Source: Mucilaginibacter pedocola
GTDB lineage: Bacteria > Bacteroidota > Bacteroidia > Sphingobacteriales > Sphingobacteriaceae
DNA length: 64,000 nt
Direction of reading: 5' to 3'
NCBI RefSeq assembly: GCF_002013915.1
Contig: NZ_MBTF01000036.1
Coordinates: 1 to 64,000, forward strand
The notes beneath the pieces are model-generated. The model was not told the origin of the DNA, made no database searches, and saw nothing but the letters and a program-made list of their open reading frames with translations. A program made the position numbers and the translations under genes. Below, piece after piece: positions 1 to 64,000 of this stretch. Every line of letters starts with the position of its first letter. Position 1 is the stretch's first letter.

Positions 1-16
1 TCGAAATGAACTGTGT

Positions 17-982
17 TTAAAAGCAAATAATATTTGAATAATTTTCCTGATATGTTGAGTTAGTTTTAGCTATTGCAAAAGCTTGCTTTAGCAACTTATT
101 TACGACTGCGATCAAAGCAACTTTTTTGGCTTTTCCTTTTGCCAGCAAGCGTTCATAAAGCTCCCGGCAGGCTTTATTGCAGCGTTTTGCGCTCCATGAG
201 CATACATACAATGAGGCCCTGATCGCAGACATGCCCATTTTACATATTCTTGGCCTGCCTTTTACACTGCTGCCCGATTCGAACAGGCGCGGGCATGTCC
301 CAATGTAAGAGCTTAATTTACTGCAATCGCCGAAACGCTCGAAACCACCGCTTACCAGGATGAGCATTATCGCTGTTTTTTTGCCAATGCCAGGTATGCT
401 TTTCAGTCCTGATAGCATTTGCCCATAATGTTCAAGAACGATCTTTTCCATGTTAGCTGAAAGCCGTGATATAAGTTGTTTAAGGTGGCATAGCTCTTTT
501 TGTATCGTCTGCCTCAGTGCTTTTTGCATCATTCCTGTAGCTGTAAAGCTTTCAAGCTGGTTGCTTAACACAGTATGCTGCTTGCTCAATCCTGATAAAA
601 TGGCTTCTGTTTGCTGTAATTCTACCACATGCTGCTGTGGTGGGGCCCATTGCTCCGGCTTAGCCATGGCACCATACTCTGCGATCAGGAGTGCGTCTTT
701 CTTATCTGTTTTAGCCCGGGACATACGCATTTGGCTGTAGCGGCGAATCACCAAAGGATTTACCACACTTACCTTAATGCCCTTCGTATGCAGGAAGCAA
801 GCAAGCCTTAAATAATATGGGCCGGATGCTTCCATCACGATATGGCTATCTGTATCCAATAGCTTTAAGAAGCCGTCGAAGCCTGTAGTTTCGTTGCTGA
901 ACTGATAATGGCGTCGGCCGGCTGATACGTCAAAGGACGCTTTTGAAATGTCTACACCAATGTAATTTGCATGAGTTTCCAT
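17..982 (-). CDS. IS110-family DEDD transposase (bridge-RNA-guided recombinase)
   Basis: A 321-residue protein, a normal length for IS110 transposases. The N-terminal RuvC-like domain starts YIGVDISKASFDV, and its acidic residues fit the DEDD set: D11, E51 (in VMEASG), D93 and D96 (in KTDKKDA). The C-terminal Transposase_20 domain (about residues 195-290) has the helix-hairpin-helix-like SIPGIGKKTA and the serine-rich stretch after SSYIGTCPRLFESGSS, where the family's catalytic serine lies. Known members act with an RNA from the element's own non-coding end to join circular donor DNA to a chosen target. ATG at 982 is the only sensible start. The gene is complete, with no frameshift or internal stop. 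Confidence 0.95.
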   Translation of the reverse strand: METHANYIGVDISKASFDVSAGRRHYQFSNETTGFDGFLKLLDTDSHIVMEASGPYYLRLACFLHTKGIKVSVVNPLVIRRYSQMRMSRAKTDKKDALLIAEYGAMAKPEQWAPPQQHVVELQQTEAILSGLSKQHTVLSNQLESFTATGMMQKALRQTIQKELCHLKQLISRLSANMEKIVLEHYGQMLSGLKSIPGIGKKTAIMLILVSGGFERFGDCSKLSSYIGTCPRLFESGSSVKGRPRICKMGMSAIRASLYVCSWSAKRCNKACRELYERLLAKGKAKKVALIAVVNKLLKQAFAIAKTNSTYQENYSNIICF

Positions 983-1024
983 AACTTTGTTTTGAGATAA
1001 ATACTGTAGAAGAACCTGCTTTAC

Positions 1025-1200
1025 TGCTTATCAATCCTACATACAGGCTCTTGTGGCCTAATGAACTGTTCAAGCTTGTAAGCAAAGGGGTAAAGTGATC
1101 TGCATTTCGAACGGCTTCCTACAGCCAATGACAACTCGTGATCTTTCTCTTTACCCTTTTTCTTCTACTTTAAATTTACTCTAAACACTTAACTTTTTCC
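1025..1200 (-). ncRNA. Predicted IS110 bridge RNA with target- and donor-binding loops
   Basis: Read 5'->3' on the minus strand, two stem-loops occur in the order known for IS621. The target loop is closed by GGGTAAAG (1156-1149) with CTTTACCC (1095-1088) and has apical stem GGCT/AGCC (1126-1123 with 1116-1113). Its 5' side carries TGTCATT (1133-1127), matching the left flank TGTCAT (1222-1217). Its 3' side carries TCGAAATG (1110-1103), complementary to the right flank CATTTCGA (8-1). The donor loop is closed by TGCTTA (1084-1079) with TAAGCA (1030-1025) and has apical stem AGGC/GCCT (1059-1056 with 1048-1045). Its 5' side ACAGTTCATT (1069-1060) repeats the right end (14-5). Its 3' side TGTAGGAT (1041-1034) pairs with left-end ATCCTATG (1218-1211), allowing two wobbles. 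The 5' end near 1200 is inferred from the promoter; the 3' end is approximate. Confidence 0.82.
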
Positions 1201-1206
1201 TATAAG

Positions 1207-1214
1207 CAAACATA
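1207..1214 (-). promoter_or_regulatory. -7 promoter element at the left end of the IS
   Basis: Minus-strand TATGTTTG matches the Bacteroidota -7 consensus TAnnTTTG at all fixed positions and points into the bridge RNA and transposase. In the integrated copy the base positions 20 bases further upstream are flanking DNA (ACAC), not TTTG. In a circle the right end would supply TTTG (27-24), exactly 20 bases upstream. Confidence 0.6.
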
Positions 1215-1244
1215 GGATGACATCGGAGAGGAGGGTGTAGGGAA

Positions 1245-2120
1245 TTACATAAAACTATTCGACTTATCCATATCCTCCAGCGGATCGGCGGGCGCTTCTG
1301 GCTTGGCGGTGATATCCGTTGCCCACCATTCTTTTGTGGCGTAGTATATAGCTGCGGCAATAACCAAATAAATAATGGCCAGCGCTATCCAGGCATTCAA
1401 TACTTCGGGTAAATGTTTCTTGCCTACCCGCTCATCAAAAAACGCATAAGGGAAATCAACCGAAGCATGTGCAATAACCATCACGAACAGATTACCATCT
1501 GTACGGTACCATAACCAGGTGAACAACACCGATAGCGCCGATACCATAACAATAAATGGGATAGCTGTACGGTAGCCACTGAAAAATATAGGGAAGTGCC
1601 AAAGCGCCCAGGTTGTAAAAACCATTAGGGTGGCCAGCCCTATTGGCCGCCCATGCGAAAGTTTGGGTAATAGCCAGCCCCGCCAGCCTATCTCTTCGCC
1701 GAGCCCTATCATCAGCATCGATGCAAAAATGTGCGCCATCAGTAACAAGGGGCTAACGTCCGTCATGGCCACAACCAATTGTTCCAGCGTAAAGCCGCCA
1801 ATTACAAAAGCTGTTATGGTAATGCCCATACATGCAAAGGGTAAGCCTACCCACCAAATGATATGCTCGGTATCGGGTTTTAGTTTTTTAAGCAGGGCCA
1901 ACACGCCTTCGCCGCCTCCGGTAATTGCTGTAACCGTTACTGCAGCAATGGCCGGGCCGAAAACTACGAGTATTTTAGAAATATAATTGATCCCGATTTC
2001 GGATCCAAAGAACACCGGGTTCAGCACAAAAAGCTTTAAAGGGAAACCCATGCCCAGCGAAATGAGAAACGTGAGCCCAATAAACCCGGCAACGGGATAT
2101 TTGGTAAATAAAGCCTTCAA
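1245..2120 (-). CDS. CPBP-family intramembrane metalloprotease
   Basis: A 291-residue multi-pass membrane protein of the CPBP (Abi/CAAX protease) family, whose members are intramembrane glutamic-type proteases or bacteriocin self-immunity factors. The defining motif EExxxR is present as E142-E143-IGW-R147. The second and third motifs supply H175 (in LWHFP) and H218 (in IAHASVDF). About eight hydrophobic segments span the protein, and the last 30 residues form a charged cytosolic tail. The substrate cannot be told from the sequence. The gene is monocistronic, downstream of and on the same strand as the GlxA-like regulator gene, with 177 bases between them. The IS110 element lies just beyond its stop codon and does not disrupt it. 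Confidence 0.88.
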   Translation of the reverse strand: MKALFTKYPVAGFIGLTFLISLGMGFPLKLFVLNPVFFGSEIGINYISKILVVFGPAIAAVTVTAITGGGEGVLALLKKLKPDTEHIIWWVGLPFACMGITITAFVIGGFTLEQLVVAMTDVSPLLLMAHIFASMLMIGLGEEIGWRGWLLPKLSHGRPIGLATLMVFTTWALWHFPIFFSGYRTAIPFIVMVSALSVLFTWLWYRTDGNLFVMVIAHASVDFPYAFFDERVGKKHLPEVLNAWIALAIIYLVIAAAIYYATKEWWATDITAKPEAPADPLEDMDKSNSFM

Positions 2121-2297
2121 ATTATTTATGCGTGTGTTAGTTTAAGTATACAAAATACTTAAATAAAGGTTCGCAGTAAATATCTGTTTATAAGTTGTTT
2201 TTAACAAACGATTTGTTTACCCTAAAACCAGCAGGAATAACAAAATAAGCCGCTGTAAGGTGGCAGCAGGAATATTGTGCAAGTATTGCAGCATTAT

Positions 2298-3269
2298 TTA
2301 TGCAACCTTATTATACTTGTTGCGGTACTCTATAGGCGATAGCCCGGTTATCTTTTTGAACACCGTACGGAAGGCTTTGGTATCAGAGTAGCCAACATCG
2401 TACATTACCTCGTTAACGTTCTTTCGGCTGCTCTCGAGGTGCTTTTTGGCTGCCTCTATTTTTACGCGCTGAATATATTCTACCGGCGTATTATTGGTGG
2501 CCTTTTTAAATCGGCGCTCGAAATGGCGCTTGCCAATAGCATATTTATCGGCTAATTGTTCTACCGAAATACGTTCGGCAATATTGGCCTCTATAAACTC
2601 CTGCGCTTTTTTTATGGGTTCATCCTCGTGTGTTTTTTGCCCGTTAAACATAATAAAGGGCGACTGGCTCTTTCGGTCTATCTCCAGCGCGAACATTTTC
2701 GAGGCCATAATGCTCATATCACGCCCTGCGTGTTTCTCTACCAGGTAAAGCAACAGGTTCCAGTACGATGTTGCCCCGCCGCTGCTGTAAAGGCCCTGCT
2801 GCTCGGTAACAATGCGGTCGTCAACCAATGTCACCTTCGGGAACATAGCCCGGAATAGTTCGGCAAAGCGCCAGTGGCTGCTGCATTCTTTTCCATCAAG
2901 CAAACCGGTAGCAGCCAACAAAAATGCGCCAATGCAAAGGCTGGCCACTTCGGCACCGCGCTGGTATTGCTGTATTATCCAGGGTAAAAACTCTTCGTTA
3001 CGTTTTATAGCGGTTGCCATATCCCCACCCATAGCGGGGATGATCACCAGGTCGGTTTTGGTTACATCTTTCAATAAAGCATCGGTATGTACCGAGAACA
3101 ACCCGCTGTGCAGGCGCACCTCTTTATCAAGCCCTATTAGTTGTACTTTAAACAGTGGCGGCCTGCCTGCAGCCTCCAAAAAATCGTTCACGCCGGTAAA
3201 CATAATACGCGGGTCGGCTATGCTGGCTAAAACGGCTTCGTTGGTTATCAGTATAGATACATGCTTCAT
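2298..3269 (-). CDS. GlxA-family transcriptional regulator (DJ-1/PfpI plus AraC HTH)
   Basis: A 323-residue cytosolic regulator. Residues 1 to about 185 form a DJ-1/PfpI-like amidotransferase fold with the nucleophile-elbow cysteine C112 (ASLCIGAF). Residues about 220-323 form an AraC-type double helix-turn-helix (IGKRHFERRFKKATNNTPVEYIQRVKIE ... YDVGYSDTKAFRTVFKKITGLSP, given here as two short helices). Such proteins are usually activators that sense a small metabolite through the DJ-1 domain. The target is unknown; the divergent reductase at 3448 or the CPBP gene downstream are candidates by position. A weak promoter may sit at 3292-3318 on the minus strand (TTTG, then TATCTTTA, one mismatch to the -7 consensus). 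Confidence 0.9.
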   Translation of the reverse strand: MKHVSILITNEAVLASIADPRIMFTGVNDFLEAAGRPPLFKVQLIGLDKEVRLHSGLFSVHTDALLKDVTKTDLVIIPAMGGDMATAIKRNEEFLPWIIQQYQRGAEVASLCIGAFLLAATGLLDGKECSSHWRFAELFRAMFPKVTLVDDRIVTEQQGLYSSGGATSYWNLLLYLVEKHAGRDMSIMASKMFALEIDRKSQSPFIMFNGQKTHEDEPIKKAQEFIEANIAERISVEQLADKYAIGKRHFERRFKKATNNTPVEYIQRVKIEAAKKHLESSRKNVNEVMYDVGYSDTKAFRTVFKKITGLSPIEYRNKYNKVA

Positions 3270-3397
3270 TTTAAAGGGCTATTGGTTTGGTTAAAGATAC
3301 ATACTCGGCCAATACAAATAAAATGCTGCGGGCGCTAAAGTCGCTAACCGCCCCTAAAAAGTCCTGTATGCACCCCGAGCCGGGCAAGGGCATAGCC

Positions 3398-3405
3398 TAC
3401 CTTTG
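3398..3405 (+). promoter_or_regulatory. -7 promoter element for the reductase gene
   Basis: TACCTTTG matches TAnnTTTG at every fixed base and lies 43 bases before the ATG at 3448. No good TTTG is seen at the -33 position, so the assignment rests on one element. Confidence 0.45.
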
Positions 3406-3447
3406 ATGTTGTGAAGCCCTAAATATGTAGGATGTAAATAAGTGATA

Positions 3448-4020
3448 ATGCGTAAACTAATAGTATCAATGAACGTCACCCTTAACGGTTGTATGGCGGG
3501 TCCTAATGGCGAGCTCGACTGGCATTACAACCTTTGGGGCGAAGATATGGCCCGTGCCACCGCCTTGCAGCTTAGCCGGGCGGATACTCTATTGTTCGGG
3601 CGGAAAACCTACGAGGCCATGGCGAGCTATTGGGTGGCCAAAGCAAATAATGTTTTTGGCTCGCGCCGCGATGATGACCTGGTTGATATGATGAACAACT
3701 GCAACAAGGTGGTATTCTCTAAAACGTTGCACACAACCCGCTGGCAAAATAGCCGCCTTGCCCAAAAAACTTTAGCAGGCGAAATAAAGGCCTTGAAGCA
3801 GGGCGATGGTAAAGATATTTTGGTTTATGGCAGTGGCAGGCTTGTAAAAGCGCTTGATAAACACGGGCTGATAGATGAGTACCGCCTGTGGGTACACCCG
3901 GTAGTGGTTGATGGCGGCAAACCACTGTTCGGCGGTTCACAAAAGTTAAGGTTGGTAGGGCAGGAAGCCTTTGAAACGGGGGTAGTGTTGATGGCCTATA
4001 CAACCTGCTTGCGTAAGTAA
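3448..4020 (+). CDS. Dihydrofolate-reductase-fold (RibD C-terminal) reductase
   Basis: A 190-residue protein of the RibD C-terminal/DHFR-like superfamily, found in many soil bacteria as a stand-alone NADPH-dependent reductase of unknown substrate. The start MRKLIVSMNVTLNG is the typical first strand; ADTLLFGRKTYEAMASYW and DILVYGSGRLVKAL are the nucleotide-binding segments; LIDEYRLWVHPVVVDGGKPLF is the family's third block. I chose ATG 3448; an in-frame GTG at 3442 would add two residues. It is not the folate-pathway FolA itself, since the family is much more divergent. It is followed 39 bases later by the first DUF805 gene. Confidence 0.88.
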   Translation: MRKLIVSMNVTLNGCMAGPNGELDWHYNLWGEDMARATALQLSRADTLLFGRKTYEAMASYWVAKANNVFGSRRDDDLVDMMNNCNKVVFSKTLHTTRWQNSRLAQKTLAGEIKALKQGDGKDILVYGSGRLVKALDKHGLIDEYRLWVHPVVVDGGKPLFGGSQKLRLVGQEAFETGVVLMAYTTCLRK

Positions 4021-4059
4021 GCGGCTTTTTATAATTTAGGCAAACCTTTTTATATCGCG

Positions 4060-4437
4060 ATGTTCAATAATCCATTTGTATTTTTCGGGCGCATCCGGCG
4101 GAAAGAGTACGGCTACAGCCTGCTTATATACGGCGTGATTTTGATATGGGTGATAGCACAGGCCTCGCATAACCATGATATATACATGGTGGCGCTATTG
4201 CCTTTGTTTTGGTTCAGGCTTGCACAAGGGGCCAAGCGCTGCCACGATCTGGGCAACAGCGGCTGGTTCCAAATAATTCCCTTCTATTCTTTTTGGATGT
4301 TGCTGGCAGATGGCGAAACCGGGCCCAACCGTTATGGCGAAAACCCCAAAGGCAACAACTGGCCGTTTTACCCGGGTAACCCACCGGGTTCTAAAAATCA
4401 TTTTGGCCCTACCGGCCCAACAAATTCAAAGTATTGA
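4060..4437 (+). CDS. DUF805 membrane protein (first of a tandem pair)
   Basis: A 125-residue protein with the DUF805 hallmarks: the N-terminal FFGRIRRKEYG segment, two or three membrane helices, and the RLAQGAKRCHDLGNSGWFQIIPFYSFW block, followed by the polar tail GETGPNRYGENPKG. DUF805 proteins are small inner-membrane proteins without an established biochemical role. The last 40 residues are rich in Pro, Gly and Asn and probably disordered. A second, related copy follows 43 bases later. Confidence 0.9.
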   Translation: MFNNPFVFFGRIRRKEYGYSLLIYGVILIWVIAQASHNHDIYMVALLPLFWFRLAQGAKRCHDLGNSGWFQIIPFYSFWMLLADGETGPNRYGENPKGNNWPFYPGNPPGSKNHFGPTGPTNSKY

Positions 4438-4480
4438 TTGCGTATTAAAATGTTGTAAATTAGGGCTCCTAATTACCACC

Positions 4481-4852
4481 ATGCGTAAGAATCCCTTATC
4501 GTTTAAAGGCCGCATCAGGCGTGCCGAATACTTTGTTAGCTGCGTTGCCTACTTGTTTGTTTACTATTTTATATGGGGCATGGGCGAAGGCCGCGGTGGT
4601 GGCCCGTTAGCCATGATATTGGTGGTCCCTATGCTGTGGTTCGCTATTGCGCAGGGTACCAAACGCATGCACGATGTTAATAAAAGCGGCTGGTGGCAGT
4701 TGGTGCCCTTATATAATCTTTGGCTGTTATTCCAACCCGGTATGGCGGGCAACAACCAATACGGTGGCGACCCTAAAGTGGAGCCCTATCAAGGTGTGGA
4801 CGATGCCTACGATAAACCCTATAATTACCGTAGGCCGGAAGATCCCAGTTAG
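4481..4852 (+). CDS. DUF805 membrane protein (second copy)
   Basis: A 123-residue paralogue of the preceding gene: MRKNPLSFKGRIRRAEYF at the start, then IAQGTKRMHDVNKSGWWQLVPLYNLW and a tail with NQYGGDPK. I chose ATG 4481, because the in-frame extension upstream has no similarity to the family and overlaps the first copy. The pair probably arose by tandem duplication and then diverged, being similar mainly at the conserved blocks. Function unknown. Confidence 0.88.
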   Translation: MRKNPLSFKGRIRRAEYFVSCVAYLFVYYFIWGMGEGRGGGPLAMILVVPMLWFAIAQGTKRMHDVNKSGWWQLVPLYNLWLLFQPGMAGNNQYGGDPKVEPYQGVDDAYDKPYNYRRPEDPS

Positions 4853-5010
4853 CAGTTGGCGGTTTGCAGTGGGCAGTTCGCAGTAGGCAGTATACAGTTC
4901 GCGGTAGCTCGTTCTTAGTTGGAAGTATGTCGGGGGGAGTTAAAATAAATGGGCGGTTTGCAATTACCATTTGTAACTGCAAACCGCCCACTGTAAACTG
5001 CCAACTGAAT
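4853..5010. repeat. Inverted intergenic repeat between the DUF805 gene and pgi
   Basis: Iterated cagttggcagt/gcagttcgcagt-type words on the left (4854-4915) reappear inverted on the right (4975-5008). The centre is a perfect 12-base inverted repeat, GGGCGGTTTGCA at 4951-4962 and TGCAAACCGCCC at 4978-4989. It lies between convergent genes and could act as a bidirectional terminator or be a REP-like repeat. Confidence 0.6.
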
Positions 5011-6801
<1,791 letters not shown>

Positions 6802-6847
6802 TTAACATAAATGTGAAATAATTCATAAATCGTAAAACTTTTATGAA

Positions 6848-6855
6848 TATATTTG
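6848..6855 (+). promoter_or_regulatory. -7 promoter element for the gene at 6920
   Basis: TATATTTG matches TAnnTTTG and lies 65 bases before the ATG in an AT-rich gap. No clear TTTG at -33. Confidence 0.4.
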
Positions 6856-6919
6856 TTTGGTTGATAACCAAAACGGTTTTTTGTAATTAAATTATCAATA
6901 CGCTAACAAATTTGCCATT

Positions 6920-7357
6920 ATGTTTGAAAAACTCTATTCACTTGTTGAAAATAACGCCGGGACGGCTGTTATTAACAACCCCTTAATTGCTCCAAAGTTT
7001 CATGCTGCAGTAATAAATGATGCGACGAGTTCGATCATCGAGGTGATAAAGTCGCAGTTAGAGAGTGGCAAATTAAAAGACCTGGTGAAGTATTTTCAGC
7101 TTTCGGGTGTGTATGATAATCCGCTTATCAATAGTGCCGTTAATAAATTTGCCATTAAGCTTGATAAATACTACGATATACCATCGGTACAGGCCAAACA
7201 AATATCCAACGAACTAATACGCCCGGTAATGCAGGAACTCATCCGCCAAAGCAAAACCGAACAGAATAAAGAATTTGCACTAACTACGCTCCTGTCGAAA
7301 ATAAGCGGCCAGGTTGCCGATATGGGCTTACTGATAGCCCAGCTTAAAATAGCGTAA
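6920..7357 (+). CDS. Conserved hypothetical helical protein
   Basis: A 145-residue protein that I do not recognise. It has no signal peptide or membrane segment. It is predicted to be mostly helical: repeated amphipathic stretches (SIIEVIKSQLESGKLKDLVKYF, PVMQELIRQSKTEQ as two short helices) and several Asn-Pro-Leu-Ile turns (NNPLIAP, DNPLINS) that suggest two related helical units. It has its own likely promoter and a strong terminator, so it is a real single-gene unit. It is probably cytosolic. Confidence 0.75.
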   Translation: MFEKLYSLVENNAGTAVINNPLIAPKFHAAVINDATSSIIEVIKSQLESGKLKDLVKYFQLSGVYDNPLINSAVNKFAIKLDKYYDIPSVQAKQISNELIRPVMQELIRQSKTEQNKEFALTTLLSKISGQVADMGLLIAQLKIA

Positions 7358-7381
7358 CAAAACCAAAACTCTTATACTTTT

Positions 7382-7417
7382 AAGCCTGCGTCGTTTAGTC
7401 GATGCGGGCTTTTTTTT
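7382..7417 (+). terminator. Rho-independent terminator
   Basis: A 12-base-pair stem, AAGCCTGCGTCG (7382-7393) with CGATGCGGGCTT (7400-7411), including two G-T pairs, a 6-base loop, and a run of T from 7411 to 7417. It ends the gene at 6920. Confidence 0.85.
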
Positions 7418-7444
7418 GGGGGAAGGATCGGAGATGGCGAAGCG

Positions 7445-7626
7445 TTTTTTTACCGCAGAGTACGCAGTGGTTACACGGAGGTTCACAGAGCCTATATTAC
7501 GGATAAATTACTCATGAGTTGGGCTAAGCCGCCAAAGAAAATAAGTAGCCACCACATAAGCTCTCTAACCAGTTTGCAAAGTTCTCTGCGAAACTCCGCG
7601 TAACCTCTGTGTCCTCCGTGGTTAAA
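7445..7626. repeat. Inverted intergenic repeat of ACGCGGAG-type words
   Basis: This fills most of the 325-base gap before prfB. The left arm (about 7447-7490: taccgcagag, tacgcagtgg, ttacacggag, gttcacagag) reappears inverted in the right arm (7583-7626: ctctgcgaaa ... tcctccgtggtta). Both arms are built from a degenerate 9-10 base word. Such arrays are common between genes in this group of bacteria. No gene was seen in it. Confidence 0.6.
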
Positions 7627-7669
7627 TAATGAACTATAGCAATAAGGGTATTATTCTCCAACTTTCCCC

Positions 7670-7677
7670 TATCTTTG
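7670..7677 (+). promoter_or_regulatory. -7 promoter element abutting the prfB start codon
   Basis: TATCTTTG matches TAnnTTTG. It ends 5 bases before the ATG at 7683, so the usual start point would fall at or next to the A of the ATG, implying a leaderless or nearly leaderless transcript. Confidence 0.45.
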
Positions 7678-7682
7678 CTTTC

Positions 7683-8775
7683 ATGACTAAGGAAAACATC
7701 CAGGATCTAAGGGATAGAACAGCTTCCCTGAGGAGGCATCTTTGACATCGATACCAAACTCGATGCGATGCAAAAAGAAACAGATATAACCCTCGGCCCT
7801 AATTTTTGGGACCATCCTAAAGAGGCCGAGAAAGTACTGGCTTCTATCAAAGCAAAAAAAGTATGGACCGACGCTTTCCAAAAAGTAGTATCGGTAGTTG
7901 ATGATACGGGCGTATTGTTTGAGTTTTACCAGGGGGGCGATGCCACCGAGGCCGAAATGCAGGAGCAATATAATGCTGCTGTAACTACGGTAGAGGAGCT
8001 TGAGTTTAAAAACATGCTCAGCGCCGAGGAAGACCAGTTTAACGCTGTATTGCAGATAACTGCCGGTGCGGGCGGTACCGAAAGCTGCGATTGGGCCGGT
8101 ATGCTGATGCGTATGTACATTATGTGGGGCGAAAAGAACGGCTACAAAGTAACCGAGCAGGATTACCAGGCCGGTGATGTGGCCGGTGTAAAAACCGTTA
8201 CGCTGCAGCTGGAAGGCGATTTTGCTTACGGCTACCTCAAAGGAGAAAATGGTGTACACCGCTTAGTGCGCGTATCGCCTTTTGATGCCAATGCCAAACG
8301 CCACACCTCGTTCGCTTCGGTGTACGTATACCCATTGGTTGATGATACCATTGAGATAGAGGTGAAGGATGCAGATATAGAATTTGAAACCTTCCGCGCG
8401 GGTGGTGCCGGCGGCCAAAACGTGAACAAGGTAGAAACTGCGGTGCGTTTGTACCACAAGCCATCAGGCATTATCATCAAGAACCAGGAATCGCGTTCGC
8501 AATTGCAGAACAAAGAGAACGCCATCCGCTTGCTGAAATCGCAGTTGTATGAGATAGAGATGCGCAAACGTGCCGAGGCATCAAGCGCGGTAGAAGGCAG
8601 CAAAAAGAAGATCGAATGGGGCTCGCAGATACGCAATTATGTGCTGCATCCATACAAACTGGTGAAGGACCTGCGCACCGACCACGAAACCTCCAACGCC
8701 GCCGCCGTATTAGATGGCGACCTGAACGATTTCCTGAAGGCCTACCTGATGGAATTTGGCGGGCCGAAGGGGTAA
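7683..8775 (+). CDS. prfB: Peptide chain release factor 2, with programmed +1 frameshift
   Basis: RF2 reads UAA and UGA stop codons and triggers peptide release. The first 20 codons (7683-7742, [12 protein letters not shown]...) end at an in-frame TGA at 7743-7745. Moving +1 continues as GAC at 7744 through to 8775, giving a product of about 363 residues. The anticodon-like SPF motif lies in [13 protein letters not shown], and the catalytic GGQ is at residues 243-245 ([13 protein letters not shown]), all as in true RF2. A start at the downstream ATG 7768 would lose the conserved N-terminus, so the frameshifted reading is preferred. It should be annotated as join(7683..7742, 7744..8775). Confidence 0.96.
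7731..7746 (+). promoter_or_regulatory. prfB programmed +1 frameshift site
   Basis: An internal Shine-Dalgarno-like AGGAGG (7731-7736), a 3-base spacer (CAT), then the slippery CTT-TGA-C (7740-7746). The spacing and heptamer equal those of the E. coli prfB site. Low RF2 slows termination at the TGA and favours slippage, so RF2 controls its own level. Confidence 0.95.
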
Positions 8776-8791
8776 AAGGATCTTCCCTTTT

Positions 8792-8888
8792 TTGTCATCC
8801 TGAGCGAAAGCGAAGGATCTGTTAGCGGCCATACATTAGCGGAGATGCAAATCGGCGAATAGATGCTTCGTCCCTCAGCATGACAAAC
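8792..8888. repeat. TTTGTCATCCTGAG inverted intergenic repeat
   Basis: The outer arms TTTGTCATCCTGAG (8792-8805) and CTCAGCATGACAAA (8875-8888) are inverted copies. The inside contains the related words gaaggatct and agatgcttc. It is a palindromic intergenic element of a type found in many copies in Bacteroidota genomes. Confidence 0.65.
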
Positions 8889-8905
8889 CTTTTAGACTAA
8901 AACAA

Positions 8906-8936
8906 AAAACGATGCTGCACAACAGCGTCGTTTTTT
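8906..8936 (+). terminator. Rho-independent terminator after prfB
   Basis: AAAACGATGCTG (8906-8917) pairs with CAGCGTCGTTTT (8923-8934) around a 5-base loop, ending in a T run to 8936. Confidence 0.8.
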
Positions 8937-8980
8937 GTTTATGGATTTGTAACTTGCGGAAATCAATGTCGTAACCTATA

Positions 8981-9892
8981 ATGAAAAATATTCTAACCGC
9001 CCTCATGCTTACCACCGCTACCTTTGCCGCTCACAGCCAGGAAAAAACTATGCCTTTATATCCTAAAGGTGTACCAAACTCCAAGCCTACGCCGGCCACG
9101 TATAAGGAAGTAACCAACTCCACTAACTGGATAAGCAAAGTAAGCGTGCCTACCATTACGCCTTACCTGCCTGCCGCCGGTACTGCCAATGGTTCGGCTA
9201 TTATTGTTTTCCCGGGTGGGGGGTATGTCGGTTTGGCCAATGCGCACGAGGGGATGGATATTGCCAAGGCTTTCAGCAATATTGGTGTTACTGCCTTTTT
9301 AGTAAAATACCGCCTGCCCAGCGATAGTATTATGGTTGATAAAACCATTGGCCCTTTGCAGGATGCACAGCGTGCTGTACAAATTGTAAGGCAGGGTGCT
9401 GCCAAATGGAATATCGACGCAAACCGCATTGGTATCATTGGCTTCTCGGCCGGCGGGCACTTGGCGTCAACGCTGGGTACACATTTCGAGAAAGCGGTTA
9501 TCGACAATAAAGAAGGTACCAGCCTTCGTCCCGATTTTATGATGCTGATATACCCGGTGATCACTTTCGGTGAAAAAACGCACTCGGGCTCTAAAGAAAA
9601 CCTTATTGGTAAAAACCCATCGCAGGAGTTGGTAGACCTTTACTCCAACGAAAAACAGGTAAAGCCGAACACCCCACCGGCATTTATAATACACGCGGAG
9701 GATGACACCGTAGTGCCTATAGAAAACGCCATGATGATGTACGAAGCACTACTGGCAAACAAAGTAAAAACCGAAATGCACTTTTTCCAGGCCGGCGGCC
9801 ACGGCTTTGGAATGCCAAACTCTACCACCAAAGAGAAATGGTTCGATTGGGCACAAGCCTGGATGGAACAGAATGAGTGGTTGAAGAAGTAG
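8981..9892 (+). CDS. Secreted alpha/beta hydrolase (BD-FAE/acetylesterase-like)
   Basis: A 303-residue protein with a signal peptide (residues 1-19, cleaved near AHSQ), so periplasmic or exported. The oxyanion block VFPGGGYVGL is at residues 76-85, and the nucleophile elbow GFSAGGH puts Ser at 156. The acid comes from HAEDDTVVP, and the His from GGHGFGMP near the C-terminus. The fold and motifs fit the hormone-sensitive-lipase/acetylesterase branch, whose members often remove acetyl or feruloyl groups from plant polysaccharides. The true substrate is not visible. A single-gene unit between prfB and a repeat-filled gap. Confidence 0.87.
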   Translation: MKNILTALMLTTATFAAHSQEKTMPLYPKGVPNSKPTPATYKEVTNSTNWISKVSVPTITPYLPAAGTANGSAIIVFPGGGYVGLANAHEGMDIAKAFSNIGVTAFLVKYRLPSDSIMVDKTIGPLQDAQRAVQIVRQGAAKWNIDANRIGIIGFSAGGHLASTLGTHFEKAVIDNKEGTSLRPDFMMLIYPVITFGEKTHSGSKENLIGKNPSQELVDLYSNEKQVKPNTPPAFIIHAEDDTVVPIENAMMMYEALLANKVKTEMHFFQAGGHGFGMPNSTTKEKWFDWAQAWMEQNEWLKK

Positions 9893-9910
9893 GGTATTCG
9901 CAAACTATGG

Positions 9911-10016
9911 TTCCCCTCTTGAGAGGGGTTAGGGGTGTGTTAGTGGCATTGCAAAGCGGACTAACACACCCCAGCCACCGCTCTTTCCTTCCCGCCCCCT
10001 CTCAAGAGGGGAATTT
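9911..10016. repeat. CCCCTCTTGAGAGGGG inverted repeat
   Basis: The left arm has CCCCTCTTGAGAGGGG followed by GGGGTGTGTTAG (to 9942). The right arm has CTAACACACCCC (from 9960) and CCCCTCTCAAGAGGGG near 10000-10015. Outer and inner parts are inverted copies around a short centre. It forms a large hairpin in the 400-base gap 9893-10292, which contains no gene. Confidence 0.65.
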
Positions 10017-10047
10017 GAGCTGCCCCTTTACGACTTTAAGCTGGAAG

Positions 10048-10123
10048 CTTAACTCGTGCTTTACCACGAGTTACGCTTCGCTAAAATCGCGGCAGCACAT
10101 GACCTCATCATGTGTGATTTTAG
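10048..10123. repeat. Two adjacent hairpins in the gap before the LytTR gene
   Basis: Hairpin 1: AACTCGTG (10049-10056) with CACGAGTT (10063-10070). Hairpin 2: outer CTAAAATC (10081-10088) with GATTTTAG (10116-10123), inner CACATGA (10096-10102) with TCATGTG (10108-10114). No T run follows, so these are not classic terminators. They could be repeat remnants or a structured RNA. Confidence 0.5.
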
Positions 10124-10253
10124 GTTAACATAACTAATCTTGAATATTTTATAAAGTGCTGATAGTTAGTTTTTTGTAAAATATATTTTTCGAAATGTGT
10201 TAAGTTATGTTAACCCTCTTTGCTGCCACTTGGCCTGTTAAAGGCGCTTAAAC

Positions 10254-10283
10254 TTCGGTTCCCCCTTCAGGGGGTTAGGGGGC
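10254..10283. repeat. CCCCCTTCAGGGGG repeat, copy 1
   Basis: This 30-base segment, TTCGGTTCCCCCTTC followed by AGGGGGTTAGGGGGC, occurs identically at 12641-12670. It contains the palindrome CCCCCTTCAGGGGG-like core and lies just past the LytTR regulator stop. Confidence 0.75.
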
Positions 10284-10292
10284 TGAAGCTTA

Positions 10293-10973
10293 CTACTTTA
10301 CCAACCCTAAATTCTGATAATAGGAGCTTCCTACAGGCAACACCGCCCCATTAACCACCAACTGGTGCCGCTCTATTTTCTCTACCTTGTTTACAGCCGC
10401 AATAAACGAGCGGTGTATGCGGATGAACTTATCGGCAGGTAACAGGCCTTCTACTTCGGAGATGGTCATGCGGGTGAGTACCTGTTTGTCCTTCAACTCA
10501 AAGTTTACGTAGTTGCCGGTGGCTTCCAGATAGCATATATCATCAAACAATACTTTCACCTGCTCATAGCCTGTCTTCAGGAAAAGGTAGTCCTTTTTAT
10601 CCTCCTTTACATTACGGAAATTGTAAAGCTCGTAAGCCTTATTGCATGCCTTGGTGAAGCGGGCCAGCGAGAAAGGCTTCAGCAGGTAGTCCACAGCATC
10701 CAGTTCAAAACTGGTAACCGCATGCTCGGTGTAGGCGGTAGTGAATATCACCAGCGGTTTTTTGTTGAGGCAGGTAAGCAAGTCGATGCCCGAGATATCG
10801 GGCATTTTAATATCCAGGAAAAGCAGGTCGATGGGGTTGTGTTGCAGGTACTCCATCGCCTTAAAGGCATCGGTAAATTCGGCTTTCAGATCAACGAACG
10901 GAACCTTCGCCGCATGGGAGCGCACCACCCCAAGGGCCAAAGGTTCGTCGTCTATAGCTACTGCTGTAATCAA
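10293..10973 (-). CDS. LytTR-family response regulator
   Basis: A 226-residue cytosolic regulator. The receiver domain (1 to about 120) has the acidic pair D8-D9, the phospho-acceptor D54 (LLFLDIKMPDISG) and the switch Thr and Lys in IFTTAYTEHA and YLLKPF. The LytTR DNA-binding domain (about 125-226) has YLEATGNYVNFELKDK and FIRIHRSFIAAVNKVEKIER. It follows the sensor kinase gene after 4 bases, so the two form a two-component operon. Such pairs typically control nearby or envelope genes; no specific target is evident here. Confidence 0.95.
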   Translation of the reverse strand: MITAVAIDDEPLALGVVRSHAAKVPFVDLKAEFTDAFKAMEYLQHNPIDLLFLDIKMPDISGIDLLTCLNKKPLVIFTTAYTEHAVTSFELDAVDYLLKPFSLARFTKACNKAYELYNFRNVKEDKKDYLFLKTGYEQVKVLFDDICYLEATGNYVNFELKDKQVLTRMTISEVEGLLPADKFIRIHRSFIAAVNKVEKIERHQLVVNGAVLPVGSSYYQNLGLVK

Positions 10974-10977
10974 AATA

Positions 10978-12507
10978 TCAGGACAGGTTAATGGTTAAAT
11001 GTATGAAAAATTCGCTGGCATTTTCGCGGATGATCAGTTCATGCTTATTGTTATAAAGCAGCTTGAGGCGTTGTTTCACATTCTCCAGCCCGATGCCGCT
11101 CTTACCTTTTTCGGGATCGTTATCGGGGCGTATGTGTATGCTGTTGTGCACATCAAAGTAAAGCTTATCATCTTTGGTTTGCAGGGTTATTTTAATGTGC
11201 GATGGTTCGCGCAGGCTGATGCCGTGTTTAAACGCATTTTCAATAAAAGGTATCAGCAGCATCGGCGCAATTTGCAAGCCGAGGATATGGTCCTCAATAT
11301 TGGTATCTATCACAATATCGGGTGAGGTTTGGGTGCGCAGTTTTTGCAGGGCAATGTAGTTATTCAGGTAATCTATCTCGCGGGTGAGTAGTATCTTATC
11401 GTGCACGTTCTCCTGCAGCATAAAGCGCATCATGTCGCCCAGGCGCTGTATGCCTTCGCCGGTGCGGTCGGCGTTCTCTTGCAGGGCTGTGCCATAAAGC
11501 GTATTCAGGGCATTGAACAAAAAGTGTGGGTTTATTTGCGAGCGCAGGAAATCGAGGCTGGCGGTAGAAGTACCCAGCGCGGTTTTTAGGTTCAGTATCT
11601 CGGCTTTGCCGGCCATGCGGCGTTTGTAGGTTATCCACGAGAAAGGCGCTATGGCTATCAGTTGCACCCCGGCATTAAAGCCCAGTATAACAAAAACAGC
11701 CTCGGGCCTGCGCAATGCCATTGCCATAATAAAACCGGCGGGAATAGATGCCGCAGCCGTTACAAATAGCACCTTTATCCAATAGGTGAAAAAGCGTTTG
11801 TTATCGGCAAGCGTAGTGGGGATAAGGCTGTAAGTGGATAAGCCATGCACGCCAATGGCAATAGGGGGGATAACGAAGAACATGGCAATGATATCGATAT
11901 TGGCATCATTCAGTAATAAGCCGAAAACCAATATCATCCACACAATTAGCGCTATGATGCTGTCGCGGGTGAGCACCTTATATTCCGATTGTATACGGTC
12001 GGTATTATCCAACAGGTAGTTGGCCACGTGTTTTATTACGCTGTACAGCGTCAGCATCATCATCACCCAAATGGCGTATATCAAATTGGTTTTAAAAACA
12101 ATGTTGTACACGTAACCGGGCGTGTGGTTGTAAAACAGATAGCCCTTAAGCCAGGTATCGGTAATGCCGCAGAACAGCCATATCGCCCCGAATAGTGCCA
12201 CCGCCAGTACGATCATCAACACGGTACGCCGCCTTTCTACCAGCGAGGGGATGATCACAAAATTCCACAGCAGGAAAGCGAAGTAGTACAGGCTGTACCG
12301 CGCCACCATGGGGAAAAAATAGTATTTAGAATAGGAGTAGTGCAGATGAAGTTCGTTATAAAGGTAGCGGTAGGGTGTCCATACAGGGTTTACGTTGCTG
12401 CCGGCAACGCGGGTAAGCATCAGCAATAAAATAAAGGCGTAGATGGTGCCCGATGCCCAATATTCGATCTTCTTTAGGTCGATAGGTTTTTTTACAAGAG
12501 TGATCAT
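10978..12507 (-). CDS. LytS-like sensor histidine kinase (His_kinase PF06580)
   Basis: A 509-residue inner-membrane kinase. About eight membrane helices lie between residues 20 and 295 (an intramembrane sensing region, with no periplasmic domain). The phospho-accepting region SQINPHFLFNALNTLYG carries H328. The ATPase domain has the N box NAFKHG and the G box GKSGIGLENVKQRL. It is the first gene of a two-gene operon with the LytTR regulator. The long membrane region without a known sensor domain suggests it senses a membrane-borne or lipophilic signal. Confidence 0.94.
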   Translation of the reverse strand: MITLVKKPIDLKKIEYWASGTIYAFILLLMLTRVAGSNVNPVWTPYRYLYNELHLHYSYSKYYFFPMVARYSLYYFAFLLWNFVIIPSLVERRRTVLMIVLAVALFGAIWLFCGITDTWLKGYLFYNHTPGYVYNIVFKTNLIYAIWVMMMLTLYSVIKHVANYLLDNTDRIQSEYKVLTRDSIIALIVWMILVFGLLLNDANIDIIAMFFVIPPIAIGVHGLSTYSLIPTTLADNKRFFTYWIKVLFVTAAASIPAGFIMAMALRRPEAVFVILGFNAGVQLIAIAPFSWITYKRRMAGKAEILNLKTALGTSTASLDFLRSQINPHFLFNALNTLYGTALQENADRTGEGIQRLGDMMRFMLQENVHDKILLTREIDYLNNYIALQKLRTQTSPDIVIDTNIEDHILGLQIAPMLLIPFIENAFKHGISLREPSHIKITLQTKDDKLYFDVHNSIHIRPDNDPEKGKSGIGLENVKQRLKLLYNNKHELIIRENASEFFIHLTINLS

Positions 12508-12589
12508 GCAGGTGTTAAATTATGCCGCAAGATACCCCCGGCAATAAAGCAGGCAAAGAGAATGGGATGAAACCGCTAATAGTTGGGAC

Positions 12590-12680
12590 GAAGCCCCCTC
12601 CGCCCCCTGAAGGGGGAACTTTTGATTCGCGTAATTGAATTTCGGTTCCCCCTTCAGGGGGTTAGGGGGCCGGGGCTTCA
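12590..12680. repeat. CCCCCTTCAGGGGG repeat, copy 2, as an inverted pair
   Basis: The left arm (GAAGCCCCCTCCGCCCCCTG, continuing to 12619) and the right arm (12644-12680) are inverted copies around about 24 AT-rich bases. The right arm includes the 30 bases identical to 10254-10283. The stop codon and last codons of the SirB1-like gene lie inside the right arm. Confidence 0.7.
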
Positions 12681-13531
12681 AGTATTTGTAACAACTCATT
12701 TAACTCATCTACCTTAGCAGATGCGCCGGCGTGTTCATACGCGCTGATGAGGTTGCGCAGCACGCGGCGGATGATATCGGCGTTAGAGCATGGCTCGTAA
12801 AATTGCTTGTCGTATTTCAGGTTAAGCTGCTTTAGGAACATATCTACATCCCTGCGGCCAAAAATGAAGCCTTTGTTAAAGGCATTGATGTAAAACAGTA
12901 TACCGCCTTCAAACTCGGTTTCGCGGCTCTCATCCAAATAGGCTAAAATAAAATGCTGGGGCAGGTTTACACCGTAAACAGGTATATCAAGCTTTTGGGC
13001 AATGATGGAATAGATAATAGCAAGCGATATTTGGTTGCCCTTTTTAGATTCCAGCACCTGGCTAATGTAACTGTTCTGCGGGTCGCGGTGATTGGCGGTG
13101 TTGCCGCTAAAGCCGTGTATACTATAAAAAATATGGTTGATGAGTTTTACCTGCTCCACCGGGCTGCCCTCGTTATTCATTTGCAGCCATATATCGCGTT
13201 TAATGGCTTCGATCTGGTTGATCACCTTTTGCTCGTCAAGGTCGGGGTATTGGTATCGGTTAATGATGAGGATGCCTTGCAGCAGATCGAACGCGCCCCC
13301 CTGGAACCAAAGCCTGAGGTCGTTTTTTACCATGCCGAACTGTATCTCGTGCACCAAATTGGCAATGCGTTCCTGCTGTATCGGGTCGAAAGCTTCCGTA
13401 AAAGCATTCTCGAGGTATTCGATAGCTTCGGGTCCGTACGACAGTAATTTTTGGTGTACGTGAGTAAATATCTCCGTATCAGGGTCGTCGAGCAATCGTA
13501 TAAGAGAGTTGAGTTCTTTAGGGTCTATCAT
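12662..13531 (-). CDS. SirB1-family transglutaminase-like protein
   Basis: A 289-residue cytosolic protein of the SirB1/Transglut_core2 family. The N-terminal 90 residues are helical. The central part (SIHGFSGNTANHRDPQNSYISQVLESKKGNQISLAI, quoted in part as NPxxSYxxxVLExKKG) is the family hallmark, where the transglutaminase Cys is replaced by non-catalytic residues. LPQHFILAYL supplies the His region, and FEGGILFYINAFNKGFIFGRRD the Asp/Asn region. Its function in bacteria is not settled. I chose ATG 13531; a GTG 12 bases upstream is possible. The C-terminus (EAPAP) is encoded by a repeat copy. Confidence 0.85.
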   Translation of the reverse strand: MIDPKELNSLIRLLDDPDTEIFTHVHQKLLSYGPEAIEYLENAFTEAFDPIQQERIANLVHEIQFGMVKNDLRLWFQGGAFDLLQGILIINRYQYPDLDEQKVINQIEAIKRDIWLQMNNEGSPVEQVKLINHIFYSIHGFSGNTANHRDPQNSYISQVLESKKGNQISLAIIYSIIAQKLDIPVYGVNLPQHFILAYLDESRETEFEGGILFYINAFNKGFIFGRRDVDMFLKQLNLKYDKQFYEPCSNADIIRRVLRNLISAYEHAGASAKVDELNELLQILEAPAP

Positions 13532-13585
13532 ATTGCTATGCACTAAAATACTAAAGTTTATATACTTTTACAGCAATATAAACCA

Positions 13586-14371
13586 ATGTCTAAGTTAACG
13601 TTCACTAAAGATTTCTTGTTTCATCGTTTCACGTCAAAAAACCGTCATGGTTTGCATTCGCCGTTTGTATACAAACTGGTCGACGAAGTGATATACGACT
13701 ACAAGCCCAAGCACGCCTACGATAAAATTGAAAGAGAACGTGATAACCTGTTGATAGACGATCGCGTAATTACCGTAACCGACCTTGGCGCCGGTTCGCA
13801 CCTGAACAAGAACCGCGAGAAGAAGATAAGCGATATTACCATCAATGCGCTCAAATCGCCAAAACTGGCGCAACTGCTTTACCGCCTCACGGCCTTTGCC
13901 AAACCAAAAAGCATTGTAGAGTTGGGCACCTGCCTGGGCATAACCACGCTATACCTGCATGAGGCCGCACCCGATGCTAAACTGTACACCATGGAAGGCT
14001 GTCCGCAAACCGCAGGCGTAGCCAAAGAGGTGTTCGATAGTGCAGGTATCCGTGATGTGAACTTGATTACTGGTAATTTTGATGATACCCTTAGTGGCGT
14101 ATTAAGTAAGCTGGATAAACTGGATGTGGTATATATAGACGGTAACCACCAACGCGTAGCTACTCTAAACTACTTTGAACAATGCCTGCCCAAGGTGCAC
14201 GAAGATACTATGCTTATCTTCGATGATATCTACTGGAGCGAAGGCATGAAACAAGCCTGGGCACAAATAAAGGCCAACCCGCAAGTAACCGTAACGGTGG
14301 ACCTATTTTGGATAGGCTTGGTGTTTTTTAAAGGTGGCAGGGTGAAGGAAGATTTTAAGATACGGTTTTAG
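13586..14371 (+). CDS. Class I SAM-dependent methyltransferase (O-methyltransferase-like)
   Basis: A 261-residue cytosolic protein. Rossmann motif I is IVELGTCLGITTLYL (residues about 109-123), with the acidic strand-2 end at TMEGCP. KLDVVYIDGNH and IFDDIYWSEGMKQAW correspond to the metal-binding Asp motifs of catechol-type O-methyltransferases (class I fold, Methyltransf_24). The N-terminal 90 residues (FHRFTSKNRHGLHSPFVYKLV) form a helical cap common in Bacteroidota homologues. Substrate unknown. Divergent from the SirB1-like gene with only 54 bases between start codons. Confidence 0.85.
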   Translation: MSKLTFTKDFLFHRFTSKNRHGLHSPFVYKLVDEVIYDYKPKHAYDKIERERDNLLIDDRVITVTDLGAGSHLNKNREKKISDITINALKSPKLAQLLYRLTAFAKPKSIVELGTCLGITTLYLHEAAPDAKLYTMEGCPQTAGVAKEVFDSAGIRDVNLITGNFDDTLSGVLSKLDKLDVVYIDGNHQRVATLNYFEQCLPKVHEDTMLIFDDIYWSEGMKQAWAQIKANPQVTVTVDLFWIGLVFFKGGRVKEDFKIRF

Positions 14372-14383
14372 GGCGGTTCATAG

Positions 14384-14442
14384 TTGATAGATGATAGTTC
14401 ATAGCAGGAGAATGAAGCCCCTATGAACCATTATCTATGAAG
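14384..14442. repeat. Inverted TTCATAG repeat
   Basis: Left TTCATAGTTGATAGATGATAG with TTCATAG, and right CTATGAACCATTATCTATGAA, are imperfect inverted copies in the gap between convergent genes. Possible bidirectional terminator. Confidence 0.5.
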
Positions 14443-14444
14443 TA

Positions 14445-15035
14445 CTATATTCCCGCAAATACTATTTCAAGATCCAATTCAAATCCTGGGAGGATAGGGG
14501 TAATTATCGTGTCGCCAATGGTCATGAGTTTGGTTGGCTGATATTGCTTATCCGTTAATATATACTTCATAAAAGTTTTATCCTGCGGGGAGATGATCCA
14601 GTACTCCAGCACACCCGATTCTTCATAAACTTCATATTTATTACGAAGTTCTTTTTGGTTGTTACCCGGCGATAGTATTTCTACCACAATATCAGGAGCA
14701 CCTATACAACCTCCTTTATCCAGCTTTGCCTTATCGCATATTACGCAAACATCGGGCTGTACTACTGTATATACTTTGTCGTTGGCCTTGTCGGTACGAG
14801 GCAACCTTACATCAAAAGGAGCACTGTAAACTTTACACGGCTTCCCGCGCAGGTAATCATATAACTCACCAGAAACAACTGCCGATATATCCTGATGATA
14901 CAAGTTTGGAGCAGGCGTCATCTTAAATATCTTTCCTTTGATAAGTTCAAGCCTGTCTTCAAATGTCCATTTGAGATAATCGGCGTAACTATAAGTCTTA
15001 CTAAGATCGAGATCAGATAATTGCATCACTTCCAT
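14445..15035 (-). CDS. Uma2 family protein (DUF820, PD-(D/E)XK nuclease fold)
   Basis: A 196-residue protein. YSYADYLKWTFEDRLELIKGKIFKM is the N-terminal block; VVQPDVCVICD and APDIVVEILSPGNNQKELRNKYEVYEESGVLEYWIISP (in part) give the PD...E...K residues of the restriction-endonuclease-like core. Uma2 genes are abundant as solitary genes in cyanobacteria and Bacteroidota, and their role is unknown. A second Met (residue 4) is an alternative start. Flanked by repeats and probably monocistronic. Confidence 0.85.
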   Translation of the reverse strand: MEVMQLSDLDLSKTYSYADYLKWTFEDRLELIKGKIFKMTPAPNLYHQDISAVVSGELYDYLRGKPCKVYSAPFDVRLPRTDKANDKVYTVVQPDVCVICDKAKLDKGGCIGAPDIVVEILSPGNNQKELRNKYEVYEESGVLEYWIISPQDKTFMKYILTDKQYQPTKLMTIGDTIITPILPGFELDLEIVFAGI

Positions 15036-15042
15036 TTTTTAT

Positions 15043-15050
15043 CAAATTTA
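15043..15050 (-). promoter_or_regulatory. -7 promoter element for the Uma2 gene
   Basis: Minus-strand TAAATTTG matches TAnnTTTG and ends 7 bases before the ATG at 15035, implying a very short or absent 5' leader. Confidence 0.4.
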
Positions 15051-15095
15051 ACAAATCATCTGCACATCTGAAATTTGCCCATATGCACATCCGGC

Positions 15096-16232
15096 CTAAA
15101 ACGCTTCCCCCAGCCCGATATAAAAACCGCTCATCCTTTTCTCGTTAGGGCGTTTCTCGCCTACACCGTAGTCTACGCGTACGCTCAAGCCTTTCTCGGT
15201 ATCGAAGAAATAGCGCAAGCCACCTCCGTAGTTGGGTTTAAAATCGTCGAAACTGAAGTTTTTGTTCCATACCTGGCCGGTGCCTACAAAGCCCACTATG
15301 CCTATGCGGTTGCCAATGCGGTAACGCAGTTCGGTTTGGGCGGCTAATAGGTTGCGGTCGCGGAAACGGCCGTTGTAGTAGCCGCGCATCATCTCGTCGC
15401 TGCCCAAAGCAGGCATCAGGTAAAATGGCGACTGGCTACCGGTTAAACTTTGTTCCTGCACATCAAACCCTAAAACAAGGCTTTTGCCAAGCGAGAAAAA
15501 CTGCGCGTACTCGATATTGAATAAGCCACCACTGTAGCTGCTGTTGCTTCCTATACCCTTCATGGCATTAAAATAGCTTGTTATAACCGCGCCTTTGGTG
15601 GTGTAGGTATTGTTATTACGATCGTCGAAGATGAGGGTAGGGCCCATGTATACCGATGTGCCGCCATGCCTGCCTTCGAGGCTTGCATCGGTTTCAAATA
15701 TTCCGGTTTTATCTTCGTCTGTAAAGCGGTAATCGAACCCGCCGGCTACCAAACCGGCATACAGCTTTTTGGATATCCGCTTTTCGGCATTCAGCGCCAG
15801 TTTAAAGCGTTTCAAGCCTAACCTGTCGGCATTGCTTTTTAAGGTTTGATTGCCTGTGCCATAAAAATCGAACGGGAAATTAATATAGCTGATAGCCGCA
15901 ATGTAGTGGAACTTGTTTTGCGGGGTCCAGTAGTTGGTGCTCAGGCTAAAGCGGCTTTGCCCTTTGGTAGTTATGGTTGCGTAAGCGAACACGTTTGATA
16001 CGCGTGTATTGTGGCTTGCGGTGGTATCGGTGTAAAAAGAATACAACCCGGCACCGCCAAGCTCAACGCCGGTTTCGGGTGCGGTGCTTAGCACAGGCAG
16101 TATCACAAAGCTGATTTTCTTGGTAGTGTCTTTATCGAAGTACATTTTGCGAATGAATTTCGGCAGGAAATTTTGAGAAAAAGCAGGCTGTAAGGAAGCC
16201 GTAAAGAGCAGTAAAAAGGCAAGTTTTTTCAT
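15096..16232 (-). CDS. Outer-membrane beta-barrel protein of the BamA/TamA (surface antigen D15) superfamily
   Basis: A 378-residue protein with a signal peptide (MKKLAFLLLFTASLQPAFSQ). There is no POTRA region, so it is a barrel-only member. Alternating aromatic strands fill residues 45-378. GPTLIFDDRNNNTYTTKG and GSDEMMRGYYNGRFRDRNLLAAQTELRYRI are the surface-antigen blocks, the latter with the RGY/RGF-like L6 motif of Omp85 proteins. The C-terminus ends in Phe (YIGLGEAF), as is usual for outer-membrane barrels. Probably a small Omp85-like transporter or porin; cargo unknown. Confidence 0.85.
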   Translation of the reverse strand: MKKLAFLLLFTASLQPAFSQNFLPKFIRKMYFDKDTTKKISFVILPVLSTAPETGVELGGAGLYSFYTDTTASHNTRVSNVFAYATITTKGQSRFSLSTNYWTPQNKFHYIAAISYINFPFDFYGTGNQTLKSNADRLGLKRFKLALNAEKRISKKLYAGLVAGGFDYRFTDEDKTGIFETDASLEGRHGGTSVYMGPTLIFDDRNNNTYTTKGAVITSYFNAMKGIGSNSSYSGGLFNIEYAQFFSLGKSLVLGFDVQEQSLTGSQSPFYLMPALGSDEMMRGYYNGRFRDRNLLAAQTELRYRIGNRIGIVGFVGTGQVWNKNFSFDDFKPNYGGGLRYFFDTEKGLSVRVDYGVGEKRPNEKRMSGFYIGLGEAF

Positions 16233-16315
16233 GTAGGTAGTTGATGCTAAAGGTAAAGTTTAAGCATTTGTTTTAGCCATTTTTCAAATTAAAATTCAGT
16301 TAACCTCAAAATGCC

Positions 16316-16323
16316 TACTTTTG
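16316..16323 (+). promoter_or_regulatory. -7 promoter element for the deoxyhypusine-synthase-like gene
   Basis: TACTTTTG matches TAnnTTTG, 25 bases before the ATG at 16349. The -33 region is AT-rich without a clear TTTG. Confidence 0.5.
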
Positions 16324-16348
16324 CGCAAAATAATCAGCATCAATAATT

Positions 16349-17329
16349 ATGAGCACAGAAAGAGGCCCTATTTCGCAATTTATCGAAAGAAACTACCTGC
16401 ATTTCAATGCAGCAGCATTGGTAGATGCAGCAAAAGGCTACGAAACACACCTGCTGGAAGGTGGTAAAATGATGGTTACCCTTGCCGGTGCCATGAGTAC
16501 TGCCGAGCTGGGCATATCGCTTGCCGAAATGATCCGCCAGGGAAAAATAGATATCATCAGCTGCACAGGCGCTAACCTCGAAGAGGATATTATGAACCTG
16601 GTGGCACACTCGCACTACAAACGTGTACCCAACTACCGCGACCTGAGCCCGCAGGATGAGTGGGACCTTTTAGAGAACCACTACAACCGCGTTACTGATA
16701 CCTGCATCCCGGAGGAAGAAGCCTTCCGCCGTTTGCAGAAACATATCTACAAAATTTGGAAAGATGCAGATACCGCCGGTGAGCGTTACTTTCCGCACGA
16801 ATTTATGTACAAAATATTGCTAAGCGGCGAGCTGGAGCAATACTACGAGATAGACCCTAAAAACTCGTGGATGCTGGCCGCTGCCGAGCGTAACCTGCCA
16901 ATTGTGGTACCGGGTTGGGAAGACAGCACCATGGGTAATATCTTTGCATCATACGTTATCAAAGGCGATATAAAAGCTACCACTATGAAAAGCGGTATCG
17001 AATACATGGCATGGCTGGCGCAGTGGTACCCGGAAAATTCGGGAGGCAAAGGCGTAGGCTTTTTCCAGATAGGCGGCGGTATAGCCGGCGATTTTCCGAT
17101 ATGCGTTGTGCCTATGCTTTATCAGGATATGGAGATGCCGGAGATTCCTTTCTGGAGCTACTTCTGCCAGATATCTGATTCTACTACTTCTTATGGATCG
17201 TACTCGGGCGCGGTGCCAAACGAAAAAATTACCTGGGGTAAACTGGACATCAACACCCCTAAATTTATTGTAGAAAGCGATGCAACCATTGTTGCACCAC
17301 TCATTTTTGCCTGGATATTAAAACAATAA
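16349..17329 (+). CDS. Deoxyhypusine-synthase-like protein
   Basis: A 326-residue cytosolic protein of the DHS family (NAD- and spermidine-dependent aminobutyl transferases; bacterial members may instead make homospermidine). Visible blocks: VTLAGAMSTAELG (43-55), DIISCTGANLEEDI (68-81), VPGWEDSTMGN (187-197), FQIGGGIAGDFP (239-250), and SGAVPNEKITWGKLD (286-300) with the lysine K298 matching the enzyme-intermediate lysine of eukaryotic DHS. The GGG motif is followed by IAGDFP instead of the VVKHH of eukaryotic enzymes, so the catalytic His is absent. Bacteria lack eIF5A, so a hypusine role is unlikely. Stand-alone gene with its own promoter and terminator. Confidence 0.9.
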   Translation: MSTERGPISQFIERNYLHFNAAALVDAAKGYETHLLEGGKMMVTLAGAMSTAELGISLAEMIRQGKIDIISCTGANLEEDIMNLVAHSHYKRVPNYRDLSPQDEWDLLENHYNRVTDTCIPEEEAFRRLQKHIYKIWKDADTAGERYFPHEFMYKILLSGELEQYYEIDPKNSWMLAAAERNLPIVVPGWEDSTMGNIFASYVIKGDIKATTMKSGIEYMAWLAQWYPENSGGKGVGFFQIGGGIAGDFPICVVPMLYQDMEMPEIPFWSYFCQISDSTTSYGSYSGAVPNEKITWGKLDINTPKFIVESDATIVAPLIFAWILKQ

Positions 17330-17340
17330 TTATTTTTTAG

Positions 17341-17376
17341 AAAAAAGCCAAAAAATATTTTGTTGGCAATTTTTTA
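17341..17376 (+). terminator. Weak terminator-like hairpin
   Basis: GCCAA (17347-17351) with TTGGC (17363-17367), flanked by A and T runs. It precedes a much stronger hairpin 20 bases on. Confidence 0.4.
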
Positions 17377-17386
17377 AATAGGAGTT

Positions 17387-17424
17387 AAAAAGGCCTTTCT
17401 CATAGCTAAGAAAGGCCTTTTTTA
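17387..17424 (+). terminator. Rho-independent terminator
   Basis: A perfect 14-base-pair stem, AAAAAGGCCTTTCT (17387-17400) and AGAAAGGCCTTTTT (17409-17422), with an 8-base loop and a T run. It separates the deoxyhypusine-synthase-like gene from the respiratory operon. Confidence 0.9.
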
Positions 17425-17466
17425 ATTAGTTTAGAACGATTATAAATTAGACTTAACTGTCACTAA

Positions 17467-17500
17467 TTTGTCACCCATACCTTATAAAATTTTACTTTTG
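17467..17500 (+). promoter_or_regulatory. Promoter of the act/cox respiratory operon
   Basis: TTTG (17467-17470), 22 bases, then TACTTTTG (17493-17500), matching the Bacteroidota -33/-7 consensus. It predicts a start near 17507 and a 5' leader of about 77 bases before actA. Confidence 0.65.
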
Positions 17501-17583
17501 TGGCTGTAAAAGTGGCTAAAACGTAATTCACTACGTCAGTTTAACTCATTAACTATTATAATTATTTAGCATAAATACACTTT

Positions 17584-18858
17584 ATGAGAAATATCTCATT
17601 GATTCTTAAACAGTTCTCGAAGTCGGTTTTGCTGGTTGCAGGCATTGCGCTATGCGGGCTTACTGCAAATGCACAGGCCGATGCGGCAAAAGGGGAAGCT
17701 ATCTTCAAAGCCAAATGTACCGCCTGCCACAAAGTAGAAACCCGTATGGTTGGCCCGGCTCTTGGCCCTCAACTTACCCAGGAAACTGACGATGCCTATC
17801 TAACCAAGTGGATCCAAAACAACCAGGCCCTTATCGCCGCAAAAGATCCAAAAGCACTTAAAATTTTTAACGAGTACAACCAGGCAGGTATGACGGTTTT
17901 TGCCGAACTATCTGATGCTGATGTTGCCAACGTTATCCACTACGTACGTGAGGATTGGAAAAAACAACAGGAAGCAAAAGCTAAAGGACCTGCCGGTGGC
18001 GGTGCTGCTGCAGAAGATGCAGGCCCAAGCAACCTGGTTATCCTTGCACTTATCGGCGTTATCGTTATTGCCTTCATCGTTATCCTGGTATTAAACAGGG
18101 TTATCGGTACGTTGGAAAACTTGCTGACCAAAAACAAAGATACCCTGGTATTTGAGGAAGAGGTTGAAGAAGAAAAAGAAAAAACCGACAAGTTTGCAGG
18201 CGTTAAAAAAGCGCTGAAGAACAAGAAACTTGTTTTCTTTATTGTGCTCTGCGGTGTTATAGCTTTGGGTAGCTTTAGCTGGGTTACTATGTGGAACACC
18301 AATATGCACCAGGGTTACCAACCGGTACAGCCAATTAAATACTCGCACAAACTGCACGCCGGTACCATGAAAATTGAGTGCCAGTACTGCCACACCGGTG
18401 CGTTCAAATCTAAAAACGCTTCTATCCCGTCGCTTAACGTTTGTATGAACTGCCACAAGGCTGTTAAAACCGAGTCGCCGGAAATACAGAAAATATACAC
18501 TGCGCTGGGTTACGATCCGCAAACTCAGAAATACGACAGCACTAAAGCACAGCCTATCCAGTGGGTACGTATCCACAACCTGCCCGACCTGGCTTACTTT
18601 AACCACTCGCAGCACGTAGTAGTTGGCGGCGTTAAATGCCAAAAATGCCACGGTGAAGTGCAGGAAATGCAGGAAGTATACCAATACTCGCCGCTTACCA
18701 TGAAATGGTGTATACAGTGCCACAAACGTACTAACGTGAACTCTAAAGGCAACGGTTACTACGATAAGATATTGGCTATGCACAACGATATCAAAAAAGG
18801 TAAGAAACTTACCGTTGATGTATTGGGCGGTATAGAGTGCGGCAAGTGCCACTATTAA
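17584..18858 (+). CDS. actA: Alternative complex III subunit A, hexaheme cytochrome c (ActA with extra N-terminal cytochrome domain)
   Basis: A 424-residue protein anchored by membrane helices at about 148-170 and 215-237. Residues 30-123 are a mono-heme cytochrome c domain (signal sequence 1-30, heme at C45-T-A-C-H49, likely Met ligand M103). The large C-terminal periplasmic part has five CxxCH sites at 266-270, 287-291, 352-356, 376-380 and 419-423, the pentaheme ActA core. In the complex, ActA and ActE carry electrons from the quinol-oxidising part to the oxidase. A highly acidic stretch (EEEVEEEKEKTD, about 191-202) links the two halves. The fused extra cytochrome is a Bacteroidota-type arrangement. 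First gene of the operon. Confidence 0.95.
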   Translation: MRNISLILKQFSKSVLLVAGIALCGLTANAQADAAKGEAIFKAKCTACHKVETRMVGPALGPQLTQETDDAYLTKWIQNNQALIAAKDPKALKIFNEYNQAGMTVFAELSDADVANVIHYVREDWKKQQEAKAKGPAGGGAAAEDAGPSNLVILALIGVIVIAFIVILVLNRVIGTLENLLTKNKDTLVFEEEVEEEKEKTDKFAGVKKALKNKKLVFFIVLCGVIALGSFSWVTMWNTNMHQGYQPVQPIKYSHKLHAGTMKIECQYCHTGAFKSKNASIPSLNVCMNCHKAVKTESPEIQKIYTALGYDPQTQKYDSTKAQPIQWVRIHNLPDLAYFNHSQHVVVGGVKCQKCHGEVQEMQEVYQYSPLTMKWCIQCHKRTNVNSKGNGYYDKILAMHNDIKKGKKLTVDVLGGIECGKCHY

Positions 18859-18900
18859 TAAACAAGAACAGAACTTAGCATTACAGTTTATATAACTTAA

Positions 18901-21900
18901 ATGGATAGCAATAAAACATACTGGAAAGGTTTAGAGGAACTAAACAGAACGCCAGAATTTGTTGAGAAAAATAAGCATGAGTTTGCGGAGCCGATACCTA
19001 TTGAAGAGGTTTTAAGCGGAGGCGGATTATCGGCAAAAACACCACGCCGCGACTTTTTGAAGGCGCTTGGTTTTGGTGTGGGTGCGGTAACTCTTGCAGC
19101 CTGCCAAAAGGTTCCGGTACACAAATCTATCCCGTACTTGGTAAAACCAGAGGAGGTTACTCCGGGTGTTGCCAACTACTACTCTTCAACATACGAAGGC
19201 AGTGCAATACTTGTAAAAACCCGCGAGGGCAGGCCAATTAAGGTTGAGGGTAACCCCGGCGACCTTTTATCAAAAGGCGGCTTAAGCGCGCAGGCACAGG
19301 CATCGGTACTGGAGTTGTATGATAACAACCGCGTTAAAGACCCTAAGCTAAACGGCAACACTACAGGTTGGCCACAGCTTGATAAATATGTAAAAGACGA
19401 ACTTGCTGCTATTAAAGCCTCTGGTAAAAAAATCAGCATCGTATCGTCAACGGTACATAGCCCTTCTACCTTAGCTGTTATTGCCGATTTTATACTGGCT
19501 TTCCCTACTGCTACCCACGTTACTTACGATGCAGTATCATACACAGGTATTATCCAGGCAAACAAAAACAGCTTTGGTAAAGCAGTAGTACCTCACTACA
19601 ACTTTGGTAATGCCGATGTAATTGTAAGCTTCGGTGCCGATTTCCTGGGTACCTGGATATCAGGCGAAGAGTTTACTACGCAATACGTAAAAAACCGCAA
19701 CAGCAAATCGCTGGAAGAAAAGAAAATGTCGCGCCACATCCAGTTCGAAGCTGGTATGAGCATGACAGGTACTAACGCCGACGTTCGTTTGCCAATAAAA
19801 GCATCTGAAGAAGGTATAGCACTAATGAACCTGTACAACGCCCTAACCGGCACTACTTTACCGGGTTCAAAAAAATTAACCAACGCAAACGCTGATAAAG
19901 CAATTGTACTGGCCGCTAAAGAACTTTTGGCAGCAAAAGGCAAAGCATTGGTAGTTGCAGGCTCTAACGATGTATCTATCCAAACTTTAGTAAACGCCAT
20001 CAACTCCCTGCTGGGTAGCTACGGCACTACTATCGATCTGGATGCTCCATCGCGCCAATACGCAGGTAACGATACTGTATGGGCACAATTTATTGCCGAT
20101 GCAAAAGCTGGCCAGGTTGATGCCGTATTCTTCCTGGATGCTAACCCCGCTTACGATTACTACAATACAAAAGAGATAGAAGCTGCACTTGCTAAAGTAC
20201 GTGTAAAAGTAACTTTCTCTGACCAGGCCGATGAAACTTCGGCACTTTGTACCGCTGTAGCGCCAAACCACCACTACTTAGAGTCGTGGGGTGATGATAG
20301 CGCTATTGAAGGTTACTACACCGTAATGCAGCCAACCATTAACCCGGTAGGCAACACCCGCCAGGCAGAAGAAAGCCTGTTGCTGTGGAGCGATAACGCG
20401 GTAAAAAGCTATTACACTTACGTTCGCAATAACTGGGACACCAACTTATTGGCCAAAGGCGGCTTAGCAGGCCAGGCTGGTTGGGAAGCCCTTTTGCAAA
20501 AAGGCTTCATCAACGCAGCACCGGTTGCAGCAGGCACTTACAGCTTTGCTTTAGACCTTAATGCTGTTGCACAAACCATCATCAGCCAAAGCGCTAAAGT
20601 AGCAGCTGCAGGCAAATTCGAATTGCAGGTTTACCAAACACCAGCAATGCGCGATGGTAAAAAAGCTAACAACCCATGGTTGCAGGAATTGCCTGACCCG
20701 GTATCTAAAGTTACCTGGGATAACTTTGCTGCAATGGCCATTGCCGATGTGAAAGAGATGGGCCTGGAAGAATTCCAGGTAATTACCATCAAAGGTGCTA
20801 ACGGTTACACTATCGACCTGCCTGTATTGCCTCAACCGGGCCAGGCAAGGGGAACCATATCGGTGGCTGTTGGTTACGGCCGCACCTCTGCCGGTTTGGT
20901 TGGTAACAACGTTGGTAAAAACGCATTCCCTTTCTACAACCTGCTTAATGGTACTTTCCAAACCGTTTCGGGTGTATCGGTAGAAAAAACAAGCGATATA
21001 TTCCCGCTTGCACAAACACAAACACACAGTTCATTTGAAGGCCGTACCGTTATCCGCGAAGCTACCTTTACCGAATACAAAAAGGATAAAGCAGCAGGTA
21101 TAGGCGAAGAAGAACACGAGAAATACGACCTTTGGGATAAGAGCGATGACGATGCAAGCCACGCACGCCCGGTTTACGACTGGGTTATGGCTATCGACCT
21201 GAATGCTTGTACCGGTTGCGGTGCCTGCGTTGTAGCTTGTAACGCCGAAAACAACATCCCTGTTGTTGGTAAGGCCGAGGTTGCCCGCCGTCGCGAAATG
21301 CACTGGATACGTATTGACCGTTACTACAGCTTCGAGCAAAACGGTGAGGCTAAAACAGACGGCCGTACAGGCATGGTTACTAAAGAAAAAGATATTGCTA
21401 AACTGCAAGACTTTGATAACGTAACCGTGGTACACCAGCCAATGCTTTGCCAGCACTGCGACCACGCACCTTGCGAAACTGTTTGCCCGGTATTGGCAAC
21501 CGTTCACTCGAGCGAAGGTTTGAACCAAATGGCTTACAACCGTTGCGTTGGTACACGTTACTGCGCAAACAACTGCCCTTACAAAGTTCGCCGCTTTAAC
21601 TGGTTTAACTACTGGAACGATAGCCGCTTTGATAACTACCTGAGCAACGAGCACACTCAATTGGTGTTGAACCCTGATGTTACTACCCGTTTCCGTGGTG
21701 TAATGGAAAAATGCTCGATGTGCGTACAGCGTATACAAGCAGGTAAGCTGAAAGCTAAAATAGAAAAACGCCCATTGGCCGATGGCGAAGTTAAAATGGC
21801 CTGCGAGCAAACTTGTTCGGCAAATGCAATTGTATTTGGTAACCGTAACGATCCTAACTCTGCAGTTTCGAAGGCTTTGGCCAGCGAGCGTACTTACTAC

Positions 21901-21981
21901 GTACTGGAAGAGTTGAACGTGAAACCGGGTATTGGCTACCAGGTGAAGGTTAGGAACACGATATCAGAATTACACGCTTAA
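18901..21981 (+). CDS. actB: Alternative complex III subunit B (TAT-variant molybdopterin-oxidoreductase-like, Fe-S)
   Basis: A 1026-residue periplasmic iron-sulfur subunit. A Tat-like signal with twin Arg R49-R50 (TPRRDFLKALGFG) sits about 48 residues inside the N-terminus, the TAT-variant form typical of ActB. Residues about 90-700 resemble a molybdopterin oxidoreductase but are not expected to bind Mo. The C-terminal domain is ferredoxin-like, with cysteine clusters at about 768-780 (CTGCGACVVAC), 850-862 (CQHCDHAPCETVC), 882-890 (CVGTRYCANNC), 938 (CSMC) and 968 (CEQTC), enough for three to four clusters. It relays electrons from menaquinol at ActC/ActF to the hemes. It lies 42 bases after actA and 22 before actC. 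Confidence 0.95.
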   Translation: MDSNKTYWKGLEELNRTPEFVEKNKHEFAEPIPIEEVLSGGGLSAKTPRRDFLKALGFGVGAVTLAACQKVPVHKSIPYLVKPEEVTPGVANYYSSTYEGSAILVKTREGRPIKVEGNPGDLLSKGGLSAQAQASVLELYDNNRVKDPKLNGNTTGWPQLDKYVKDELAAIKASGKKISIVSSTVHSPSTLAVIADFILAFPTATHVTYDAVSYTGIIQANKNSFGKAVVPHYNFGNADVIVSFGADFLGTWISGEEFTTQYVKNRNSKSLEEKKMSRHIQFEAGMSMTGTNADVRLPIKASEEGIALMNLYNALTGTTLPGSKKLTNANADKAIVLAAKELLAAKGKALVVAGSNDVSIQTLVNAINSLLGSYGTTIDLDAPSRQYAGNDTVWAQFIADAKAGQVDAVFFLDANPAYDYYNTKEIEAALAKVRVKVTFSDQADETSALCTAVAPNHHYLESWGDDSAIEGYYTVMQPTINPVGNTRQAEESLLLWSDNAVKSYYTYVRNNWDTNLLAKGGLAGQAGWEALLQKGFINAAPVAAGTYSFALDLNAVAQTIISQSAKVAAAGKFELQVYQTPAMRDGKKANNPWLQELPDPVSKVTWDNFAAMAIADVKEMGLEEFQVITIKGANGYTIDLPVLPQPGQARGTISVAVGYGRTSAGLVGNNVGKNAFPFYNLLNGTFQTVSGVSVEKTSDIFPLAQTQTHSSFEGRTVIREATFTEYKKDKAAGIGEEEHEKYDLWDKSDDDASHARPVYDWVMAIDLNACTGCGACVVACNAENNIPVVGKAEVARRREMHWIRIDRYYSFEQNGEAKTDGRTGMVTKEKDIAKLQDFDNVTVVHQPMLCQHCDHAPCETVCPVLATVHSSEGLNQMAYNRCVGTRYCANNCPYKVRRFNWFNYWNDSRFDNYLSNEHTQLVLNPDVTTRFRGVMEKCSMCVQRIQAGKLKAKIEKRPLADGEVKMACEQTCSANAIVFGNRNDPNSAVSKALASERTYYVLEELNVKPGIGYQVKVRNTISELHA

Positions 21982-22003
21982 TTACTACAAGAGATTTATA
22001 TAT

Positions 22004-23473
22004 ATGGCATCTCACAGTGAATCGATAATCAGGGAACCGTTAATTACGGGCAAGAATATCACCTATGCCCAAATTACTAACGAGGTATTAAACCCTGTAG
22101 AAAATAAACCCAATAAGGCCTGGTGGATCGGCTTCGTAGTTGCATCCCTTGGTGCTATGCTTTGGGTAGTGTCTATCAGCTTTACCTTTTGGTTTGGCTT
22201 AGGCTCATGGGGCTTAAATAAAACAGTAGGCTGGGCCTGGGACATCACCGGTTTCGTGTGGTGGGTAGGTATAGGCCACGCCGGTACGCTTATTTCGGCG
22301 GTACTGTTGCTCTTCCGCCAAAACTGGCGTAACTCCATCAACCGCTCGGCAGAGGCGATGACCATTTTCGCGGTAATTTGCGCCGCCACATACATTGTGG
22401 CGCACATGGGCCGCCCATGGTTAGCTTACTTCTGTTTACCATTACCCAACCAGTACGTACTTTGGGTAAACTGGAACTCGGCGCTGATGATGGACGTGTT
22501 TGCGATATCAACTTACTTCTCGGTATCATTAGTATTCTGGTACACCGGTTTGTTGCCCGATATTGCTTCCATCCGTGACCGCGCTACCGGCCTTCGCCGC
22601 CGTATTTACTCGATACTTTCATTCGGTTGGACAGGCTCGGTAAAAACCTGGCAGCGTTTTGAAACTGTATCGTTGATACTTGCAGGTATCTCTACACCGC
22701 TGGTACTTTCGGTACACACCATCGTATCTTTCGACTTTGCTACCTCCCTTGAACCGGGATGGCACACAACCATATTCCCGCCATACTTCGTTGCGGGTGC
22801 TATCTTCTCGGGTTTCGCCATGGTGCAAACGCTATTGCTGGTTACCCGTAAGGTATTAGGTTTAGAGAACTACATCACCATGTTCCACATCGAATCGATG
22901 AACAAGATCATCATGCTTACCGGTTCTATCGTGGGTGTGGCTTACATCACCGAGTTCTTCATCGCATGGTACTCTGGTGTAGAATATGAGCAATACGCTT
23001 TCATCAACCGCGCAACTGGTCCGTACTGGTGGGCATACTGGAGCATGATGAGCTGCAACGTAATTTCGCCGCAGTTATTCTGGTCGGCTAAATTGCGCCG
23101 CAACATCAAGTTCTCATGGGCACTTTCTATCGTGGTGAACATTGGTATGTGGTTCGAGCGTTTCGTAATTATCGTTACCTCGCTGCACCGCGACTACATC
23201 CCATCGAGCTGGGCTATGTTCTACCCAACCTGGATAGACGTAGGTGTGTTTGTTGGATCAATCGGTTTGTTCTTCACCATGTTCCTGTTGTTCATCAGGG
23301 TATTGCCTTCAGTGGCTATGGCAGAGGTGAAACTGTTGCTGAAAACAGCCAGTGAGCAATCTAAAAAGAAACTGATAGACGAAGGCCACTTAGAGCCGGC
23401 GGAAGTTCAGTACTACAAAGAGTCGTTAGTGAAGTATGACAGTGTTGATATGTCTCAATACGAAAAAATATAA
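22004..23473 (+). CDS. actC: Alternative complex III subunit C (NrfD-like quinol-binding membrane subunit)
   Basis: A 489-residue integral membrane protein with about ten helices, of the NrfD/PsrC family. ActC carries a menaquinol-oxidation site and may contribute to proton translocation. After a cytosolic N-terminus (residues 1-40), typical segments include WWVGIGHAGTLISAVLLL (His in a buried helix), YIVAHMGRPWLAYF and GWHTTIFPPYFVAGAIFSG, each conserved in ActC. It forms a tight group with actD, whose start is 2 bases after this stop. Confidence 0.95.
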   Translation: MASHSESIIREPLITGKNITYAQITNEVLNPVENKPNKAWWIGFVVASLGAMLWVVSISFTFWFGLGSWGLNKTVGWAWDITGFVWWVGIGHAGTLISAVLLLFRQNWRNSINRSAEAMTIFAVICAATYIVAHMGRPWLAYFCLPLPNQYVLWVNWNSALMMDVFAISTYFSVSLVFWYTGLLPDIASIRDRATGLRRRIYSILSFGWTGSVKTWQRFETVSLILAGISTPLVLSVHTIVSFDFATSLEPGWHTTIFPPYFVAGAIFSGFAMVQTLLLVTRKVLGLENYITMFHIESMNKIIMLTGSIVGVAYITEFFIAWYSGVEYEQYAFINRATGPYWWAYWSMMSCNVISPQLFWSAKLRRNIKFSWALSIVVNIGMWFERFVIIVTSLHRDYIPSSWAMFYPTWIDVGVFVGSIGLFFTMFLLFIRVLPSVAMAEVKLLLKTASEQSKKKLIDEGHLEPAEVQYYKESLVKYDSVDMSQYEKI

Positions 23474-23475
23474 AA

Positions 23476-24012
23476 ATGAGCAACACAAAATTTATATTAG
23501 GCCTATTTGATGATCCCGATGAAATGATGCACGGGATAGAGAAGCTGCAAAAAAATAGCATCCCTATTTACGATGTATATACGCCAATGCCTATTCACGG
23601 TATCGAGGCTAAATTGGGCATAAAAGATTCGAGGTTGGGTTACGCTGCATTTTGCTTCGGTTGCCTTGGTGCTTCGGTTATCTTCAGCATTGTTTATTAT
23701 ACTTTGGTACACGATTGGCCAATGAACGTAGGCGGTAAGCCAAATTTCGCTATGCCTAACTTTGTACCATTTACCTTCGAGTGGACCATCCTGTTCACAG
23801 CCTTTGGTATGACGCTTACCTTCTTTGCCGCTACTCACCTTTTCCCGGGCCGTGCGCCAAGGGTAATGGACCTGCGTGCAACCGACGACCGTTTTATTAT
23901 AGCTGTTGATGCGAAAGGTAACGTACCTCACGAGGATATCACTAATTTATTAAAAGAAGCAGGCGCTGTAGAAATAAAGCATAACAAGAGAAAATATGTT
24001 AGCTATGAATAA
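23476..24012 (+). CDS. actD: Alternative complex III subunit D (DUF3341)
   Basis: A 178-residue DUF3341 protein. A cytosolic N-terminal domain (KFILGLFDDPDEMMHGIEKL, then VYTPMPIHGIE) is followed by two helices (about 55-80 and 95-122) and a cytosolic C-terminus (DDRFIIAVDAKG ... LLKEAGAVEIK). ActD is a structural subunit of the complex without cofactors. Its end overlaps the start of actE, so the two are probably translationally coupled. Confidence 0.94.
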   Translation: MSNTKFILGLFDDPDEMMHGIEKLQKNSIPIYDVYTPMPIHGIEAKLGIKDSRLGYAAFCFGCLGASVIFSIVYYTLVHDWPMNVGGKPNFAMPNFVPFTFEWTILFTAFGMTLTFFAATHLFPGRAPRVMDLRATDDRFIIAVDAKGNVPHEDITNLLKEAGAVEIKHNKRKYVSYE

Positions 24013-24580
24013 GATCAAAATATTGGGCACAACAGCTATCGTTATTGCTGCATCTATTGTAGCAACATCGTGCAAAGATAGGCGCAGCACAGGCTGGGAA
24101 TATGCTCCCAATATGTACGAACATACCGCATACGACCCCGACCAACCAAACTCGCAATTTAAAGACGGCAAAACTGCACAGGTTCCGCCGGCAGGTACTA
24201 TACCGGTGGGTTTCAAAAAATTCGATTACCCTAACACACGTGAAGGTTACGATAAAGCCAGCCTGGAAGTAGCCAGCCTGATAGCCCAAACACCAAAGCA
24301 TTTAGCTGAAGGTAAAGTGTTGTTCACTACTTTTTGCTCGCCATGCCACGGTACTACCGGCGAAGGCGATGGTTTGGTTGTAAAACATGGTTACCCGGCT
24401 CCGCCTTCGTATTCTAAAGGGCAATCATCGCGCGGTGGTGCTATGAAAGACCTTACCGACGGTAAAATTTATCACACTATCACCTACGGTGTAAACTCAA
24501 TGGGTTCGTACGCATCGCAAATTGCGCCTGAAGACCGCTGGAAAATAGTGATGTATGTTCACCAATTACAAAAATTATAA
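24005..24580 (+). CDS. actE: Alternative complex III subunit E (mono-heme cytochrome c lipoprotein)
   Basis: A 191-residue protein from ATG 24005 (an in-frame ATG at 23996 would add three residues). The lipoprotein signal ends IVATSC, with Cys as the lipidation site. One heme site, FCSPCHGTTGEGDG, lies near residues 111-115, with a probable Met ligand in NSMGSYASQI near residue 172. ActE is the terminal electron carrier of the complex toward the oxidase. It overlaps actD by 8 bases and precedes actF by 11. Confidence 0.93.
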   Translation: MNKIKILGTTAIVIAASIVATSCKDRRSTGWEYAPNMYEHTAYDPDQPNSQFKDGKTAQVPPAGTIPVGFKKFDYPNTREGYDKASLEVASLIAQTPKHLAEGKVLFTTFCSPCHGTTGEGDGLVVKHGYPAPPSYSKGQSSRGGAMKDLTDGKIYHTITYGVNSMGSYASQIAPEDRWKIVMYVHQLQKL

Positions 24581-24591
24581 GATCATTATTA

Positions 24592-25845
24592 ATGAAGACT
24601 CATAATAGTTTCGAAGAGACATTTAAATTTGAAGGCAGTGCCAAAACATGGAGTTTGGCTGCGCTTGCAGTTGGTGTTATTGCAGTGGCCATTGGCTTTG
24701 CAACCGGCCACGTTGCGCAAACCTTCAGCAACCTATTATTGATGTCGTACTACTTTGTGTGCGTATGTATAGCGGGCGTTTTCTTTTTAGCCTACCAATA
24801 CGTAGCGCAGGCAGGTTGGTCTGCATCGCTTATCAGGGTTCCGCAGGCATTTGCAAAAGTACTCCCTATAGCAAGTTTGGTATTGATACTGGTAGTTACT
24901 GCCGGTTTGTTTACCACCCACGAGGTACACGAGCATGGTAAAACCGAGGTTGAGCCATACCTTTATGCACACTGGGCTACTCATGGCCTTACCGACCCTA
25001 AAGCAGAAAACTACGATAAAATTATCGACGGTAAATCGGGTTTCCTTAACCTGAAATTCTTCTACGGTATGTTGGTTGTGTTTTTGGCAGCTTATAGCTA
25101 CTTCGGCTACGCGCTAACCAAAGCATCTAACGACGAAGATACCGAAGGCGGTATGCGTAACTACAACAAAAGCTTTGCTTTAGCTTGTACTTTCCTTGTA
25201 ATTTTCGGTTTCACCTTCCCGATATTTGCGTTCGGTACCATCATGTCTTTAGAGGCACACTGGTTCTCTACCATGTTCGGTTGGTATAACTTAGCTGCGA
25301 TGCACGTAAGCGGTGTTGCGGTAATCACACTTGTAATTATCCTTTTGCGTAAAAAAGGTTACATGGGCTGGTTATCTGAAAACCACCTGCACGATTTGGG
25401 TAAGATCATCTTTGGTTTCTCTATCTTCTGGACTTACGTTTGGTTCGCACAGTTCTTCCTGACCTGGTACGCCAACATTCCTGAGGAATCGGTTTATTTC
25501 TATATCCGTTGGGAGCCTGAGTACAAATTCTGGTTCTGGTTAAACATCGTAATGAACTTCTTGTCGCCATTGCTATTGTTAATGTCGCGCGATGCGAAAC
25601 GTATGACTAACCGCCTGATGTGGGTTTGTATATTGCTTATTGCAGGCCACTGGTTAGATTATTACATCATGATTATGCCGGGTACTGTAAAAGAGCACAG
25701 AGAATTTGGTTTTGCTGAAGTAGGTTCGTTCCTGGCATTTGGCGGCTTGTTTACTTTCCTGATGCTTACGCAGTTAAGCAAGTTTACATCGCTTATACCT
25801 AAAAAACATCCGTTCTTGCAAGAGAGCCTGCATCATCACATTTAA
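24592..25845 (+). CDS. actF: Alternative complex III subunit F (NrfD-like membrane subunit)
   Basis: A 417-residue membrane protein with about ten helices, related to ActC but shorter (quinol:cytochrome c oxidoreductase quinone-binding subunit 2). Segments such as HEVHEHGKTEVEPYLYAHWATHGLTDP (periplasmic loop), MSLEAHWFSTMFGWYNLAAMHVSGVA, and WYANIPEESVYFYIRWE are characteristic. It is the last subunit of the complex; the oxidase genes follow after 49 bases, possibly with an added internal promoter. Confidence 0.94.
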   Translation: MKTHNSFEETFKFEGSAKTWSLAALAVGVIAVAIGFATGHVAQTFSNLLLMSYYFVCVCIAGVFFLAYQYVAQAGWSASLIRVPQAFAKVLPIASLVLILVVTAGLFTTHEVHEHGKTEVEPYLYAHWATHGLTDPKAENYDKIIDGKSGFLNLKFFYGMLVVFLAAYSYFGYALTKASNDEDTEGGMRNYNKSFALACTFLVIFGFTFPIFAFGTIMSLEAHWFSTMFGWYNLAAMHVSGVAVITLVIILLRKKGYMGWLSENHLHDLGKIIFGFSIFWTYVWFAQFFLTWYANIPEESVYFYIRWEPEYKFWFWLNIVMNFLSPLLLLMSRDAKRMTNRLMWVCILLIAGHWLDYYIMIMPGTVKEHREFGFAEVGSFLAFGGLFTFLMLTQLSKFTSLIPKKHPFLQESLHHHI

Positions 25846-25852
25846 TAATTGT

Positions 25853-25860
25853 TATTTTTG
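25853..25860 (+). promoter_or_regulatory. Possible internal promoter (-7 element) before coxB
   Basis: TATTTTTG matches TAnnTTTG, 34 bases before the coxB ATG. This would allow oxidase expression apart from the act genes. No clear -33 element. Confidence 0.4.
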
Positions 25861-25894
25861 CACCAAAATACAGCATTCATATAAAGCCAATAAA

Positions 25895-27088
25895 ATGGGA
25901 TTCAAAAGTTTAATTAGTTCTAAAAAAATGCTTTCGCTTGTAGCTGCGTTCCTGCTGTTGGGTACCAACCTGCTTATGGCACAAGAGGCGCCTGCTGCGG
26001 CAGCTGCCACCGGCGATGCAGCTACCCCAAGTGTTTGGCTTGGCCCCGCATATTATATCTTACTATTTGCTGTGGTATGTTTTGCCATTGGCATTGTAGG
26101 CAAAATATTACGTGTATACGATCTTAGCCAGCAAATACAAGGTAAAAAGCCTATTAACTGGCATAATGTAATGGGCGTTTTATGCCTTATATTCCTGGTA
26201 GCGGGTATGTATGGTGCATACTGGTCGTTTACTGTACACGGTTCAATGATATTGCCTGGCGCAGCATCGGTACACGGTAAAAAGATCGACCAGATGTTCT
26301 GGACAACTACGGTACTTACCATGATCGTGTTTGTTATAACCCAGATATTACTGTTCACTTTCTTGTTCCGTTACCGTTACAATGCAAAACGCCGTGCACA
26401 CTTCCTGCCACACGATAACACTATCGAGAAAGTTTGGACCATTGCACCGGCTATCGTATTAACCATTTTGGTGATATTCGGTTTCTTCACTTGGCAGCAA
26501 ATTACCAATACGGTTGATGCCAAAGGCGAAACTGCTTCTATAGATGTTGATATTACAGGCCACCAGTTTGCATGGGAATTACGTTACCCGGGTACAGATG
26601 GTAAATTGGGTAAAACCAATTACAAACTGGTAACCGGTACTAATAAACTGGGTTTAGATTTCGCAGTTGATAAAAACACTTACGACGATTTGCAGGCCGA
26701 TACCATGGTATTGCCGGTAAACAAATCTATCAGATTAAATATCCACGCACAAGACGTTATCCATAGCGTTTACATGCCACACTTCCGCGTTCAGCTTAAC
26801 GCTGTACCGGGCTTGCCAACCTATTTTAAATTTACGCCAACTGTTACTACCGCAGAAATGCGCCGCCAGGAAGGCGACCCAACCTTCGAATACCTGGTTT
26901 ATTGCAATAAAATTTGCGGTGGTGCCCACTACAACATGAAAAAAGTTGTACGTATTGTATCAGAGGCCGAATACCAGGCATGGTTAGCAACACAGAAACC
27001 TTACATGACCGACCAGGTTAAAAAGGATCTGAAATTTGCCGAAACAAAACCGGCCGCAAAAGAAAACAGGTTAGCGTTAAACAATTAA
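25895..27088 (+). CDS. coxB: Cytochrome c oxidase subunit II (CuA)
   Basis: A 397-residue protein. The signal peptide runs to about residue 30; three further hydrophobic segments lie at about 45-70, 90-112 and 130-155, with a fourth around 185-205. The CuA cupredoxin domain follows: H290 (DVIHSVYMPHF), then C337, C341, H345 and M348 in YCNKICGGAHYNM, all CuA ligands present. There is no C-terminal heme c domain, so this is aa3-type and must receive electrons from ActA/ActE hemes or a soluble cytochrome. The N-terminal extra helices are usual for Bacteroidota. Confidence 0.95.
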   Translation: MGFKSLISSKKMLSLVAAFLLLGTNLLMAQEAPAAAAATGDAATPSVWLGPAYYILLFAVVCFAIGIVGKILRVYDLSQQIQGKKPINWHNVMGVLCLIFLVAGMYGAYWSFTVHGSMILPGAASVHGKKIDQMFWTTTVLTMIVFVITQILLFTFLFRYRYNAKRRAHFLPHDNTIEKVWTIAPAIVLTILVIFGFFTWQQITNTVDAKGETASIDVDITGHQFAWELRYPGTDGKLGKTNYKLVTGTNKLGLDFAVDKNTYDDLQADTMVLPVNKSIRLNIHAQDVIHSVYMPHFRVQLNAVPGLPTYFKFTPTVTTAEMRRQEGDPTFEYLVYCNKICGGAHYNMKKVVRIVSEAEYQAWLATQKPYMTDQVKKDLKFAETKPAAKENRLALNN

Positions 27089-27107
27089 TTCAAAAAGATT
27101 AGCGAGT

Positions 27108-28997
27108 ATGTCAACATTAGCAGTTCACGATCACGAAGTAGCACACCACGACGAAGATCACGGACACCACCATCACGATACGTTCCTGTCGAAGTACATC
27201 TTCAGCCAGGACCACAAAATGATTGCCAAGCAATTCCTGGTAACAGGTATTACTATGGCGGTTATCGCGATGATTCTTTCTATCCTGTTCAGGATCCAAT
27301 TAGCTTATCCTGATAAAGCATTCCCTTTATTAGAAACTTTACTGGGCCGTTTTGCTCCCGGTGGCCGTTTAGATGCCAACTTCTATTTGGCACTGGTTAC
27401 CATTCACGGTACCATCATGGTATTCTTCGTACTAACTGCGGGCCTTAGCGGTACCTTTAGTAACTTGCTTATTCCATTGCAGGTTGGTGCGCGCGATATG
27501 GCATCGCCGTTTATGAACATGTTATCGTACTGGTTCTTCTTTTTGGCCAGTGTTATAATGCTTTCGTCGTTCCTGGTACAAAAAGGCCCTGCAAGCGGTG
27601 GCTGGACCATCTACCCGCCACTATCGGCTATGCCAAAAGCAATGCCCGGTTCAGAAATGGGTATGACTTTGTGGCTCATCAGTATGGTGCTTTTCATTGC
27701 ATCATCATTAATGGGTGCTATTAACTATGTAAGTACTGTACTTAACATGCGCACCAAGGGTATGGACCTTTGGAAAATGCCTCTAACTATCTGGGCGTTC
27801 TTCCTTACCGCTATCCTCGGTATCCTGGCCTTCCCGGTTCTGGTTGCGGGTGTTGTACTTTTAATATTCGACCGTAGCTTCGGTACAAGCTTCTACCTTT
27901 CAGAAATTGTTTTGGGTGGTAGCAGCGTTCAACCTTTCGAAGGTGGTAGCCCTATCCTGTTCCAGCACTTGTTCTGGTTCCTGGGTCACCCTGAGGTGTA
28001 CATCGTAATTATGCCTGCGATGGGTATATCGTCGGAGGTTATGTCGGTAAACTCACGTAAACCTATCTTCGGTTACCACGCCATGGTTTACTCGCTTATC
28101 GGTATCACCGTTCTTTCGTTCATTGTTTGGGGCCACCACATGTTTGTTACGGGTATGAACCCGTTCCTGGGCGGTGTGTTCATGATCACTACATTGATTA
28201 TTGCGGTGCCATCGGCGGTAAAAACATTCAACTGGCTGGCAACATTATGGCGCGGTAATATCCGTTTCAGCGCAGCTATGTTGTTCGCTATCGGTATGGT
28301 GTCGTTCTTCATCTCCGGTGGTTTAACAGGTATATTCCTGGGTAACGCTACTTTGGATATCAACCTGCACGATACTTACTTCGTGGTAGCTCACTTCCAC
28401 TTGGTAATGGGTTCGGCAGCTATATTTGGTATGTTGGCCGGTGTTTACCACTGGTTCCCTAAAATGTACGGCCGTATGATGAACGAGCGTTTGGGTTACC
28501 TGCACTTCTGGATCACCTTTATTGGTGCTTACCTGGTGTTCTTCCCAATGCACTTTATGGGCTTAGATGGTGTGCCTCGCCGTTACTACGCTTTCACCGA
28601 GTTCGAATCGATGAAACGCTGGTTATCTGTTAACACCTTTGTAACCTGGGCAGCTATTATGGCGGCCGTAGCACAATTTGCATTCCTGTTCAACTTCATT
28701 TACTCTATATTCTGGGGTAAAAAAGCAACTCAAAACCCTTGGGAAGCAAATACAATGGAGTGGACAGCACCTGTAGAGCACATCCACGGCAACTGGCCTG
28801 GCGAAATACCAACCGTTTACCGTTGGCCATATGATTACAGCAAGCCTGGTGCCGATGAGGATTACATCCCTCAAACAGTACCGTTGTCGCAAACTATGAG
28901 CTCTAACTTGCCTCACGATTTTGAAGACAACCCTGCAGGCCTTGAAGCTTATGCTAAATGGGCAGAAGCTCAGAAAAAGAGCGACGAAGTAAAATAA
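27108..28997 (+). CDS. coxA: Cytochrome c oxidase subunit I (heme a-a3, CuB), A1 type
   Basis: A 629-residue, 12-helix catalytic subunit that reduces oxygen and pumps protons. The His-rich N-terminus (HDHEVAHHDEDHGHHHH) may bind metal. Visible motifs: ATIHGT-like VTIHGTIMVFF (heme a ligand), FLGHPEVYIVIMP (CuB His, cross-linked Tyr region, and the D-channel Glu of A1 enzymes), WGHHMFVTGMNP (two CuB His), and HDTYFVVAHFHLVMG (heme a and a3 ligands). The C-terminal 60 residues are cytosolic. It follows coxB by 19 bases. Confidence 0.97.
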   Translation: MSTLAVHDHEVAHHDEDHGHHHHDTFLSKYIFSQDHKMIAKQFLVTGITMAVIAMILSILFRIQLAYPDKAFPLLETLLGRFAPGGRLDANFYLALVTIHGTIMVFFVLTAGLSGTFSNLLIPLQVGARDMASPFMNMLSYWFFFLASVIMLSSFLVQKGPASGGWTIYPPLSAMPKAMPGSEMGMTLWLISMVLFIASSLMGAINYVSTVLNMRTKGMDLWKMPLTIWAFFLTAILGILAFPVLVAGVVLLIFDRSFGTSFYLSEIVLGGSSVQPFEGGSPILFQHLFWFLGHPEVYIVIMPAMGISSEVMSVNSRKPIFGYHAMVYSLIGITVLSFIVWGHHMFVTGMNPFLGGVFMITTLIIAVPSAVKTFNWLATLWRGNIRFSAAMLFAIGMVSFFISGGLTGIFLGNATLDINLHDTYFVVAHFHLVMGSAAIFGMLAGVYHWFPKMYGRMMNERLGYLHFWITFIGAYLVFFPMHFMGLDGVPRRYYAFTEFESMKRWLSVNTFVTWAAIMAAVAQFAFLFNFIYSIFWGKKATQNPWEANTMEWTAPVEHIHGNWPGEIPTVYRWPYDYSKPGADEDYIPQTVPLSQTMSSNLPHDFEDNPAGLEAYAKWAEAQKKSDEVK

Positions 28998-29026
28998 CGT
29001 TTTATACAGATCTGATCTTTTAGGGG

Positions 29027-29118
29027 TAACTGTTTCAAGTCCGTAGCCTAAAGTCAGAAGTTCTAAGTCGGAAATTTTAGGACTTAAAACTTTCGGCTTC
29101 CAACTTAAGACTTAAAAT
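29027..29118. repeat. Imperfect AAGTC-type inverted repeat
   Basis: The words taaagtcagaagttctaagtc and ttaggacttaaaac ... caacttaagacttaaaat recur in both orientations in the 151-base gap between coxA and ctaA. Part of the abundant intergenic repeat class here. Confidence 0.45.
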
Positions 29119-29148
29119 AGTTACCCTTATTTGTTAGAAATAATTTGA

Positions 29149-30210
29149 ATGGCCAATAACGCACCCGGCAAAGTATTTTTAAAAATAAACCTCTTTACCA
29201 TCATATCACTATTTGTAGTGATACTGGCAGGTGGAGTAGTGCGCAGCTCGGGTTCGGGAATGGGATGCCCCGACTGGCCTAAATGTTTCGGCAGGGTTAT
29301 ACCGCCGACAGATGCATCGGAGTTGCCGCCAAACTACAAACAAATGTATGTAGAGAAGCGCGTGGCCAAGAACCTCAAATTTGCAAAAATGCTTGATGTT
29401 TTTGGTTATGAACAGCTCGCAACACGCATACGTACCGATAAATCGATATTGGTGCCCGAGGAGTTCAATAGCGCCCGTACCTGGACGGAATACGTTAACC
29501 GGGTAGTTGGTGTAATAGCCGGTATATTTATGCTATTGAGCGTAGTTTATTCTTTTAAATATTGGAGGCAGAACAAGCTTATAGCTATCCTCAGCATTTT
29601 TAATTTAGTGCTGGTGGGTTTCCAGGGGTGGTTGGGCTCTATTGTAGTATCAACCAACCTTGTTGCCTGGATAGTTACGGTACATATGCTATTGGCATTG
29701 GCCATATTGGCAGTAGCCATTACAACTTACCATATGGCTAAAGTTAACGGCAGGCCCGCATTACAGGTAAAGCCCTTTGTGGTGGTACTTACCCTGGTTG
29801 TATTGGTACTTAGCGTTTTGCAAATAACGTTTGGTACCGAAGTGCGCGAGAAGATAGATGCGGTTGCCAACCATTTGGAAGGTAGCTACCGCAATAGCTG
29901 GGTAAGCCGTGCCGGCGAGGTATTTAGCCAGCACCGCGATATGGCGGTAATTGTATTGATATTGAACATTGTGCTTTACGCATTAATAAGGAAGACTTTT
30001 AACAGGCATTCGATGCAGCAGCAGCTAATGAGCTTTACGTTTTTGATGCTGATGCTGCAAATAGTGACCGGTATAGTATTAAGTTATTCGAGCCTGCCGC
30101 CTTATGCGCAGGCAACACATATAGTATTAGCGAGTTTAGTTTTTGGCGCGCAGTTTTACCTGTTGCTTAATTTGTTTAAGTCGGTAAGTGTGCAGGGGGC
30201 GGGAAGATGA
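29149..30210 (+). CDS. ctaA: Heme A synthase (COX15/CtaA)
   Basis: A 353-residue, eight-helix membrane enzyme that oxidises the C8 methyl of heme O to make heme A. Near the N-terminus: GGVVRSSGSGMGCPDWPKCFGRVIPP, the COX15 signature, with the cysteine pair in CPDWPKC. Heme ligands lie among the later His residues (TVHMLLALA, SQHRDMAV, ATHIVLAS). The stop overlaps the ctaB start (ATGA), so the two are co-translated. It serves the oxidase just upstream. Confidence 0.94.
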   Translation: MANNAPGKVFLKINLFTIISLFVVILAGGVVRSSGSGMGCPDWPKCFGRVIPPTDASELPPNYKQMYVEKRVAKNLKFAKMLDVFGYEQLATRIRTDKSILVPEEFNSARTWTEYVNRVVGVIAGIFMLLSVVYSFKYWRQNKLIAILSIFNLVLVGFQGWLGSIVVSTNLVAWIVTVHMLLALAILAVAITTYHMAKVNGRPALQVKPFVVVLTLVVLVLSVLQITFGTEVREKIDAVANHLEGSYRNSWVSRAGEVFSQHRDMAVIVLILNIVLYALIRKTFNRHSMQQQLMSFTFLMLMLQIVTGIVLSYSSLPPYAQATHIVLASLVFGAQFYLLLNLFKSVSVQGAGR

Positions 30211-31097
30211 AGATGAGTGATTTTAATAAACTGATCAAGTTAAGGCTTACCTTTTTGGTGACCTTTTCGGCATCTATATCTTTCATCATAGCCGTAAAAG
30301 CCAACACCAATGCCACCTGGGGTACGCTGTATAGCACCACCATGTGGATCAACTGGGTGAAACTGGTTATAGGTGGCTTTTTGGTAACATCGGCAGCCAA
30401 CTGCTTCAACGAAGTAATTGAGGTGGATACCGATAAGCTAATGAAGCGTACGATGGACAGGCCTATGCCTGCCGGGCGTATGGCAACCGGCCAGGGCTTG
30501 GTGCTGGGTTTAGGGATGGGTATACTGGGCACCTATTTGTTAGGCAGCCTGAATATATTAACCGGCCTACTTTCGGTATTCTCGATAGTGTTGTACGCTT
30601 TTGTTTATACCCCTTTAAAAAAGAAATCGCCTATTGCGGTTTTTGTGGGAGCAATACCGGGCGCATTACCCGCTTTAATAGGCTACGTAGCCGGGCAGCC
30701 ACATGGCAGGATAGACGAGATAGCGCTGATATTGTTTGGAATACAGTTCGTGTGGCAGTTTGTGCATTTTTGGGCCATTGCCTGGGTGCTTGATGATGAT
30801 TATAAGTTGGCCGGCTTCAGGCTGTTGCCAACGGGTAAACGCGACCTGCCGAGCGCGGTTATAACGTTCATATTCGCGATAATAATGCTGCCGGTAAGCT
30901 TACTGCCAACTATTTACGGTTACGGTGGTTACTATGTAGGCGGGGTATCATTAGCCATGAGCCTGCTGTTTTTATACCAGGCATACGGCCTGCTGCGTAC
31001 GCTCGACGTTCCTGCGGCACGTAAGCTAATGTTTGGCTCTTTTTATTATTTGCCGGTAGTGCAATTAATGTTTTTGTTTGATTTTATAGGAAAGTAA
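30207..31097 (+). CDS. ctaB: Protoheme IX farnesyltransferase (CtaB/CyoE)
   Basis: A 296-residue, UbiA-family membrane prenyltransferase that adds a farnesyl group to heme B to give heme O, the substrate of CtaA. The first Asp-rich motif is NCFNEVIEVDTDKLMKRTMDRPMPAG (about 69-94; the first Asp of the usual N-D pair is replaced by Glu/Asn context but DTDxxMxRT is intact). The second is near VLDDDYKLAGFRLLPTG. It overlaps ctaA by four bases; the small subunit III gene starts just after its stop. Confidence 0.94.
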   Translation: MKMSDFNKLIKLRLTFLVTFSASISFIIAVKANTNATWGTLYSTTMWINWVKLVIGGFLVTSAANCFNEVIEVDTDKLMKRTMDRPMPAGRMATGQGLVLGLGMGILGTYLLGSLNILTGLLSVFSIVLYAFVYTPLKKKSPIAVFVGAIPGALPALIGYVAGQPHGRIDEIALILFGIQFVWQFVHFWAIAWVLDDDYKLAGFRLLPTGKRDLPSAVITFIFAIIMLPVSLLPTIYGYGGYYVGGVSLAMSLLFLYQAYGLLRTLDVPAARKLMFGSFYYLPVVQLMFLFDFIGK

Positions 31098-31098
31098 G

Positions 31099-31680
31099 AT
31101 GATGGCTAAGATAGAACAGGAAGATAAATACCAGTTTGCGCCAAAAAAATTCAACATGTGGGTTTTCGTATTCACATCGTTCATGTTTTTTGCAGCGCTA
31201 ACCAGCGGGTTTATCGTATACGCCGGCGGCCATGGCACCGGTATGGACATGAAGTTGCCCGCCATTTTTACCTACAGTACCGTTGTTATTGTATTAAGCA
31301 GCATAAGCATGTTTATGGCATCGCGCGCGGCACGCCAGGTACAATTAGGGCAACAACGGTTGTTTTTGATTATAACCATTGCTTTAGGCGTAGCATTTTT
31401 TGCGCTGCAAACCTATGCATGGTTAATACTGCTGCCCGGTATGGGCGTTTATTTCAGCAATCCTAATGCATCGCAATCATTTGTGTATGTATTTATATGG
31501 ATGCACTTATTACACATTTTAGCAGGTGTGTTATTACTGGCCAATACCTTGTGGGGAAGCTACAAGGAAAGGCCCCAGGCAAAGAATTTATTCGGAATGC
31601 AGATGTCCTCTATATTTTGGCATTTTGTCGATATTATATGGATTTATCTGTATGTTTTTTTACTTTTGAACCAATATTAA
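31099..31680 (+). CDS. Cytochrome c oxidase subunit III-like protein (short form)
   Basis: A 193-residue, five-helix membrane protein of the heme-copper oxidase subunit III family. The segments FVFTSFMFFAALTSGFIVY and FVYVFIWMHLLHILAG, and the C-terminal SSIFWHFVDIIWIYLYVFLL, are the subunit III hallmarks (the last being WHFVD). A second, longer subunit III gene follows 7 bases later; paired subunits III are usual in this group, one perhaps structural. Confidence 0.9.
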   Translation: MMAKIEQEDKYQFAPKKFNMWVFVFTSFMFFAALTSGFIVYAGGHGTGMDMKLPAIFTYSTVVIVLSSISMFMASRAARQVQLGQQRLFLIITIALGVAFFALQTYAWLILLPGMGVYFSNPNASQSFVYVFIWMHLLHILAGVLLLANTLWGSYKERPQAKNLFGMQMSSIFWHFVDIIWIYLYVFLLLNQY

Positions 31681-31687
31681 CAAACAC

Positions 31688-32407
31688 ATGAGTGCACAAG
31701 TATCACCTATTGATGAAGTAAAAACCACGCCATGGTCGGGAGGCTCGTCGCCTTTCAAAGTAGAGTATGGCAAAATGATGATGTGGTTTTTCCTCCTGTC
31801 GGATGCGTTTACCTTCTCTTCTCTTTTGATCGCCTATGGCGCATTACGTTTCAGCTCTGACGCATGGCCCGCACCTGATTTGGTATTCCAATCGGTACCC
31901 GGTATGACGGATAGCGGCGCACCACTGGTGTTTGTAGGTTTAATGACGTTTATCCTCATCCTAAGTTCGGTAACTATGGTGTTGGCGGTAGAGGCCGGCC
32001 ACCGTATGGCTCGTAAAGAAGTACTGTGGTGGATGGTAGCTACAATTATTGGTGGTTTCACCTTCCTGGGTTGCCAGGCATTAGAGTGGACTCACCTGCA
32101 CCACGAAGGTTTTTGGTGGGGCAGCATTCCGCACATGGAAGAGTTGAAGCACCTGTTTAAAGAAGGCCCGGAAGCAAGCTATACTGTATACGCACAGCAA
32201 TTTGCTAACCTGTTCTTCACTATCACTGGTTTCCACGGTTTCCACGTATTCAGCGGTGTTGTTATCAATATCATCATCACAGTTAACGTGTTAGCCGGTA
32301 CTTACGAGAAACGTGGTAGCTATTTAATGGTTGAAAAAGTTGGCCTTTACTGGCACTTTGTAGACCTTGTATGGGTGTTTGTATTCACCTTCTTCTATTT
32401 AGTATAA
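31688..32407 (+). CDS. Cytochrome c oxidase subunit III
   Basis: A 239-residue membrane protein with five to six helices. GKMMMWFFLLSDAFTFSSLL at the start, TITGFHGFHVFSG and GLYWHFVDLVWVFVFTFFYL at the end are the family blocks; the conserved Glu in FTFSS...-type proton-retaining sites is not obvious. A soluble loop of about 40 residues (HEGFWWGSIPHMEELKHLF) separates helices three and four. It forms part of the oxidase core with CoxA and CoxB. Confidence 0.93.
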   Translation: MSAQVSPIDEVKTTPWSGGSSPFKVEYGKMMMWFFLLSDAFTFSSLLIAYGALRFSSDAWPAPDLVFQSVPGMTDSGAPLVFVGLMTFILILSSVTMVLAVEAGHRMARKEVLWWMVATIIGGFTFLGCQALEWTHLHHEGFWWGSIPHMEELKHLFKEGPEASYTVYAQQFANLFFTITGFHGFHVFSGVVINIIITVNVLAGTYEKRGSYLMVEKVGLYWHFVDLVWVFVFTFFYLV

Positions 32408-32428
32408 AAATTTAAACTGATCAATATC

Positions 32429-32785
32429 ATGTCATCAGAACATAACGAAGCACACGCAGCCCACGGCGAACACGAAGGAATGACCAAGAAAAAGATCATC
32501 CAGGTGTTTTTGATCTTACTTGGTATCACCGTAGTTGAGTTCATCATCGCGCTTGCATTAGTGCCTAAAAATATTGTACCGCTGCATTTAGCGAATCCTA
32601 TCTACATTATATTAACCTTGCTTAAGGCATTTTATATAGTTGCATTTTTTATGCACCTTAAGTTTGAGAAAGTTGGTTTGATGTTATCTATCATCGTACC
32701 TATTTTGTTCATCATCGGGTTAATATTGGTGCTTACCAACGAAAGCCACTACTGGGTAGAGTTGTTGCGCCCCGTTAAGTCGTAA
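32429..32785 (+). CDS. Cytochrome c oxidase subunit IV family protein
   Basis: A 118-residue protein with three helices and a His-rich N-terminus (HNEAHAAHGEHEG). The block LLKAFYIVAFFMHLKFEK is the prokaryotic COX4 signature. It is an accessory membrane subunit helping oxidase assembly. The stop overlaps the SCO gene start by one base (TAATG). Confidence 0.92.
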   Translation: MSSEHNEAHAAHGEHEGMTKKKIIQVFLILLGITVVEFIIALALVPKNIVPLHLANPIYIILTLLKAFYIVAFFMHLKFEKVGLMLSIIVPILFIIGLILVLTNESHYWVELLRPVKS

Positions 32786-33483
32786 TGCGCAAGGCAAGCC
32801 TTCTAAAAAAAATAACGATCCTGGTAATGATATTGGCATTACCGGGATTTTTATATTATTTACTAACCGCTAAAGGTAAAAACCGATACAAGCCGCTGGC
32901 TTTTTACGGTAGTAAAACGGTGGCTAAAACCAGCCATAAAGTGCACGGTAAGGTTATACCCGATACCATTTACCATACTATTGGCGATTTTACCTTTACC
33001 GACCAGAACGGCAAACCGGTAAACGCAAAAAGCTTCGACAAGAAGGTATTGGTTGTTGCCCTGTTTTACACCCGCTGCCCCGAAGTTTGCACCACTGTGA
33101 ATAGCTTTATGGATAGCCTTGATGTAAATTACCGTAAGAATAAGATGGTGCAATTCGCCTCCATTACGGTGGATCCTGATCATGACACACCGCCGGTTTT
33201 AAAGGCCTATGCCGATAAATTTAAGCCGAGCGATAAATGGTTGTTTTTGCGTGGCGATACTACTACCACCTATAACCTTGCCCGCAACGGCTTATTGGTA
33301 AATGCGCTGAAAACAGGCGAAGGCAATTATATTTTGGATGACAAGCTGATACTGATAGATGGCGAAAGGCGCGTTCGAGGCTATTACTCGGGCAGCACCC
33401 GTGCCGACGTAATGAAGCTGAACGACGAAATAAAAGTGCAGATAGCCGAAGAACTACGGAAAGTAGATAAGGCGCTTTATTAG
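32785..33483 (+). CDS. SCO1/SenC-family copper chaperone
   Basis: A 232-residue thioredoxin-fold protein anchored by an N-terminal helix (about 10-28). The copper-binding site is CPEVC in FYTRCPEVCTTV, with the distal His in TVDPDHDTPPVL. It loads copper into CuA of CoxB. Coupled to the COX4 gene by a one-base overlap, consistent with that role. Confidence 0.94.
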   Translation: MRKASLLKKITILVMILALPGFLYYLLTAKGKNRYKPLAFYGSKTVAKTSHKVHGKVIPDTIYHTIGDFTFTDQNGKPVNAKSFDKKVLVVALFYTRCPEVCTTVNSFMDSLDVNYRKNKMVQFASITVDPDHDTPPVLKAYADKFKPSDKWLFLRGDTTTTYNLARNGLLVNALKTGEGNYILDDKLILIDGERRVRGYYSGSTRADVMKLNDEIKVQIAEELRKVDKALY

Positions 33484-33573
33484 ACACGAGAAGTCTGCGG
33501 AGTGTATCAAGGGACTTGCTAACTATATATATGATCTTGACTCTTGCGTCTTGATTCTTGACTCTAACATAAC
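33484..33573. repeat. Gap with degenerate CTTGACTCTTG repeats
   Basis: Ninety bases with iterated cttgactcttg/cttgattcttgactc words and an AT tract. No promoter element or terminator was recognised. Confidence 0.35.
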
Positions 33574-34149
33574 ATGACTGATAAATTCATATTCCGTTTT
33601 GTTGCCGGCGTTACCGTTTTTGTAATAGCCGTTGTGATTCTGCTTAACCGCCACATTATACCGGGCCCTGCAACACCACCCTCGTTCACGCCATACTTGC
33701 CTATGCTGAATGCGATATTAAACGGTACATGCAGCATATTGCTGTTGGTATCGCTTAGCGTTATCAAAAAAGGCAACGTTGCCCTGCATAAAAGGCTTAA
33801 CATTTTAACGTTTTGCCTTTCGTCGCTCTTTTTGGTGTCGTACATCTTGTTCCATTACCTGATGCAGCACGATACACCTTATGGCGATGTAAACGGCGAC
33901 TTTATTGCTTCTCCAGAGGAGAAAACAGCAGCGGGTGGTTTACGTACCTTATACCTTGCTATACTTGTTCCGCACATAATATTAGCGGCAGGCGTATTGC
34001 CTTTGGTTTTGCTGAGCTTTAACTCGGGTTTGCAAATGCAGGTGGCCAAACACAAGAAATTAGTAAAATGGACGTTCCCTATATGGTTATTCGTTACGGT
34101 ATCGGGCGTTGTTGTATATTTGATGATTAAACCCTACTACCACTTTTAA
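33574..34149 (+). CDS. DUF420 membrane protein
   Basis: A 191-residue protein with five predicted helices, of the DUF420 family, which is regularly encoded beside cytochrome oxidase genes and may aid assembly. Hallmark residues: FTPYLPMLNAILNGTCSILL, then KKGNVALHKRLNILTF, SYILFHYLMQHDTPYGD, and VAKHKKLVKWTFPIWLFVTVSGVVVYLM. Histidines in helices two, three and five resemble heme- or metal-ligand placement, which is suggestive only. Confidence 0.9.
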   Translation: MTDKFIFRFVAGVTVFVIAVVILLNRHIIPGPATPPSFTPYLPMLNAILNGTCSILLLVSLSVIKKGNVALHKRLNILTFCLSSLFLVSYILFHYLMQHDTPYGDVNGDFIASPEEKTAAGGLRTLYLAILVPHIILAAGVLPLVLLSFNSGLQMQVAKHKKLVKWTFPIWLFVTVSGVVVYLMIKPYYHF

Positions 34150-34160
34150 CAGGTAAACAC

Positions 34161-34436
34161 ATGAAAAAATTAAGCTATTTATTCTTCGTACTCATGTTTG
34201 GTTTAATGGTATTGGGCACCGTGCCTGCCAAAGCGCAGTGTGCTATGTGTACCGCTACGGTAGAATCGAGCAATAAGAGCGGTAATCATGCTACCAAAGG
34301 CCTCAATGCGGGTATTATGTATTTGCTGGCCGCGCCTTACCTGGCAGTTGCCGCCTGTGGCTTTATATGGTACAAAAGTTATCGCCGCAAAAACGTTGCA
34401 CTTAATGTGCCTAACGAAAAGTTCAACTTAAATTAA
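34161..34436 (+). CDS. Small membrane protein of the oxidase gene cluster
   Basis: A 91-residue protein with a signal peptide (1 to about 24, ending AKAQ), a short periplasmic part with QCAMCTATVESS, one C-terminal helix (about 50-73) and a basic tail (YRRKN). The C-x-x-C pair immediately after the signal cleavage site could bind copper or undergo thiol exchange. It follows DUF420 by 11 bases. No named family is known to me; a role in oxidase assembly is inferred from position. Confidence 0.8.
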   Translation: MKKLSYLFFVLMFGLMVLGTVPAKAQCAMCTATVESSNKSGNHATKGLNAGIMYLLAAPYLAVAACGFIWYKSYRRKNVALNVPNEKFNLN

Positions 34437-34437
34437 A

Positions 34438-34469
34438 ATTGCCCCAACCAAAGGGTAAAATTAGTTTTG
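34438..34469 (+). promoter_or_regulatory. Promoter of the DUF2461 gene, close to its start codon
   Basis: ATTG (34438-34441), 20 bases, then TAGTTTTG (34462-34469), matching TAnnTTTG. The ATG is only 4 bases past the -7 element, so the transcript would be leaderless. Confidence 0.5.
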
Positions 34470-34473
34470 CGGA

Positions 34474-35136
34474 ATGATACAGCCCCAAACGCTTACATTT
34501 TTAAAAGAACTTGTAGATAATAACAACCGCGAATGGTTCCAGGCCAATAAGGAGCGCTACGATACCGCACGCGAGAATCTGATTGCTTTAACCACTTCGC
34601 TTATTGGCAAGGTGCATAAGGTGGACCCCGAGGTTAGCCCCGACCTTGACCCCAAAAAATGCGTGATGCGTATTTACCGCGACATCCGCTTCAGTAAAAA
34701 CAAAACGCCTTATAAAAACAACTTCGGTGTAAGCCTTCCTACGCTTGGCCCCAAATTGGGCGGTGCCGAGTATTACCTGCAGATACAGCCGGGCAACAGC
34801 TTTATTGCCGGCGGCTACTGGATGCCCGAAACCGAGCACCTGAAAGCCATAAGGCAGGAAATAGATTACAACGCTGCCGAACTGAAAGAAATCATTGATG
34901 AGCCCGGCTTTGTAAAGCTGTTTGGCGATTTCAGGGCGCAGGAACAGCTAAAAACCATTCCGCGCGATTACAGCGCCGATAATGAGAACATCGAATTACT
35001 CAAGCTGAAAAGCTTTGTGGTGTTTCATAAATTCACCGATAAGGAAGTACAAAGCCCCACATTTGCCGATGATATTGCCGTGCTATGTGCCCGCATATAC
35101 CCGCTGAATGTTTTCCTGAGACGCGCGATAAGCTAA
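34474..35136 (+). CDS. DUF2461 family protein
   Basis: A 220-residue soluble protein of DUF2461 (TIGR02453). The N-terminal block LTFLKELVDNNNREWFQANKERYDTA and MRIYRDIRFSKNKTPYKNNF are diagnostic. The family's biochemical role is unknown; it is widespread in Bacteroidota and actinobacteria. It has its own promoter, so it is not part of the oxidase operon. Confidence 0.9.
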   Translation: MIQPQTLTFLKELVDNNNREWFQANKERYDTARENLIALTTSLIGKVHKVDPEVSPDLDPKKCVMRIYRDIRFSKNKTPYKNNFGVSLPTLGPKLGGAEYYLQIQPGNSFIAGGYWMPETEHLKAIRQEIDYNAAELKEIIDEPGFVKLFGDFRAQEQLKTIPRDYSADNENIELLKLKSFVVFHKFTDKEVQSPTFADDIAVLCARIYPLNVFLRRAIS

Positions 35137-35155
35137 AACCAACATATATTTTATC

Positions 35156-36004
35156 ATGAAGATCCAATCCCTTTTTGCTGCTGTATGCGTTATGATGGCA
35201 CTAAATGCCTGCGTGGTATTATCTCCCAAAAAATACAAAGCCCTGTTAGCTCAGCGCGATTCGCTGGCCACGCGTACCACTAATTTAGAAGACGAGCGTA
35301 CTCGACTGATGAACGATACAGCACGCTTGCATGCCGACATAGCCAAACTAACCGGTAACTACAACGACCTGGATAAGAAGTACGGCGCACTGGATAAAAA
35401 CTACAATTCGCTTAACTCCAACTACAACGCCAGCAACAGTAAAGTAAGCCAGTTATCTGCCGACCTGCAAAAACGCGAAGCACGTTTGAAAGAAGTAGAA
35501 GAAATATTGCGCAAGCGCGATGAAGCAACCAATGCCCTCAAAGAAAAACTACAGAAAGCATTACTTGGCTTCCAACAAAGCGGCTTAAGTGTGGATGTAC
35601 GCAACGGCAAGGTTTATGTATCCTTAACCGATAAACTGCTCTTTCCTTCGGGCAGTATAGTGATAGATGATAAGGGTAAACAAGCATTGAAATCACTTGC
35701 GGCAGTATTGAACAAAGAACCGGATATTAATATTTCGGTAGAGGGGCATACCGACGATAAGAAAGTAAAGAACCTTGGGCAGATAAAAGATAACTGGGAC
35801 CTGAGCGTACTCCGTTCAACATCGGTAACACGTTACCTAACCGAAGTAGAAATGGTAGACCCGCACAGGCTTACCGCTACCGGCAAAGGCGAGTTCCAGC
35901 CGATAGATGCAGGTACCACCGCCGAGGCCCTATCCAAAAACCGCCGTATAGAAATTGTGTTGACGCCGAAATTGGATGAATTGTATAATTTGATAACCAA
36001 ATAG
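35156..36004 (+). CDS. OmpA-family lipoprotein with coiled coil
   Basis: A 282-residue protein. Lipoprotein signal with lipobox near ALNAC (Cys about 19). Residues 28-140 form a long coiled coil, including the repeats DKKYGALDKNYNSLNSNYN. Residues 150-282 form the OmpA C-terminal peptidoglycan-binding domain (LLFPSGSIVIDDKGKQALKSL, VEGHTDDKK, LSVLRSTSVTRYL, NRRIEIVLTP). It probably tethers the outer membrane to the cell wall. It lies 19 bases after the DUF2461 gene. Confidence 0.92.
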   Translation: MKIQSLFAAVCVMMALNACVVLSPKKYKALLAQRDSLATRTTNLEDERTRLMNDTARLHADIAKLTGNYNDLDKKYGALDKNYNSLNSNYNASNSKVSQLSADLQKREARLKEVEEILRKRDEATNALKEKLQKALLGFQQSGLSVDVRNGKVYVSLTDKLLFPSGSIVIDDKGKQALKSLAAVLNKEPDINISVEGHTDDKKVKNLGQIKDNWDLSVLRSTSVTRYLTEVEMVDPHRLTATGKGEFQPIDAGTTAEALSKNRRIEIVLTPKLDELYNLITK

Positions 36005-36011
36005 GCTTTAT

Positions 36012-36162
36012 TTTAACCGCAAAGTGCGCAAAGTTTTCGCAAAGAAACGCAAAGGCTTAAAAACGCAATTGAATGAAGCACTATACCAACTTTATTAACA
36101 AAGGGCGCAAAACAAAAACTTTGCGCCCTTTGCGTTTTTTCTTTGCGCCCTTTGCGGTAAAA
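36012..36162. repeat. AACCGCAAAG inverted repeat
   Basis: The left arm AACCGCAAAGTGCGCAAAG and right arm CTTTGCGCCCTTTGCGGT are inverted copies. The inside repeats GGGCGCAAA and TTTGCGCCC. It fills most of the gap before the polysaccharide cluster. Confidence 0.65.
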
Positions 36163-36230
36163 TAGCCACCATCATAACCGAGGCAACCTAACCTCCAAAC
36201 CAACCGTAACGCTAATACAGCCTTACGATA

Positions 36231-37901
36231 TTGGTACAAATTTTAAAAAGCATATCCCGCATACTGTTCCCCCACGAGAAACGCAGGCTGGCGTGGCTTG
36301 TTGCATTTGATGTGTTTACCACTTTACTGGATATCGCCTTTTTGAGCGCGCTGGTACTCTTGGTTAATTACTACACCGGTACAGCCCCCAATGGCAGCAA
36401 AGCATGGCTCACACAAATGCTTGCCGGTAAAGAGCCCTTGTTGCTGATGGGGGTGTTCTTACTACTCTTTGCCGCGAAGAATGCCTTCGGCTTTTGGGTT
36501 CAAAAAAAACAGCATCATTTTTTTTACGGCGTGGCTTCACGTTTGTCGGAGAGGAATATACTGCAATACCTGCGCGATGGATATGGCCGATTTGTGCATA
36601 CCGATTCATCAGTAGAGATGCGGCGCATCAGCAACCAGCCTATCGAGTTTAGCCATCATATACTTACCGGTTTACAGCAAATGGTATCGCAAGGGTTATT
36701 GGTTGCCTTTACCCTTACGGTCTTGTTGCTTTACCATCCAGCCCTTGTGCTGGCTTTAACATTGCTGTTACTGCCGCCGTCTTTAGCTTTGCATTACTTT
36801 AGCCGTCGAAAGTTAACTGCGTTGAAACAGCAGATAAAAGCAACCAACGCAAAGGTTATCCAACATCTTAACGAATCGTTGGCGGGTTACGTGGAAAGCA
36901 ATATTTACGATGGCGAAGGCTTTTTCAGCAGACGTTACCTGCGTTATCAGCAAGGGCTGAATAATACCCTGGCCTCGCAGCAAACCTGGCAAGCACTACC
37001 CGCACGCGCCATGGAAGTTTTTGCCGTTGCGGGTATTTTAATGTTGGTCGTATTAAGTAAGAGCAATGGCCCCGTAGCGGGGATGGATATGCTAACCATT
37101 GGTGTATTTATGGCCGCCGCTTACAAAGTGATGCCGGCTTTGGTGAAAATGATGAACAGCGCAGGGCAGATAAAAACCTACGAGTTTATATTGGATAGCC
37201 TTATGCCTAACAAAGAACTGAATACATCTCCCAAGGCTACCATCAACGAAATAGACAATATTGAGTTTAAAGATGTAGTTTTTAGCTACCCCCAACGCCG
37301 GGTGTTGGAAGGCTTATCGTTTGAACTAAGTAAGGGAGATCTGTTGGGGTTATCCGCCGTTTCGGGAAAGGGGAAAACTACCATCATCAATTTATTGCTT
37401 GGCTTTTTAGAGGTGGAGGATGGCAACATTAGTATCAACCATAAACCAACTGCATTTGCAGATAGGGCGGCTTATCGCAGCCATATCTCTTTAGTAAAGC
37501 AGCAGCCTTTCTTTATTCATAATACCCTAATAAAGAATATCACGCTGAGCGATGATGAACCCGATCGGCCGCGGTTGCAATACGCGCTACAGTTTTGCGG
37601 GTTGGATAAAGTGCTTACCCAATATCCTGATGGCATAAACCAACTGATTACCGAGAACGGCAAAAACATCAGCGGAGGGCAACGGCAACGGCTGGCACTT
37701 GCACGCGCCATATACCACGATTTTGACCTGCTGATACTCGACGAACCCTTCAGCGAAATGGATAGCGATGCCGAGCAGGAAATATTGCTACGGCTGGCTG
37801 AACTGGTGGCCGGAGGAAAGATAGTGATACTGATAACCCACAACAAAGCAAGCCTTGCATTTTGTACTAAAGTGCTGAATTTAACCGAAGCTTATGCCTG
37901 A
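36231..37901 (+). CDS. ABC half-transporter (membrane plus ATPase domains)
   Basis: A 556-residue protein from a TTG start (36231), chosen because no upstream or nearby ATG fits. The membrane domain (about 1-310, six helices) is of the MsbA/exporter class. In the ATPase domain (about 335-556) the signature is ISGGQ (about 480) and Walker B is LLILDEP (about 501). Walker A reads AVSGKGKTT (about 376-384), with Ala in place of the first Gly of GxxGxGK(S/T). Opens the polysaccharide cluster and overlaps the next glycosyltransferase by 8 bases, so it probably exports a lipid-linked sugar or similar envelope component. Confidence 0.9.
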   Translation: MVQILKSISRILFPHEKRRLAWLVAFDVFTTLLDIAFLSALVLLVNYYTGTAPNGSKAWLTQMLAGKEPLLLMGVFLLLFAAKNAFGFWVQKKQHHFFYGVASRLSERNILQYLRDGYGRFVHTDSSVEMRRISNQPIEFSHHILTGLQQMVSQGLLVAFTLTVLLLYHPALVLALTLLLLPPSLALHYFSRRKLTALKQQIKATNAKVIQHLNESLAGYVESNIYDGEGFFSRRYLRYQQGLNNTLASQQTWQALPARAMEVFAVAGILMLVVLSKSNGPVAGMDMLTIGVFMAAAYKVMPALVKMMNSAGQIKTYEFILDSLMPNKELNTSPKATINEIDNIEFKDVVFSYPQRRVLEGLSFELSKGDLLGLSAVSGKGKTTIINLLLGFLEVEDGNISINHKPTAFADRAAYRSHISLVKQQPFFIHNTLIKNITLSDDEPDRPRLQYALQFCGLDKVLTQYPDGINQLITENGKNISGGQRQRLALARAIYHDFDLLILDEPFSEMDSDAEQEILLRLAELVAGGKIVILITHNKASLAFCTKVLNLTEAYA

Positions 37902-38943
37902 TACGCTCGTCATCATCAGCCCCGCTTTCCCTGCGCACGAAGGAGATGGCTTTATTCCGCAGCAGCAGGTTTTTGTGCGGACGCTGAAGCAAACCTACCC
38001 CGAACTGCATCTGATCGTACTTGCCCTGCAATATCCTGCGGAGGCGAAAAGCTATACATGGCATGGTGTAGAGATAATTGCATTTGGCGGAAAGGGTAGG
38101 GGGAGGTTGCACCGGGTCATGACCTGGCTTAAGGCCTGGCGCGTGCTACAAAAATTATATAAGCAGCATCAACTTATTGGCATCCTTAGTTTTTGGCTGG
38201 GCGAAGCATCGTTCGTTGGTAGTATGTTCGCAAAGTGGAAAGGGTTAAAACATTACGCTTGGCTGTTGGGGCAAGATGCAAAAGCAGGAAACAAGTATGC
38301 CCGTTGGATAAAACCTAAGAGCGATGAATTGATAGCGATATCCGACTTTGTGATGGGCCGGTATTTTGATAATTACGGTATTCGCCCTGCGCATGTGATC
38401 CCTGTGGGGGTGGAGCCTGCAGCGTTAAGTGTTGATCAGTTGAGGGATATTGATATTTTAGGTGCTGGTTCGCTGATACCGTTGAAGCGCTATCACCTGT
38501 TTGTAAAGCTGATCTTCGAGCTGACGAAAAGCAAGCCCGGCATAAAAGCCACACTTTGCGGTGGAGGCCCGGAGTTGAAGGCACTACAAGAAATGATAGC
38601 TAACCTCGGGCTTGAAGATAATTTAACCTTGGTGGGCGAGATACCCCACTGGCAGGTATTAGCCCTGATGCAGCGCACGAAAGTATTCGTCCACCCGTCC
38701 GAATACGAGGGCTTCAGTACCGTTTGCCTCGAAGCCATTTATGCAGGTTGCTGTGTGGTTAGTTATATCCGCCCCATGAACCATGATATCGCCAATTGGC
38801 ATATCATCAACAGCGAGGTAGAATTAGAGCGAACGGTGCAAGGCCTATCGGAGCAATCTCCCGCACAAGGCCCGAATATGCTGCCATACCCCGTTGCCGA
38901 TAATGTAAAGGCAATGATGGTGCTATTCGGCTACAACGAATAA
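37894..38943 (+). CDS. Glycosyltransferase family 4
   Basis: A 349-residue GT-B enzyme. The N-terminal domain starts VIISPAFPAHEGDGFIPQQQVF. The C-terminal donor-binding domain has ILGAGSLIPLKRYHLFVKL, CGGGPELKALQEM, LVGEIPHWQVLALM and the EX7E-like EYEGFSTVCLEAIYAGC. It transfers an activated sugar to a growing glycan. It overlaps the ABC gene by 8 bases, and its 3' end overlaps the convergent gene by 13. Confidence 0.9.
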   Translation: MPDTLVIISPAFPAHEGDGFIPQQQVFVRTLKQTYPELHLIVLALQYPAEAKSYTWHGVEIIAFGGKGRGRLHRVMTWLKAWRVLQKLYKQHQLIGILSFWLGEASFVGSMFAKWKGLKHYAWLLGQDAKAGNKYARWIKPKSDELIAISDFVMGRYFDNYGIRPAHVIPVGVEPAALSVDQLRDIDILGAGSLIPLKRYHLFVKLIFELTKSKPGIKATLCGGGPELKALQEMIANLGLEDNLTLVGEIPHWQVLALMQRTKVFVHPSEYEGFSTVCLEAIYAGCCVVSYIRPMNHDIANWHIINSEVELERTVQGLSEQSPAQGPNMLPYPVADNVKAMMVLFGYNE

Positions 38944-40034
38944 GCGATCTCCGCCATACATTTGGCTATGGCGTCGAAAGATAAATGCGATTTGAAGTAG
39001 GCCAACGACTTCTGCCTTTTTTCTGTAATGTCGATATTATCGGTTTGCAGCAATGTTTCCAGCAGGGCCTGTTCATCTCCCGGAGGGTACAGCATCCCGC
39101 AATCACCGTTATTGGTAATCATCCTGAAAGAAAGAATATCGGTAACAATGGGTACACACCCGCAGGACATAGCCTCGCAGACCGAAGCACCGCTCCCCTC
39201 GTAATGCGAACCCGAAAGGATGAAGTCGGCACTATTGAGCCAGTACAACAACTCAGCATGGGGGACTTTACCGATGAGGGTTACTGAAGGGCCATGTTCG
39301 TTTTCGTCAAGCAGGGTTTTTACTTCTTGCAGCAATTCTTCGGTATGGTAAAGCATATACAAGCGCGCATCGGGGTGCTTGGCCGCGTATTTTAAAAATG
39401 CCCTAAGTACGCAAAGCGGATCTTTATTGGCATTCAGCCTGCCCACCCATAAAAACACAGGGTTGCCGTCAGCACCTGTTCTTTGTCGCGCCTCAGTTTT
39501 ATCTATCGGATAAAAAACAGAGGACACCTCCATAGCCTCATGAATTTTTAAAGGCGATGACAGGCTGCCGGCTTTCACCCAGTCCAGCCCCATAGCGTAG
39601 GAGGCGAACAGGTAAGCATCGGTGCAGCGGGAAGCCAGTCTTTGCAGGTGCTTTTTTATTCCATTTGCAGGTTTCTCGGCGTGGTTTTGCACCATTATTT
39701 TTACCCGCCTGCCCAGCATCAACCGCAGCAGTATCACCTGAAAAGGGAAGTTGAGGCTGTGGATAACCACTACATCAGGCCGTAGCTGTTTAATGTACCG
39801 GTTCAGTTTCTGGGGGAAGTAGCGCAGCGCAAGCCGGGGGTATCGACGAAAATGATAGTCGACGCCATTGCTGAACTGCCGCCCCTGGTAATTGATCTGT
39901 TCTATGCTGATCACCTCGTTATGGCGGGCCAACGCCTGCAGTATACCGGTGTAGGCATTGGTGCGCTGCAGCCAGGCATCGGGGCTATCAAAATCATTTG
40001 AGTAATGCACGTAACCGGCAAAAACAAATCTCAT
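38931..40034 (-). CDS. Glycosyltransferase family 4
   Basis: A 367-residue GT-B enzyme. I chose ATG 40034 (MRFVFAGYVHYSND), since the longer reading overlaps the GNAT gene and lacks family similarity. The donor domain has FLWVGRLNANKDPLCVLRAF, LIGKVPHAELLYWLNSAD, and SHYEGSGASVCEAMSCG with the two conserved Glu. Part of a four-gene minus-strand group (amidohydrolase, deacetylase, GNAT, this gene). Confidence 0.9.
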   Translation of the reverse strand: MRFVFAGYVHYSNDFDSPDAWLQRTNAYTGILQALARHNEVISIEQINYQGRQFSNGVDYHFRRYPRLALRYFPQKLNRYIKQLRPDVVVIHSLNFPFQVILLRLMLGRRVKIMVQNHAEKPANGIKKHLQRLASRCTDAYLFASYAMGLDWVKAGSLSSPLKIHEAMEVSSVFYPIDKTEARQRTGADGNPVFLWVGRLNANKDPLCVLRAFLKYAAKHPDARLYMLYHTEELLQEVKTLLDENEHGPSVTLIGKVPHAELLYWLNSADFILSGSHYEGSGASVCEAMSCGCVPIVTDILSFRMITNNGDCGMLYPPGDEQALLETLLQTDNIDITEKRQKSLAYFKSHLSFDAIAKCMAEIAYSL

Positions 40035-40045
40035 GCAGGGGGGCT

Positions 40046-41011
40046 TTAAAAAATATCTATATCGGCAAAGGTAAAGTCGAACTGCTGCGGCGCAATACCC
40101 GCGCCAAGATCTTTGATACCAATGGTGAACGAAAGTAATGGTGAGGCATATTTTTTCAGTAGAGGATAACTTTGGCTTTTTGTTGTAACCTGCCACTGTA
40201 TTTGCTGTAAACCAAGTTTAGTGCATAGTTTTATCAATTGTTGAACCGTAGCGTCAACGTCACCGGTCGGGCCAAGCATATCGCCAACCTGCATGCCGTT
40301 TTGTATTTTGAACCAAACCCAAGTTCGCCCGAACTGCATGGCATAGGTAGGCGTGTAGGTTTTGTAGGCTAAAAAGTCCTCGTCGCGGTAAAGCCCTGCG
40401 TATCCATTGGCTAATACCGAATTGGCTATCCCGCTTCGTTGTGCCTTTGCCAGCCGCAGGTTTACATACCATTTATACAACGGCGATAAAAAGCTGAGTT
40501 TGGCGGCGAGTTTTTCGAGCGGCATTGTTTTAACCGGTAGGGCAAAGCGCTCTAATTGGCCTGCTGCCTGCCAGCCCAGTTTATTCATAAAACCCGGCAA
40601 CGAGTTTTGGTTGGGGAAACCGAACACCAGGCGAATGCCCTCCTTTCGGCACAAACTATAGGTAAGCTCGGCAAGGGCTACAAAAAGCCCCTGGTTGCGG
40701 TGCCCGGGGTGAGTCATGGTATCTGCCGATTGTGCAGCTAGTATCAACCGCCCCTCGTGTTCAACAAAGCAAGGCAGCACGGCGTAAAAAGCGGCCGGAA
40801 GTCCATCATCGCTGTAGGCCAGGTAGCCTGTGTAACTCACTACGGCAAACGAGGTATTGTATTTTTGCAGGAAGTATTCTTTTGGTGGGAGCTTGTTGTA
40901 AACGGCGGCGTACAGGTAATTAAGGCAGTCCAGCTTTTGGGCGCTGAAACGCTCGGCACGGTACCCGCCCGGGAGGGTGATGCTTTCAATAGGCTCCGTT
41001 AATGTTTGCAT
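40046..41011 (-). CDS. GNAT-family N-acetyltransferase
   Basis: A 321-residue protein with an acetyltransferase domain in its first half: LPCFVEHEGRLILAAQSADTMTHPGHRNQGLFVALAELTY contains the acetyl-CoA-binding R-x-x-G/A segment (RNQGLF). The C-terminal half resembles the second domain of two-domain GNAT proteins in polysaccharide loci. It may acetylate an amino sugar, and pairs logically with the deacetylase next to it. Its start overlaps the deacetylase end by 26 bases. Confidence 0.85.
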   Translation of the reverse strand: MQTLTEPIESITLPGGYRAERFSAQKLDCLNYLYAAVYNKLPPKEYFLQKYNTSFAVVSYTGYLAYSDDGLPAAFYAVLPCFVEHEGRLILAAQSADTMTHPGHRNQGLFVALAELTYSLCRKEGIRLVFGFPNQNSLPGFMNKLGWQAAGQLERFALPVKTMPLEKLAAKLSFLSPLYKWYVNLRLAKAQRSGIANSVLANGYAGLYRDEDFLAYKTYTPTYAMQFGRTWVWFKIQNGMQVGDMLGPTGDVDATVQQLIKLCTKLGLQQIQWQVTTKSQSYPLLKKYASPLLSFTIGIKDLGAGIAPQQFDFTFADIDIF

Positions 41012-41987
41012 ACAGTTGGTTGGTGATAGAGATGAATGGGTTGATGGTGAGGCGCTCTCGGAGAGATACGTCGTTATGATCGGCAGGGTCTTTAATGTCT
41101 ACAGTTAATAACTGCGTGTAACCGCATTGCTTTGCGGCTGCCGTAACATTGGCGTTATAACTGCCATAGGGGAATGCGATGCTGTTCTCAGCTTTCCCGG
41201 TGAGACCTTCAAGGTAATATTTGCAGTCTGCCATTTCCTTGGCAGCATCTGCCGCAGAGATGCCCGCCAGGTCGTTATGGTAGTAGCCATGCGCGCCAAT
41301 GGTAACAAAGGGCGAGCGCGAAGCCCGCGTAATTTCTTCGGCGCTCATTTGCAGCCAGTAGTCCGTTTCCTGCTTCAGCCTGCGGAAGGGGAGTGTTTTA
41401 TCCAGCATCCGCAGCAACTCTGCCTTTTGGCCAAAGCCTGTTTGCCTGAGTAAGTTGTTCAGGCTTTGTCCTGCGGTATTGCAGTATTGGCGATGTTTGT
41501 TCTTTCGGTAGGTACCACCTTCAAATGTGAAACTCTCAGGGCCATACAAGCCTGCAATGCTCAGCATATCGTTCCACAAAATATCATAGCCGGCAGCGCC
41601 AATGCCCGTAACAAAAAAAGTGGCGGGTACCTCATACCGCTCCAGCAAAGGGAGCACGTAATGGTAGTTATTGGCAAAGCCATCATCAAAAGTGAGGCAG
41701 ATATTGAATTTGTTGTTGCTGAAGTTTTGCTTATAGTAGTCATCCAACGATACCATATTGAAGTACCGCATGTAGTATTGCAAATGTTGTTCGAAAGTTT
41801 CTTTGGTGATGAACAGCGAATTGAATTTGGTGGGATGGCTTTGGCAAACGCCATGATAGCAAAGTATGCGTGACCCGCGGGCTCTGGCATAAAAGCGCTT
41901 ATCGGCACCCGTAAAATGCGAAAGCCCTCCGCGCAGGCGGCGCATTTTTTGGCTGGTTCTGCCGGCTATCTTTTGTAATACATCCAT
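40986..41987 (-). CDS. Polysaccharide deacetylase (NodB homology)
   Basis: A 333-residue protein with a NodB domain: ILCYHGVCQ, then motif 1 LTFDDGFANNYHYVL (catalytic Asp, metal Asp), VPATFFVTG, motif 2 TIGAHGYYHNDLAGIS with metal His residues, and the C-terminal NSIAFPYGSYN. No clear signal peptide, so a cytosolic substrate, such as a lipid-linked or nucleotide sugar, is possible. It overlaps the GNAT gene and is 3 bases from the amidohydrolase. Confidence 0.92.
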   Translation of the reverse strand: MDVLQKIAGRTSQKMRRLRGGLSHFTGADKRFYARARGSRILCYHGVCQSHPTKFNSLFITKETFEQHLQYYMRYFNMVSLDDYYKQNFSNNKFNICLTFDDGFANNYHYVLPLLERYEVPATFFVTGIGAAGYDILWNDMLSIAGLYGPESFTFEGGTYRKNKHRQYCNTAGQSLNNLLRQTGFGQKAELLRMLDKTLPFRRLKQETDYWLQMSAEEITRASRSPFVTIGAHGYYHNDLAGISAADAAKEMADCKYYLEGLTGKAENSIAFPYGSYNANVTAAAKQCGYTQLLTVDIKDPADHNDVSLRERLTINPFISITNQLYANINGAY

Positions 41988-41990
41988 ATA

Positions 41991-43154
41991 TCAGGCGGCA
42001 GGTTCGGATGGTTGGTAAACAGGAAATGGTGTATCGGGGCGGTATCGTTTTATCTCGTTCATCAACCCGTTTATATCGCCCTGCACATATTTTACCGCCC
42101 CGCCGCTATACACTTTGCTGAACTGAGATAAAGGAACATCGCTCAGTTGGTGGTACAGGCTTTGGTCGAACAGTTTTATTTCGCCACCTTTTATAACCAG
42201 TAAAATACGCCCCGGATCTACCTGGTAAAAGGCTTCCATGCCCCGTGTTTTGCCGTTGGTTTTGGCTATCACAATATCAGCATCCATGCCCTCCGCTATT
42301 TCGCCGCTGTTCAGTTTCCAAACCTCTGCCGCCGTAGTGGTTAAAGCGCGGTATAGCTCATTATCGTTAAGCATTTGGGTGCCGCGGGCCATGCGGATGT
42401 GCTCCCAAATATCCCAGTCGGCAGTAAGGGTAGAGTCGGTACCGAAAAGGATATGGGTATATTTCTTCAGGTGATGAATAGGCGCGGTAGCGTTCAGCAA
42501 GAAATAGTTCGACTGCGGGCACCACACCAGCGCCTCGAAAGCTTTTGCCTGCGCCGGGCTCATGGCCACTCCATGCACGCCTATTAGGTTGCGGTGCAAC
42601 AGGTTCCACCTGATCAGTTTATTGGCCTCGGCACGTGCTTCTGCATTAGTGCCTTCGCCTATATGCACCACCACCGGCTGCCTGAAACGTAGCGGGTTAT
42701 TAAGCTTTTTTCGCCATTGTTTTTCAAAGCCTACCGAGTGCAGATCCTGCTTATTATCAACGATATTGATGAGGCTTTGCGCAACTACTTTTGGCCCAAC
42801 ATGGTTCACCACAGTGGTAACGCCGCAAAGCAGGTTTTTGTAAATGCCCCACTGAAGGCGCAATTCGGCAGGTATTTTTAGTACTGAGGCTATTTCAGCG
42901 GGATACTCTTGATGTATGTACGGCCCCCATTCGGTATAGCTTTTGTAAACGCGATGCCCGAGCTTGGGGAAGAGGTTAAAATCGAGATGATCGTGCGAGT
43001 TGATGAGCCCCGGGAAAGCCAGCGCGTTTAAAAAGACGATCTGCGGGTCGCTTTTATCTATCATGGGCACAGCCGATACTTCCGCAATTTTGCTCCCGCT
43101 AACGCGGATGCTCGCGGTAGAGCCATCTATCAGTTGCACATTGTTTAGTATCAT
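41991..43154 (-). CDS. Amidohydrolase-superfamily enzyme
   Basis: A 387-residue metal-dependent hydrolase of the chlorohydrolase/cytosine-deaminase type. The small N-terminal beta domain is followed by the metal motif NSHDHLDF, then VVHIGEG, GVHGVAM and FGTDSTL, the four canonical metal sites of the TIM barrel. Such an enzyme in a polysaccharide cluster is unusual: it may deaminate or deamidate a modified sugar. First gene of a minus-strand group; divergent from the methyltransferase at 43303. Confidence 0.88.
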   Translation of the reverse strand: MILNNVQLIDGSTASIRVSGSKIAEVSAVPMIDKSDPQIVFLNALAFPGLINSHDHLDFNLFPKLGHRVYKSYTEWGPYIHQEYPAEIASVLKIPAELRLQWGIYKNLLCGVTTVVNHVGPKVVAQSLINIVDNKQDLHSVGFEKQWRKKLNNPLRFRQPVVVHIGEGTNAEARAEANKLIRWNLLHRNLIGVHGVAMSPAQAKAFEALVWCPQSNYFLLNATAPIHHLKKYTHILFGTDSTLTADWDIWEHIRMARGTQMLNDNELYRALTTTAAEVWKLNSGEIAEGMDADIVIAKTNGKTRGMEAFYQVDPGRILLVIKGGEIKLFDQSLYHQLSDVPLSQFSKVYSGGAVKYVQGDINGLMNEIKRYRPDTPFPVYQPSEPAA

Positions 43155-43302
43155 CGCAGCGGTTGTATAAAAGGTTACGGCGGCCCTTTGTTAAAGGTTG
43201 CCAGCATGCTTTATTTATACCCGGAGGCAACGGCTTTCCCCATTGCGGCGTAACTATTAATGTGATTACGATAAGTGCGGATAGGATAAAAGTTTTTGTT
43301 AT

Positions 43303-44124
43303 ATGGGCACCCCGGCGGTGAGGCCAGCTTTGCTGCCCGGGGCTTTTTTTGATGATGAAGTATTGGATATGCTGCAACCCCTCAACAACATACCCGCGGA
43401 GGCCCCGACCCCCGATTTTGAAGCGCTATACCTGGAACTGCGCCGCCGGGAACAACGCATATATACCGACCTGCAACTGGCGCGCTTACCGGCATTACCT
43501 CGCGGACACATACACCGCGCCGAATGGCGCATCCGCAGGCAGTCGGCTAAGCGGCTGGTGAGGTACCTCGCCGCGAAAAAACGGACGCTCAATATCCTCG
43601 AGATCGGCTGCGGTAACGGCTGGCTTGCCGCAAAACTGGCGGATATACCTAAGGCCAACGTATGTGCCATAGACGTGAACCGCACCGAGGTGCACCAGGC
43701 CAAACGTGTTTTTAATAAACCCAACCTGCAATTTTTTAGCGGCAGTTTAAACAGGGGGCGTTTTGGCGCAACGCAATTTGATGTAGTGTTATTCGCCGCC
43801 GCTATACAATATTTTTCGCCATTGAGCGAGGTGCTGCACGGCCTACTACCCTGGCTCGCCCCAAAAGGAGAGGTACACCTGGTGGACAGTAACTTTTACG
43901 ACCACTTTACGGTGGCAGATGCCGCCAAACGGACGCAGGAGTATTACACCGGCATGGGCTACCCCGAACTGGCAGACTTTTACTTTCATCACAGGTTAGA
44001 TGAACTGGAGGGCTTTAATTACAAGGTAATGCACAAACCAGCCGGACCAGTGGCGCGCCTGCTAAAGGGCAGCCCTTTTTATTGGATAAAGGTGATGAAC
44101 AACACCGAAACTACCTCTGTATGA
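43303..44124 (+). CDS. Class I SAM-dependent methyltransferase
   Basis: A 273-residue protein. Motif I is NILEIGCGNGWLAAKL (about 97-112), motif II AIDVNRTEVHQAKRVF, and a motif-IV-like FDVVLFAAAIQYF. An N-terminal arm of about 80 residues (LRRREQRIYTDLQLARLP) is not part of the fold. Its ATGA overlap (44121-44124) couples it to the radical SAM gene. The trio 43303-46411 forms one unit. Confidence 0.9.
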   Translation: MGTPAVRPALLPGAFFDDEVLDMLQPLNNIPAEAPTPDFEALYLELRRREQRIYTDLQLARLPALPRGHIHRAEWRIRRQSAKRLVRYLAAKKRTLNILEIGCGNGWLAAKLADIPKANVCAIDVNRTEVHQAKRVFNKPNLQFFSGSLNRGRFGATQFDVVLFAAAIQYFSPLSEVLHGLLPWLAPKGEVHLVDSNFYDHFTVADAAKRTQEYYTGMGYPELADFYFHHRLDELEGFNYKVMHKPAGPVARLLKGSPFYWIKVMNNTETTSV

Positions 44125-45587
44125 CGAGCAGCATTTTATTCAGCCATTCGTATTTCCTCAGGTTCGATCCAAAACAATGGTCGATAGGTTTGCCCTATGC
44201 CCCACTGGGTACCATCTACGCCGCCTCGCTGATGCGGGAGAATGGTTACGATGTAGCACTGCACGATACCATGTTCGCGCATAGTGCTGCAGAAGTGCTG
44301 CCTGCTATTGAACAGCATCAACCGCAGTTCTTCGTAGTTTACGATGATGGCTTTAATTACCTCACCAAAATGTGCCTCACCAATATGCGCGAGGCAGCTT
44401 TTGAAATGTGCAAGCTGGCCAAAGCGCGGGGTTGCACGGTGATCGTTTCAAGTTCCGACTCTACCGATCGCTACGCTGAATACCTCGCCGAAGGTGCCGA
44501 TTTTGTGATCATCGGCGAAGCAGAACATACGCTGCTGGAACTTTGCAACTATATAAAAAATGACGGCACCGACTATGCCGGCATTATGGGGCTTGCCTAT
44601 AGTGATGCCGGCAAGGTTGTAAAAACGCTTGCACGCCCTGTACTTAAAGACCTTGACAGCCTGCCATTACCCGCATGGGATCTGGTGGATATCGGTAAAT
44701 ACCGCGATAGTTGGATGGCCAACGCAGGTTATTTTTCTATCAACATAGGCACCACGCGCGGCTGCCCTTTTAAATGCAACTGGTGCGCCAAGCCTATTTA
44801 CGGCAACCGCTATAATTCGCGCAGCCCGCAAAACGTGCTCGATGAAATAAAGCTGCTGAAGCAAAACTATAATATGGATCATATTTGGTTTTGTGACGAT
44901 ATTTTTGGCCTGAAGCCGGGTTGGGTGATGGAATTTGCCCGGTTGATAGAGCGGGAGCAGATAAGTATTAAATTCAAGATACAATCGCGCGCCGACCTGC
45001 TGGTTGAAGAAGAACTGGTGACAGCACTTGCCCTTGCCGGCTGCGATAATGTTTGGATAGGCGCCGAAAGCGGGTCGCAAAAAATACTGGATGCCATGGA
45101 TAAAGGCACTTCTATCGCCCAGATAGAAACTGCCACCGGGCTGATGAAAAAGCATGGCATCAAGCCGTCCTTCTTCATCCAGTTCGGGTACCCCGGCGAA
45201 ACGCGGGATGATATCAGCCTCACCATCGATATGATCAACCGCCTGTTGCCGCACGAGATAGGCATATCAGTATCGTACCCCTTACCGGGTACCGGCTTTT
45301 ACGAACGCGTGAAAGCTGAACTTAAAAAGAAAACCAATTGGAGCGATAGCGACGAGATGGCGCTGATGTTTACCAATACTTTTCCCGCGCCGTACTATAA
45401 GCAGCTACACAGCTACGTGCACCAAAATTACCATAAGCACCTGGCCAAAAATAGCCTGCTGAAACTGTTCAGGCAGCCGTCGGCCATTACTAAGGCTGGC
45501 TTGCGCAAAGCACTTTCGGTATTTTACCATACGCCGCGTACCTATATCGAAAAACTAAAACTTAACCGATTGGAGAGTGCCTTATGA
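44121..45587 (+). CDS. B12-binding radical SAM enzyme
   Basis: A 488-residue protein. Residues 1 to about 140 form a cobalamin-binding-like domain (FDPKQWSIGLPYAPLGTIYAASLMR, FVIIGEAEHTLLELC). The radical SAM domain (about 200-400) carries C215-x3-C219-x2-C222 (CPFKCNWC) for the 4Fe-4S cluster, followed by HIWFCDDIFGL and GCDNVWIGAESGSQKILDAM. Such enzymes methylate unactivated carbon or rearrange substrates. Coupled on both sides by ATGA overlaps to methyltransferases, so it likely modifies the same sugar or lipid. I chose ATG 44121 over an upstream Met. Confidence 0.92.
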   Translation: MTSSILFSHSYFLRFDPKQWSIGLPYAPLGTIYAASLMRENGYDVALHDTMFAHSAAEVLPAIEQHQPQFFVVYDDGFNYLTKMCLTNMREAAFEMCKLAKARGCTVIVSSSDSTDRYAEYLAEGADFVIIGEAEHTLLELCNYIKNDGTDYAGIMGLAYSDAGKVVKTLARPVLKDLDSLPLPAWDLVDIGKYRDSWMANAGYFSINIGTTRGCPFKCNWCAKPIYGNRYNSRSPQNVLDEIKLLKQNYNMDHIWFCDDIFGLKPGWVMEFARLIEREQISIKFKIQSRADLLVEEELVTALALAGCDNVWIGAESGSQKILDAMDKGTSIAQIETATGLMKKHGIKPSFFIQFGYPGETRDDISLTIDMINRLLPHEIGISVSYPLPGTGFYERVKAELKKKTNWSDSDEMALMFTNTFPAPYYKQLHSYVHQNYHKHLAKNSLLKLFRQPSAITKAGLRKALSVFYHTPRTYIEKLKLNRLESAL

Positions 45588-46411
45588 CCGAAGCTATTGG
45601 CTCCGCCCAAAACGAACAACTTGCCCAAGCGGCCTTCAGCAACCAATCTGTTGTGTTCGACAAGCTATATTCGGGCGATAGCATCATCGCCTACAAACGC
45701 GAAAGGGTGCGCAGCCATGTATTGCAGCATGTAAAACCCGGCGGCAGTATTTTAGAACTGAATAGCGGCACAGGCGAAGATGCCTTGTTTTTTGCGCAGA
45801 ACGGTTTCAGGGTACATGCTACGGATATTTCCGCAGGGATGCAAAGCGAGTTGAAACGGAAAGCAATAAGTGCAGGATTTGCAGATATAATCACTAACGA
45901 AATTTGCTCCTACACCGAACTGCAACAACTTCAAAGCAAAGGACCTTACGACCTGATATTCTCCAACTTCGCAGGTTTAAATTGTACCGGCGAGTTGGAT
46001 AAAGTGCTGGCGTCATTCCCCGCCTTACTAAACCCCGGCGGACTGGCAACGCTGGTTATTCTCCCCAAATTTTGTTTATGGGAAACACTGCTGGTTTTTA
46101 AGGGCAAATTCAAAACAGCATTCCGCAGGTTCTTTAGCGCTAAAGGGCGGGCGGCTCATGTAGAGGGGGTACATTTCAAATGCTGGTATTATAACCCATC
46201 GTATGTAATTAGGCATTTGGGAAATAAATTTGAGCTCGTTGGTATCGAAGGATTGTGCACTATTGTGCCGCCATCGTACATAGAAGGTTTTGCGGAGAAA
46301 CACCCCTTGGCTTATAGGTTTTTATCCCGTTTAGAGGATAAGCTAAAAGATACTTGGCCCTGGAAATATATTGGGGATTATTACATTATTACGGTAAGGA
46401 AAACGTCGTAA
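45584..46411 (+). CDS. Class I SAM-dependent methyltransferase
   Basis: A 275-residue protein. Motif I is ILELNSGTGEDALFFA (the usual Gly pattern ExGxGxG appears as NSGTGE), followed by VHATDISAGMQSEL and LIFSNFAGLNCTGELD. The C-terminal 120 residues include a hydrophobic stretch that may bind a lipid or long acceptor. It overlaps the radical SAM gene by four bases (ATGA), so it is part of the same unit. Confidence 0.9.
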   Translation: MTEAIGSAQNEQLAQAAFSNQSVVFDKLYSGDSIIAYKRERVRSHVLQHVKPGGSILELNSGTGEDALFFAQNGFRVHATDISAGMQSELKRKAISAGFADIITNEICSYTELQQLQSKGPYDLIFSNFAGLNCTGELDKVLASFPALLNPGGLATLVILPKFCLWETLLVFKGKFKTAFRRFFSAKGRAAHVEGVHFKCWYYNPSYVIRHLGNKFELVGIEGLCTIVPPSYIEGFAEKHPLAYRFLSRLEDKLKDTWPWKYIGDYYIITVRKTS

Positions 46412-46697
46412 TTTCGTTTCGGTGGGAACCACCGGAACGGGCGCGAAGAGAAGCGCAAGGAGGCTATGCTGTAGCCAAAATGCGCTTTTTAATTTGGCTA
46501 CAAACACGATGCTCCTATCGGAGCGTAAACCTGTTTCAGGAAAATGCAATGCGCTGCGAGAACGATGTTCCTAGCGGAGCGTAAACCTATTTCAGGACAA
46601 ATGAGACCCCGGAGTGGGCCACGTGTTTGTAGAAAAAAGTAAGCATCTTTCGGCTCCGGAGGAGCCCCCTGATCAGGATGGTCGGAAGCGCAACAAC
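46412..46697. repeat. Repeat-filled gap between convergent genes
   Basis: A hairpin CGGTGG/CCACCG at 46420-46434; two direct copies of a 39-base unit at 46507-46545 and 46563-46601 (CGATGCTCCTATCGGAGC and CGATGTTCCTAGCGGAGC at their starts); and a palindrome GGCTCC-GGA-GGAGCC at 46652-46666. No gene was seen in this 286-base gap. Confidence 0.6.
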
Positions 46698-47678
46698 CTA
46701 CTGCGCCACACGTTCCTCCGTCAATTGCAGCACATAGTTCAACTTGTTTTTATACCGCTCCATCAACCGGTTTTGAAAATTTACCGGGTCGGGTTTGGCA
46801 AAGTGCTTGCCTGCCGACATACCCATCACCAGCCCACGAAGGTTCAGTTTCTTCTGCTTTGTTTTCTCGGCCCAGCGGGATGAGGTAATGCGCAGGAAAA
46901 AATTATCCAACAGTTCGCCCATCCGGTTATTCAGTAAGGTTTCTATCAGGGTTTTCAGAAAATACTTTTTCAATGGCTTTGCCGATGCTAACCGCAGGGT
47001 TTTATTGGGCAGCAGGTTGCGTGTCCAGGTGTTGGCCGTGTAGAAACGTTCGAACGTGAGGTCGCCCTCTAAGGGTATCAGCGTATCTGTTTCGATGGCG
47101 GTGTAAATATTCTTTTCGGCTATCTGCAATTGCTGCTCATCTACATAATAATTCATGCAGTAGTTGTGCTGCTTGTTCACCAAAAAGGTGAATTTTTTAA
47201 AACAGTGCATCAGCGTGCGGGCTACCCAAAGGCGGTTTTTAGCGGTAATGATGAACAGGTCGATGTCCGACTTATCATCCGCAAAGTTTTTAGATAACGA
47301 ACCGGAAATGCCAATACCCCGCACATAAGGGAACTGGATAAGGAAGCTGCCCACCTGCCTTGCCTTGGTTATCATTTCGGCAGCTTTTTGGTTGCCACGG
47401 TTACGGCGGATAACAATAAGGTAATCGTTTTTCAGCGAATAGAACTTGTCAAAGTGGTATACCATTTTACCGGCCACCAGGTAATTAAGCGCTTCAGTAA
47501 ATTCGCTTTTGCAATGGCGCTCGCCCAGGAACATAAATATTTCCCCATAGGTCAGCGGGTAGTCGAACATATCAAAGTACGCCAGTGCAGCTAAAATATT
47601 TTTGTTTATCCTTAACACGTCCCTGTGGTTATTTGCTATGTTATCTGTTACGGGTTTTAAGCCGGTGTGCATCTTCAT
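46698..47678 (-). CDS. Nucleotidyltransferase-domain protein
   Basis: A 326-residue protein. Residues 30-105 form a winged-helix-like segment (LAALAYFDMFDYPLTYGEIF). The minimal nucleotidyltransferase motif is GSLSKNFADDKSDIDLFI (about 126-143), with the Gly-Ser and the DxD metal pair. Related proteins occur in Bacteroidota polysaccharide loci, but no sugar-specific function is known. It is the last gene of the minus-strand run starting at 56113. Confidence 0.8.
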   Translation of the reverse strand: MKMHTGLKPVTDNIANNHRDVLRINKNILAALAYFDMFDYPLTYGEIFMFLGERHCKSEFTEALNYLVAGKMVYHFDKFYSLKNDYLIVIRRNRGNQKAAEMITKARQVGSFLIQFPYVRGIGISGSLSKNFADDKSDIDLFIITAKNRLWVARTLMHCFKKFTFLVNKQHNYCMNYYVDEQQLQIAEKNIYTAIETDTLIPLEGDLTFERFYTANTWTRNLLPNKTLRLASAKPLKKYFLKTLIETLLNNRMGELLDNFFLRITSSRWAEKTKQKKLNLRGLVMGMSAGKHFAKPDPVNFQNRLMERYKNKLNYVLQLTEERVAQ

Positions 47679-47730
47679 GGGGTATACTGTAATGACGGGG
47701 GCAAGCCCTGTTTGGTTGCCTGTGTGTAAA

Positions 47731-48993
47731 CTATTTATCGGTTGTGCTTAATGTATCTTCCTTTTCCGAAAAGAGGAAAAGCGAGAAGAATACCGCGTAA
47801 AAAAATATACCCTTATCTACATCCAAAAAATTCTCGGAGAAGGAAACAGTGGCTACAATTACCATAAAGGCCAACAACAAAACATCGCGCCTACGCAACG
47901 CCCGCCCGAAGCCGAAGTATAACGTAGCCAAGTAAACCAGCAGCCCGATAATCCCCGTTTTGATAAGGAAACTGATATATTGGTTATGCGCATTAAGCCC
48001 CGCCAGGTACGAGCGATAGAACCGGGCCTCGAAGAAGCGTTGCTTCAATAAACCAACTTCGGTGCCCGAACCATGGCCTATGATGGGTGCCTGCCCAACA
48101 AGTTTCAGCGCCACCTGCCAGCGTGCCAGCCGCGGGTCGAAAAGCTCATCGGCTTTCGCTTTGCTCAGGTCGGTTTTCAGGTCGTTGATGTAGCGTTCTT
48201 TAAAATTGCCGAGACTGTAGATGCCGGCAAACACCAAAACCGATAACGAAACTGTTATTGCCGCGAAGCGCCATCTTGCGGTGCCCTTCAATAAAAAGTA
48301 AGGCAGGCAAATATTGATGATGATAAGCAAGGCAATGAAAACCGATTTAGAAGCCAACTGGATGATGCCGACGGATAATATCGCGCAGCAAACGATATTC
48401 AAAATTTTAGAGCCGTTACCCTTAACCAATTGGCTTATTAAAAACACCAACGCAACGGCTATCTGCATCGAAAAAAAGGTAGCATGAATATCCAGCGGCC
48501 CCGAGAAATTATGATTGGTAAAATCTGCCGAAACCAAAGCCGATAAGGGTAAATGATAAAAACGGATAGTGCGCAATGCCTCCAGATATAGGTAAAGTAT
48601 AGTTACCGCGCTGCCGATGGCAAAAATATAAAGCAGCTTATCGCGGTATTTTTTTAGGTCGATAGGGTTTAAACACAAGGCCAGCGGGAACAACAGCAGG
48701 GTGATTTGTTTGGCCCATTCGTTGAAGGCCATGGGCTTGTTACTGCTGTAGAGCGTACCCGCTACCGTTACAAAAAATACCGATGCCAGTGCCAGGTTGC
48801 TTAGGGTGAAAACGGGTTTTATTTCGCCTTTACGCAAGTTAACGAGCGTATGCAATAGGAAGCTGATGAGTATCAAATGGCTGTAAAACCTGTCGTAAGG
48901 CAGGCTTAACAATAGCAACGCTAAATGATAAAAGCTGAGTTGGTTTGCCGGGCTATCAGCTACCGTAAACAATTTTTTCGAAGTTGCGGGCAT
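47731..48993 (-). CDS. O-antigen ligase/polymerase-family membrane protein (Wzy_C-like)
   Basis: A 420-residue protein with about eleven helices. The conserved block APIIGHGSGTEVGLLKQRF, followed by the periplasmic AHNQYISFLIKTGIIGLLVY, is the Wzy_C/WaaL signature: H-N-Q-Y and G-x-G-x-E region. It polymerises repeat units or joins a glycan to an acceptor. The start overlaps the upstream glycosyltransferase end by 38 bases. Confidence 0.87.
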   Translation of the reverse strand: MPATSKKLFTVADSPANQLSFYHLALLLLSLPYDRFYSHLILISFLLHTLVNLRKGEIKPVFTLSNLALASVFFVTVAGTLYSSNKPMAFNEWAKQITLLLFPLALCLNPIDLKKYRDKLLYIFAIGSAVTILYLYLEALRTIRFYHLPLSALVSADFTNHNFSGPLDIHATFFSMQIAVALVFLISQLVKGNGSKILNIVCCAILSVGIIQLASKSVFIALLIIINICLPYFLLKGTARWRFAAITVSLSVLVFAGIYSLGNFKERYINDLKTDLSKAKADELFDPRLARWQVALKLVGQAPIIGHGSGTEVGLLKQRFFEARFYRSYLAGLNAHNQYISFLIKTGIIGLLVYLATLYFGFGRALRRRDVLLLAFMVIVATVSFSENFLDVDKGIFFYAVFFSLFLFSEKEDTLSTTDK

Positions 48994-50086
48994 AGTAGCA
49001 TTCCATTATAAATTCTTCGTACTCGTCAATTACCTTGGGCCAATTGAACTGGCACTGTATTTTGTGCAGGTTGTTTTTTACCATGGTTTTCTCCGTATCG
49101 TGCCGCTGCACGTTCTCTACCAATTGGCGCACCTCGGCAGCATTGTTAAAATAAAAGGCATCCGAACTCAGTACCGATTTATTGAACGGGTTATCGTGCG
49201 CGGCAATAAGCGCCTCGCTGGCCATTGCCTCTAATAGTGATGGGTTGGTACCACCCACGCTGTGCCCGTGGAAATACAGGTAGGAGTTGTTCTGCAGCGA
49301 ACGCACGGCGGCATTATCGAATATCGAACCCTTGAACTGAATGCGCTCGTCGTTCTTAAATTTATGGGTGATGTACTTGCCAAAGCGGTTGCCGGTATCG
49401 CCCAATACCTTAAAGCTTTTTTCGGATGTACTGCTGTTGAAGCCCTCCAGTATACTTTCTATATTGTTCTCGGGCTCCATGCGGGCCATCAGCAAAAAGT
49501 AATCTTCCTTTTGTGCCTGTGTGTTATCCAATTGCTCGCGCTCATGGTCCGATAGCAGGTCGGCTCCGTAGGGTATGTAGCAGCTATCGATGCTGTATTT
49601 ATCTTTCAGGTAAGTTTTGATGACGCGCGAATCGGCAATGTAATACTGGCTATGCTTTACGGCTAATTTCTCGGCGTACTTTAAAAAACGCTGCACGGGT
49701 TTGCTGTATTTGCTGCGTTTCCATTCCAGCCCGTCCATATTGGTGATGATGGTGCTATCCTTAGGGTAAAACTTCCCCCAAACCGAGCTGCTGGTATAGC
49801 CCATTAGCAGCACCACATCAAAATTGCGTTTGCGGGCATCGGCCAGGCAATTAAAGTCGTAGCCGAATTGCCCGGCGGTACCTATCAGGTATTCGGGGTC
49901 GTAGCAGTGAACTATATCTACACCATTCCAGTTATCGGCTTTGTAGGGGTGGTTGTGCGAGTTATATACCGTTACCGAATGCCCCTTTTTTACCAGCCCT
50001 TCCGATACATATTCGGAGATATGCTCGAAACCGCCGTAATAGTTGGGGATGCCGCGTGTGCCTAAAATGCCAATTCGTAGTTTCAT
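48956..50086 (-). CDS. DUF1972-type glycosyltransferase (rhamnosyltransferase-like, GT4)
   Basis: A 376-residue GT-B protein. The start IGILGTRGIPNYYGGFEHISEYV is the DUF1972 hallmark, then VLLMGYTSSSVWG, and the donor domain LLMARMEPENNIESILEGF, FKGSIFDNAAVRSLQNNSYLYFHGHSVGGTNPSLLEAMAS. Members often act as rhamnosyl- or glucosyltransferases in exopolysaccharide assembly. It overlaps the upstream gene by four bases (50083-50086). Confidence 0.92.
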   Translation of the reverse strand: MKLRIGILGTRGIPNYYGGFEHISEYVSEGLVKKGHSVTVYNSHNHPYKADNWNGVDIVHCYDPEYLIGTAGQFGYDFNCLADARKRNFDVVLLMGYTSSSVWGKFYPKDSTIITNMDGLEWKRSKYSKPVQRFLKYAEKLAVKHSQYYIADSRVIKTYLKDKYSIDSCYIPYGADLLSDHEREQLDNTQAQKEDYFLLMARMEPENNIESILEGFNSSTSEKSFKVLGDTGNRFGKYITHKFKNDERIQFKGSIFDNAAVRSLQNNSYLYFHGHSVGGTNPSLLEAMASEALIAAHDNPFNKSVLSSDAFYFNNAAEVRQLVENVQRHDTEKTMVKNNLHKIQCQFNWPKVIDEYEEFIMECYYARNFEKIVYGS

Positions 50087-51159
50087 GCTGAGTATGCTAA
50101 TTGATATGCCTGGTAGGTTTGCAGGGCCGCCCGCTGCCAGGTGAATTTTTGTTCGATGCGTTTTTGTAAATTTTGGTTGTACTCCGCTTCGCTTGCCCTT
50201 TCAATGGCCGCCAGTATGCTGTCGGGGCGTGCCGGGTCGCAGTAAAAGGCGTCGTCCTCGAAGTACTCGCGGGTATCGCCTTTATCGGTTATCACAATAT
50301 TGCAGCCCATAGCGGCAGCTTCTATCGAGCTTAGCCCCGTGGTTTCGAACCAACTGGGCAACACGTGTACTTTGGCCAGCCGGTAGAACGATAGCAGTTC
50401 CTGCTGCGGGATATGGTTGATGAACTGTACGTTTCTGGCCGCTATGGCCCGGCATTCTTCGTAATAGCTTTGCTGGTTGGGCGCTGCCGAGCCTATCAGC
50501 AATAAAGTAAAGCGTGTATTGTTAAGCGCCTTAATAAGGTTGAGCTGGTTTTTTATGCCCTCTATCCTTGCCACGCAGATCACCAATTCGTGGTTGCGCA
50601 CAGGCTGACCGCTAATGTTAAAAAGTGAGGTGTTTATACCGTTGGTTACCACTTTGTACTCCGACCTGTAAGCATAAGTACCTACAATGCGCCGGTATTC
50701 TGATAGCGAATTAGGCAATACCAAAGCAGCCTCGCGCAGTATTTTTTTGATGCTGTTGTGCTGGCCCAGCCACAGGTAGGCCATGCTTGCCAACTTATCT
50801 TTCCCTAAGAACCAGCGGGCTATGGTTTTAAAATATTCGATGCTGCCTGCGGGTAATTTGCCAAGGAGCGCACGCAGTCCCTTGGTGTGGTATTTATCGT
50901 ACTCGCTGTAATCGCACATAATGGTTGATACTACAAAGGGCTTTTTGGCGCGGGCACTGTGCGACAGGATGTCCGCCGGGCGGGTGATATTAAAAAAATG
51001 CAGCAGGTCGAAATCGGCATAGGGGATGGCTTCGTTGGCCAGTTTAATTTCTACATCAACCCCAATAGCAGCCAAATGCCCGGCAGTTTGTACCACCTGC
51101 ACGGTATCGCCCCCGGGGACCGAGTACAGTGTAGACCGTGTGATAAATGCTACTTTCAT
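50083..51159 (-). CDS. Glycosyltransferase family 4
   Basis: A 358-residue GT-B enzyme. N-terminus FITRSTLYSVPGGDTVQVVQTAGHL (acceptor side, Gly-Gly loop); donor side LVICVARIEGIKNQLNLIKAL, FINHIPQQELLSFYRLAKV, LPSWFETTGLSSIEAAAMGCN with conserved Glu. Its start abuts the upstream GT2 gene (next base), and the reading is uninterrupted. Confidence 0.92.
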   Translation of the reverse strand: MKVAFITRSTLYSVPGGDTVQVVQTAGHLAAIGVDVEIKLANEAIPYADFDLLHFFNITRPADILSHSARAKKPFVVSTIMCDYSEYDKYHTKGLRALLGKLPAGSIEYFKTIARWFLGKDKLASMAYLWLGQHNSIKKILREAALVLPNSLSEYRRIVGTYAYRSEYKVVTNGINTSLFNISGQPVRNHELVICVARIEGIKNQLNLIKALNNTRFTLLLIGSAAPNQQSYYEECRAIAARNVQFINHIPQQELLSFYRLAKVHVLPSWFETTGLSSIEAAAMGCNIVITDKGDTREYFEDDAFYCDPARPDSILAAIERASEAEYNQNLQKRIEQKFTWQRAALQTYQAYQLAYSA

Positions 51160-52110
51160 TTATTTTGCCAGGTTAAGGTGAAGCCAGTTGATGAGTGAAT
51201 AAGGCAGAAAGCTGATAACGTACAGCAGGTAATTATCGAGCCGTAGCGGCTGCAAGGCTATGGCGCGTACTACATGGTTGCGGGCGCGTTGCGGCTGGTA
51301 ATTGTTCAGCAAAAATTTTTTGCCGCAGAGCGCATAGTAGGCCCCATGTTTGTTTTTGGCAGAATATTGCCCTTTGCCTATCCGTTGTAATTCTATACCC
51401 TCTGATGCAGATATGCGCCGTGTTTTCAGCGATTCCTGCTTAATGGCCCTGAACTTGCGGGTATGCCATTTTTCGTCGATAGTAACCGATTCGGGGTTGA
51501 GGCGTACCTTTATCAGCGGCTGCGGCAGGTTGCAGGCTTGCTCGGTCTTCAGCAGTTGCGCCCATAAAAAATGGTCCTCAAATGTGTAGGCATGTTCGTT
51601 GTAGCCGCCTGCGCCAACAATAACATCCTTTTTGTACAGTACGCAGGAGTGTATCATGGGGCAAACACTTACATCAAGCTGTTTGATATCCGCGTAGCTG
51701 TATGCCGCCAGTTGGTGGGTGAACAAAAACTCGCCCTCGTTATCAATATAATCCGCCTCCGAGCCTACAATGCTGTATTGCGGGTTGGCGGTAATAAAAT
51801 CGTATTGCAGCTGCAGGCGGTTGGGGTAGCAAACATCGTCGGCATCAAAGCGGGCAATGTAAGGCGCACGGGCATATTTTAAGCCGGTGTTTAGTGCAGC
51901 AGATACGCCCTTATTGCTTTGGTGGATAACTACTATGCGGTTATCGTCGAAGCTGCTGATAATATCCAGCGTATCGTCGGTAGAGCCATCGTTCACTATC
52001 ATCAGCTCAAAATTGGTAAAGGTTTGCGCCAGTACCGATGCTATGGCCTCGCCGATGTATTTGCCCGCGTTGTAGGCAGGCATCAGCACGGTTATTTTAG
52101 GTTCAGGCAT
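51160..52110 (-). CDS. Glycosyltransferase family 2
   Basis: A 316-residue GT-A enzyme. ITVLMPAYNAGKYIGEAIASVL, MIVNDGSTDDTLDI (nucleotide binding), ARFDADDVCYPNRLQ (DxD metal site) and the acceptor block FEDHFLWAQLL (ED motif) are all present. The last 60 residues hold a helical, weakly hydrophobic segment. It overlaps the upstream membrane polymerase gene by eight bases. Confidence 0.93.
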   Translation of the reverse strand: MPEPKITVLMPAYNAGKYIGEAIASVLAQTFTNFELMIVNDGSTDDTLDIISSFDDNRIVVIHQSNKGVSAALNTGLKYARAPYIARFDADDVCYPNRLQLQYDFITANPQYSIVGSEADYIDNEGEFLFTHQLAAYSYADIKQLDVSVCPMIHSCVLYKKDVIVGAGGYNEHAYTFEDHFLWAQLLKTEQACNLPQPLIKVRLNPESVTIDEKWHTRKFRAIKQESLKTRRISASEGIELQRIGKGQYSAKNKHGAYYALCGKKFLLNNYQPQRARNHVVRAIALQPLRLDNYLLYVISFLPYSLINWLHLNLAK

Positions 52111-53770
52111 GTGTAAGCCCTCCTTCCTGTTCAGCAGTTTCTTTAATGTTGAGGAACATCAGCAATTCAAAAAATATCATGATGGATAATTGCTCGAACC
52201 AATAATCGACGAACAGCACCGCCATTACCAGCATCAGCAGCGGCAAGCCATAGCTTAGCTTGCGGTAATGCCGGGCGAAGAACCACAGGTAGTACACCAC
52301 AAAAATGCCGACGCCCATAAGCCCGTATTCGCTGAGTAACTGCCCGTATACCGAGAACGGGCTATTAGTGAGCGAGTGCAGCCCGGTTTGTTTACTGAAG
52401 AAATCGAGGTATACATCTAAATGGTTATGCAAAAAATCGGGGTTGATGTAAGTATACTTTTGCGGATAGCCACCTGCAATGCCCAATCCCGTTGCCCGGA
52501 AGGCAAGCTTGGATGAGAAGTTCCCCATGCCATCGCCCAACAATATCTTACCGGGATGCGTAGCCATAAATTTTATGGTTTGTACCATGCTGATGGCTTT
52601 GCCCGGCAGTTTAGGTACCTTAATAGTTTTGGCAGAAATAGGCAGGGCGCTATCGTGCGTGTTGATGAATTTGATAAGTGGCTGTTGCGCAGCCTGCGGC
52701 ACTTTTATGCTTTGGTAACTTGCCGAGTGGATAGGCACTTTAGGCAAGGTAATGCGCCCTTCCTCGTTACGGATAACCGGTTTCGGCGGGGCTGCCGCAA
52801 TTACTGCCGGGTGCGCTTTTAAATAGGTGGCTGCACTCAGGCTATCTAAATACAGCTGGGCTGTTTTTTCTTTGCGCTCTTCGGGGCTAAGGGTAGAGTC
52901 GGGCCGTTGGGTGATGGGCAGATCTACCGTTTGCGCAACTGCGCCATGCATTTTATTCCCTTCGAAAATGTTCTTAACCGTTTCGGCAAGGTAGGTATTG
53001 TTTTGCGGCGATACCTTCACCATAAACACCACCAAAAACATGAGGCAGATGAGCACCAGGCTTTTTTGGTAAGGCGCACTGTTAAGGGCGAACAGCCCGG
53101 CAAGGATGAGTATTAAAGCAATGTTGATGAAGTTGCTGCCTGTGAGCAGCAGGGTAGCCATACAAACCAGAACCATAACCGGTTTTTGGCGCACCAAAAA
53201 GTATATTACCCCCATGGCATTAATGGCGGCATTGGTGGTGCTGGTATCAAAGGTGATGCCCTTGATATAGTCGCCCGTGCCGATGAAATATTTTTGGTAG
53301 TTGCCCTGGTAGGTGTAGGGGTTAAGCTCGTGCGTTTCGGCAATAATGGCCAGCAGGTTTAGCGCCGATGCGATGGCGTTGATGATAAAAAACATGAGGA
53401 TGGTGCGATGGATAACATCGGCGCTATGCTGCTCTACCGATAGTTTTACCTGGTGCACCGCCAGCAGGCAAAGCAGCCAAAAGAAAACACCCGTGGCAAC
53501 CACAATAACATAGTTGGTATTTAGGTAACCCTTGCCGATGAATAAGCCAATAAGCGATAAAGGCAAAATGAGCAGGTAAAATAGTGGCAGCCTTGAATTT
53601 TTAAAGCTGAAGCCGAATTTGAAATTGAATTGCAGCAGGTATACCAGGGCAATAGCGGGTATCTTCACTGCCAGTTTCACGTTCAAAAACAGCAGCAGCA
53701 GGGTAAGCAGTTTCCAATCGGCATACTGCTTCCATTTGTGGGTGTTGAGGGCTATAAGGCTGATGGCCAT
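52103..53770 (-). CDS. Large O-antigen polymerase-like membrane protein
   Basis: A 555-residue protein with about ten helices and an unusually long extracytoplasmic loop (about residues 265-455) rich in Pro, Lys and Thr. Within it are LLGDGMGNFSSKLAFRATGLGIAGGYPQKYTYINPDFLHNHLDVYLDFFSK, including HNH-like residues comparable to the Wzy_C region (G-D-G-M-G, F-x-H-N-H). It is probably the polysaccharide polymerase (Wzy), with the gene at 47731 a ligase or second polymerase. Family not firmly recognised. Confidence 0.75.
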   Translation of the reverse strand: MAISLIALNTHKWKQYADWKLLTLLLLFLNVKLAVKIPAIALVYLLQFNFKFGFSFKNSRLPLFYLLILPLSLIGLFIGKGYLNTNYVIVVATGVFFWLLCLLAVHQVKLSVEQHSADVIHRTILMFFIINAIASALNLLAIIAETHELNPYTYQGNYQKYFIGTGDYIKGITFDTSTTNAAINAMGVIYFLVRQKPVMVLVCMATLLLTGSNFINIALILILAGLFALNSAPYQKSLVLICLMFLVVFMVKVSPQNNTYLAETVKNIFEGNKMHGAVAQTVDLPITQRPDSTLSPEERKEKTAQLYLDSLSAATYLKAHPAVIAAAPPKPVIRNEEGRITLPKVPIHSASYQSIKVPQAAQQPLIKFINTHDSALPISAKTIKVPKLPGKAISMVQTIKFMATHPGKILLGDGMGNFSSKLAFRATGLGIAGGYPQKYTYINPDFLHNHLDVYLDFFSKQTGLHSLTNSPFSVYGQLLSEYGLMGVGIFVVYYLWFFARHYRKLSYGLPLLMLVMAVLFVDYWFEQLSIMIFFELLMFLNIKETAEQEGGLTHA

Positions 53771-53888
53771 TGCGTTTTTCCGTGCTGTTTTTGATGTAGT
53801 GTGATCCTGCCCGCCGGGCCGGTTTTCAAAAACAATTACGCCGGGTATTTTGCAATGGTTGCCTGAGTGGCGATACAGGCCGGGAGAT

Positions 53889-55310
53889 TTATGCAGAAAA
53901 TAAATTTAAGGCCGCCCTGCCATCGCTGATTTTCAGCTGCTTAGTGGTGGATAGCAACAAGGCAAAAAATATGCAGGCAAGCGGTACCGACAGCCAATAA
54001 TTAGCAGTAATTGCCTTTGATGCAAAGCCCGATATGAGCGCACAGCCCATACAAAGCGGCAAATTTTGCCAAATAGCATTGAGCGCATTTATTTGGTTAT
54101 GGTAGAGGTAAAACGCCGCTTGCGCCAAGCACGATGCCAGGAAAGCCGCCGCTGCGCCTTCGTTCCCAAAGAGCGGTATCAACACCAAATCCAACCCCGC
54201 GTTCACCAAAAGTGTGATGACGAAGCCCCGGAGTATCATCTTCATTTCGCCTTTGGCGAAGAAGATGGTCCACAAAAAATTATTGAGGTAGAGGAAGGGG
54301 ATGCAAAGCGTAAGGATAAAAAAAGTGTTGCTGTTTACCGCGCCGTATTTGCCGTGGGTAACCGCATCCATTACCGGCTGCCAAAGCAGGTTGAGCACCA
54401 GTGCGGTAAAAGCGGCAATTATCATTTCTATCCGTATGAGGTATTTAAGCCTTTCCGTATCGGGCATGCCCTGCTTAAACATTTTGGTGAATTTGGGTAT
54501 CAGCAATGGTGCAATAGCCAGCAAGGGCAGGGTACTCATCTCGAAAACCTTATAGGCAAAGCTGTATTCGGCAAGCTTTACTGCCGATGCCATAATGCCG
54601 ATAAACACCCAATCGAATCGGGCAATGGCGGAGGTGATAATGTTCACGCCTGTTTGTGGCAATGCCTCGCGCAGCAACGCAAAGTATTTTTGTTTATTAA
54701 CCAGAATGTGTAAGTGCATACCCGTACCGCGGCTAAAGGCTATGGCGGATATGGTCAGTTCAAGCACATCGCCCGCAATAAAAACAATTACAGCGTTTTG
54801 CAGGGAGATAATATGCAGCAGGGCAAGTATCATCAAAGCTATGCTTCTTAAAAGGTTAGATACCACCAGCATCAAGCCCATCAACCGGAAACGCTCCATG
54901 CCGCTGGCTGCCTGCTTGAACGGCGTGGAGAAATATATCATCAGTTTACCTGCTCCTATCAGCAGTAACAAGGGATAAACGGCTGCGGTTTGATAGAAGA
55001 ATATACCGCCTGCCAGTATTAATCCGTAAAATATCAGCCCGGTAAATAGCACATGAAAAATGTAAAGCCCTAATACTTCGGCTGTATTATCCCCAGCTGC
55101 AATTTTGCGGATGCTTATCTGGTCGATGCCCAGCGAGAGCAGATTGAAAGCTATCATTAAGATGGCTAATGCGAGGTTCAGTAAGCCGAAATCGTTTTTT
55201 GTTAAGCCTGTTGATAGCAGGTAGAAAATAGCCAGCCCCGCCAGTTGGTTTACCACCAGTTGCAGCGTATTGGCAGATAGGTTGCGGAACAGGGTGCTTT
55301 TGAATGCCAT
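53889..55310 (-). CDS. Wzx-type polysaccharide flippase (oligosaccharide flippase family)
   Basis: A 473-residue membrane protein with about 12-14 helices. The N-terminus NLSANTLQLVVNQLAGLAIFYLLSTGLTKNDFGLLNLALA is typical of the MOP/Polysacc_synt family; FDWVFIGIMASAVKLAEYSFAYKVFE is the conserved central block. It would flip the lipid-linked repeat unit to the periplasmic face for polymerisation. Coupled to the upstream GT2 gene by TAATG (shared base 55310). Confidence 0.92.
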   Translation of the reverse strand: MAFKSTLFRNLSANTLQLVVNQLAGLAIFYLLSTGLTKNDFGLLNLALAILMIAFNLLSLGIDQISIRKIAAGDNTAEVLGLYIFHVLFTGLIFYGLILAGGIFFYQTAAVYPLLLLIGAGKLMIYFSTPFKQAASGMERFRLMGLMLVVSNLLRSIALMILALLHIISLQNAVIVFIAGDVLELTISAIAFSRGTGMHLHILVNKQKYFALLREALPQTGVNIITSAIARFDWVFIGIMASAVKLAEYSFAYKVFEMSTLPLLAIAPLLIPKFTKMFKQGMPDTERLKYLIRIEMIIAAFTALVLNLLWQPVMDAVTHGKYGAVNSNTFFILTLCIPFLYLNNFLWTIFFAKGEMKMILRGFVITLLVNAGLDLVLIPLFGNEGAAAAFLASCLAQAAFYLYHNQINALNAIWQNLPLCMGCALISGFASKAITANYWLSVPLACIFFALLLSTTKQLKISDGRAALNLFSA

Positions 55311-56113
55311 TAGTATTCAACCGCCAGTTTTTTGGGCAGGGGCTTATCCGAAGGTAAGTATTTCCTGCCTTCAAACAGTTTGAGGTATTGGTATTTCAGC
55401 CGGGTGTTTTTATAAAGCATCAGGGCGATGGCAAAACCCTCTTCGCCATCCAAAAATCCCAACCGGAAAATATAACTCATCAAAAAGCAGAATACAGGCG
55501 ATAGGTACAGCTTGGCAAAGCCTGCTTTTTTGCCGGCATTGGCGTATTTAATGGCGCTTAAACGCGCGTAATGGGTAGCCTTCTTTTCGCACTCGGCAAT
55601 GTTTTGTACCGAGTAATGGTGCAGGTAACCGCCTATCTTTTTTACCCGGGCATCGGGCGGCAGCACCAGTGTTTCGTGCACCTCCGTTTCCGACCAACGC
55701 ACTTTCGTACGATTGAACAGCCGCGGGTGATGGTCGCGCCCCCAGGTGCCAAAACGGATAAGCTTATCGCCAAAGTACGACCGGAATTGGATATCATAAA
55801 CCACGCTGGCATTATCCAACGGTAATTTATGCAGGGTATTGATGAGCTGCACATCGGCTATCTCGTCGGCATCTATGCTTAATACCCAATCGTAGCGCGC
55901 CAATGCTATGCCCTTGTTTTTGTTGGCGCCATACCCATCCCAGCCCATTTGGAAGGCCCGGGCACCAAAGGCTTCGGCAATTTTTGTAGTGCCGTCGGTA
56001 CTGCCATTATCAACCACTACAATATCATTGCTTATAAAATTGGCCATTTTTAAGCATCTGCCCAAAATGGCAGCTTCGTTTTTAGTGATGATGACGATAG
56101 AAACAGGTATCAT
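55310..56113 (-). CDS. Glycosyltransferase family 2 (WaaE/KdtX-like)
   Basis: A 267-residue GT-A enzyme from ATG 56113 (a longer in-frame reading lacks family similarity). VSIVIITKNEAAILGRCL, VVDNGSTDGTTKIAEAFGA and VLSIDADEIADVQLI (DxD) are the core. FGTWGRDHHPRLFNRTKVRWSETEVHETL is characteristic of WaaE-type enzymes, which add a sugar to LPS core. First gene of the minus-strand run 56113-46698. Confidence 0.93.
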   Translation of the reverse strand: MIPVSIVIITKNEAAILGRCLKMANFISNDIVVVDNGSTDGTTKIAEAFGARAFQMGWDGYGANKNKGIALARYDWVLSIDADEIADVQLINTLHKLPLDNASVVYDIQFRSYFGDKLIRFGTWGRDHHPRLFNRTKVRWSETEVHETLVLPPDARVKKIGGYLHHYSVQNIAECEKKATHYARLSAIKYANAGKKAGFAKLYLSPVFCFLMSYIFRLGFLDGEEGFAIALMLYKNTRLKYQYLKLFEGRKYLPSDKPLPKKLAVEY

Positions 56114-56379
56114 ACGAAACAGATAACAGGTAAACATCTGCGGCAGCGCCGGCAGGTTATAAACTATATCGTACCAAAAGCGGCTTGGGTTGCCTCGCTT
56201 TTATAAATGCAGGGGCAATAATTGCGGGAGAGCTTTTAGTTGAATATTTAAAGCATTTAAAAACAGTGGTTTAAAAAGTTGTAAAATATTTTTTACATAA
56301 ACAGGCAACCTTTAGGCTTCGGGCTTCGTGATGTAGGTAGATTAGGTTAAATTTATAGGCATATAGTTTAATACCCCGC

Positions 56380-57024
56380 ATGGGCGACGAAGAGTTACAC
56401 CAACTGATACGAGGCTGTGTAAAGCAGGACCGGAAATGCCAGAAGATGCTGTATAAAGCATTCTACGGCTTTTCTATGGGTATTTGCCTGCGCTACGCCA
56501 ACAACCGCGAGGAAGCTGCCGAGGTAATGAACCAGGGCTTTTTAAAGGTATTTACGCATATAGATAGGTTCGATTTGGATAGGCCCTTTAAAGCATGGCT
56601 GGGGCGTATAATGATGAACGTATCTATAGATTACTATAGGGCAAACCTTAAAATGGCCTATACCGATGATCTGGATAAGGCAGAACACCTTACCGACGGC
56701 CAGTTGGTTGACCGTAACCTGAACTATGAAGACCTGCTGCGTATGGTGCAGCAATTGCCGCAGGCCTACCGTACGGTGTTTAACCTTTTTGCGGTTGATG
56801 GATACTCGCACGAGGAGATAGCCGAGATGCTGAACATTAGCACGGGCACCTCTAAATCGAACCTGCACAAGGCAAGGCAAAAACTTAAATTAATGGTATT
56901 AAAAGCAGAAGAAGCCGCCAACAACAACAGTAACTACAACCGGGGGATGGGTTATAACCCCATTGTGGCCATGGTAGGCAACGACATTAGGAATGCTTTT
57001 TATAATAATGGTATCAGGAGATGA
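56380..57024 (+). CDS. ECF-type RNA polymerase sigma factor
   Basis: A 214-residue sigma-70-family factor. Region 2 lies at about 10-80 (ICLRYANNREEAAEVMNQGFLKVF, with FKAWLGRIMMNVSIDYYR). Region 4 lies at about 110-170 (MVQQLPQAYRTVFNLFAVDGYSHEEIAEMLNIS, TSKSNLHKARQKL). A 40-residue Asn-rich tail follows. It overlaps the following gene by four bases, which is typical of sigma/anti-sigma pairs. It probably drives the four envelope genes downstream. Confidence 0.93.
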   Translation: MGDEELHQLIRGCVKQDRKCQKMLYKAFYGFSMGICLRYANNREEAAEVMNQGFLKVFTHIDRFDLDRPFKAWLGRIMMNVSIDYYRANLKMAYTDDLDKAEHLTDGQLVDRNLNYEDLLRMVQQLPQAYRTVFNLFAVDGYSHEEIAEMLNISTGTSKSNLHKARQKLKLMVLKAEEAANNNSNYNRGMGYNPIVAMVGNDIRNAFYNNGIRR

Positions 57025-58361
57025 AAGAGGGGGAGGAAGTAGATAAATTATTTAAAAAGCGCCTGGAGGAGCCCGGGAACAACCTCGCCTACAACGAGGA
57101 TGACTGGGACGCCCTTGAGCAAATGATGGATGCCGGTAAAAAACGCCCCCTTATAGTTTACTGGCTACCCATAGTGAGTGGCATTGCGGCAATGTTGCTG
57201 CTGGTTTTGGGCTGGTACCTGTTTAAAGGGCAAACTACCGAAGTGAAACCGGGCGATACTATTGTGAAAGCACCTACAGAGAAAAAGATAAACAACGATA
57301 CCGCTAGGACTGATGGCATTAAAGCTATTACAGGCGACTCGTTGAACAATGTTGCGGATAACAAAGCGGGGGTTGAGAATTTACAGTTGGACAGCACGCC
57401 ACTGCATACCCCGGCGGTTGCCGCAGGCAGGCTGCCGGGGCAGAACAATACCGGCACTGCCAAATTAAAGCCGGGTAATGGTATCGATATCCCGCATTTC
57501 AATAACAATGTTGCAGCGACTTCTAATATCAATAACGTAGCATCGGCAAATAACAGCAGTAATGTTAATGTTGTTAAAAAAGATACCACGCCGCCTGCTG
57601 CCAATAATGTAGCGGTTGTAAAGGTAGATACCGTTCCGCCGGGCAAAGCTAATATGGTGGCACAGCGCGATACTACGCCACCTGCTAAGCTAAATACCGA
57701 GGGGCAAAACGCAGCACAGGTTGTTGCTTCGGTAAAACCTAAGGTGAAAACCTTTGGGCCAAACCGGCCGCAATTCGCGCTTAGTGTTATTGCTTCGGGC
57801 GATGTTACGGGCGTTAACTCGTTAAGCCAGGGTAAAACAGGCAGCAACTTTGGGGCTATGTTCACGGTAAGCGTAAATAAATGGAGTTTTACAACAGGTG
57901 CCATGTATGCTATAAAACCATACGCAACATCTTTTGCCAATTACACAACAGCATATCAGTTTAAAACCGATCCCACCGAGGTGACTGCCGATTGCCGCAT
58001 GCTGGATATACCGCTTAACGTTGGGTACCGGGTATACCAAAAAGGCAAAAACAAATTCGCGCTGGGTACGGGGCTAACCTCCTACTTTATGCTGCACGAG
58101 AATTATAAATATACATACAGCTCTGCGTACGCAAACGGGCCAACCAGTTACCAGGTGCCCAACCCTAAAAACTATTTATTAAGTACAGTTAATTTAAATG
58201 CCACTTTCGAGCATCAGGTAAATTCAAAATTCAGTTTGAGTGTGCAACCCTACATGAAACTGCCAATATCGGCAGTGGGGTACAGCAACGTAAACCTGCA
58301 TACCGCAGGGGTTGCCGTGGGCTTCAACTGGAATATCAATTCATTCACCAAACCAAAGTAA
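57021..58361 (+). CDS. Inner-membrane segment plus outer-membrane barrel protein, candidate anti-sigma
   Basis: A 446-residue protein with three parts. Residues 1-42 are cytosolic and charged (DKLFKKRLEEPGNNLAYNEDDWDALEQMM), as in short anti-sigma domains. Residues 43-68 are one helix. Residues 70-240 form a Pro/Thr/Asn-rich linker with three DTxPP units at 188, 203 and 217. Residues 248-446 look like an outer-membrane beta-barrel (FALSVIASGDVTGVN..., LDIPLNVGYRVYQKGKNKFALGTG, LNATFEHQVNSKFSLSVQPYMKLPIS). Its position after an ECF factor suggests a signalling link across the envelope. Overlaps the sigma gene (57021-57024). Confidence 0.8.
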   Translation: MKEGEEVDKLFKKRLEEPGNNLAYNEDDWDALEQMMDAGKKRPLIVYWLPIVSGIAAMLLLVLGWYLFKGQTTEVKPGDTIVKAPTEKKINNDTARTDGIKAITGDSLNNVADNKAGVENLQLDSTPLHTPAVAAGRLPGQNNTGTAKLKPGNGIDIPHFNNNVAATSNINNVASANNSSNVNVVKKDTTPPAANNVAVVKVDTVPPGKANMVAQRDTTPPAKLNTEGQNAAQVVASVKPKVKTFGPNRPQFALSVIASGDVTGVNSLSQGKTGSNFGAMFTVSVNKWSFTTGAMYAIKPYATSFANYTTAYQFKTDPTEVTADCRMLDIPLNVGYRVYQKGKNKFALGTGLTSYFMLHENYKYTYSSAYANGPTSYQVPNPKNYLLSTVNLNATFEHQVNSKFSLSVQPYMKLPISAVGYSNVNLHTAGVAVGFNWNINSFTKPK

Positions 58362-58362
58362 C

Positions 58363-58914
58363 ATGAAGTACATCTGCCTTATTTTACTTGCCTGGTTAAG
58401 CATCAAAAACCAGGCGAGCCAGGACCTCTATGCCTGTAAAAACGTAAAAGTAAGTTTGTTTTCGAGTGCCCCGCTGGAAGATATCACAGCATCTACCAGC
58501 ACCGGAACCTCGGTTTACAACCCTGCCACCGGCGATCTGGCCTTTAGCGTAAACATCCGCTCGTTCCAGTTCCCCAAATCGTTAATGCAGGAGCATTTTA
58601 ACGAGAACTACATGGAAAGCGACAAATACCCTAAAGCCACTTTCAAAGGGAAGATTAAAGAAACCATCGATGTAACTAAAAACGGCACTTACCCGGTAAC
58701 CGCCACCGGCGACCTGCAGGTGCACGGCGTTACCCAAACCCGCACCATTACCGGCACTGCCGTGGTAAACAATGGCACGGTGAGCCTGTCATCAGAGTTT
58801 ATGGTAAAATGCGCCGACCATAAAATAGAGATACCCACGCTGGTATTTAAAAAGATAGCCGAAAGCATCAAGATGAATGTATCGGGCACTTACACAGTGG
58901 CCAAGAGCAGCTAA
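58363..58914 (+). CDS. YceI-family lipocalin-like protein
   Basis: A 183-residue exported protein; I chose ATG 58363 (MKYICLILLAWL, a signal peptide), as the longer frame overlaps the upstream gene. The YceI fold is seen in DLAFSVNIRSFQFPKSLMQEHFNENYMESDKYPKATFKG, in which the family's -M-x-x-HFxxxxY-MES-KYP motif is intact. YceI proteins bind isoprenoids such as polyprenyl quinones. It follows the barrel gene by one base. Confidence 0.92.
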   Translation: MKYICLILLAWLSIKNQASQDLYACKNVKVSLFSSAPLEDITASTSTGTSVYNPATGDLAFSVNIRSFQFPKSLMQEHFNENYMESDKYPKATFKGKIKETIDVTKNGTYPVTATGDLQVHGVTQTRTITGTAVVNNGTVSLSSEFMVKCADHKIEIPTLVFKKIAESIKMNVSGTYTVAKSS

Positions 58915-58939
58915 AAACCCTACACAAAAACTATACTCC

Positions 58940-59893
58940 ATGAAAAAGCTAATTTTAATTGCGGCCTGCGCTGCGATAAGTACCGGGCTATGCGCGCAAA
59001 CCAAGCCCGCCGAGAGCAAATCGGCCGCCGATTCCCTGTTGAACAGTATGGATGCCGGTAACACCAAGGCCGAGCCGGTAATTGCCACCTTCAAATCTAC
59101 AAGGCTTATTTTAGGTGCCACTACCGAAACCGTTAAAAAGAACAACCTTAACTTTTTGGTGATACACCGTTTTGGCGATATAGGCGGCTCGGAAGGCGGG
59201 GGTAAAACGCTTTTCGGGCTGGATAATTCGAGCGATATCTACATCGGGTTCGAATACGGCCTAAGCGATAACCTCGATATCGACTTTGGCCGCAGCAAGT
59301 ACAACCAACAGGTAGACCTGGGGCTGAAATACGCCATGTTGCACCAAACATCAGACGATGCCACACCCTTTGCCATTACGCTTTTGGGCAAAACAGGCGT
59401 AAAGGCCTACACCGCCAACCAGGGCGAATTCCCAACTTTTGCCGATAGGCTGGATTATGTAGCGCAGGCCATTATCGCCCGCAAGTTCTCGAGCAACTTC
59501 TCGCTGCAATTAACGCCAACTTTTGTGAGGCATAACTCGCCTTTCCCGTTTTTGGCGGGTAACAACCGTGGCTTTTTTGCATTGGGCGCAGCGGGCCGCC
59601 TAAAGGTTACCAAGCGCATGGGTATCGTGGTTGATTATGCGCATCCCTTCTCCTCCTTCCGCGACAAAGCAACAGGCGATAATGCCTTTTACGACCCGCT
59701 GGGTATAGGTATAGAAATAGAGACCGGTGGCCACGTGTTCACTATTGTGTTCAGCAATACCAAAGCCATTAGCGAGGCCAGCTACCTGGCGGGCAGCCAA
59801 AGCGATTGGGGTAAAGGGCAATTCAGGCTGGGCTTTACCATCTCGAGGATGTTCAGTTTCAACAAAAAAGCAAAAGAAGGTAAAACATACTAA
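58940..59893 (+). CDS. DUF5777 beta-barrel protein
   Basis: A 317-residue protein with a signal peptide (KKLILIAACAAISTGLCAQ). DUF5777 is a Bacteroidota outer-membrane barrel family of unknown function. The blocks NNLNFLVIHRFGDIGGSEGGGKTLFGLDNSSDIYIGFEYG and NLDIDFGRSKYNQQVDLGLKY are its hallmark, and RLGFTISRMFSFN is the last strand. I chose ATG 58940 over an upstream frame. It follows YceI by 25 bases. Confidence 0.9.
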   Translation: MKKLILIAACAAISTGLCAQTKPAESKSAADSLLNSMDAGNTKAEPVIATFKSTRLILGATTETVKKNNLNFLVIHRFGDIGGSEGGGKTLFGLDNSSDIYIGFEYGLSDNLDIDFGRSKYNQQVDLGLKYAMLHQTSDDATPFAITLLGKTGVKAYTANQGEFPTFADRLDYVAQAIIARKFSSNFSLQLTPTFVRHNSPFPFLAGNNRGFFALGAAGRLKVTKRMGIVVDYAHPFSSFRDKATGDNAFYDPLGIGIEIETGGHVFTIVFSNTKAISEASYLAGSQSDWGKGQFRLGFTISRMFSFNKKAKEGKTY

Positions 59894-59905
59894 ATACAAC
59901 ATACC

Positions 59906-60331
59906 ATGGAAAGACAAGAATTTTTAGCAAAGCTGGGTATTACCCTGGCGGCTGTTTGCACCGGATGCAGTTTAGTATCATGCGGCAGCAATCCCAAAAA
60001 CGAAGACCCTACGCCAACAACCGATGGCAATATATTTACCACCAACCTGGATAGCGAACTACTTAACGTGGGCGATGCCAAAGTATCCAACGGCGTAATT
60101 TTAGCACGCACCGCGCCCGGCAACACTGCCGATGCATTTTCGGCCGTACAGGTGGCTTGTACGCATGAAGGAGCGTTTATTAACTATAATAATACTGCAG
60201 GGTTATACATATGCCCGCTGCATGGCAGCCGTTTTAGTACTACCGGTAGCGTAGTTCAGGGCCCCGCTGTTAATGCGCTGAAGAAATACAATGTGGTGAT
60301 TACCGGTACAAGTTTGGCGGTAAGGGCGTAG
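59906..60331 (+). CDS. Rieske 2Fe-2S lipoprotein
   Basis: A 141-residue exported iron-sulfur protein. Lipobox LVSC (Cys26) after a hydrophobic segment. Cluster ligands C85 and H87 (VACTHEGA), then C103 and H106 (CPLHGSRF): two Cys and two His of a Rieske domain. The second Cys of the usual disulphide pair (CTHxGC) is Ala90 here, and the paired Cys at CPxHGS is absent too, so it lacks the disulphide typical of bc1-type Rieske proteins. It is a likely electron carrier at the periplasmic or outer membrane. Confidence 0.92.
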   Translation: MERQEFLAKLGITLAAVCTGCSLVSCGSNPKNEDPTPTTDGNIFTTNLDSELLNVGDAKVSNGVILARTAPGNTADAFSAVQVACTHEGAFINYNNTAGLYICPLHGSRFSTTGSVVQGPAVNALKKYNVVITGTSLAVRA

Positions 60332-60344
60332 GGCGATCGTCTTC

Positions 60345-60381
60345 AACCATAGCGATGGGTTTCAAACCCATCGCTATGGTT
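60345..60381. repeat. Perfect 18-base palindrome
   Basis: AACCATAGCGATGGGTTT (60345-60362), one C, and its exact inverse AAACCCATCGCTATGGTT (60364-60381). Thirty-seven bases symmetrical around the centre, 13 bases past the Rieske stop. Confidence 0.85.
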
Positions 60382-60412
60382 AAGCGCAAAAAATAAATGT
60401 TTAATTAGGGGG

Positions 60413-60446
60413 CGGTCCATTTCTGAAAAGAATGGGCCGTTTTTTA
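60413..60446. terminator. Terminator between convergent genes
   Basis: CGGTCCATT (60413-60421) pairs with AATGGGCCG (60431-60439) with one G-T pair, a 9-base loop, and T6 at 60440-60445. It ends the Rieske transcript and may also serve the opposite strand. Confidence 0.7.
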
Positions 60447-60462
60447 TTTATTGGCGGGTACA

Positions 60463-61434
60463 TTAATCGGTTACCACAACAATTTTCCCCTTTGCTATAT
60501 TGCTGTCCATCAAGCGGTGTGCCTCCACTATTTCATCCAACTTAAACACTTTGGCGGTCTTTATTTTTACCATACCTGCTTTTACCTCGCGTACAAAATT
60601 TTGGAAATGCTCTGCACTTATGCGTATTTGCCCGCTATCATAAACGGTTAAGTTTACCGCGGCGGGGATAAATTCCATGGGGCTAAATTCCGGTACTGAC
60701 CATTGTTCGGACAGCATACCCGTCATGCAAACCGAACCTCCAATTGAGGCGCATTGCAACGAATCTTTAAGGGCTAATGTGCCTACCAGTTCTAAAACAT
60801 GGTTTACGCCTGCGGGGTGCAGGGCTTTTAGTTGCAGCGCAAGTTGTCCATCGTCTATCAAAACTTCGTGTGCGCCGTTTTGCAATAGTGCTTCGCGGCT
60901 TTCGGGTTTGCGGGTGGTGGCAATTACCCGCAACCCGGCGTTTTTGGCAAGTTGGGCTGCCAATAGGCCGATCGACGATGTGCCACCGCGTATAAGCAGG
61001 CTTTGCCCTTTTTTAATTCTTAGTGCTACATGCAACGAACCATAAACGGTTTGGAACATTTCGGGCAGGGCACCAAGTACTTCCCAGGGCAATACGCTCT
61101 CAAAGGGTATAATGATCTGTTTCGGTAGCACGGTGTATTCGGCATAACTGCCGTCGTAGTCCCTACCCATGCCGCCCATAAAGGCGGCTATTTTTTGCCC
61201 GGGTTTGTACTCGCCGGAGGCATCGGTAACTACTTCGCCCACACATTCTATGCCCAATATCCGTGGGAACTGCACGCCGGGCGAGTAACCTTTCCGCGTC
61301 ATCAATTCCGAGCGGTTGAGCCCAAAGGCTTTTACTTTCACCAGTAGCTGCCCCTCGCCGGGAGTGGGTATAGGGCGCTCTTCTATAGCGAAGTTCTCCG
61401 GGCCGCCCGCTGTGTAGATCACTGCTGCTTTCAT
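60463..61434 (-). CDS. Medium-chain alcohol dehydrogenase/quinone oxidoreductase
   Basis: A 323-residue MDR enzyme: start MKAAVIYTAGGPENFAIEER, ILGIECVGEVV, and the Rossmann block SLLIRGGTSSIGLLAAQLAKNAGLRVIATTRKPE (about 142-175, in parts). No zinc-binding Cys/His set is apparent, so it belongs to the NADPH:quinone reductase branch. It lies 3 bases after the hydrolase gene on the minus strand. Confidence 0.9.
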   Translation of the reverse strand: MKAAVIYTAGGPENFAIEERPIPTPGEGQLLVKVKAFGLNRSELMTRKGYSPGVQFPRILGIECVGEVVTDASGEYKPGQKIAAFMGGMGRDYDGSYAEYTVLPKQIIIPFESVLPWEVLGALPEMFQTVYGSLHVALRIKKGQSLLIRGGTSSIGLLAAQLAKNAGLRVIATTRKPESREALLQNGAHEVLIDDGQLALQLKALHPAGVNHVLELVGTLALKDSLQCASIGGSVCMTGMLSEQWSVPEFSPMEFIPAAVNLTVYDSGQIRISAEHFQNFVREVKAGMVKIKTAKVFKLDEIVEAHRLMDSNIAKGKIVVVTD

Positions 61435-61437
61435 ATG

Positions 61438-62304
61438 TTACTTATTTAAAAAAGGGACGATACTATCCCATACAGCCGGAAAGTTTACCAAAAAGACCGG
61501 GTGCGGTGCGTTTGGGATTATACTGAGCTGGCTGTTAGGTATCATTTGATATGCCGCAATTATCGTAGCAAGCGGCGCATTTTGGTCCCGTTCGCCTGCC
61601 ATTACCAGCACCGGGCATTTAATGATGGCAAATTGTTTTTTGCTTATCTCCATGCTGTTATAAAAATCAGCCAGGTTATCCCAATATACTTGCAGGCGGC
61701 CGGGCTGCGGCATTAGAGCGAGTTGTTGTTTCCAATAAGCGCTATCGGCCTTAAATGCCGTTTTGGTATCTAATATCACTTTGCGTAAGCCGGGTGTTTG
61801 TTCGCCTGCACCAACGGCTATCAGCTTTTTTACCCGTTGCGGGTACATGCCTGCCACAATGTAGCCAGTGTAAGCACCATCGCTAAAGCCAAGAATGTTC
61901 ACGCTATCGCGGGTTTCGGCATTTATCACGGCTATTATATCGTTGGCTTTTAATTCGGCAGTAACAGGTAGGCGGCCTATTTCTGATTTGCCGTGCCCGC
62001 GGGTGCCAACAGCTATCACGCGGTAGCGTGTGGCAAGGCTATCAATAAACCTCCCCATTTCCTGCATCGAGCCGTACACGCCACCATGCAATACCACAAA
62101 GGGCTCACCTTTGCCATAAACTTCGTAATATATTTTGGCATCGCCCGCGTTTGCATATTTGCCCGCGGCCGGGTTGTTGCCGTAGGGTATTCCCCCTGCG
62201 GATGGCGTGGTTACCTGCATAAAATGCCGTGGCGGCAAAGGTTTGGTTTGTCCGCTTACATTAAGGCTTATGGCGAGCGTAGCTGACAGTATTAAGGCTT
62301 TCAT
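61438..62304 (-). CDS. Exported alpha/beta hydrolase
   Basis: A 288-residue alpha/beta hydrolase with a signal peptide (MKALILSATLAISLNVSGQ). FVVLHGGVYGSMQEMG is the oxyanion strand; VGTRGHGKSEIG; nucleophile elbow GFSDGAYTG; the acid Asp in AGERDQNAPL; the His in PNAPHPVFLV. Substrate not apparent. It sits between the DinB gene (4 bases) and the oxidoreductase (3 bases), so the three are probably cotranscribed. Confidence 0.9.
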   Translation of the reverse strand: MKALILSATLAISLNVSGQTKPLPPRHFMQVTTPSAGGIPYGNNPAAGKYANAGDAKIYYEVYGKGEPFVVLHGGVYGSMQEMGRFIDSLATRYRVIAVGTRGHGKSEIGRLPVTAELKANDIIAVINAETRDSVNILGFSDGAYTGYIVAGMYPQRVKKLIAVGAGEQTPGLRKVILDTKTAFKADSAYWKQQLALMPQPGRLQVYWDNLADFYNSMEISKKQFAIIKCPVLVMAGERDQNAPLATIIAAYQMIPNSQLSIIPNAPHPVFLVNFPAVWDSIVPFLNK

Positions 62305-62307
62305 GGC

Positions 62308-62838
62308 TTAAAACAGTTTTTCGCCCGGTGCTTTTTGTAAACCGGCAAGGTGAAGGTATGGTGCAGTTTGCCCGCGTTGGTGGGTTTGGTGCTCGAAGGC
62401 TTTTTCAAAAACTTGCTTACGCGACAGATCGAACCGTCCGAAGAGTTTTATTTGTTCGTTCAGTTTCTCGGGTGTTAACTTTTTCAGGGATGCAATTACA
62501 AAATCGTAACTATCTAATACCGATTTAGTGACGCCTGCTTTTGAAACATCTGTTGTTTTTTCTAATGCACCCATCCCGATAGGGCTTGTTTCGCCCGAGG
62601 CTGCTGAAGCAAAGCCGTAATTGGTATCGGCCAGGTGGAGCATTTGGGCAGCAAAGCTGCGCATTTCGGGCGTTGGCTTTAGCCCATACGACGCTTCGGG
62701 CATAGCATCAAGGTATTCTTTGGTGTAGGCTTTGGCGCGTTCCCAGTCTTTTAAAAGAGCATCGTTCGGCGTTTGTGCTTTGATGGTTGTGCTGCATAAA
62801 ATGATGCACAATGCGGCAAGTAGTTTTATTGCTTTCAT
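62308..62838 (-). CDS. DinB-family protein (exported)
   Basis: A 176-residue protein with a signal peptide (MKAIKLLAALCIILCSTTIKAQ). The DinB four-helix fold is indicated by TPEMRSFAAQMLHLADTNYGFASAASG and the metal-ligand region FEHQTHQRGQTAPYLHLAGL, with the typical H-x3-H. DinB members are thiol- or metal-dependent transferases or hydrolases. Being exported, a cytosolic thiol partner is unlikely. Confidence 0.9.
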   Translation of the reverse strand: MKAIKLLAALCIILCSTTIKAQTPNDALLKDWERAKAYTKEYLDAMPEASYGLKPTPEMRSFAAQMLHLADTNYGFASAASGETSPIGMGALEKTTDVSKAGVTKSVLDSYDFVIASLKKLTPEKLNEQIKLFGRFDLSRKQVFEKAFEHQTHQRGQTAPYLHLAGLQKAPGEKLF

Positions 62839-62889
62839 GAGTTTTAATTATGAAAGCAAAGGTCGAGCAGATGGCGCAACTCAACCCAT

Positions 62890-62912
62890 AAGGTATTTTA
62901 AGAAATACCCTT
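62890..62912. promoter_or_regulatory. Hairpin between the Crp/Fnr and DinB genes
   Basis: AAGGTATTT (62890-62898) with AAATACCCTT (62903-62912), allowing one bulge, in a 89-base gap. It could be an operator for the adjacent Crp/Fnr regulator or a weak terminator. Confidence 0.3.
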
Positions 62913-62927
62913 AAGATAGTTTAAGAA

Positions 62928-63527
62928 TTAGCTTTGCTGGGTATGCTTTTTGCGAATAGTGCTCAGAAATTCAGGTGTAACGCCGATATAAGATGCTATT
63001 TGGGTGTTTGGCAGGCGGTTTGCCAATTTAGGGTATTGTTTCAGGAAAGCCTCATAGCGCTCGTCTGCGGATAGGCTGATGTTTTGTAGCACGCGGTTCT
63101 GCAATGCGATATACTTTTGCTCGATAATGACCCGGAAATTATGATCGATGGTGTGGTGGTTAGAGTACAGGTATAAAAGGTCCTGGTGTTTTATTTGCAG
63201 CACTTCTGTTGGCTCTACGGCCTCAATGTATAGCAGGCTGGGCTTTTCGTCGTAAAAACTACTTAAGTCTGTAGCCCAATCATTTTCGGCAATAAATTGG
63301 ATGTTGTGTTCCTTACCGTTCTTATCTACGGCATACATTTTAAGGCAGCCCGAAACCACAAATGAGAAGTGCCGGCACACATCTCCTTGTTGCAATAAAA
63401 ATTGACGACGTTTTACACGTTTTTGAGTGAGCCGAATAGCAAATGCTTCCTCCTCTGCCGGGCTAAGTGCAAAATAGTTTTTAAAATATGTAGTCAGTTG
63501 TTCTATCAAACCTATCAAACCTATCAA
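62928..63527 (-). CDS. Crp/Fnr-family regulator
   Basis: A 199-residue reading with a cyclic-nucleotide-binding-like domain (about 20-130: RRQFLLQQGDVCRHFSFVVSGCLKMYAVDKNGKEHNIQFI) and a short C-terminal HTH (LPNTQIASYIGVTPEFLSTIRKK). No Cys cluster for Fe-S, so not an Fnr proper. There is no ATG near the start: TTG codons at 63527, 63518 and 63509 are all in frame within a 3x9-base tandem repeat. The most family-like is the last (IEQLTTYFKNYF). It starts 2 bases after the acyltransferase stop. Confidence 0.88.
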   Translation of the reverse strand: MIGLIGLIEQLTTYFKNYFALSPAEEEAFAIRLTQKRVKRRQFLLQQGDVCRHFSFVVSGCLKMYAVDKNGKEHNIQFIAENDWATDLSSFYDEKPSLLYIEAVEPTEVLQIKHQDLLYLYSNHHTIDHNFRVIIEQKYIALQNRVLQNISLSADERYEAFLKQYPKLANRLPNTQIASYIGVTPEFLSTIRKKHTQQS

Positions 63528-63529
63528 AC
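63503..63529. repeat. Three tandem 9-base repeats at the Crp/Fnr start
   Basis: CTATCAAAC repeats exactly three times (63503-63511, 63512-63520, 63521-63529); on the coding strand each unit reads GTTTGATAG and holds one in-frame TTG. Confidence 0.9.
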
Positions 63530-64000
63530 TTACTTATTATCCAGCCGCCCTATAACCTTCTTCCCCAACGCTATTCCCGGCTTCTCAATAAACTTTTCGG
63601 ATAGTATGGCCAAAAGTGCGGATAGTGTTAAGGTTATTAAAAAGTTGATCACCAAAACGGTAGTTGCATTAAACCTGCCCGAGATGTGAATGCTTATTTC
63701 GTTAGACAGCGGGTACGCAAATAAAAAGTGGAAAATATAGATGGAGAATGACAGCTGCCCTATGCGTGCGAGTATGGGAAGATTAAGGCCGGCATGTTTA
63801 AAAAAGTTGAACAGGAATGCAAATGACAGGCCTGCTACAAAAATGGTGAGGTTGATGTTGTGCGTAAGCTTGCGCGATAAAATAAGTGCGGCAAAAAATA
63901 ATACCAGGAACAAAGCCATGCTCACCAAGGGGGGCAGTTTGGTTGGAATAAACTTCTCTAAAAAGAAATAACTTATACCAAGGGCGAAAATGGGCAACTG
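63530..64000 (-). CDS. Acyltransferase family protein, C-terminal part (cut by window edge)
   Basis: The last 155 or so residues of an acyltransferase_3-type membrane protein. Several helices; ILARIGQLSFSIYIFHFLFAYPLSNE is the conserved late block (GxxSfsiYlfH), then LITLTLSALLAILSEKFIEKPGIALGKK with the typical EKP ending. The start lies beyond 64000. These enzymes O-acylate sugars or lipids. The Crp/Fnr gene begins 2 bases past its stop. Confidence 0.88.
   Translation of the reverse strand, partial: QLPIFALGISYFFLEKFIPTKLPPLVSMALFLVLFFAALILSRKLTHNINLTIFVAGLSFAFLFNFFKHAGLNLPILARIGQLSFSIYIFHFLFAYPLSNEISIHISGRFNATTVLVINFLITLTLSALLAILSEKFIEKPGIALGKKVIGRLDNK

Follow-up and report, generated by a model that had tools for sequence, protein, structure and literature searches.

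Small exchangeable electron carriers beside a conserved YceI-DUF5777 gene pair point to an envelope redox module in Bacteroidota

Background

Porin-cytochrome conduits, e.g. MtrCAB, hold a multihaem cytochrome within a large barrel. Another arrangement is the LcoA-BcnA system of Burkholderia, a cytochrome b561 and a YceI lipocalin involved in the detoxification of lipid peroxyl radicals, which the two proteins are proposed to quench; most YceI crystal structures hold isoprenoids or ubiquinone-8 (PMC9113575). A YceI-like domain is also found in Cbp2D and Cbp2E of Cellvibrio, the former joining two c-type cytochrome domains (PMC8981238). As for regulation, the Dma/Das systems of Bacteroides (ECF21 sigma) consist of a sigma gene followed by a gene whose product has a short N-terminus, a transmembrane helix, a disordered tether and a C-terminal barrel, and in B. 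thetaiotaomicron the genes most strongly induced when Dma2 is lost are those of its own operon and its neighbors (PMC13088901). A similar sigma/anti-sigma pair is reported from Phocaeicola, in a paper that also cites EcfO of B. fragilis for oxidative stress (PMC9308784).

Gene layout of the locus

The locus analyzed here is situated on the plus strand of the window, i.e. the whole stretch of 64,000 nucleotides of Mucilaginibacter pedocola DNA, and its five genes proved to be tightly spaced (gaps of -4 to 25 bp) and of the types given in the initial annotation. The first gene encodes an ECF sigma factor of 214 aa (56380..57024; Pfam Sigma70_r2 and Sigma70_r4_2, NCBIfam TIGR02937 at 92.7 bits), with its start codon 47 nt downstream of an ECF-type promoter-like motif, GGCAACC-N16-CGTGAT (56304..56332, plus strand). 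Sharing 4 bp (ATGA) with it is the gene of an anti-sigma-like, dual-membrane-spanning protein of 446 aa (57021..58361), recognized by hydropathy, composition and the OMP_b-brl_2 matches of its relatives. After 1 bp follows a YceI-family protein of 183 aa with a signal-peptide-like N-terminus (58363..58914; Pfam YceI, 1.3e-14, 55.3 bits), after another 25 bp a DUF5777 beta-barrel protein of 317 aa, presumed to reside in the outer membrane (58940..59893; Pfam DUF5777, 3.4e-84, 282.4 bits), and after a further 12 bp a Rieske [2Fe-2S] protein of 141 aa with a lipobox-like LVSC (59906..60331; Pfam Rieske, 6.1e-10, 39.3 bits). A terminator-like hairpin with a 17-pair stem and a subsequent T-run was found by consensus scan 3' of the Rieske gene (60406..60446, plus strand), which is weak evidence by itself, since the scan gave 13 such sites as compared to 6.4 expected from shuffles.

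The same five genes, in identical order and orientation, occur in 37 out of 144 DUF5777 loci (34 + 2 + 1), and the order is thus not a product of chance. Conservation of the order across Bacteroidota, named initially as a check, stands to this extent, but the unit that is conserved is the YceI-DUF5777 pair. Consequently, the five-gene set was rejected as a conserved unit in favor of a core of YceI and DUF5777 plus a carrier.

The YceI-DUF5777 core

A YceI-type gene was found at most 2.5 kb from 118 of the 134 DUF5777 loci with full flanks (three near-identical loci were left out before counting, and another seven with short flanks for this total), as well as near all 20 DUF5777 loci of a later sample. 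The separate scattering of the genes in relatives, named in the initial annotation as the finding that would speak against a system, is hence not what is seen for these two, and their linkage shows YceI-DUF5777 to be the conserved core. DUF5777 itself is present in 115 of the 296 sampled genomes of the phylum Bacteroidota, and no paper naming it was found in the literature library searched. A YceI-like gene of Riemerella is upregulated by 1.16 log2 under iron limitation (PMC5429918) but could not be linked to a DUF5777 module, and the iron and Fur transcriptomes of Riemerella and Elizabethkingia and a transcriptome of Flavobacterium gave no other lead (PMC5429918, PMC5609570, PMC7221216, PMC9723704).

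The AlphaFold2 model of the window YceI protein (pLDDT 83) has eight strands, and the nine best matches in a structure search were all YceI structures (Z 17.3-19.5), at 11-18% identity to solved members. Together with the Pfam match above the cut-off, this predicts the eight-strand barrel of the YceI lipocalin fold, and by analogy with its relatives the protein may carry a lipid or quinone.

For DUF5777, the model is of low confidence (pLDDT 60.7) and has 12 strands, with a resemblance, at that confidence, to the outer-membrane barrels KdgM, FapF, a COG4313 channel and NanC. The likeness to the channels KdgM, NanC and COG4313 would suit a catabolic or uptake function, in which a hydrophobic compound would enter through DUF5777 and be carried by YceI, its oxidation supplying the carrier with electrons, as would the PQQ dehydrogenase-type gene located 3' of the module in loci L038, L045, L046 and L057 (L045 by scanning, the others by clustering). 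Such a function nevertheless appears quite improbable, as the barrel model is of low confidence and no cluster of enzymes is widespread beside the core; the largest cluster of neighbors besides the carrier, with 16 members, is an OB-fold-like (tRNA_anti-like) protein.

The carrier slot

Small electron carriers regularly accompany the core: a small haem-c protein was found at 81 of the 134 full-flank loci, a Rieske protein at 42, both at two and neither at nine, so that a cytochrome and/or Rieske carrier stands beside 125 of them. The cytochrome matches in L045 and L057 were however read as spurious, since they fall within the first part of a PQQ dehydrogenase gene (over 29 residues in L057), and the corrected counts are 80 cytochrome, 43 Rieske, one with both (L122) and ten with neither. 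One of the original nine, L172 (genome G356), has a plastocyanin-family (cupredoxin) gene in the slot. The later 20 loci comprised 12 with cytochrome, two with Rieske, two with cupredoxin, one with cytochrome and cupredoxin and three with none, although these form an uneven sample of the phylum, since 17 are from a single family, f23, namely three from the genus of G356, chosen for the cupredoxin of L172, and 14 more from that family, with only three from other families. No carrier was recognized in L040, L049, L059, L062, L067 and L143 among the loci with full flanks, nor in L043 and L052, each with a cut flank, or L242, and in L076 and L084 neither carrier nor YceI was recognized.

The haem motif C-x(2-5)-CH was identified in 98 of 100 cytochrome-profile matches across the loci, once in 87, as two or three pattern matches in 11 and not at all in two. 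The Rieske protein of the window has the ligand motif CTH...CPLH (CTHEGA, CPLHGS) but lacks the cysteines that form a disulfide in bc1/b6f Rieskes, and it has b6f-type Rieske matches in the PDB; among the 48 aligned module Rieskes, L146 and L150 do have disulfide-type cysteines. Nor did the Pfam scan of the operon and five flanking genes give a cytochrome b gene, and with both the gene and the cysteines absent, a role as bc1/b6f Rieske was rejected. The Rieske protein, originally presented as part of the system, is indeed a carrier beside the core, but as one of several that are exchanged.

All in all, the slot is shown to hold a small one-electron carrier that is exported and in most cases has a lipobox-like site, with haem c, 2Fe-2S and blue copper replacing one another. 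Because a one-electron carrier adjoins 125 of the 134 full-flank loci, and some of the remaining ones have a cupredoxin, the redox meaning originally attributed to the locus is supported, and we consider a redox role of the module very probable.

A neighboring possibility is electron export to the surface, in which the carrier would pass electrons to a surface redox protein or a soluble shuttle, via or beside DUF5777, as a minimal porin-cytochrome-like conduit. Candidate partners include neighbors with a DOMON-like domain (below cut-off) and a type IX secretion tail in L130, L159, L163 and L164, neighbors with the tail only in L166 and L131, a cupredoxin with such a tail in L124, and a cluster of 541-548 aa proteins in L147, L149 and L151 (tail confirmed in the latter two, CxxCH shown in L149). 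Furthermore, a paralogous DUF5777 group, which speaks for the redox module as a whole as well, has genes for cytochrome c, Fer4 and NrfD nearby. Even so, export seems unlikely, as such partners are seen at few of the loci and not in the window, no multihaem protein is a recurrent neighbor of the core, and a barrel with about 12 strands does not have the width to enclose a cytochrome in the manner of MtrB.

Carrier exchange on the trees

Three different gene orders include a Rieske protein, and the DUF5777 lineages concerned do not form a single group (AU p<0.001). On the DUF5777 tree, at least four changes between Rieske and cytochrome are needed when L045 is scored as Rieske and L057 is kept as cytochrome, and three when the tree is restricted to 50 rows, with the doubtful L057 excluded. 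In the AU-test subset, with L057 left out and L122 scored as Rieske, a single clade of the Rieske modules of orders 1 and 2, or 1 and 3, was rejected (p-AU 0.000175 and 0.000391, respectively), in a test that assumes groups named beforehand; the gene orders were seen before the DUF5777 tree. A single origin of the Rieske-bearing modules was hence rejected on this tree. In the tree of the Rieske proteins themselves, those of the modules form one supported set, which also holds the non-module L184, L195 and L196, but this tree is weak, as its alignment has only 118 columns and the 35 outside rows are for the most part the best-scoring among the matches listed.

Sigma factor, anti-sigma-like protein and promoter-like motif

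The anti-sigma-like protein has a short N-terminus with conserved LF and DW motifs, a single transmembrane helix at about residues 44-67 (top hydropathy window 44-62), a low-complexity tether (69-245) with 76% disorder-promoting letters and a putative C-terminal barrel. OMP_b-brl_2 is found only below cut-off in the window protein (18.3 versus 27 bits) and at E<=0.01 in 13 of the 21 relatives aligned with it, the best at 1.5e-9. A PDB sequence search with the profile of the protein gave no match. We call the N-terminus anti-sigma-like on account of this architecture, without a family match, and likewise by architecture the sigma pair can be likened to Dma/Das. The 'ASB' protein of L117 has no helix-tether-barrel pattern and is doubtful.

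The sigma and anti-sigma-like genes are adjacent both across module loci and in loci apart from the core. The pair adjoins 47 of the 134 full-flank loci, including modules of each of the three carrier kinds, and is absent beside most modules. It is also present elsewhere in genomes, away from the core (20 such loci were examined), and in L195 and L196 it is accompanied by a Rieske gene only; specificity of the pair to the module was consequently rejected. That it often stands apart, and that some loci have no carrier, could suggest a mere envelope-stress regulon, whose unrelated parts came together by happenstance. We hold this to be highly improbable, given that YceI lies beside DUF5777 in 118/134 and 20/20 loci from many genera and that three unrelated electron carriers occupy the same neighborhood; the preferred reading remains that of a redox module.

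The exact form of the promoter-like motif was found in 26 of 45 regions upstream of sigma in module loci, and the gapped words GCAAC..GTGAT were common to 27 of these, as compared to at most four in ten mononucleotide shuffles, with close relatives included among the 45. In the window the motif has one match, versus none in 100 dinucleotide shuffles. A looser form precedes 37 of the 39 module operons that begin with sigma and 14 of the 99 remaining module operons, compared with 18 of 806 operons in the background set; a reversed control pattern gave 0/39, 1/99 and 3/806, respectively. For the other module operons against background, this corresponds to p 1.3e-6, which is too small since the tested loci are related. 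In one clade of 26 loci, picked after the tree was seen, the motif occurs in 12, versus 0/154. In the whole genome of the window's own strain, the strict motif had two matches, as did its reversed control, and it was rejected as a genome-wide regulon predictor. The motif is also located upstream of a divergent glycosyltransferase gene in several relatives.

The placement of the genes under one sigma factor in the initial annotation agrees with an ECF-like motif ahead of such a tight run, but the sigma pair is loosely tied to the core. From the linkage and the shared promoter motif, it is likely that the ECF sigma factor and the anti-sigma-like protein control the module.

Proposed mechanism

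Taken as a whole, the locus is best explained as one form of an envelope redox module of Bacteroidota, an explanation we favor with some reserve. A condition at the outer membrane would be sensed by the barrel of the anti-sigma-like protein, whereby sigma is freed. The carrier, anchored to the outer membrane, might then exchange single electrons with an isoprenoid quinone in the periplasmic YceI, and the DUF5777 barrel could be a docking place or an exit port for the quinone or a small redox partner. That YceI holds a quinone as the redox partner of the carrier is a tentative suggestion. With regard to purpose, we lean slightly towards the repair of oxidized membrane lipids over electron disposal at the cell surface.

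The replacement of unrelated carriers beside the same core makes single-electron transfer at the envelope the likely meaning of the DUF5777 family, a meaning that no single genome shows and that makes the function of DUF5777 directly testable. Here, where the genes lie behind a sigma switch, it suggests that a redox activity not yet described operates at the outer membrane. A bolder and rather doubtful extension is an outer-membrane redox system new in kind and spread across the phylum, where lipocalin and outer-membrane port would move menaquinone between periplasm and outer leaflet or surface, the carrier recruited by each lineage would recharge it, and an anti-sigma protein spanning both membranes would read the state of the outer membrane and switch sigma.

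Comparison with described systems

The novelty initially claimed for the system does not extend to the sigma/trans-envelope-barrel pair, which is of the known Dma/Das kind. The Dma/Das regulons described in the excerpted text concern vesicles, polysaccharide loci and LPS, and not YceI, DUF5777 or a carrier (PMC13088901); through the present locus, a Dma-like sigma switch would become linked to redox chemistry in the envelope.

Conduits of the MtrCAB type share with the module an outer-membrane barrel and an electron carrier, whereas here the carriers are single-centre and the barrel is modelled with 12 strands. No cytochrome, and so no multihaem protein of the porin-cytochrome kind, was found by Pfam in the window operon. 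Cbp2D and Cbp2E, in turn, are multi-domain proteins with a carbohydrate-binding module, and the excerpted text describes neither a barrel nor carrier exchange for them (PMC8981238).

As in the LcoA-BcnA system, an envelope lipocalin of the YceI family is genetically tied to an electron-transfer protein, and for both a quinone is proposed as redox ligand (PMC9113575). No cytochrome b561 (PF01292) was found when the five genes of the locus and five neighbors were scanned; elsewhere in this genome, a b561 gene does adjoin a further Rieske locus. While the partner of the Burkholderia lipocalin is a membrane cytochrome b561 (PMC9113575), that of the module is an exchangeable small exported carrier along with an outer-membrane barrel, and YceI lipocalins, known mainly as isoprenoid binders, would thereby gain new redox partners.

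Organization and occurrence of the module

The five genes on the plus strand at 56380-60331, encoding an ECF sigma factor, an anti-sigma-like protein with a putative barrel, a YceI protein, a DUF5777 protein and a Rieske protein, are indeed as tightly spaced as the initial annotation had them, all running in the same direction with almost no gaps. They are flanked by a divergent glycosyltransferase gene on the left and a convergent gene for a zinc-type oxidoreductase on the right, with a terminator-like hairpin 3' of the Rieske gene. Among named relatives, the DUF5777 proteins nearest to that of this 7.0 Mb genome are found in M. pankratovii, M. psychrotolerans and M. gilvus (85-87% identity).

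DUF5777 matches were obtained in 94 of the 151 sampled genomes of the family (93 above the cut-off) and in 115 of 296 sampled across the phylum, while none occurred in 14 control genomes. By calling ORFs, searching with profiles built from the five window proteins and recurring neighbors, and scanning in six frames, the surroundings of 144 instances were analyzed; 141 were left without near-copies, and 134 of these had full flanks. A YceI-type gene was located within 2.5 kb of DUF5777 in 118 of the 134.

The YceI protein of the window, whose Pfam match leaves out profile positions 1-28, gave a good model (pLDDT 83.0, eight strands), and its nine best matches were all YceI structures (Z 17.3-19.5), two of them of a polyisoprenoid-binding domain. 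For DUF5777 the model was of low confidence (pLDDT 60.7, 12 strands), with outer membrane barrels as best matches, i.e. KdgM (Z 17.5, rmsd 2.2 over 167 residues), FapF, a COG4313 channel and NanC.

An exchangeable electron carrier

Of the full-flank loci, 81 have a small cytochrome and 42 a Rieske protein, two have both, and nine have neither of them, these counts preceding correction for two spurious cytochrome hits. The cytochromes have a median length of 130 residues (range 115-366); of 100 hits near DUF5777, 98 carry a C-x(2-5)-CH motif and 85 a lipobox-like site. Of two example cytochromes, one scored over and one under the Pfam PSCyt1 cut-off. The CTH and CPLH ligands are present in the window Rieske protein, from which the disulfide cysteines are absent. 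The ligand pattern fits 45 of 48 module Rieskes, and the second loop is altered in those of three loci (L082, L106, L111). In one locus with neither carrier (L172), a plastocyanin-family gene sits immediately upstream of YceI, i.e. in the cytochrome's place in other loci.

A second sample of 20 loci, none used for profile building, had YceI adjacent to DUF5777 in every case. The carriers were a cytochrome in 12, a Rieske protein in two (L244, L260), a cupredoxin in two (L251, L255) and cytochrome plus cupredoxin in one (L253); three were counted as having none (L242, L243, L245), the contig stopping at the slot in the latter two. This sample is uneven, as 17 loci come from the family of the L172 genome, three of them from its genus; cupredoxin was absent from those three, and all three cupredoxin loci were among the other 14. 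In L253 (6093-11414), genes for Lipoprotein_15, sigma, anti-sigma, cupredoxin, cytochrome c, YceI and DUF5777 stand in one locus.

Rieske modules occur in three orders: YceI-DUF5777-Rieske in the window and its family, Rieske-DUF5777-YceI in L082, L106, L111, L123, L162 and, together with a cytochrome, L122, and Rieske-YceI-DUF5777 in L146, L150, L244 and L260. On a DUF5777 tree built by a quick method, with 42 of 138 inner branches weak, at least 4 Rieske/cytochrome changes were needed, the doubtful L057 row included, and at least 3 in a 50-row subset. Placing the first and second orders in one clade against the cytochrome modules was rejected (p-AU 0.000175), as was placing the first and third together (p-AU 0.000391). 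The module Rieske proteins group together, with support, relative to the sampled outside Rieskes, and three non-module Rieskes are nested among them. The slot thus appears to have been taken more than once by one Rieske family, the direction of change being what we infer.

Other redox genes in the neighborhood

DUF5777 paralogs form a group next to a YceI-type or ethylbenzene-dehydrogenase-type gene and cytochrome c, Fer4 and NrfD genes; in eight loci (L056, L060, L061, L090, L109, L116, L125, L145) they lie near Fer4 and NrfD in apparent respiratory operons. Several modules or sigma pairs have a Lipoprotein_15 gene next to them. Neighbors bearing a type IX secretion tail occur beside a minority of modules; DOMON-like, cupredoxin or CxxCH features are seen in some of these neighbors. 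A PQQ dehydrogenase-type gene lies downstream of the module in L045 (called by scan, and with a cytochrome c domain) and in L038, L046 and L057 (called by clustering).

The window's own genome holds two further Rieske genes. One, of the same family, is grouped with thioredoxin-like, ApbE and DUF3570 genes (contig 38, 1-16000; 4663-8739 therein), with a divergent cytochrome b561 gene alongside. The other (contig 36, 190500-203000; 4968-7816 therein) lies between genes for a di-haem oxidoreductase and a protein weakly matching a BBP2 porin, by gene content a possible second pairing of Rieske and outer membrane barrel.

The sigma pair and a promoter-like motif

The motif GGCAACC-N16-CGTGAT was found upstream of sigma in 26 of 45 regions, and shorter words were common to 27. 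A loose version preceded 37 of the 39 module operons that start with sigma, 14 of the 99 module operons of other types (including cytochrome-, YceI-, Rieske- and Lipoprotein_15-first ones) and 18 of 806 background operons; the p-value of 1.3e-6 for the latter two classes is too small, since the loci are related. A reversed control motif gave 0/39, 1/99 and 3/806.

In the 151 family genomes, strong anti-sigma relatives were found in 74 and DUF5777 in 93, with both in 69 and anti-sigma only in five. Twenty further loci, chosen because the sigma pair lies away from DUF5777, had other neighbors: a divergent Lipoprotein_15 gene adjoins sigma in five, and the order sigma, anti-sigma, Rieske is seen in L195 and L196, whose genomes gave no DUF5777 match. 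The proposal of one sigma factor over the module agrees with the motif before sigma-first operons, but the pair is not bound to the module.

A GCAACC...CGT promoter-like motif also precedes a window gene upstream of the locus (52106-53770, minus strand). As the motif stands before the divergent glycosyltransferase gene in relatives (L036, L037, L042, L052, L053), it may mark a wider, envelope regulon, or serve several sigma factors.

Comparison with known systems

In the open-licence library searched, no paper on DUF5777 was found. Within it, any two or more of DUF5777, YceI and Rieske gave only papers unrelated by title, YceI with cupredoxin gave none, and for YceI together with Bacteroidetes, cytochrome c and the outer membrane only an iron-limitation transcriptome appeared. 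A search on YceI, Bacteroidota and anti-sigma had no paper treating YceI together with Bacteroidota among the matches listed, and matches do exist for YceI, quinone and periplasm.

The anti-sigma-like protein of the window shows the layout described for the Dma family, its C-terminal barrel being a putative one. For Dma2, one study (PMC13088901) describes strongest induction of its own operon and neighbors upon loss, with polysaccharide loci also induced.

Single-electron chemistry located at the outer membrane is the explanation that best fits the linkage of a lipocalin, an outer membrane barrel and an exchangeable one-electron carrier; the main rival explanation is electron export at the surface. 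Under the former, single-electron reading, the carrier would trade electrons with a quinone on YceI, a step proposed by analogy to BcnA/LcoA, a system for whose ubiquinone-bearing YceI lipocalin quenching of lipid peroxyl radicals is proposed (PMC9113575).
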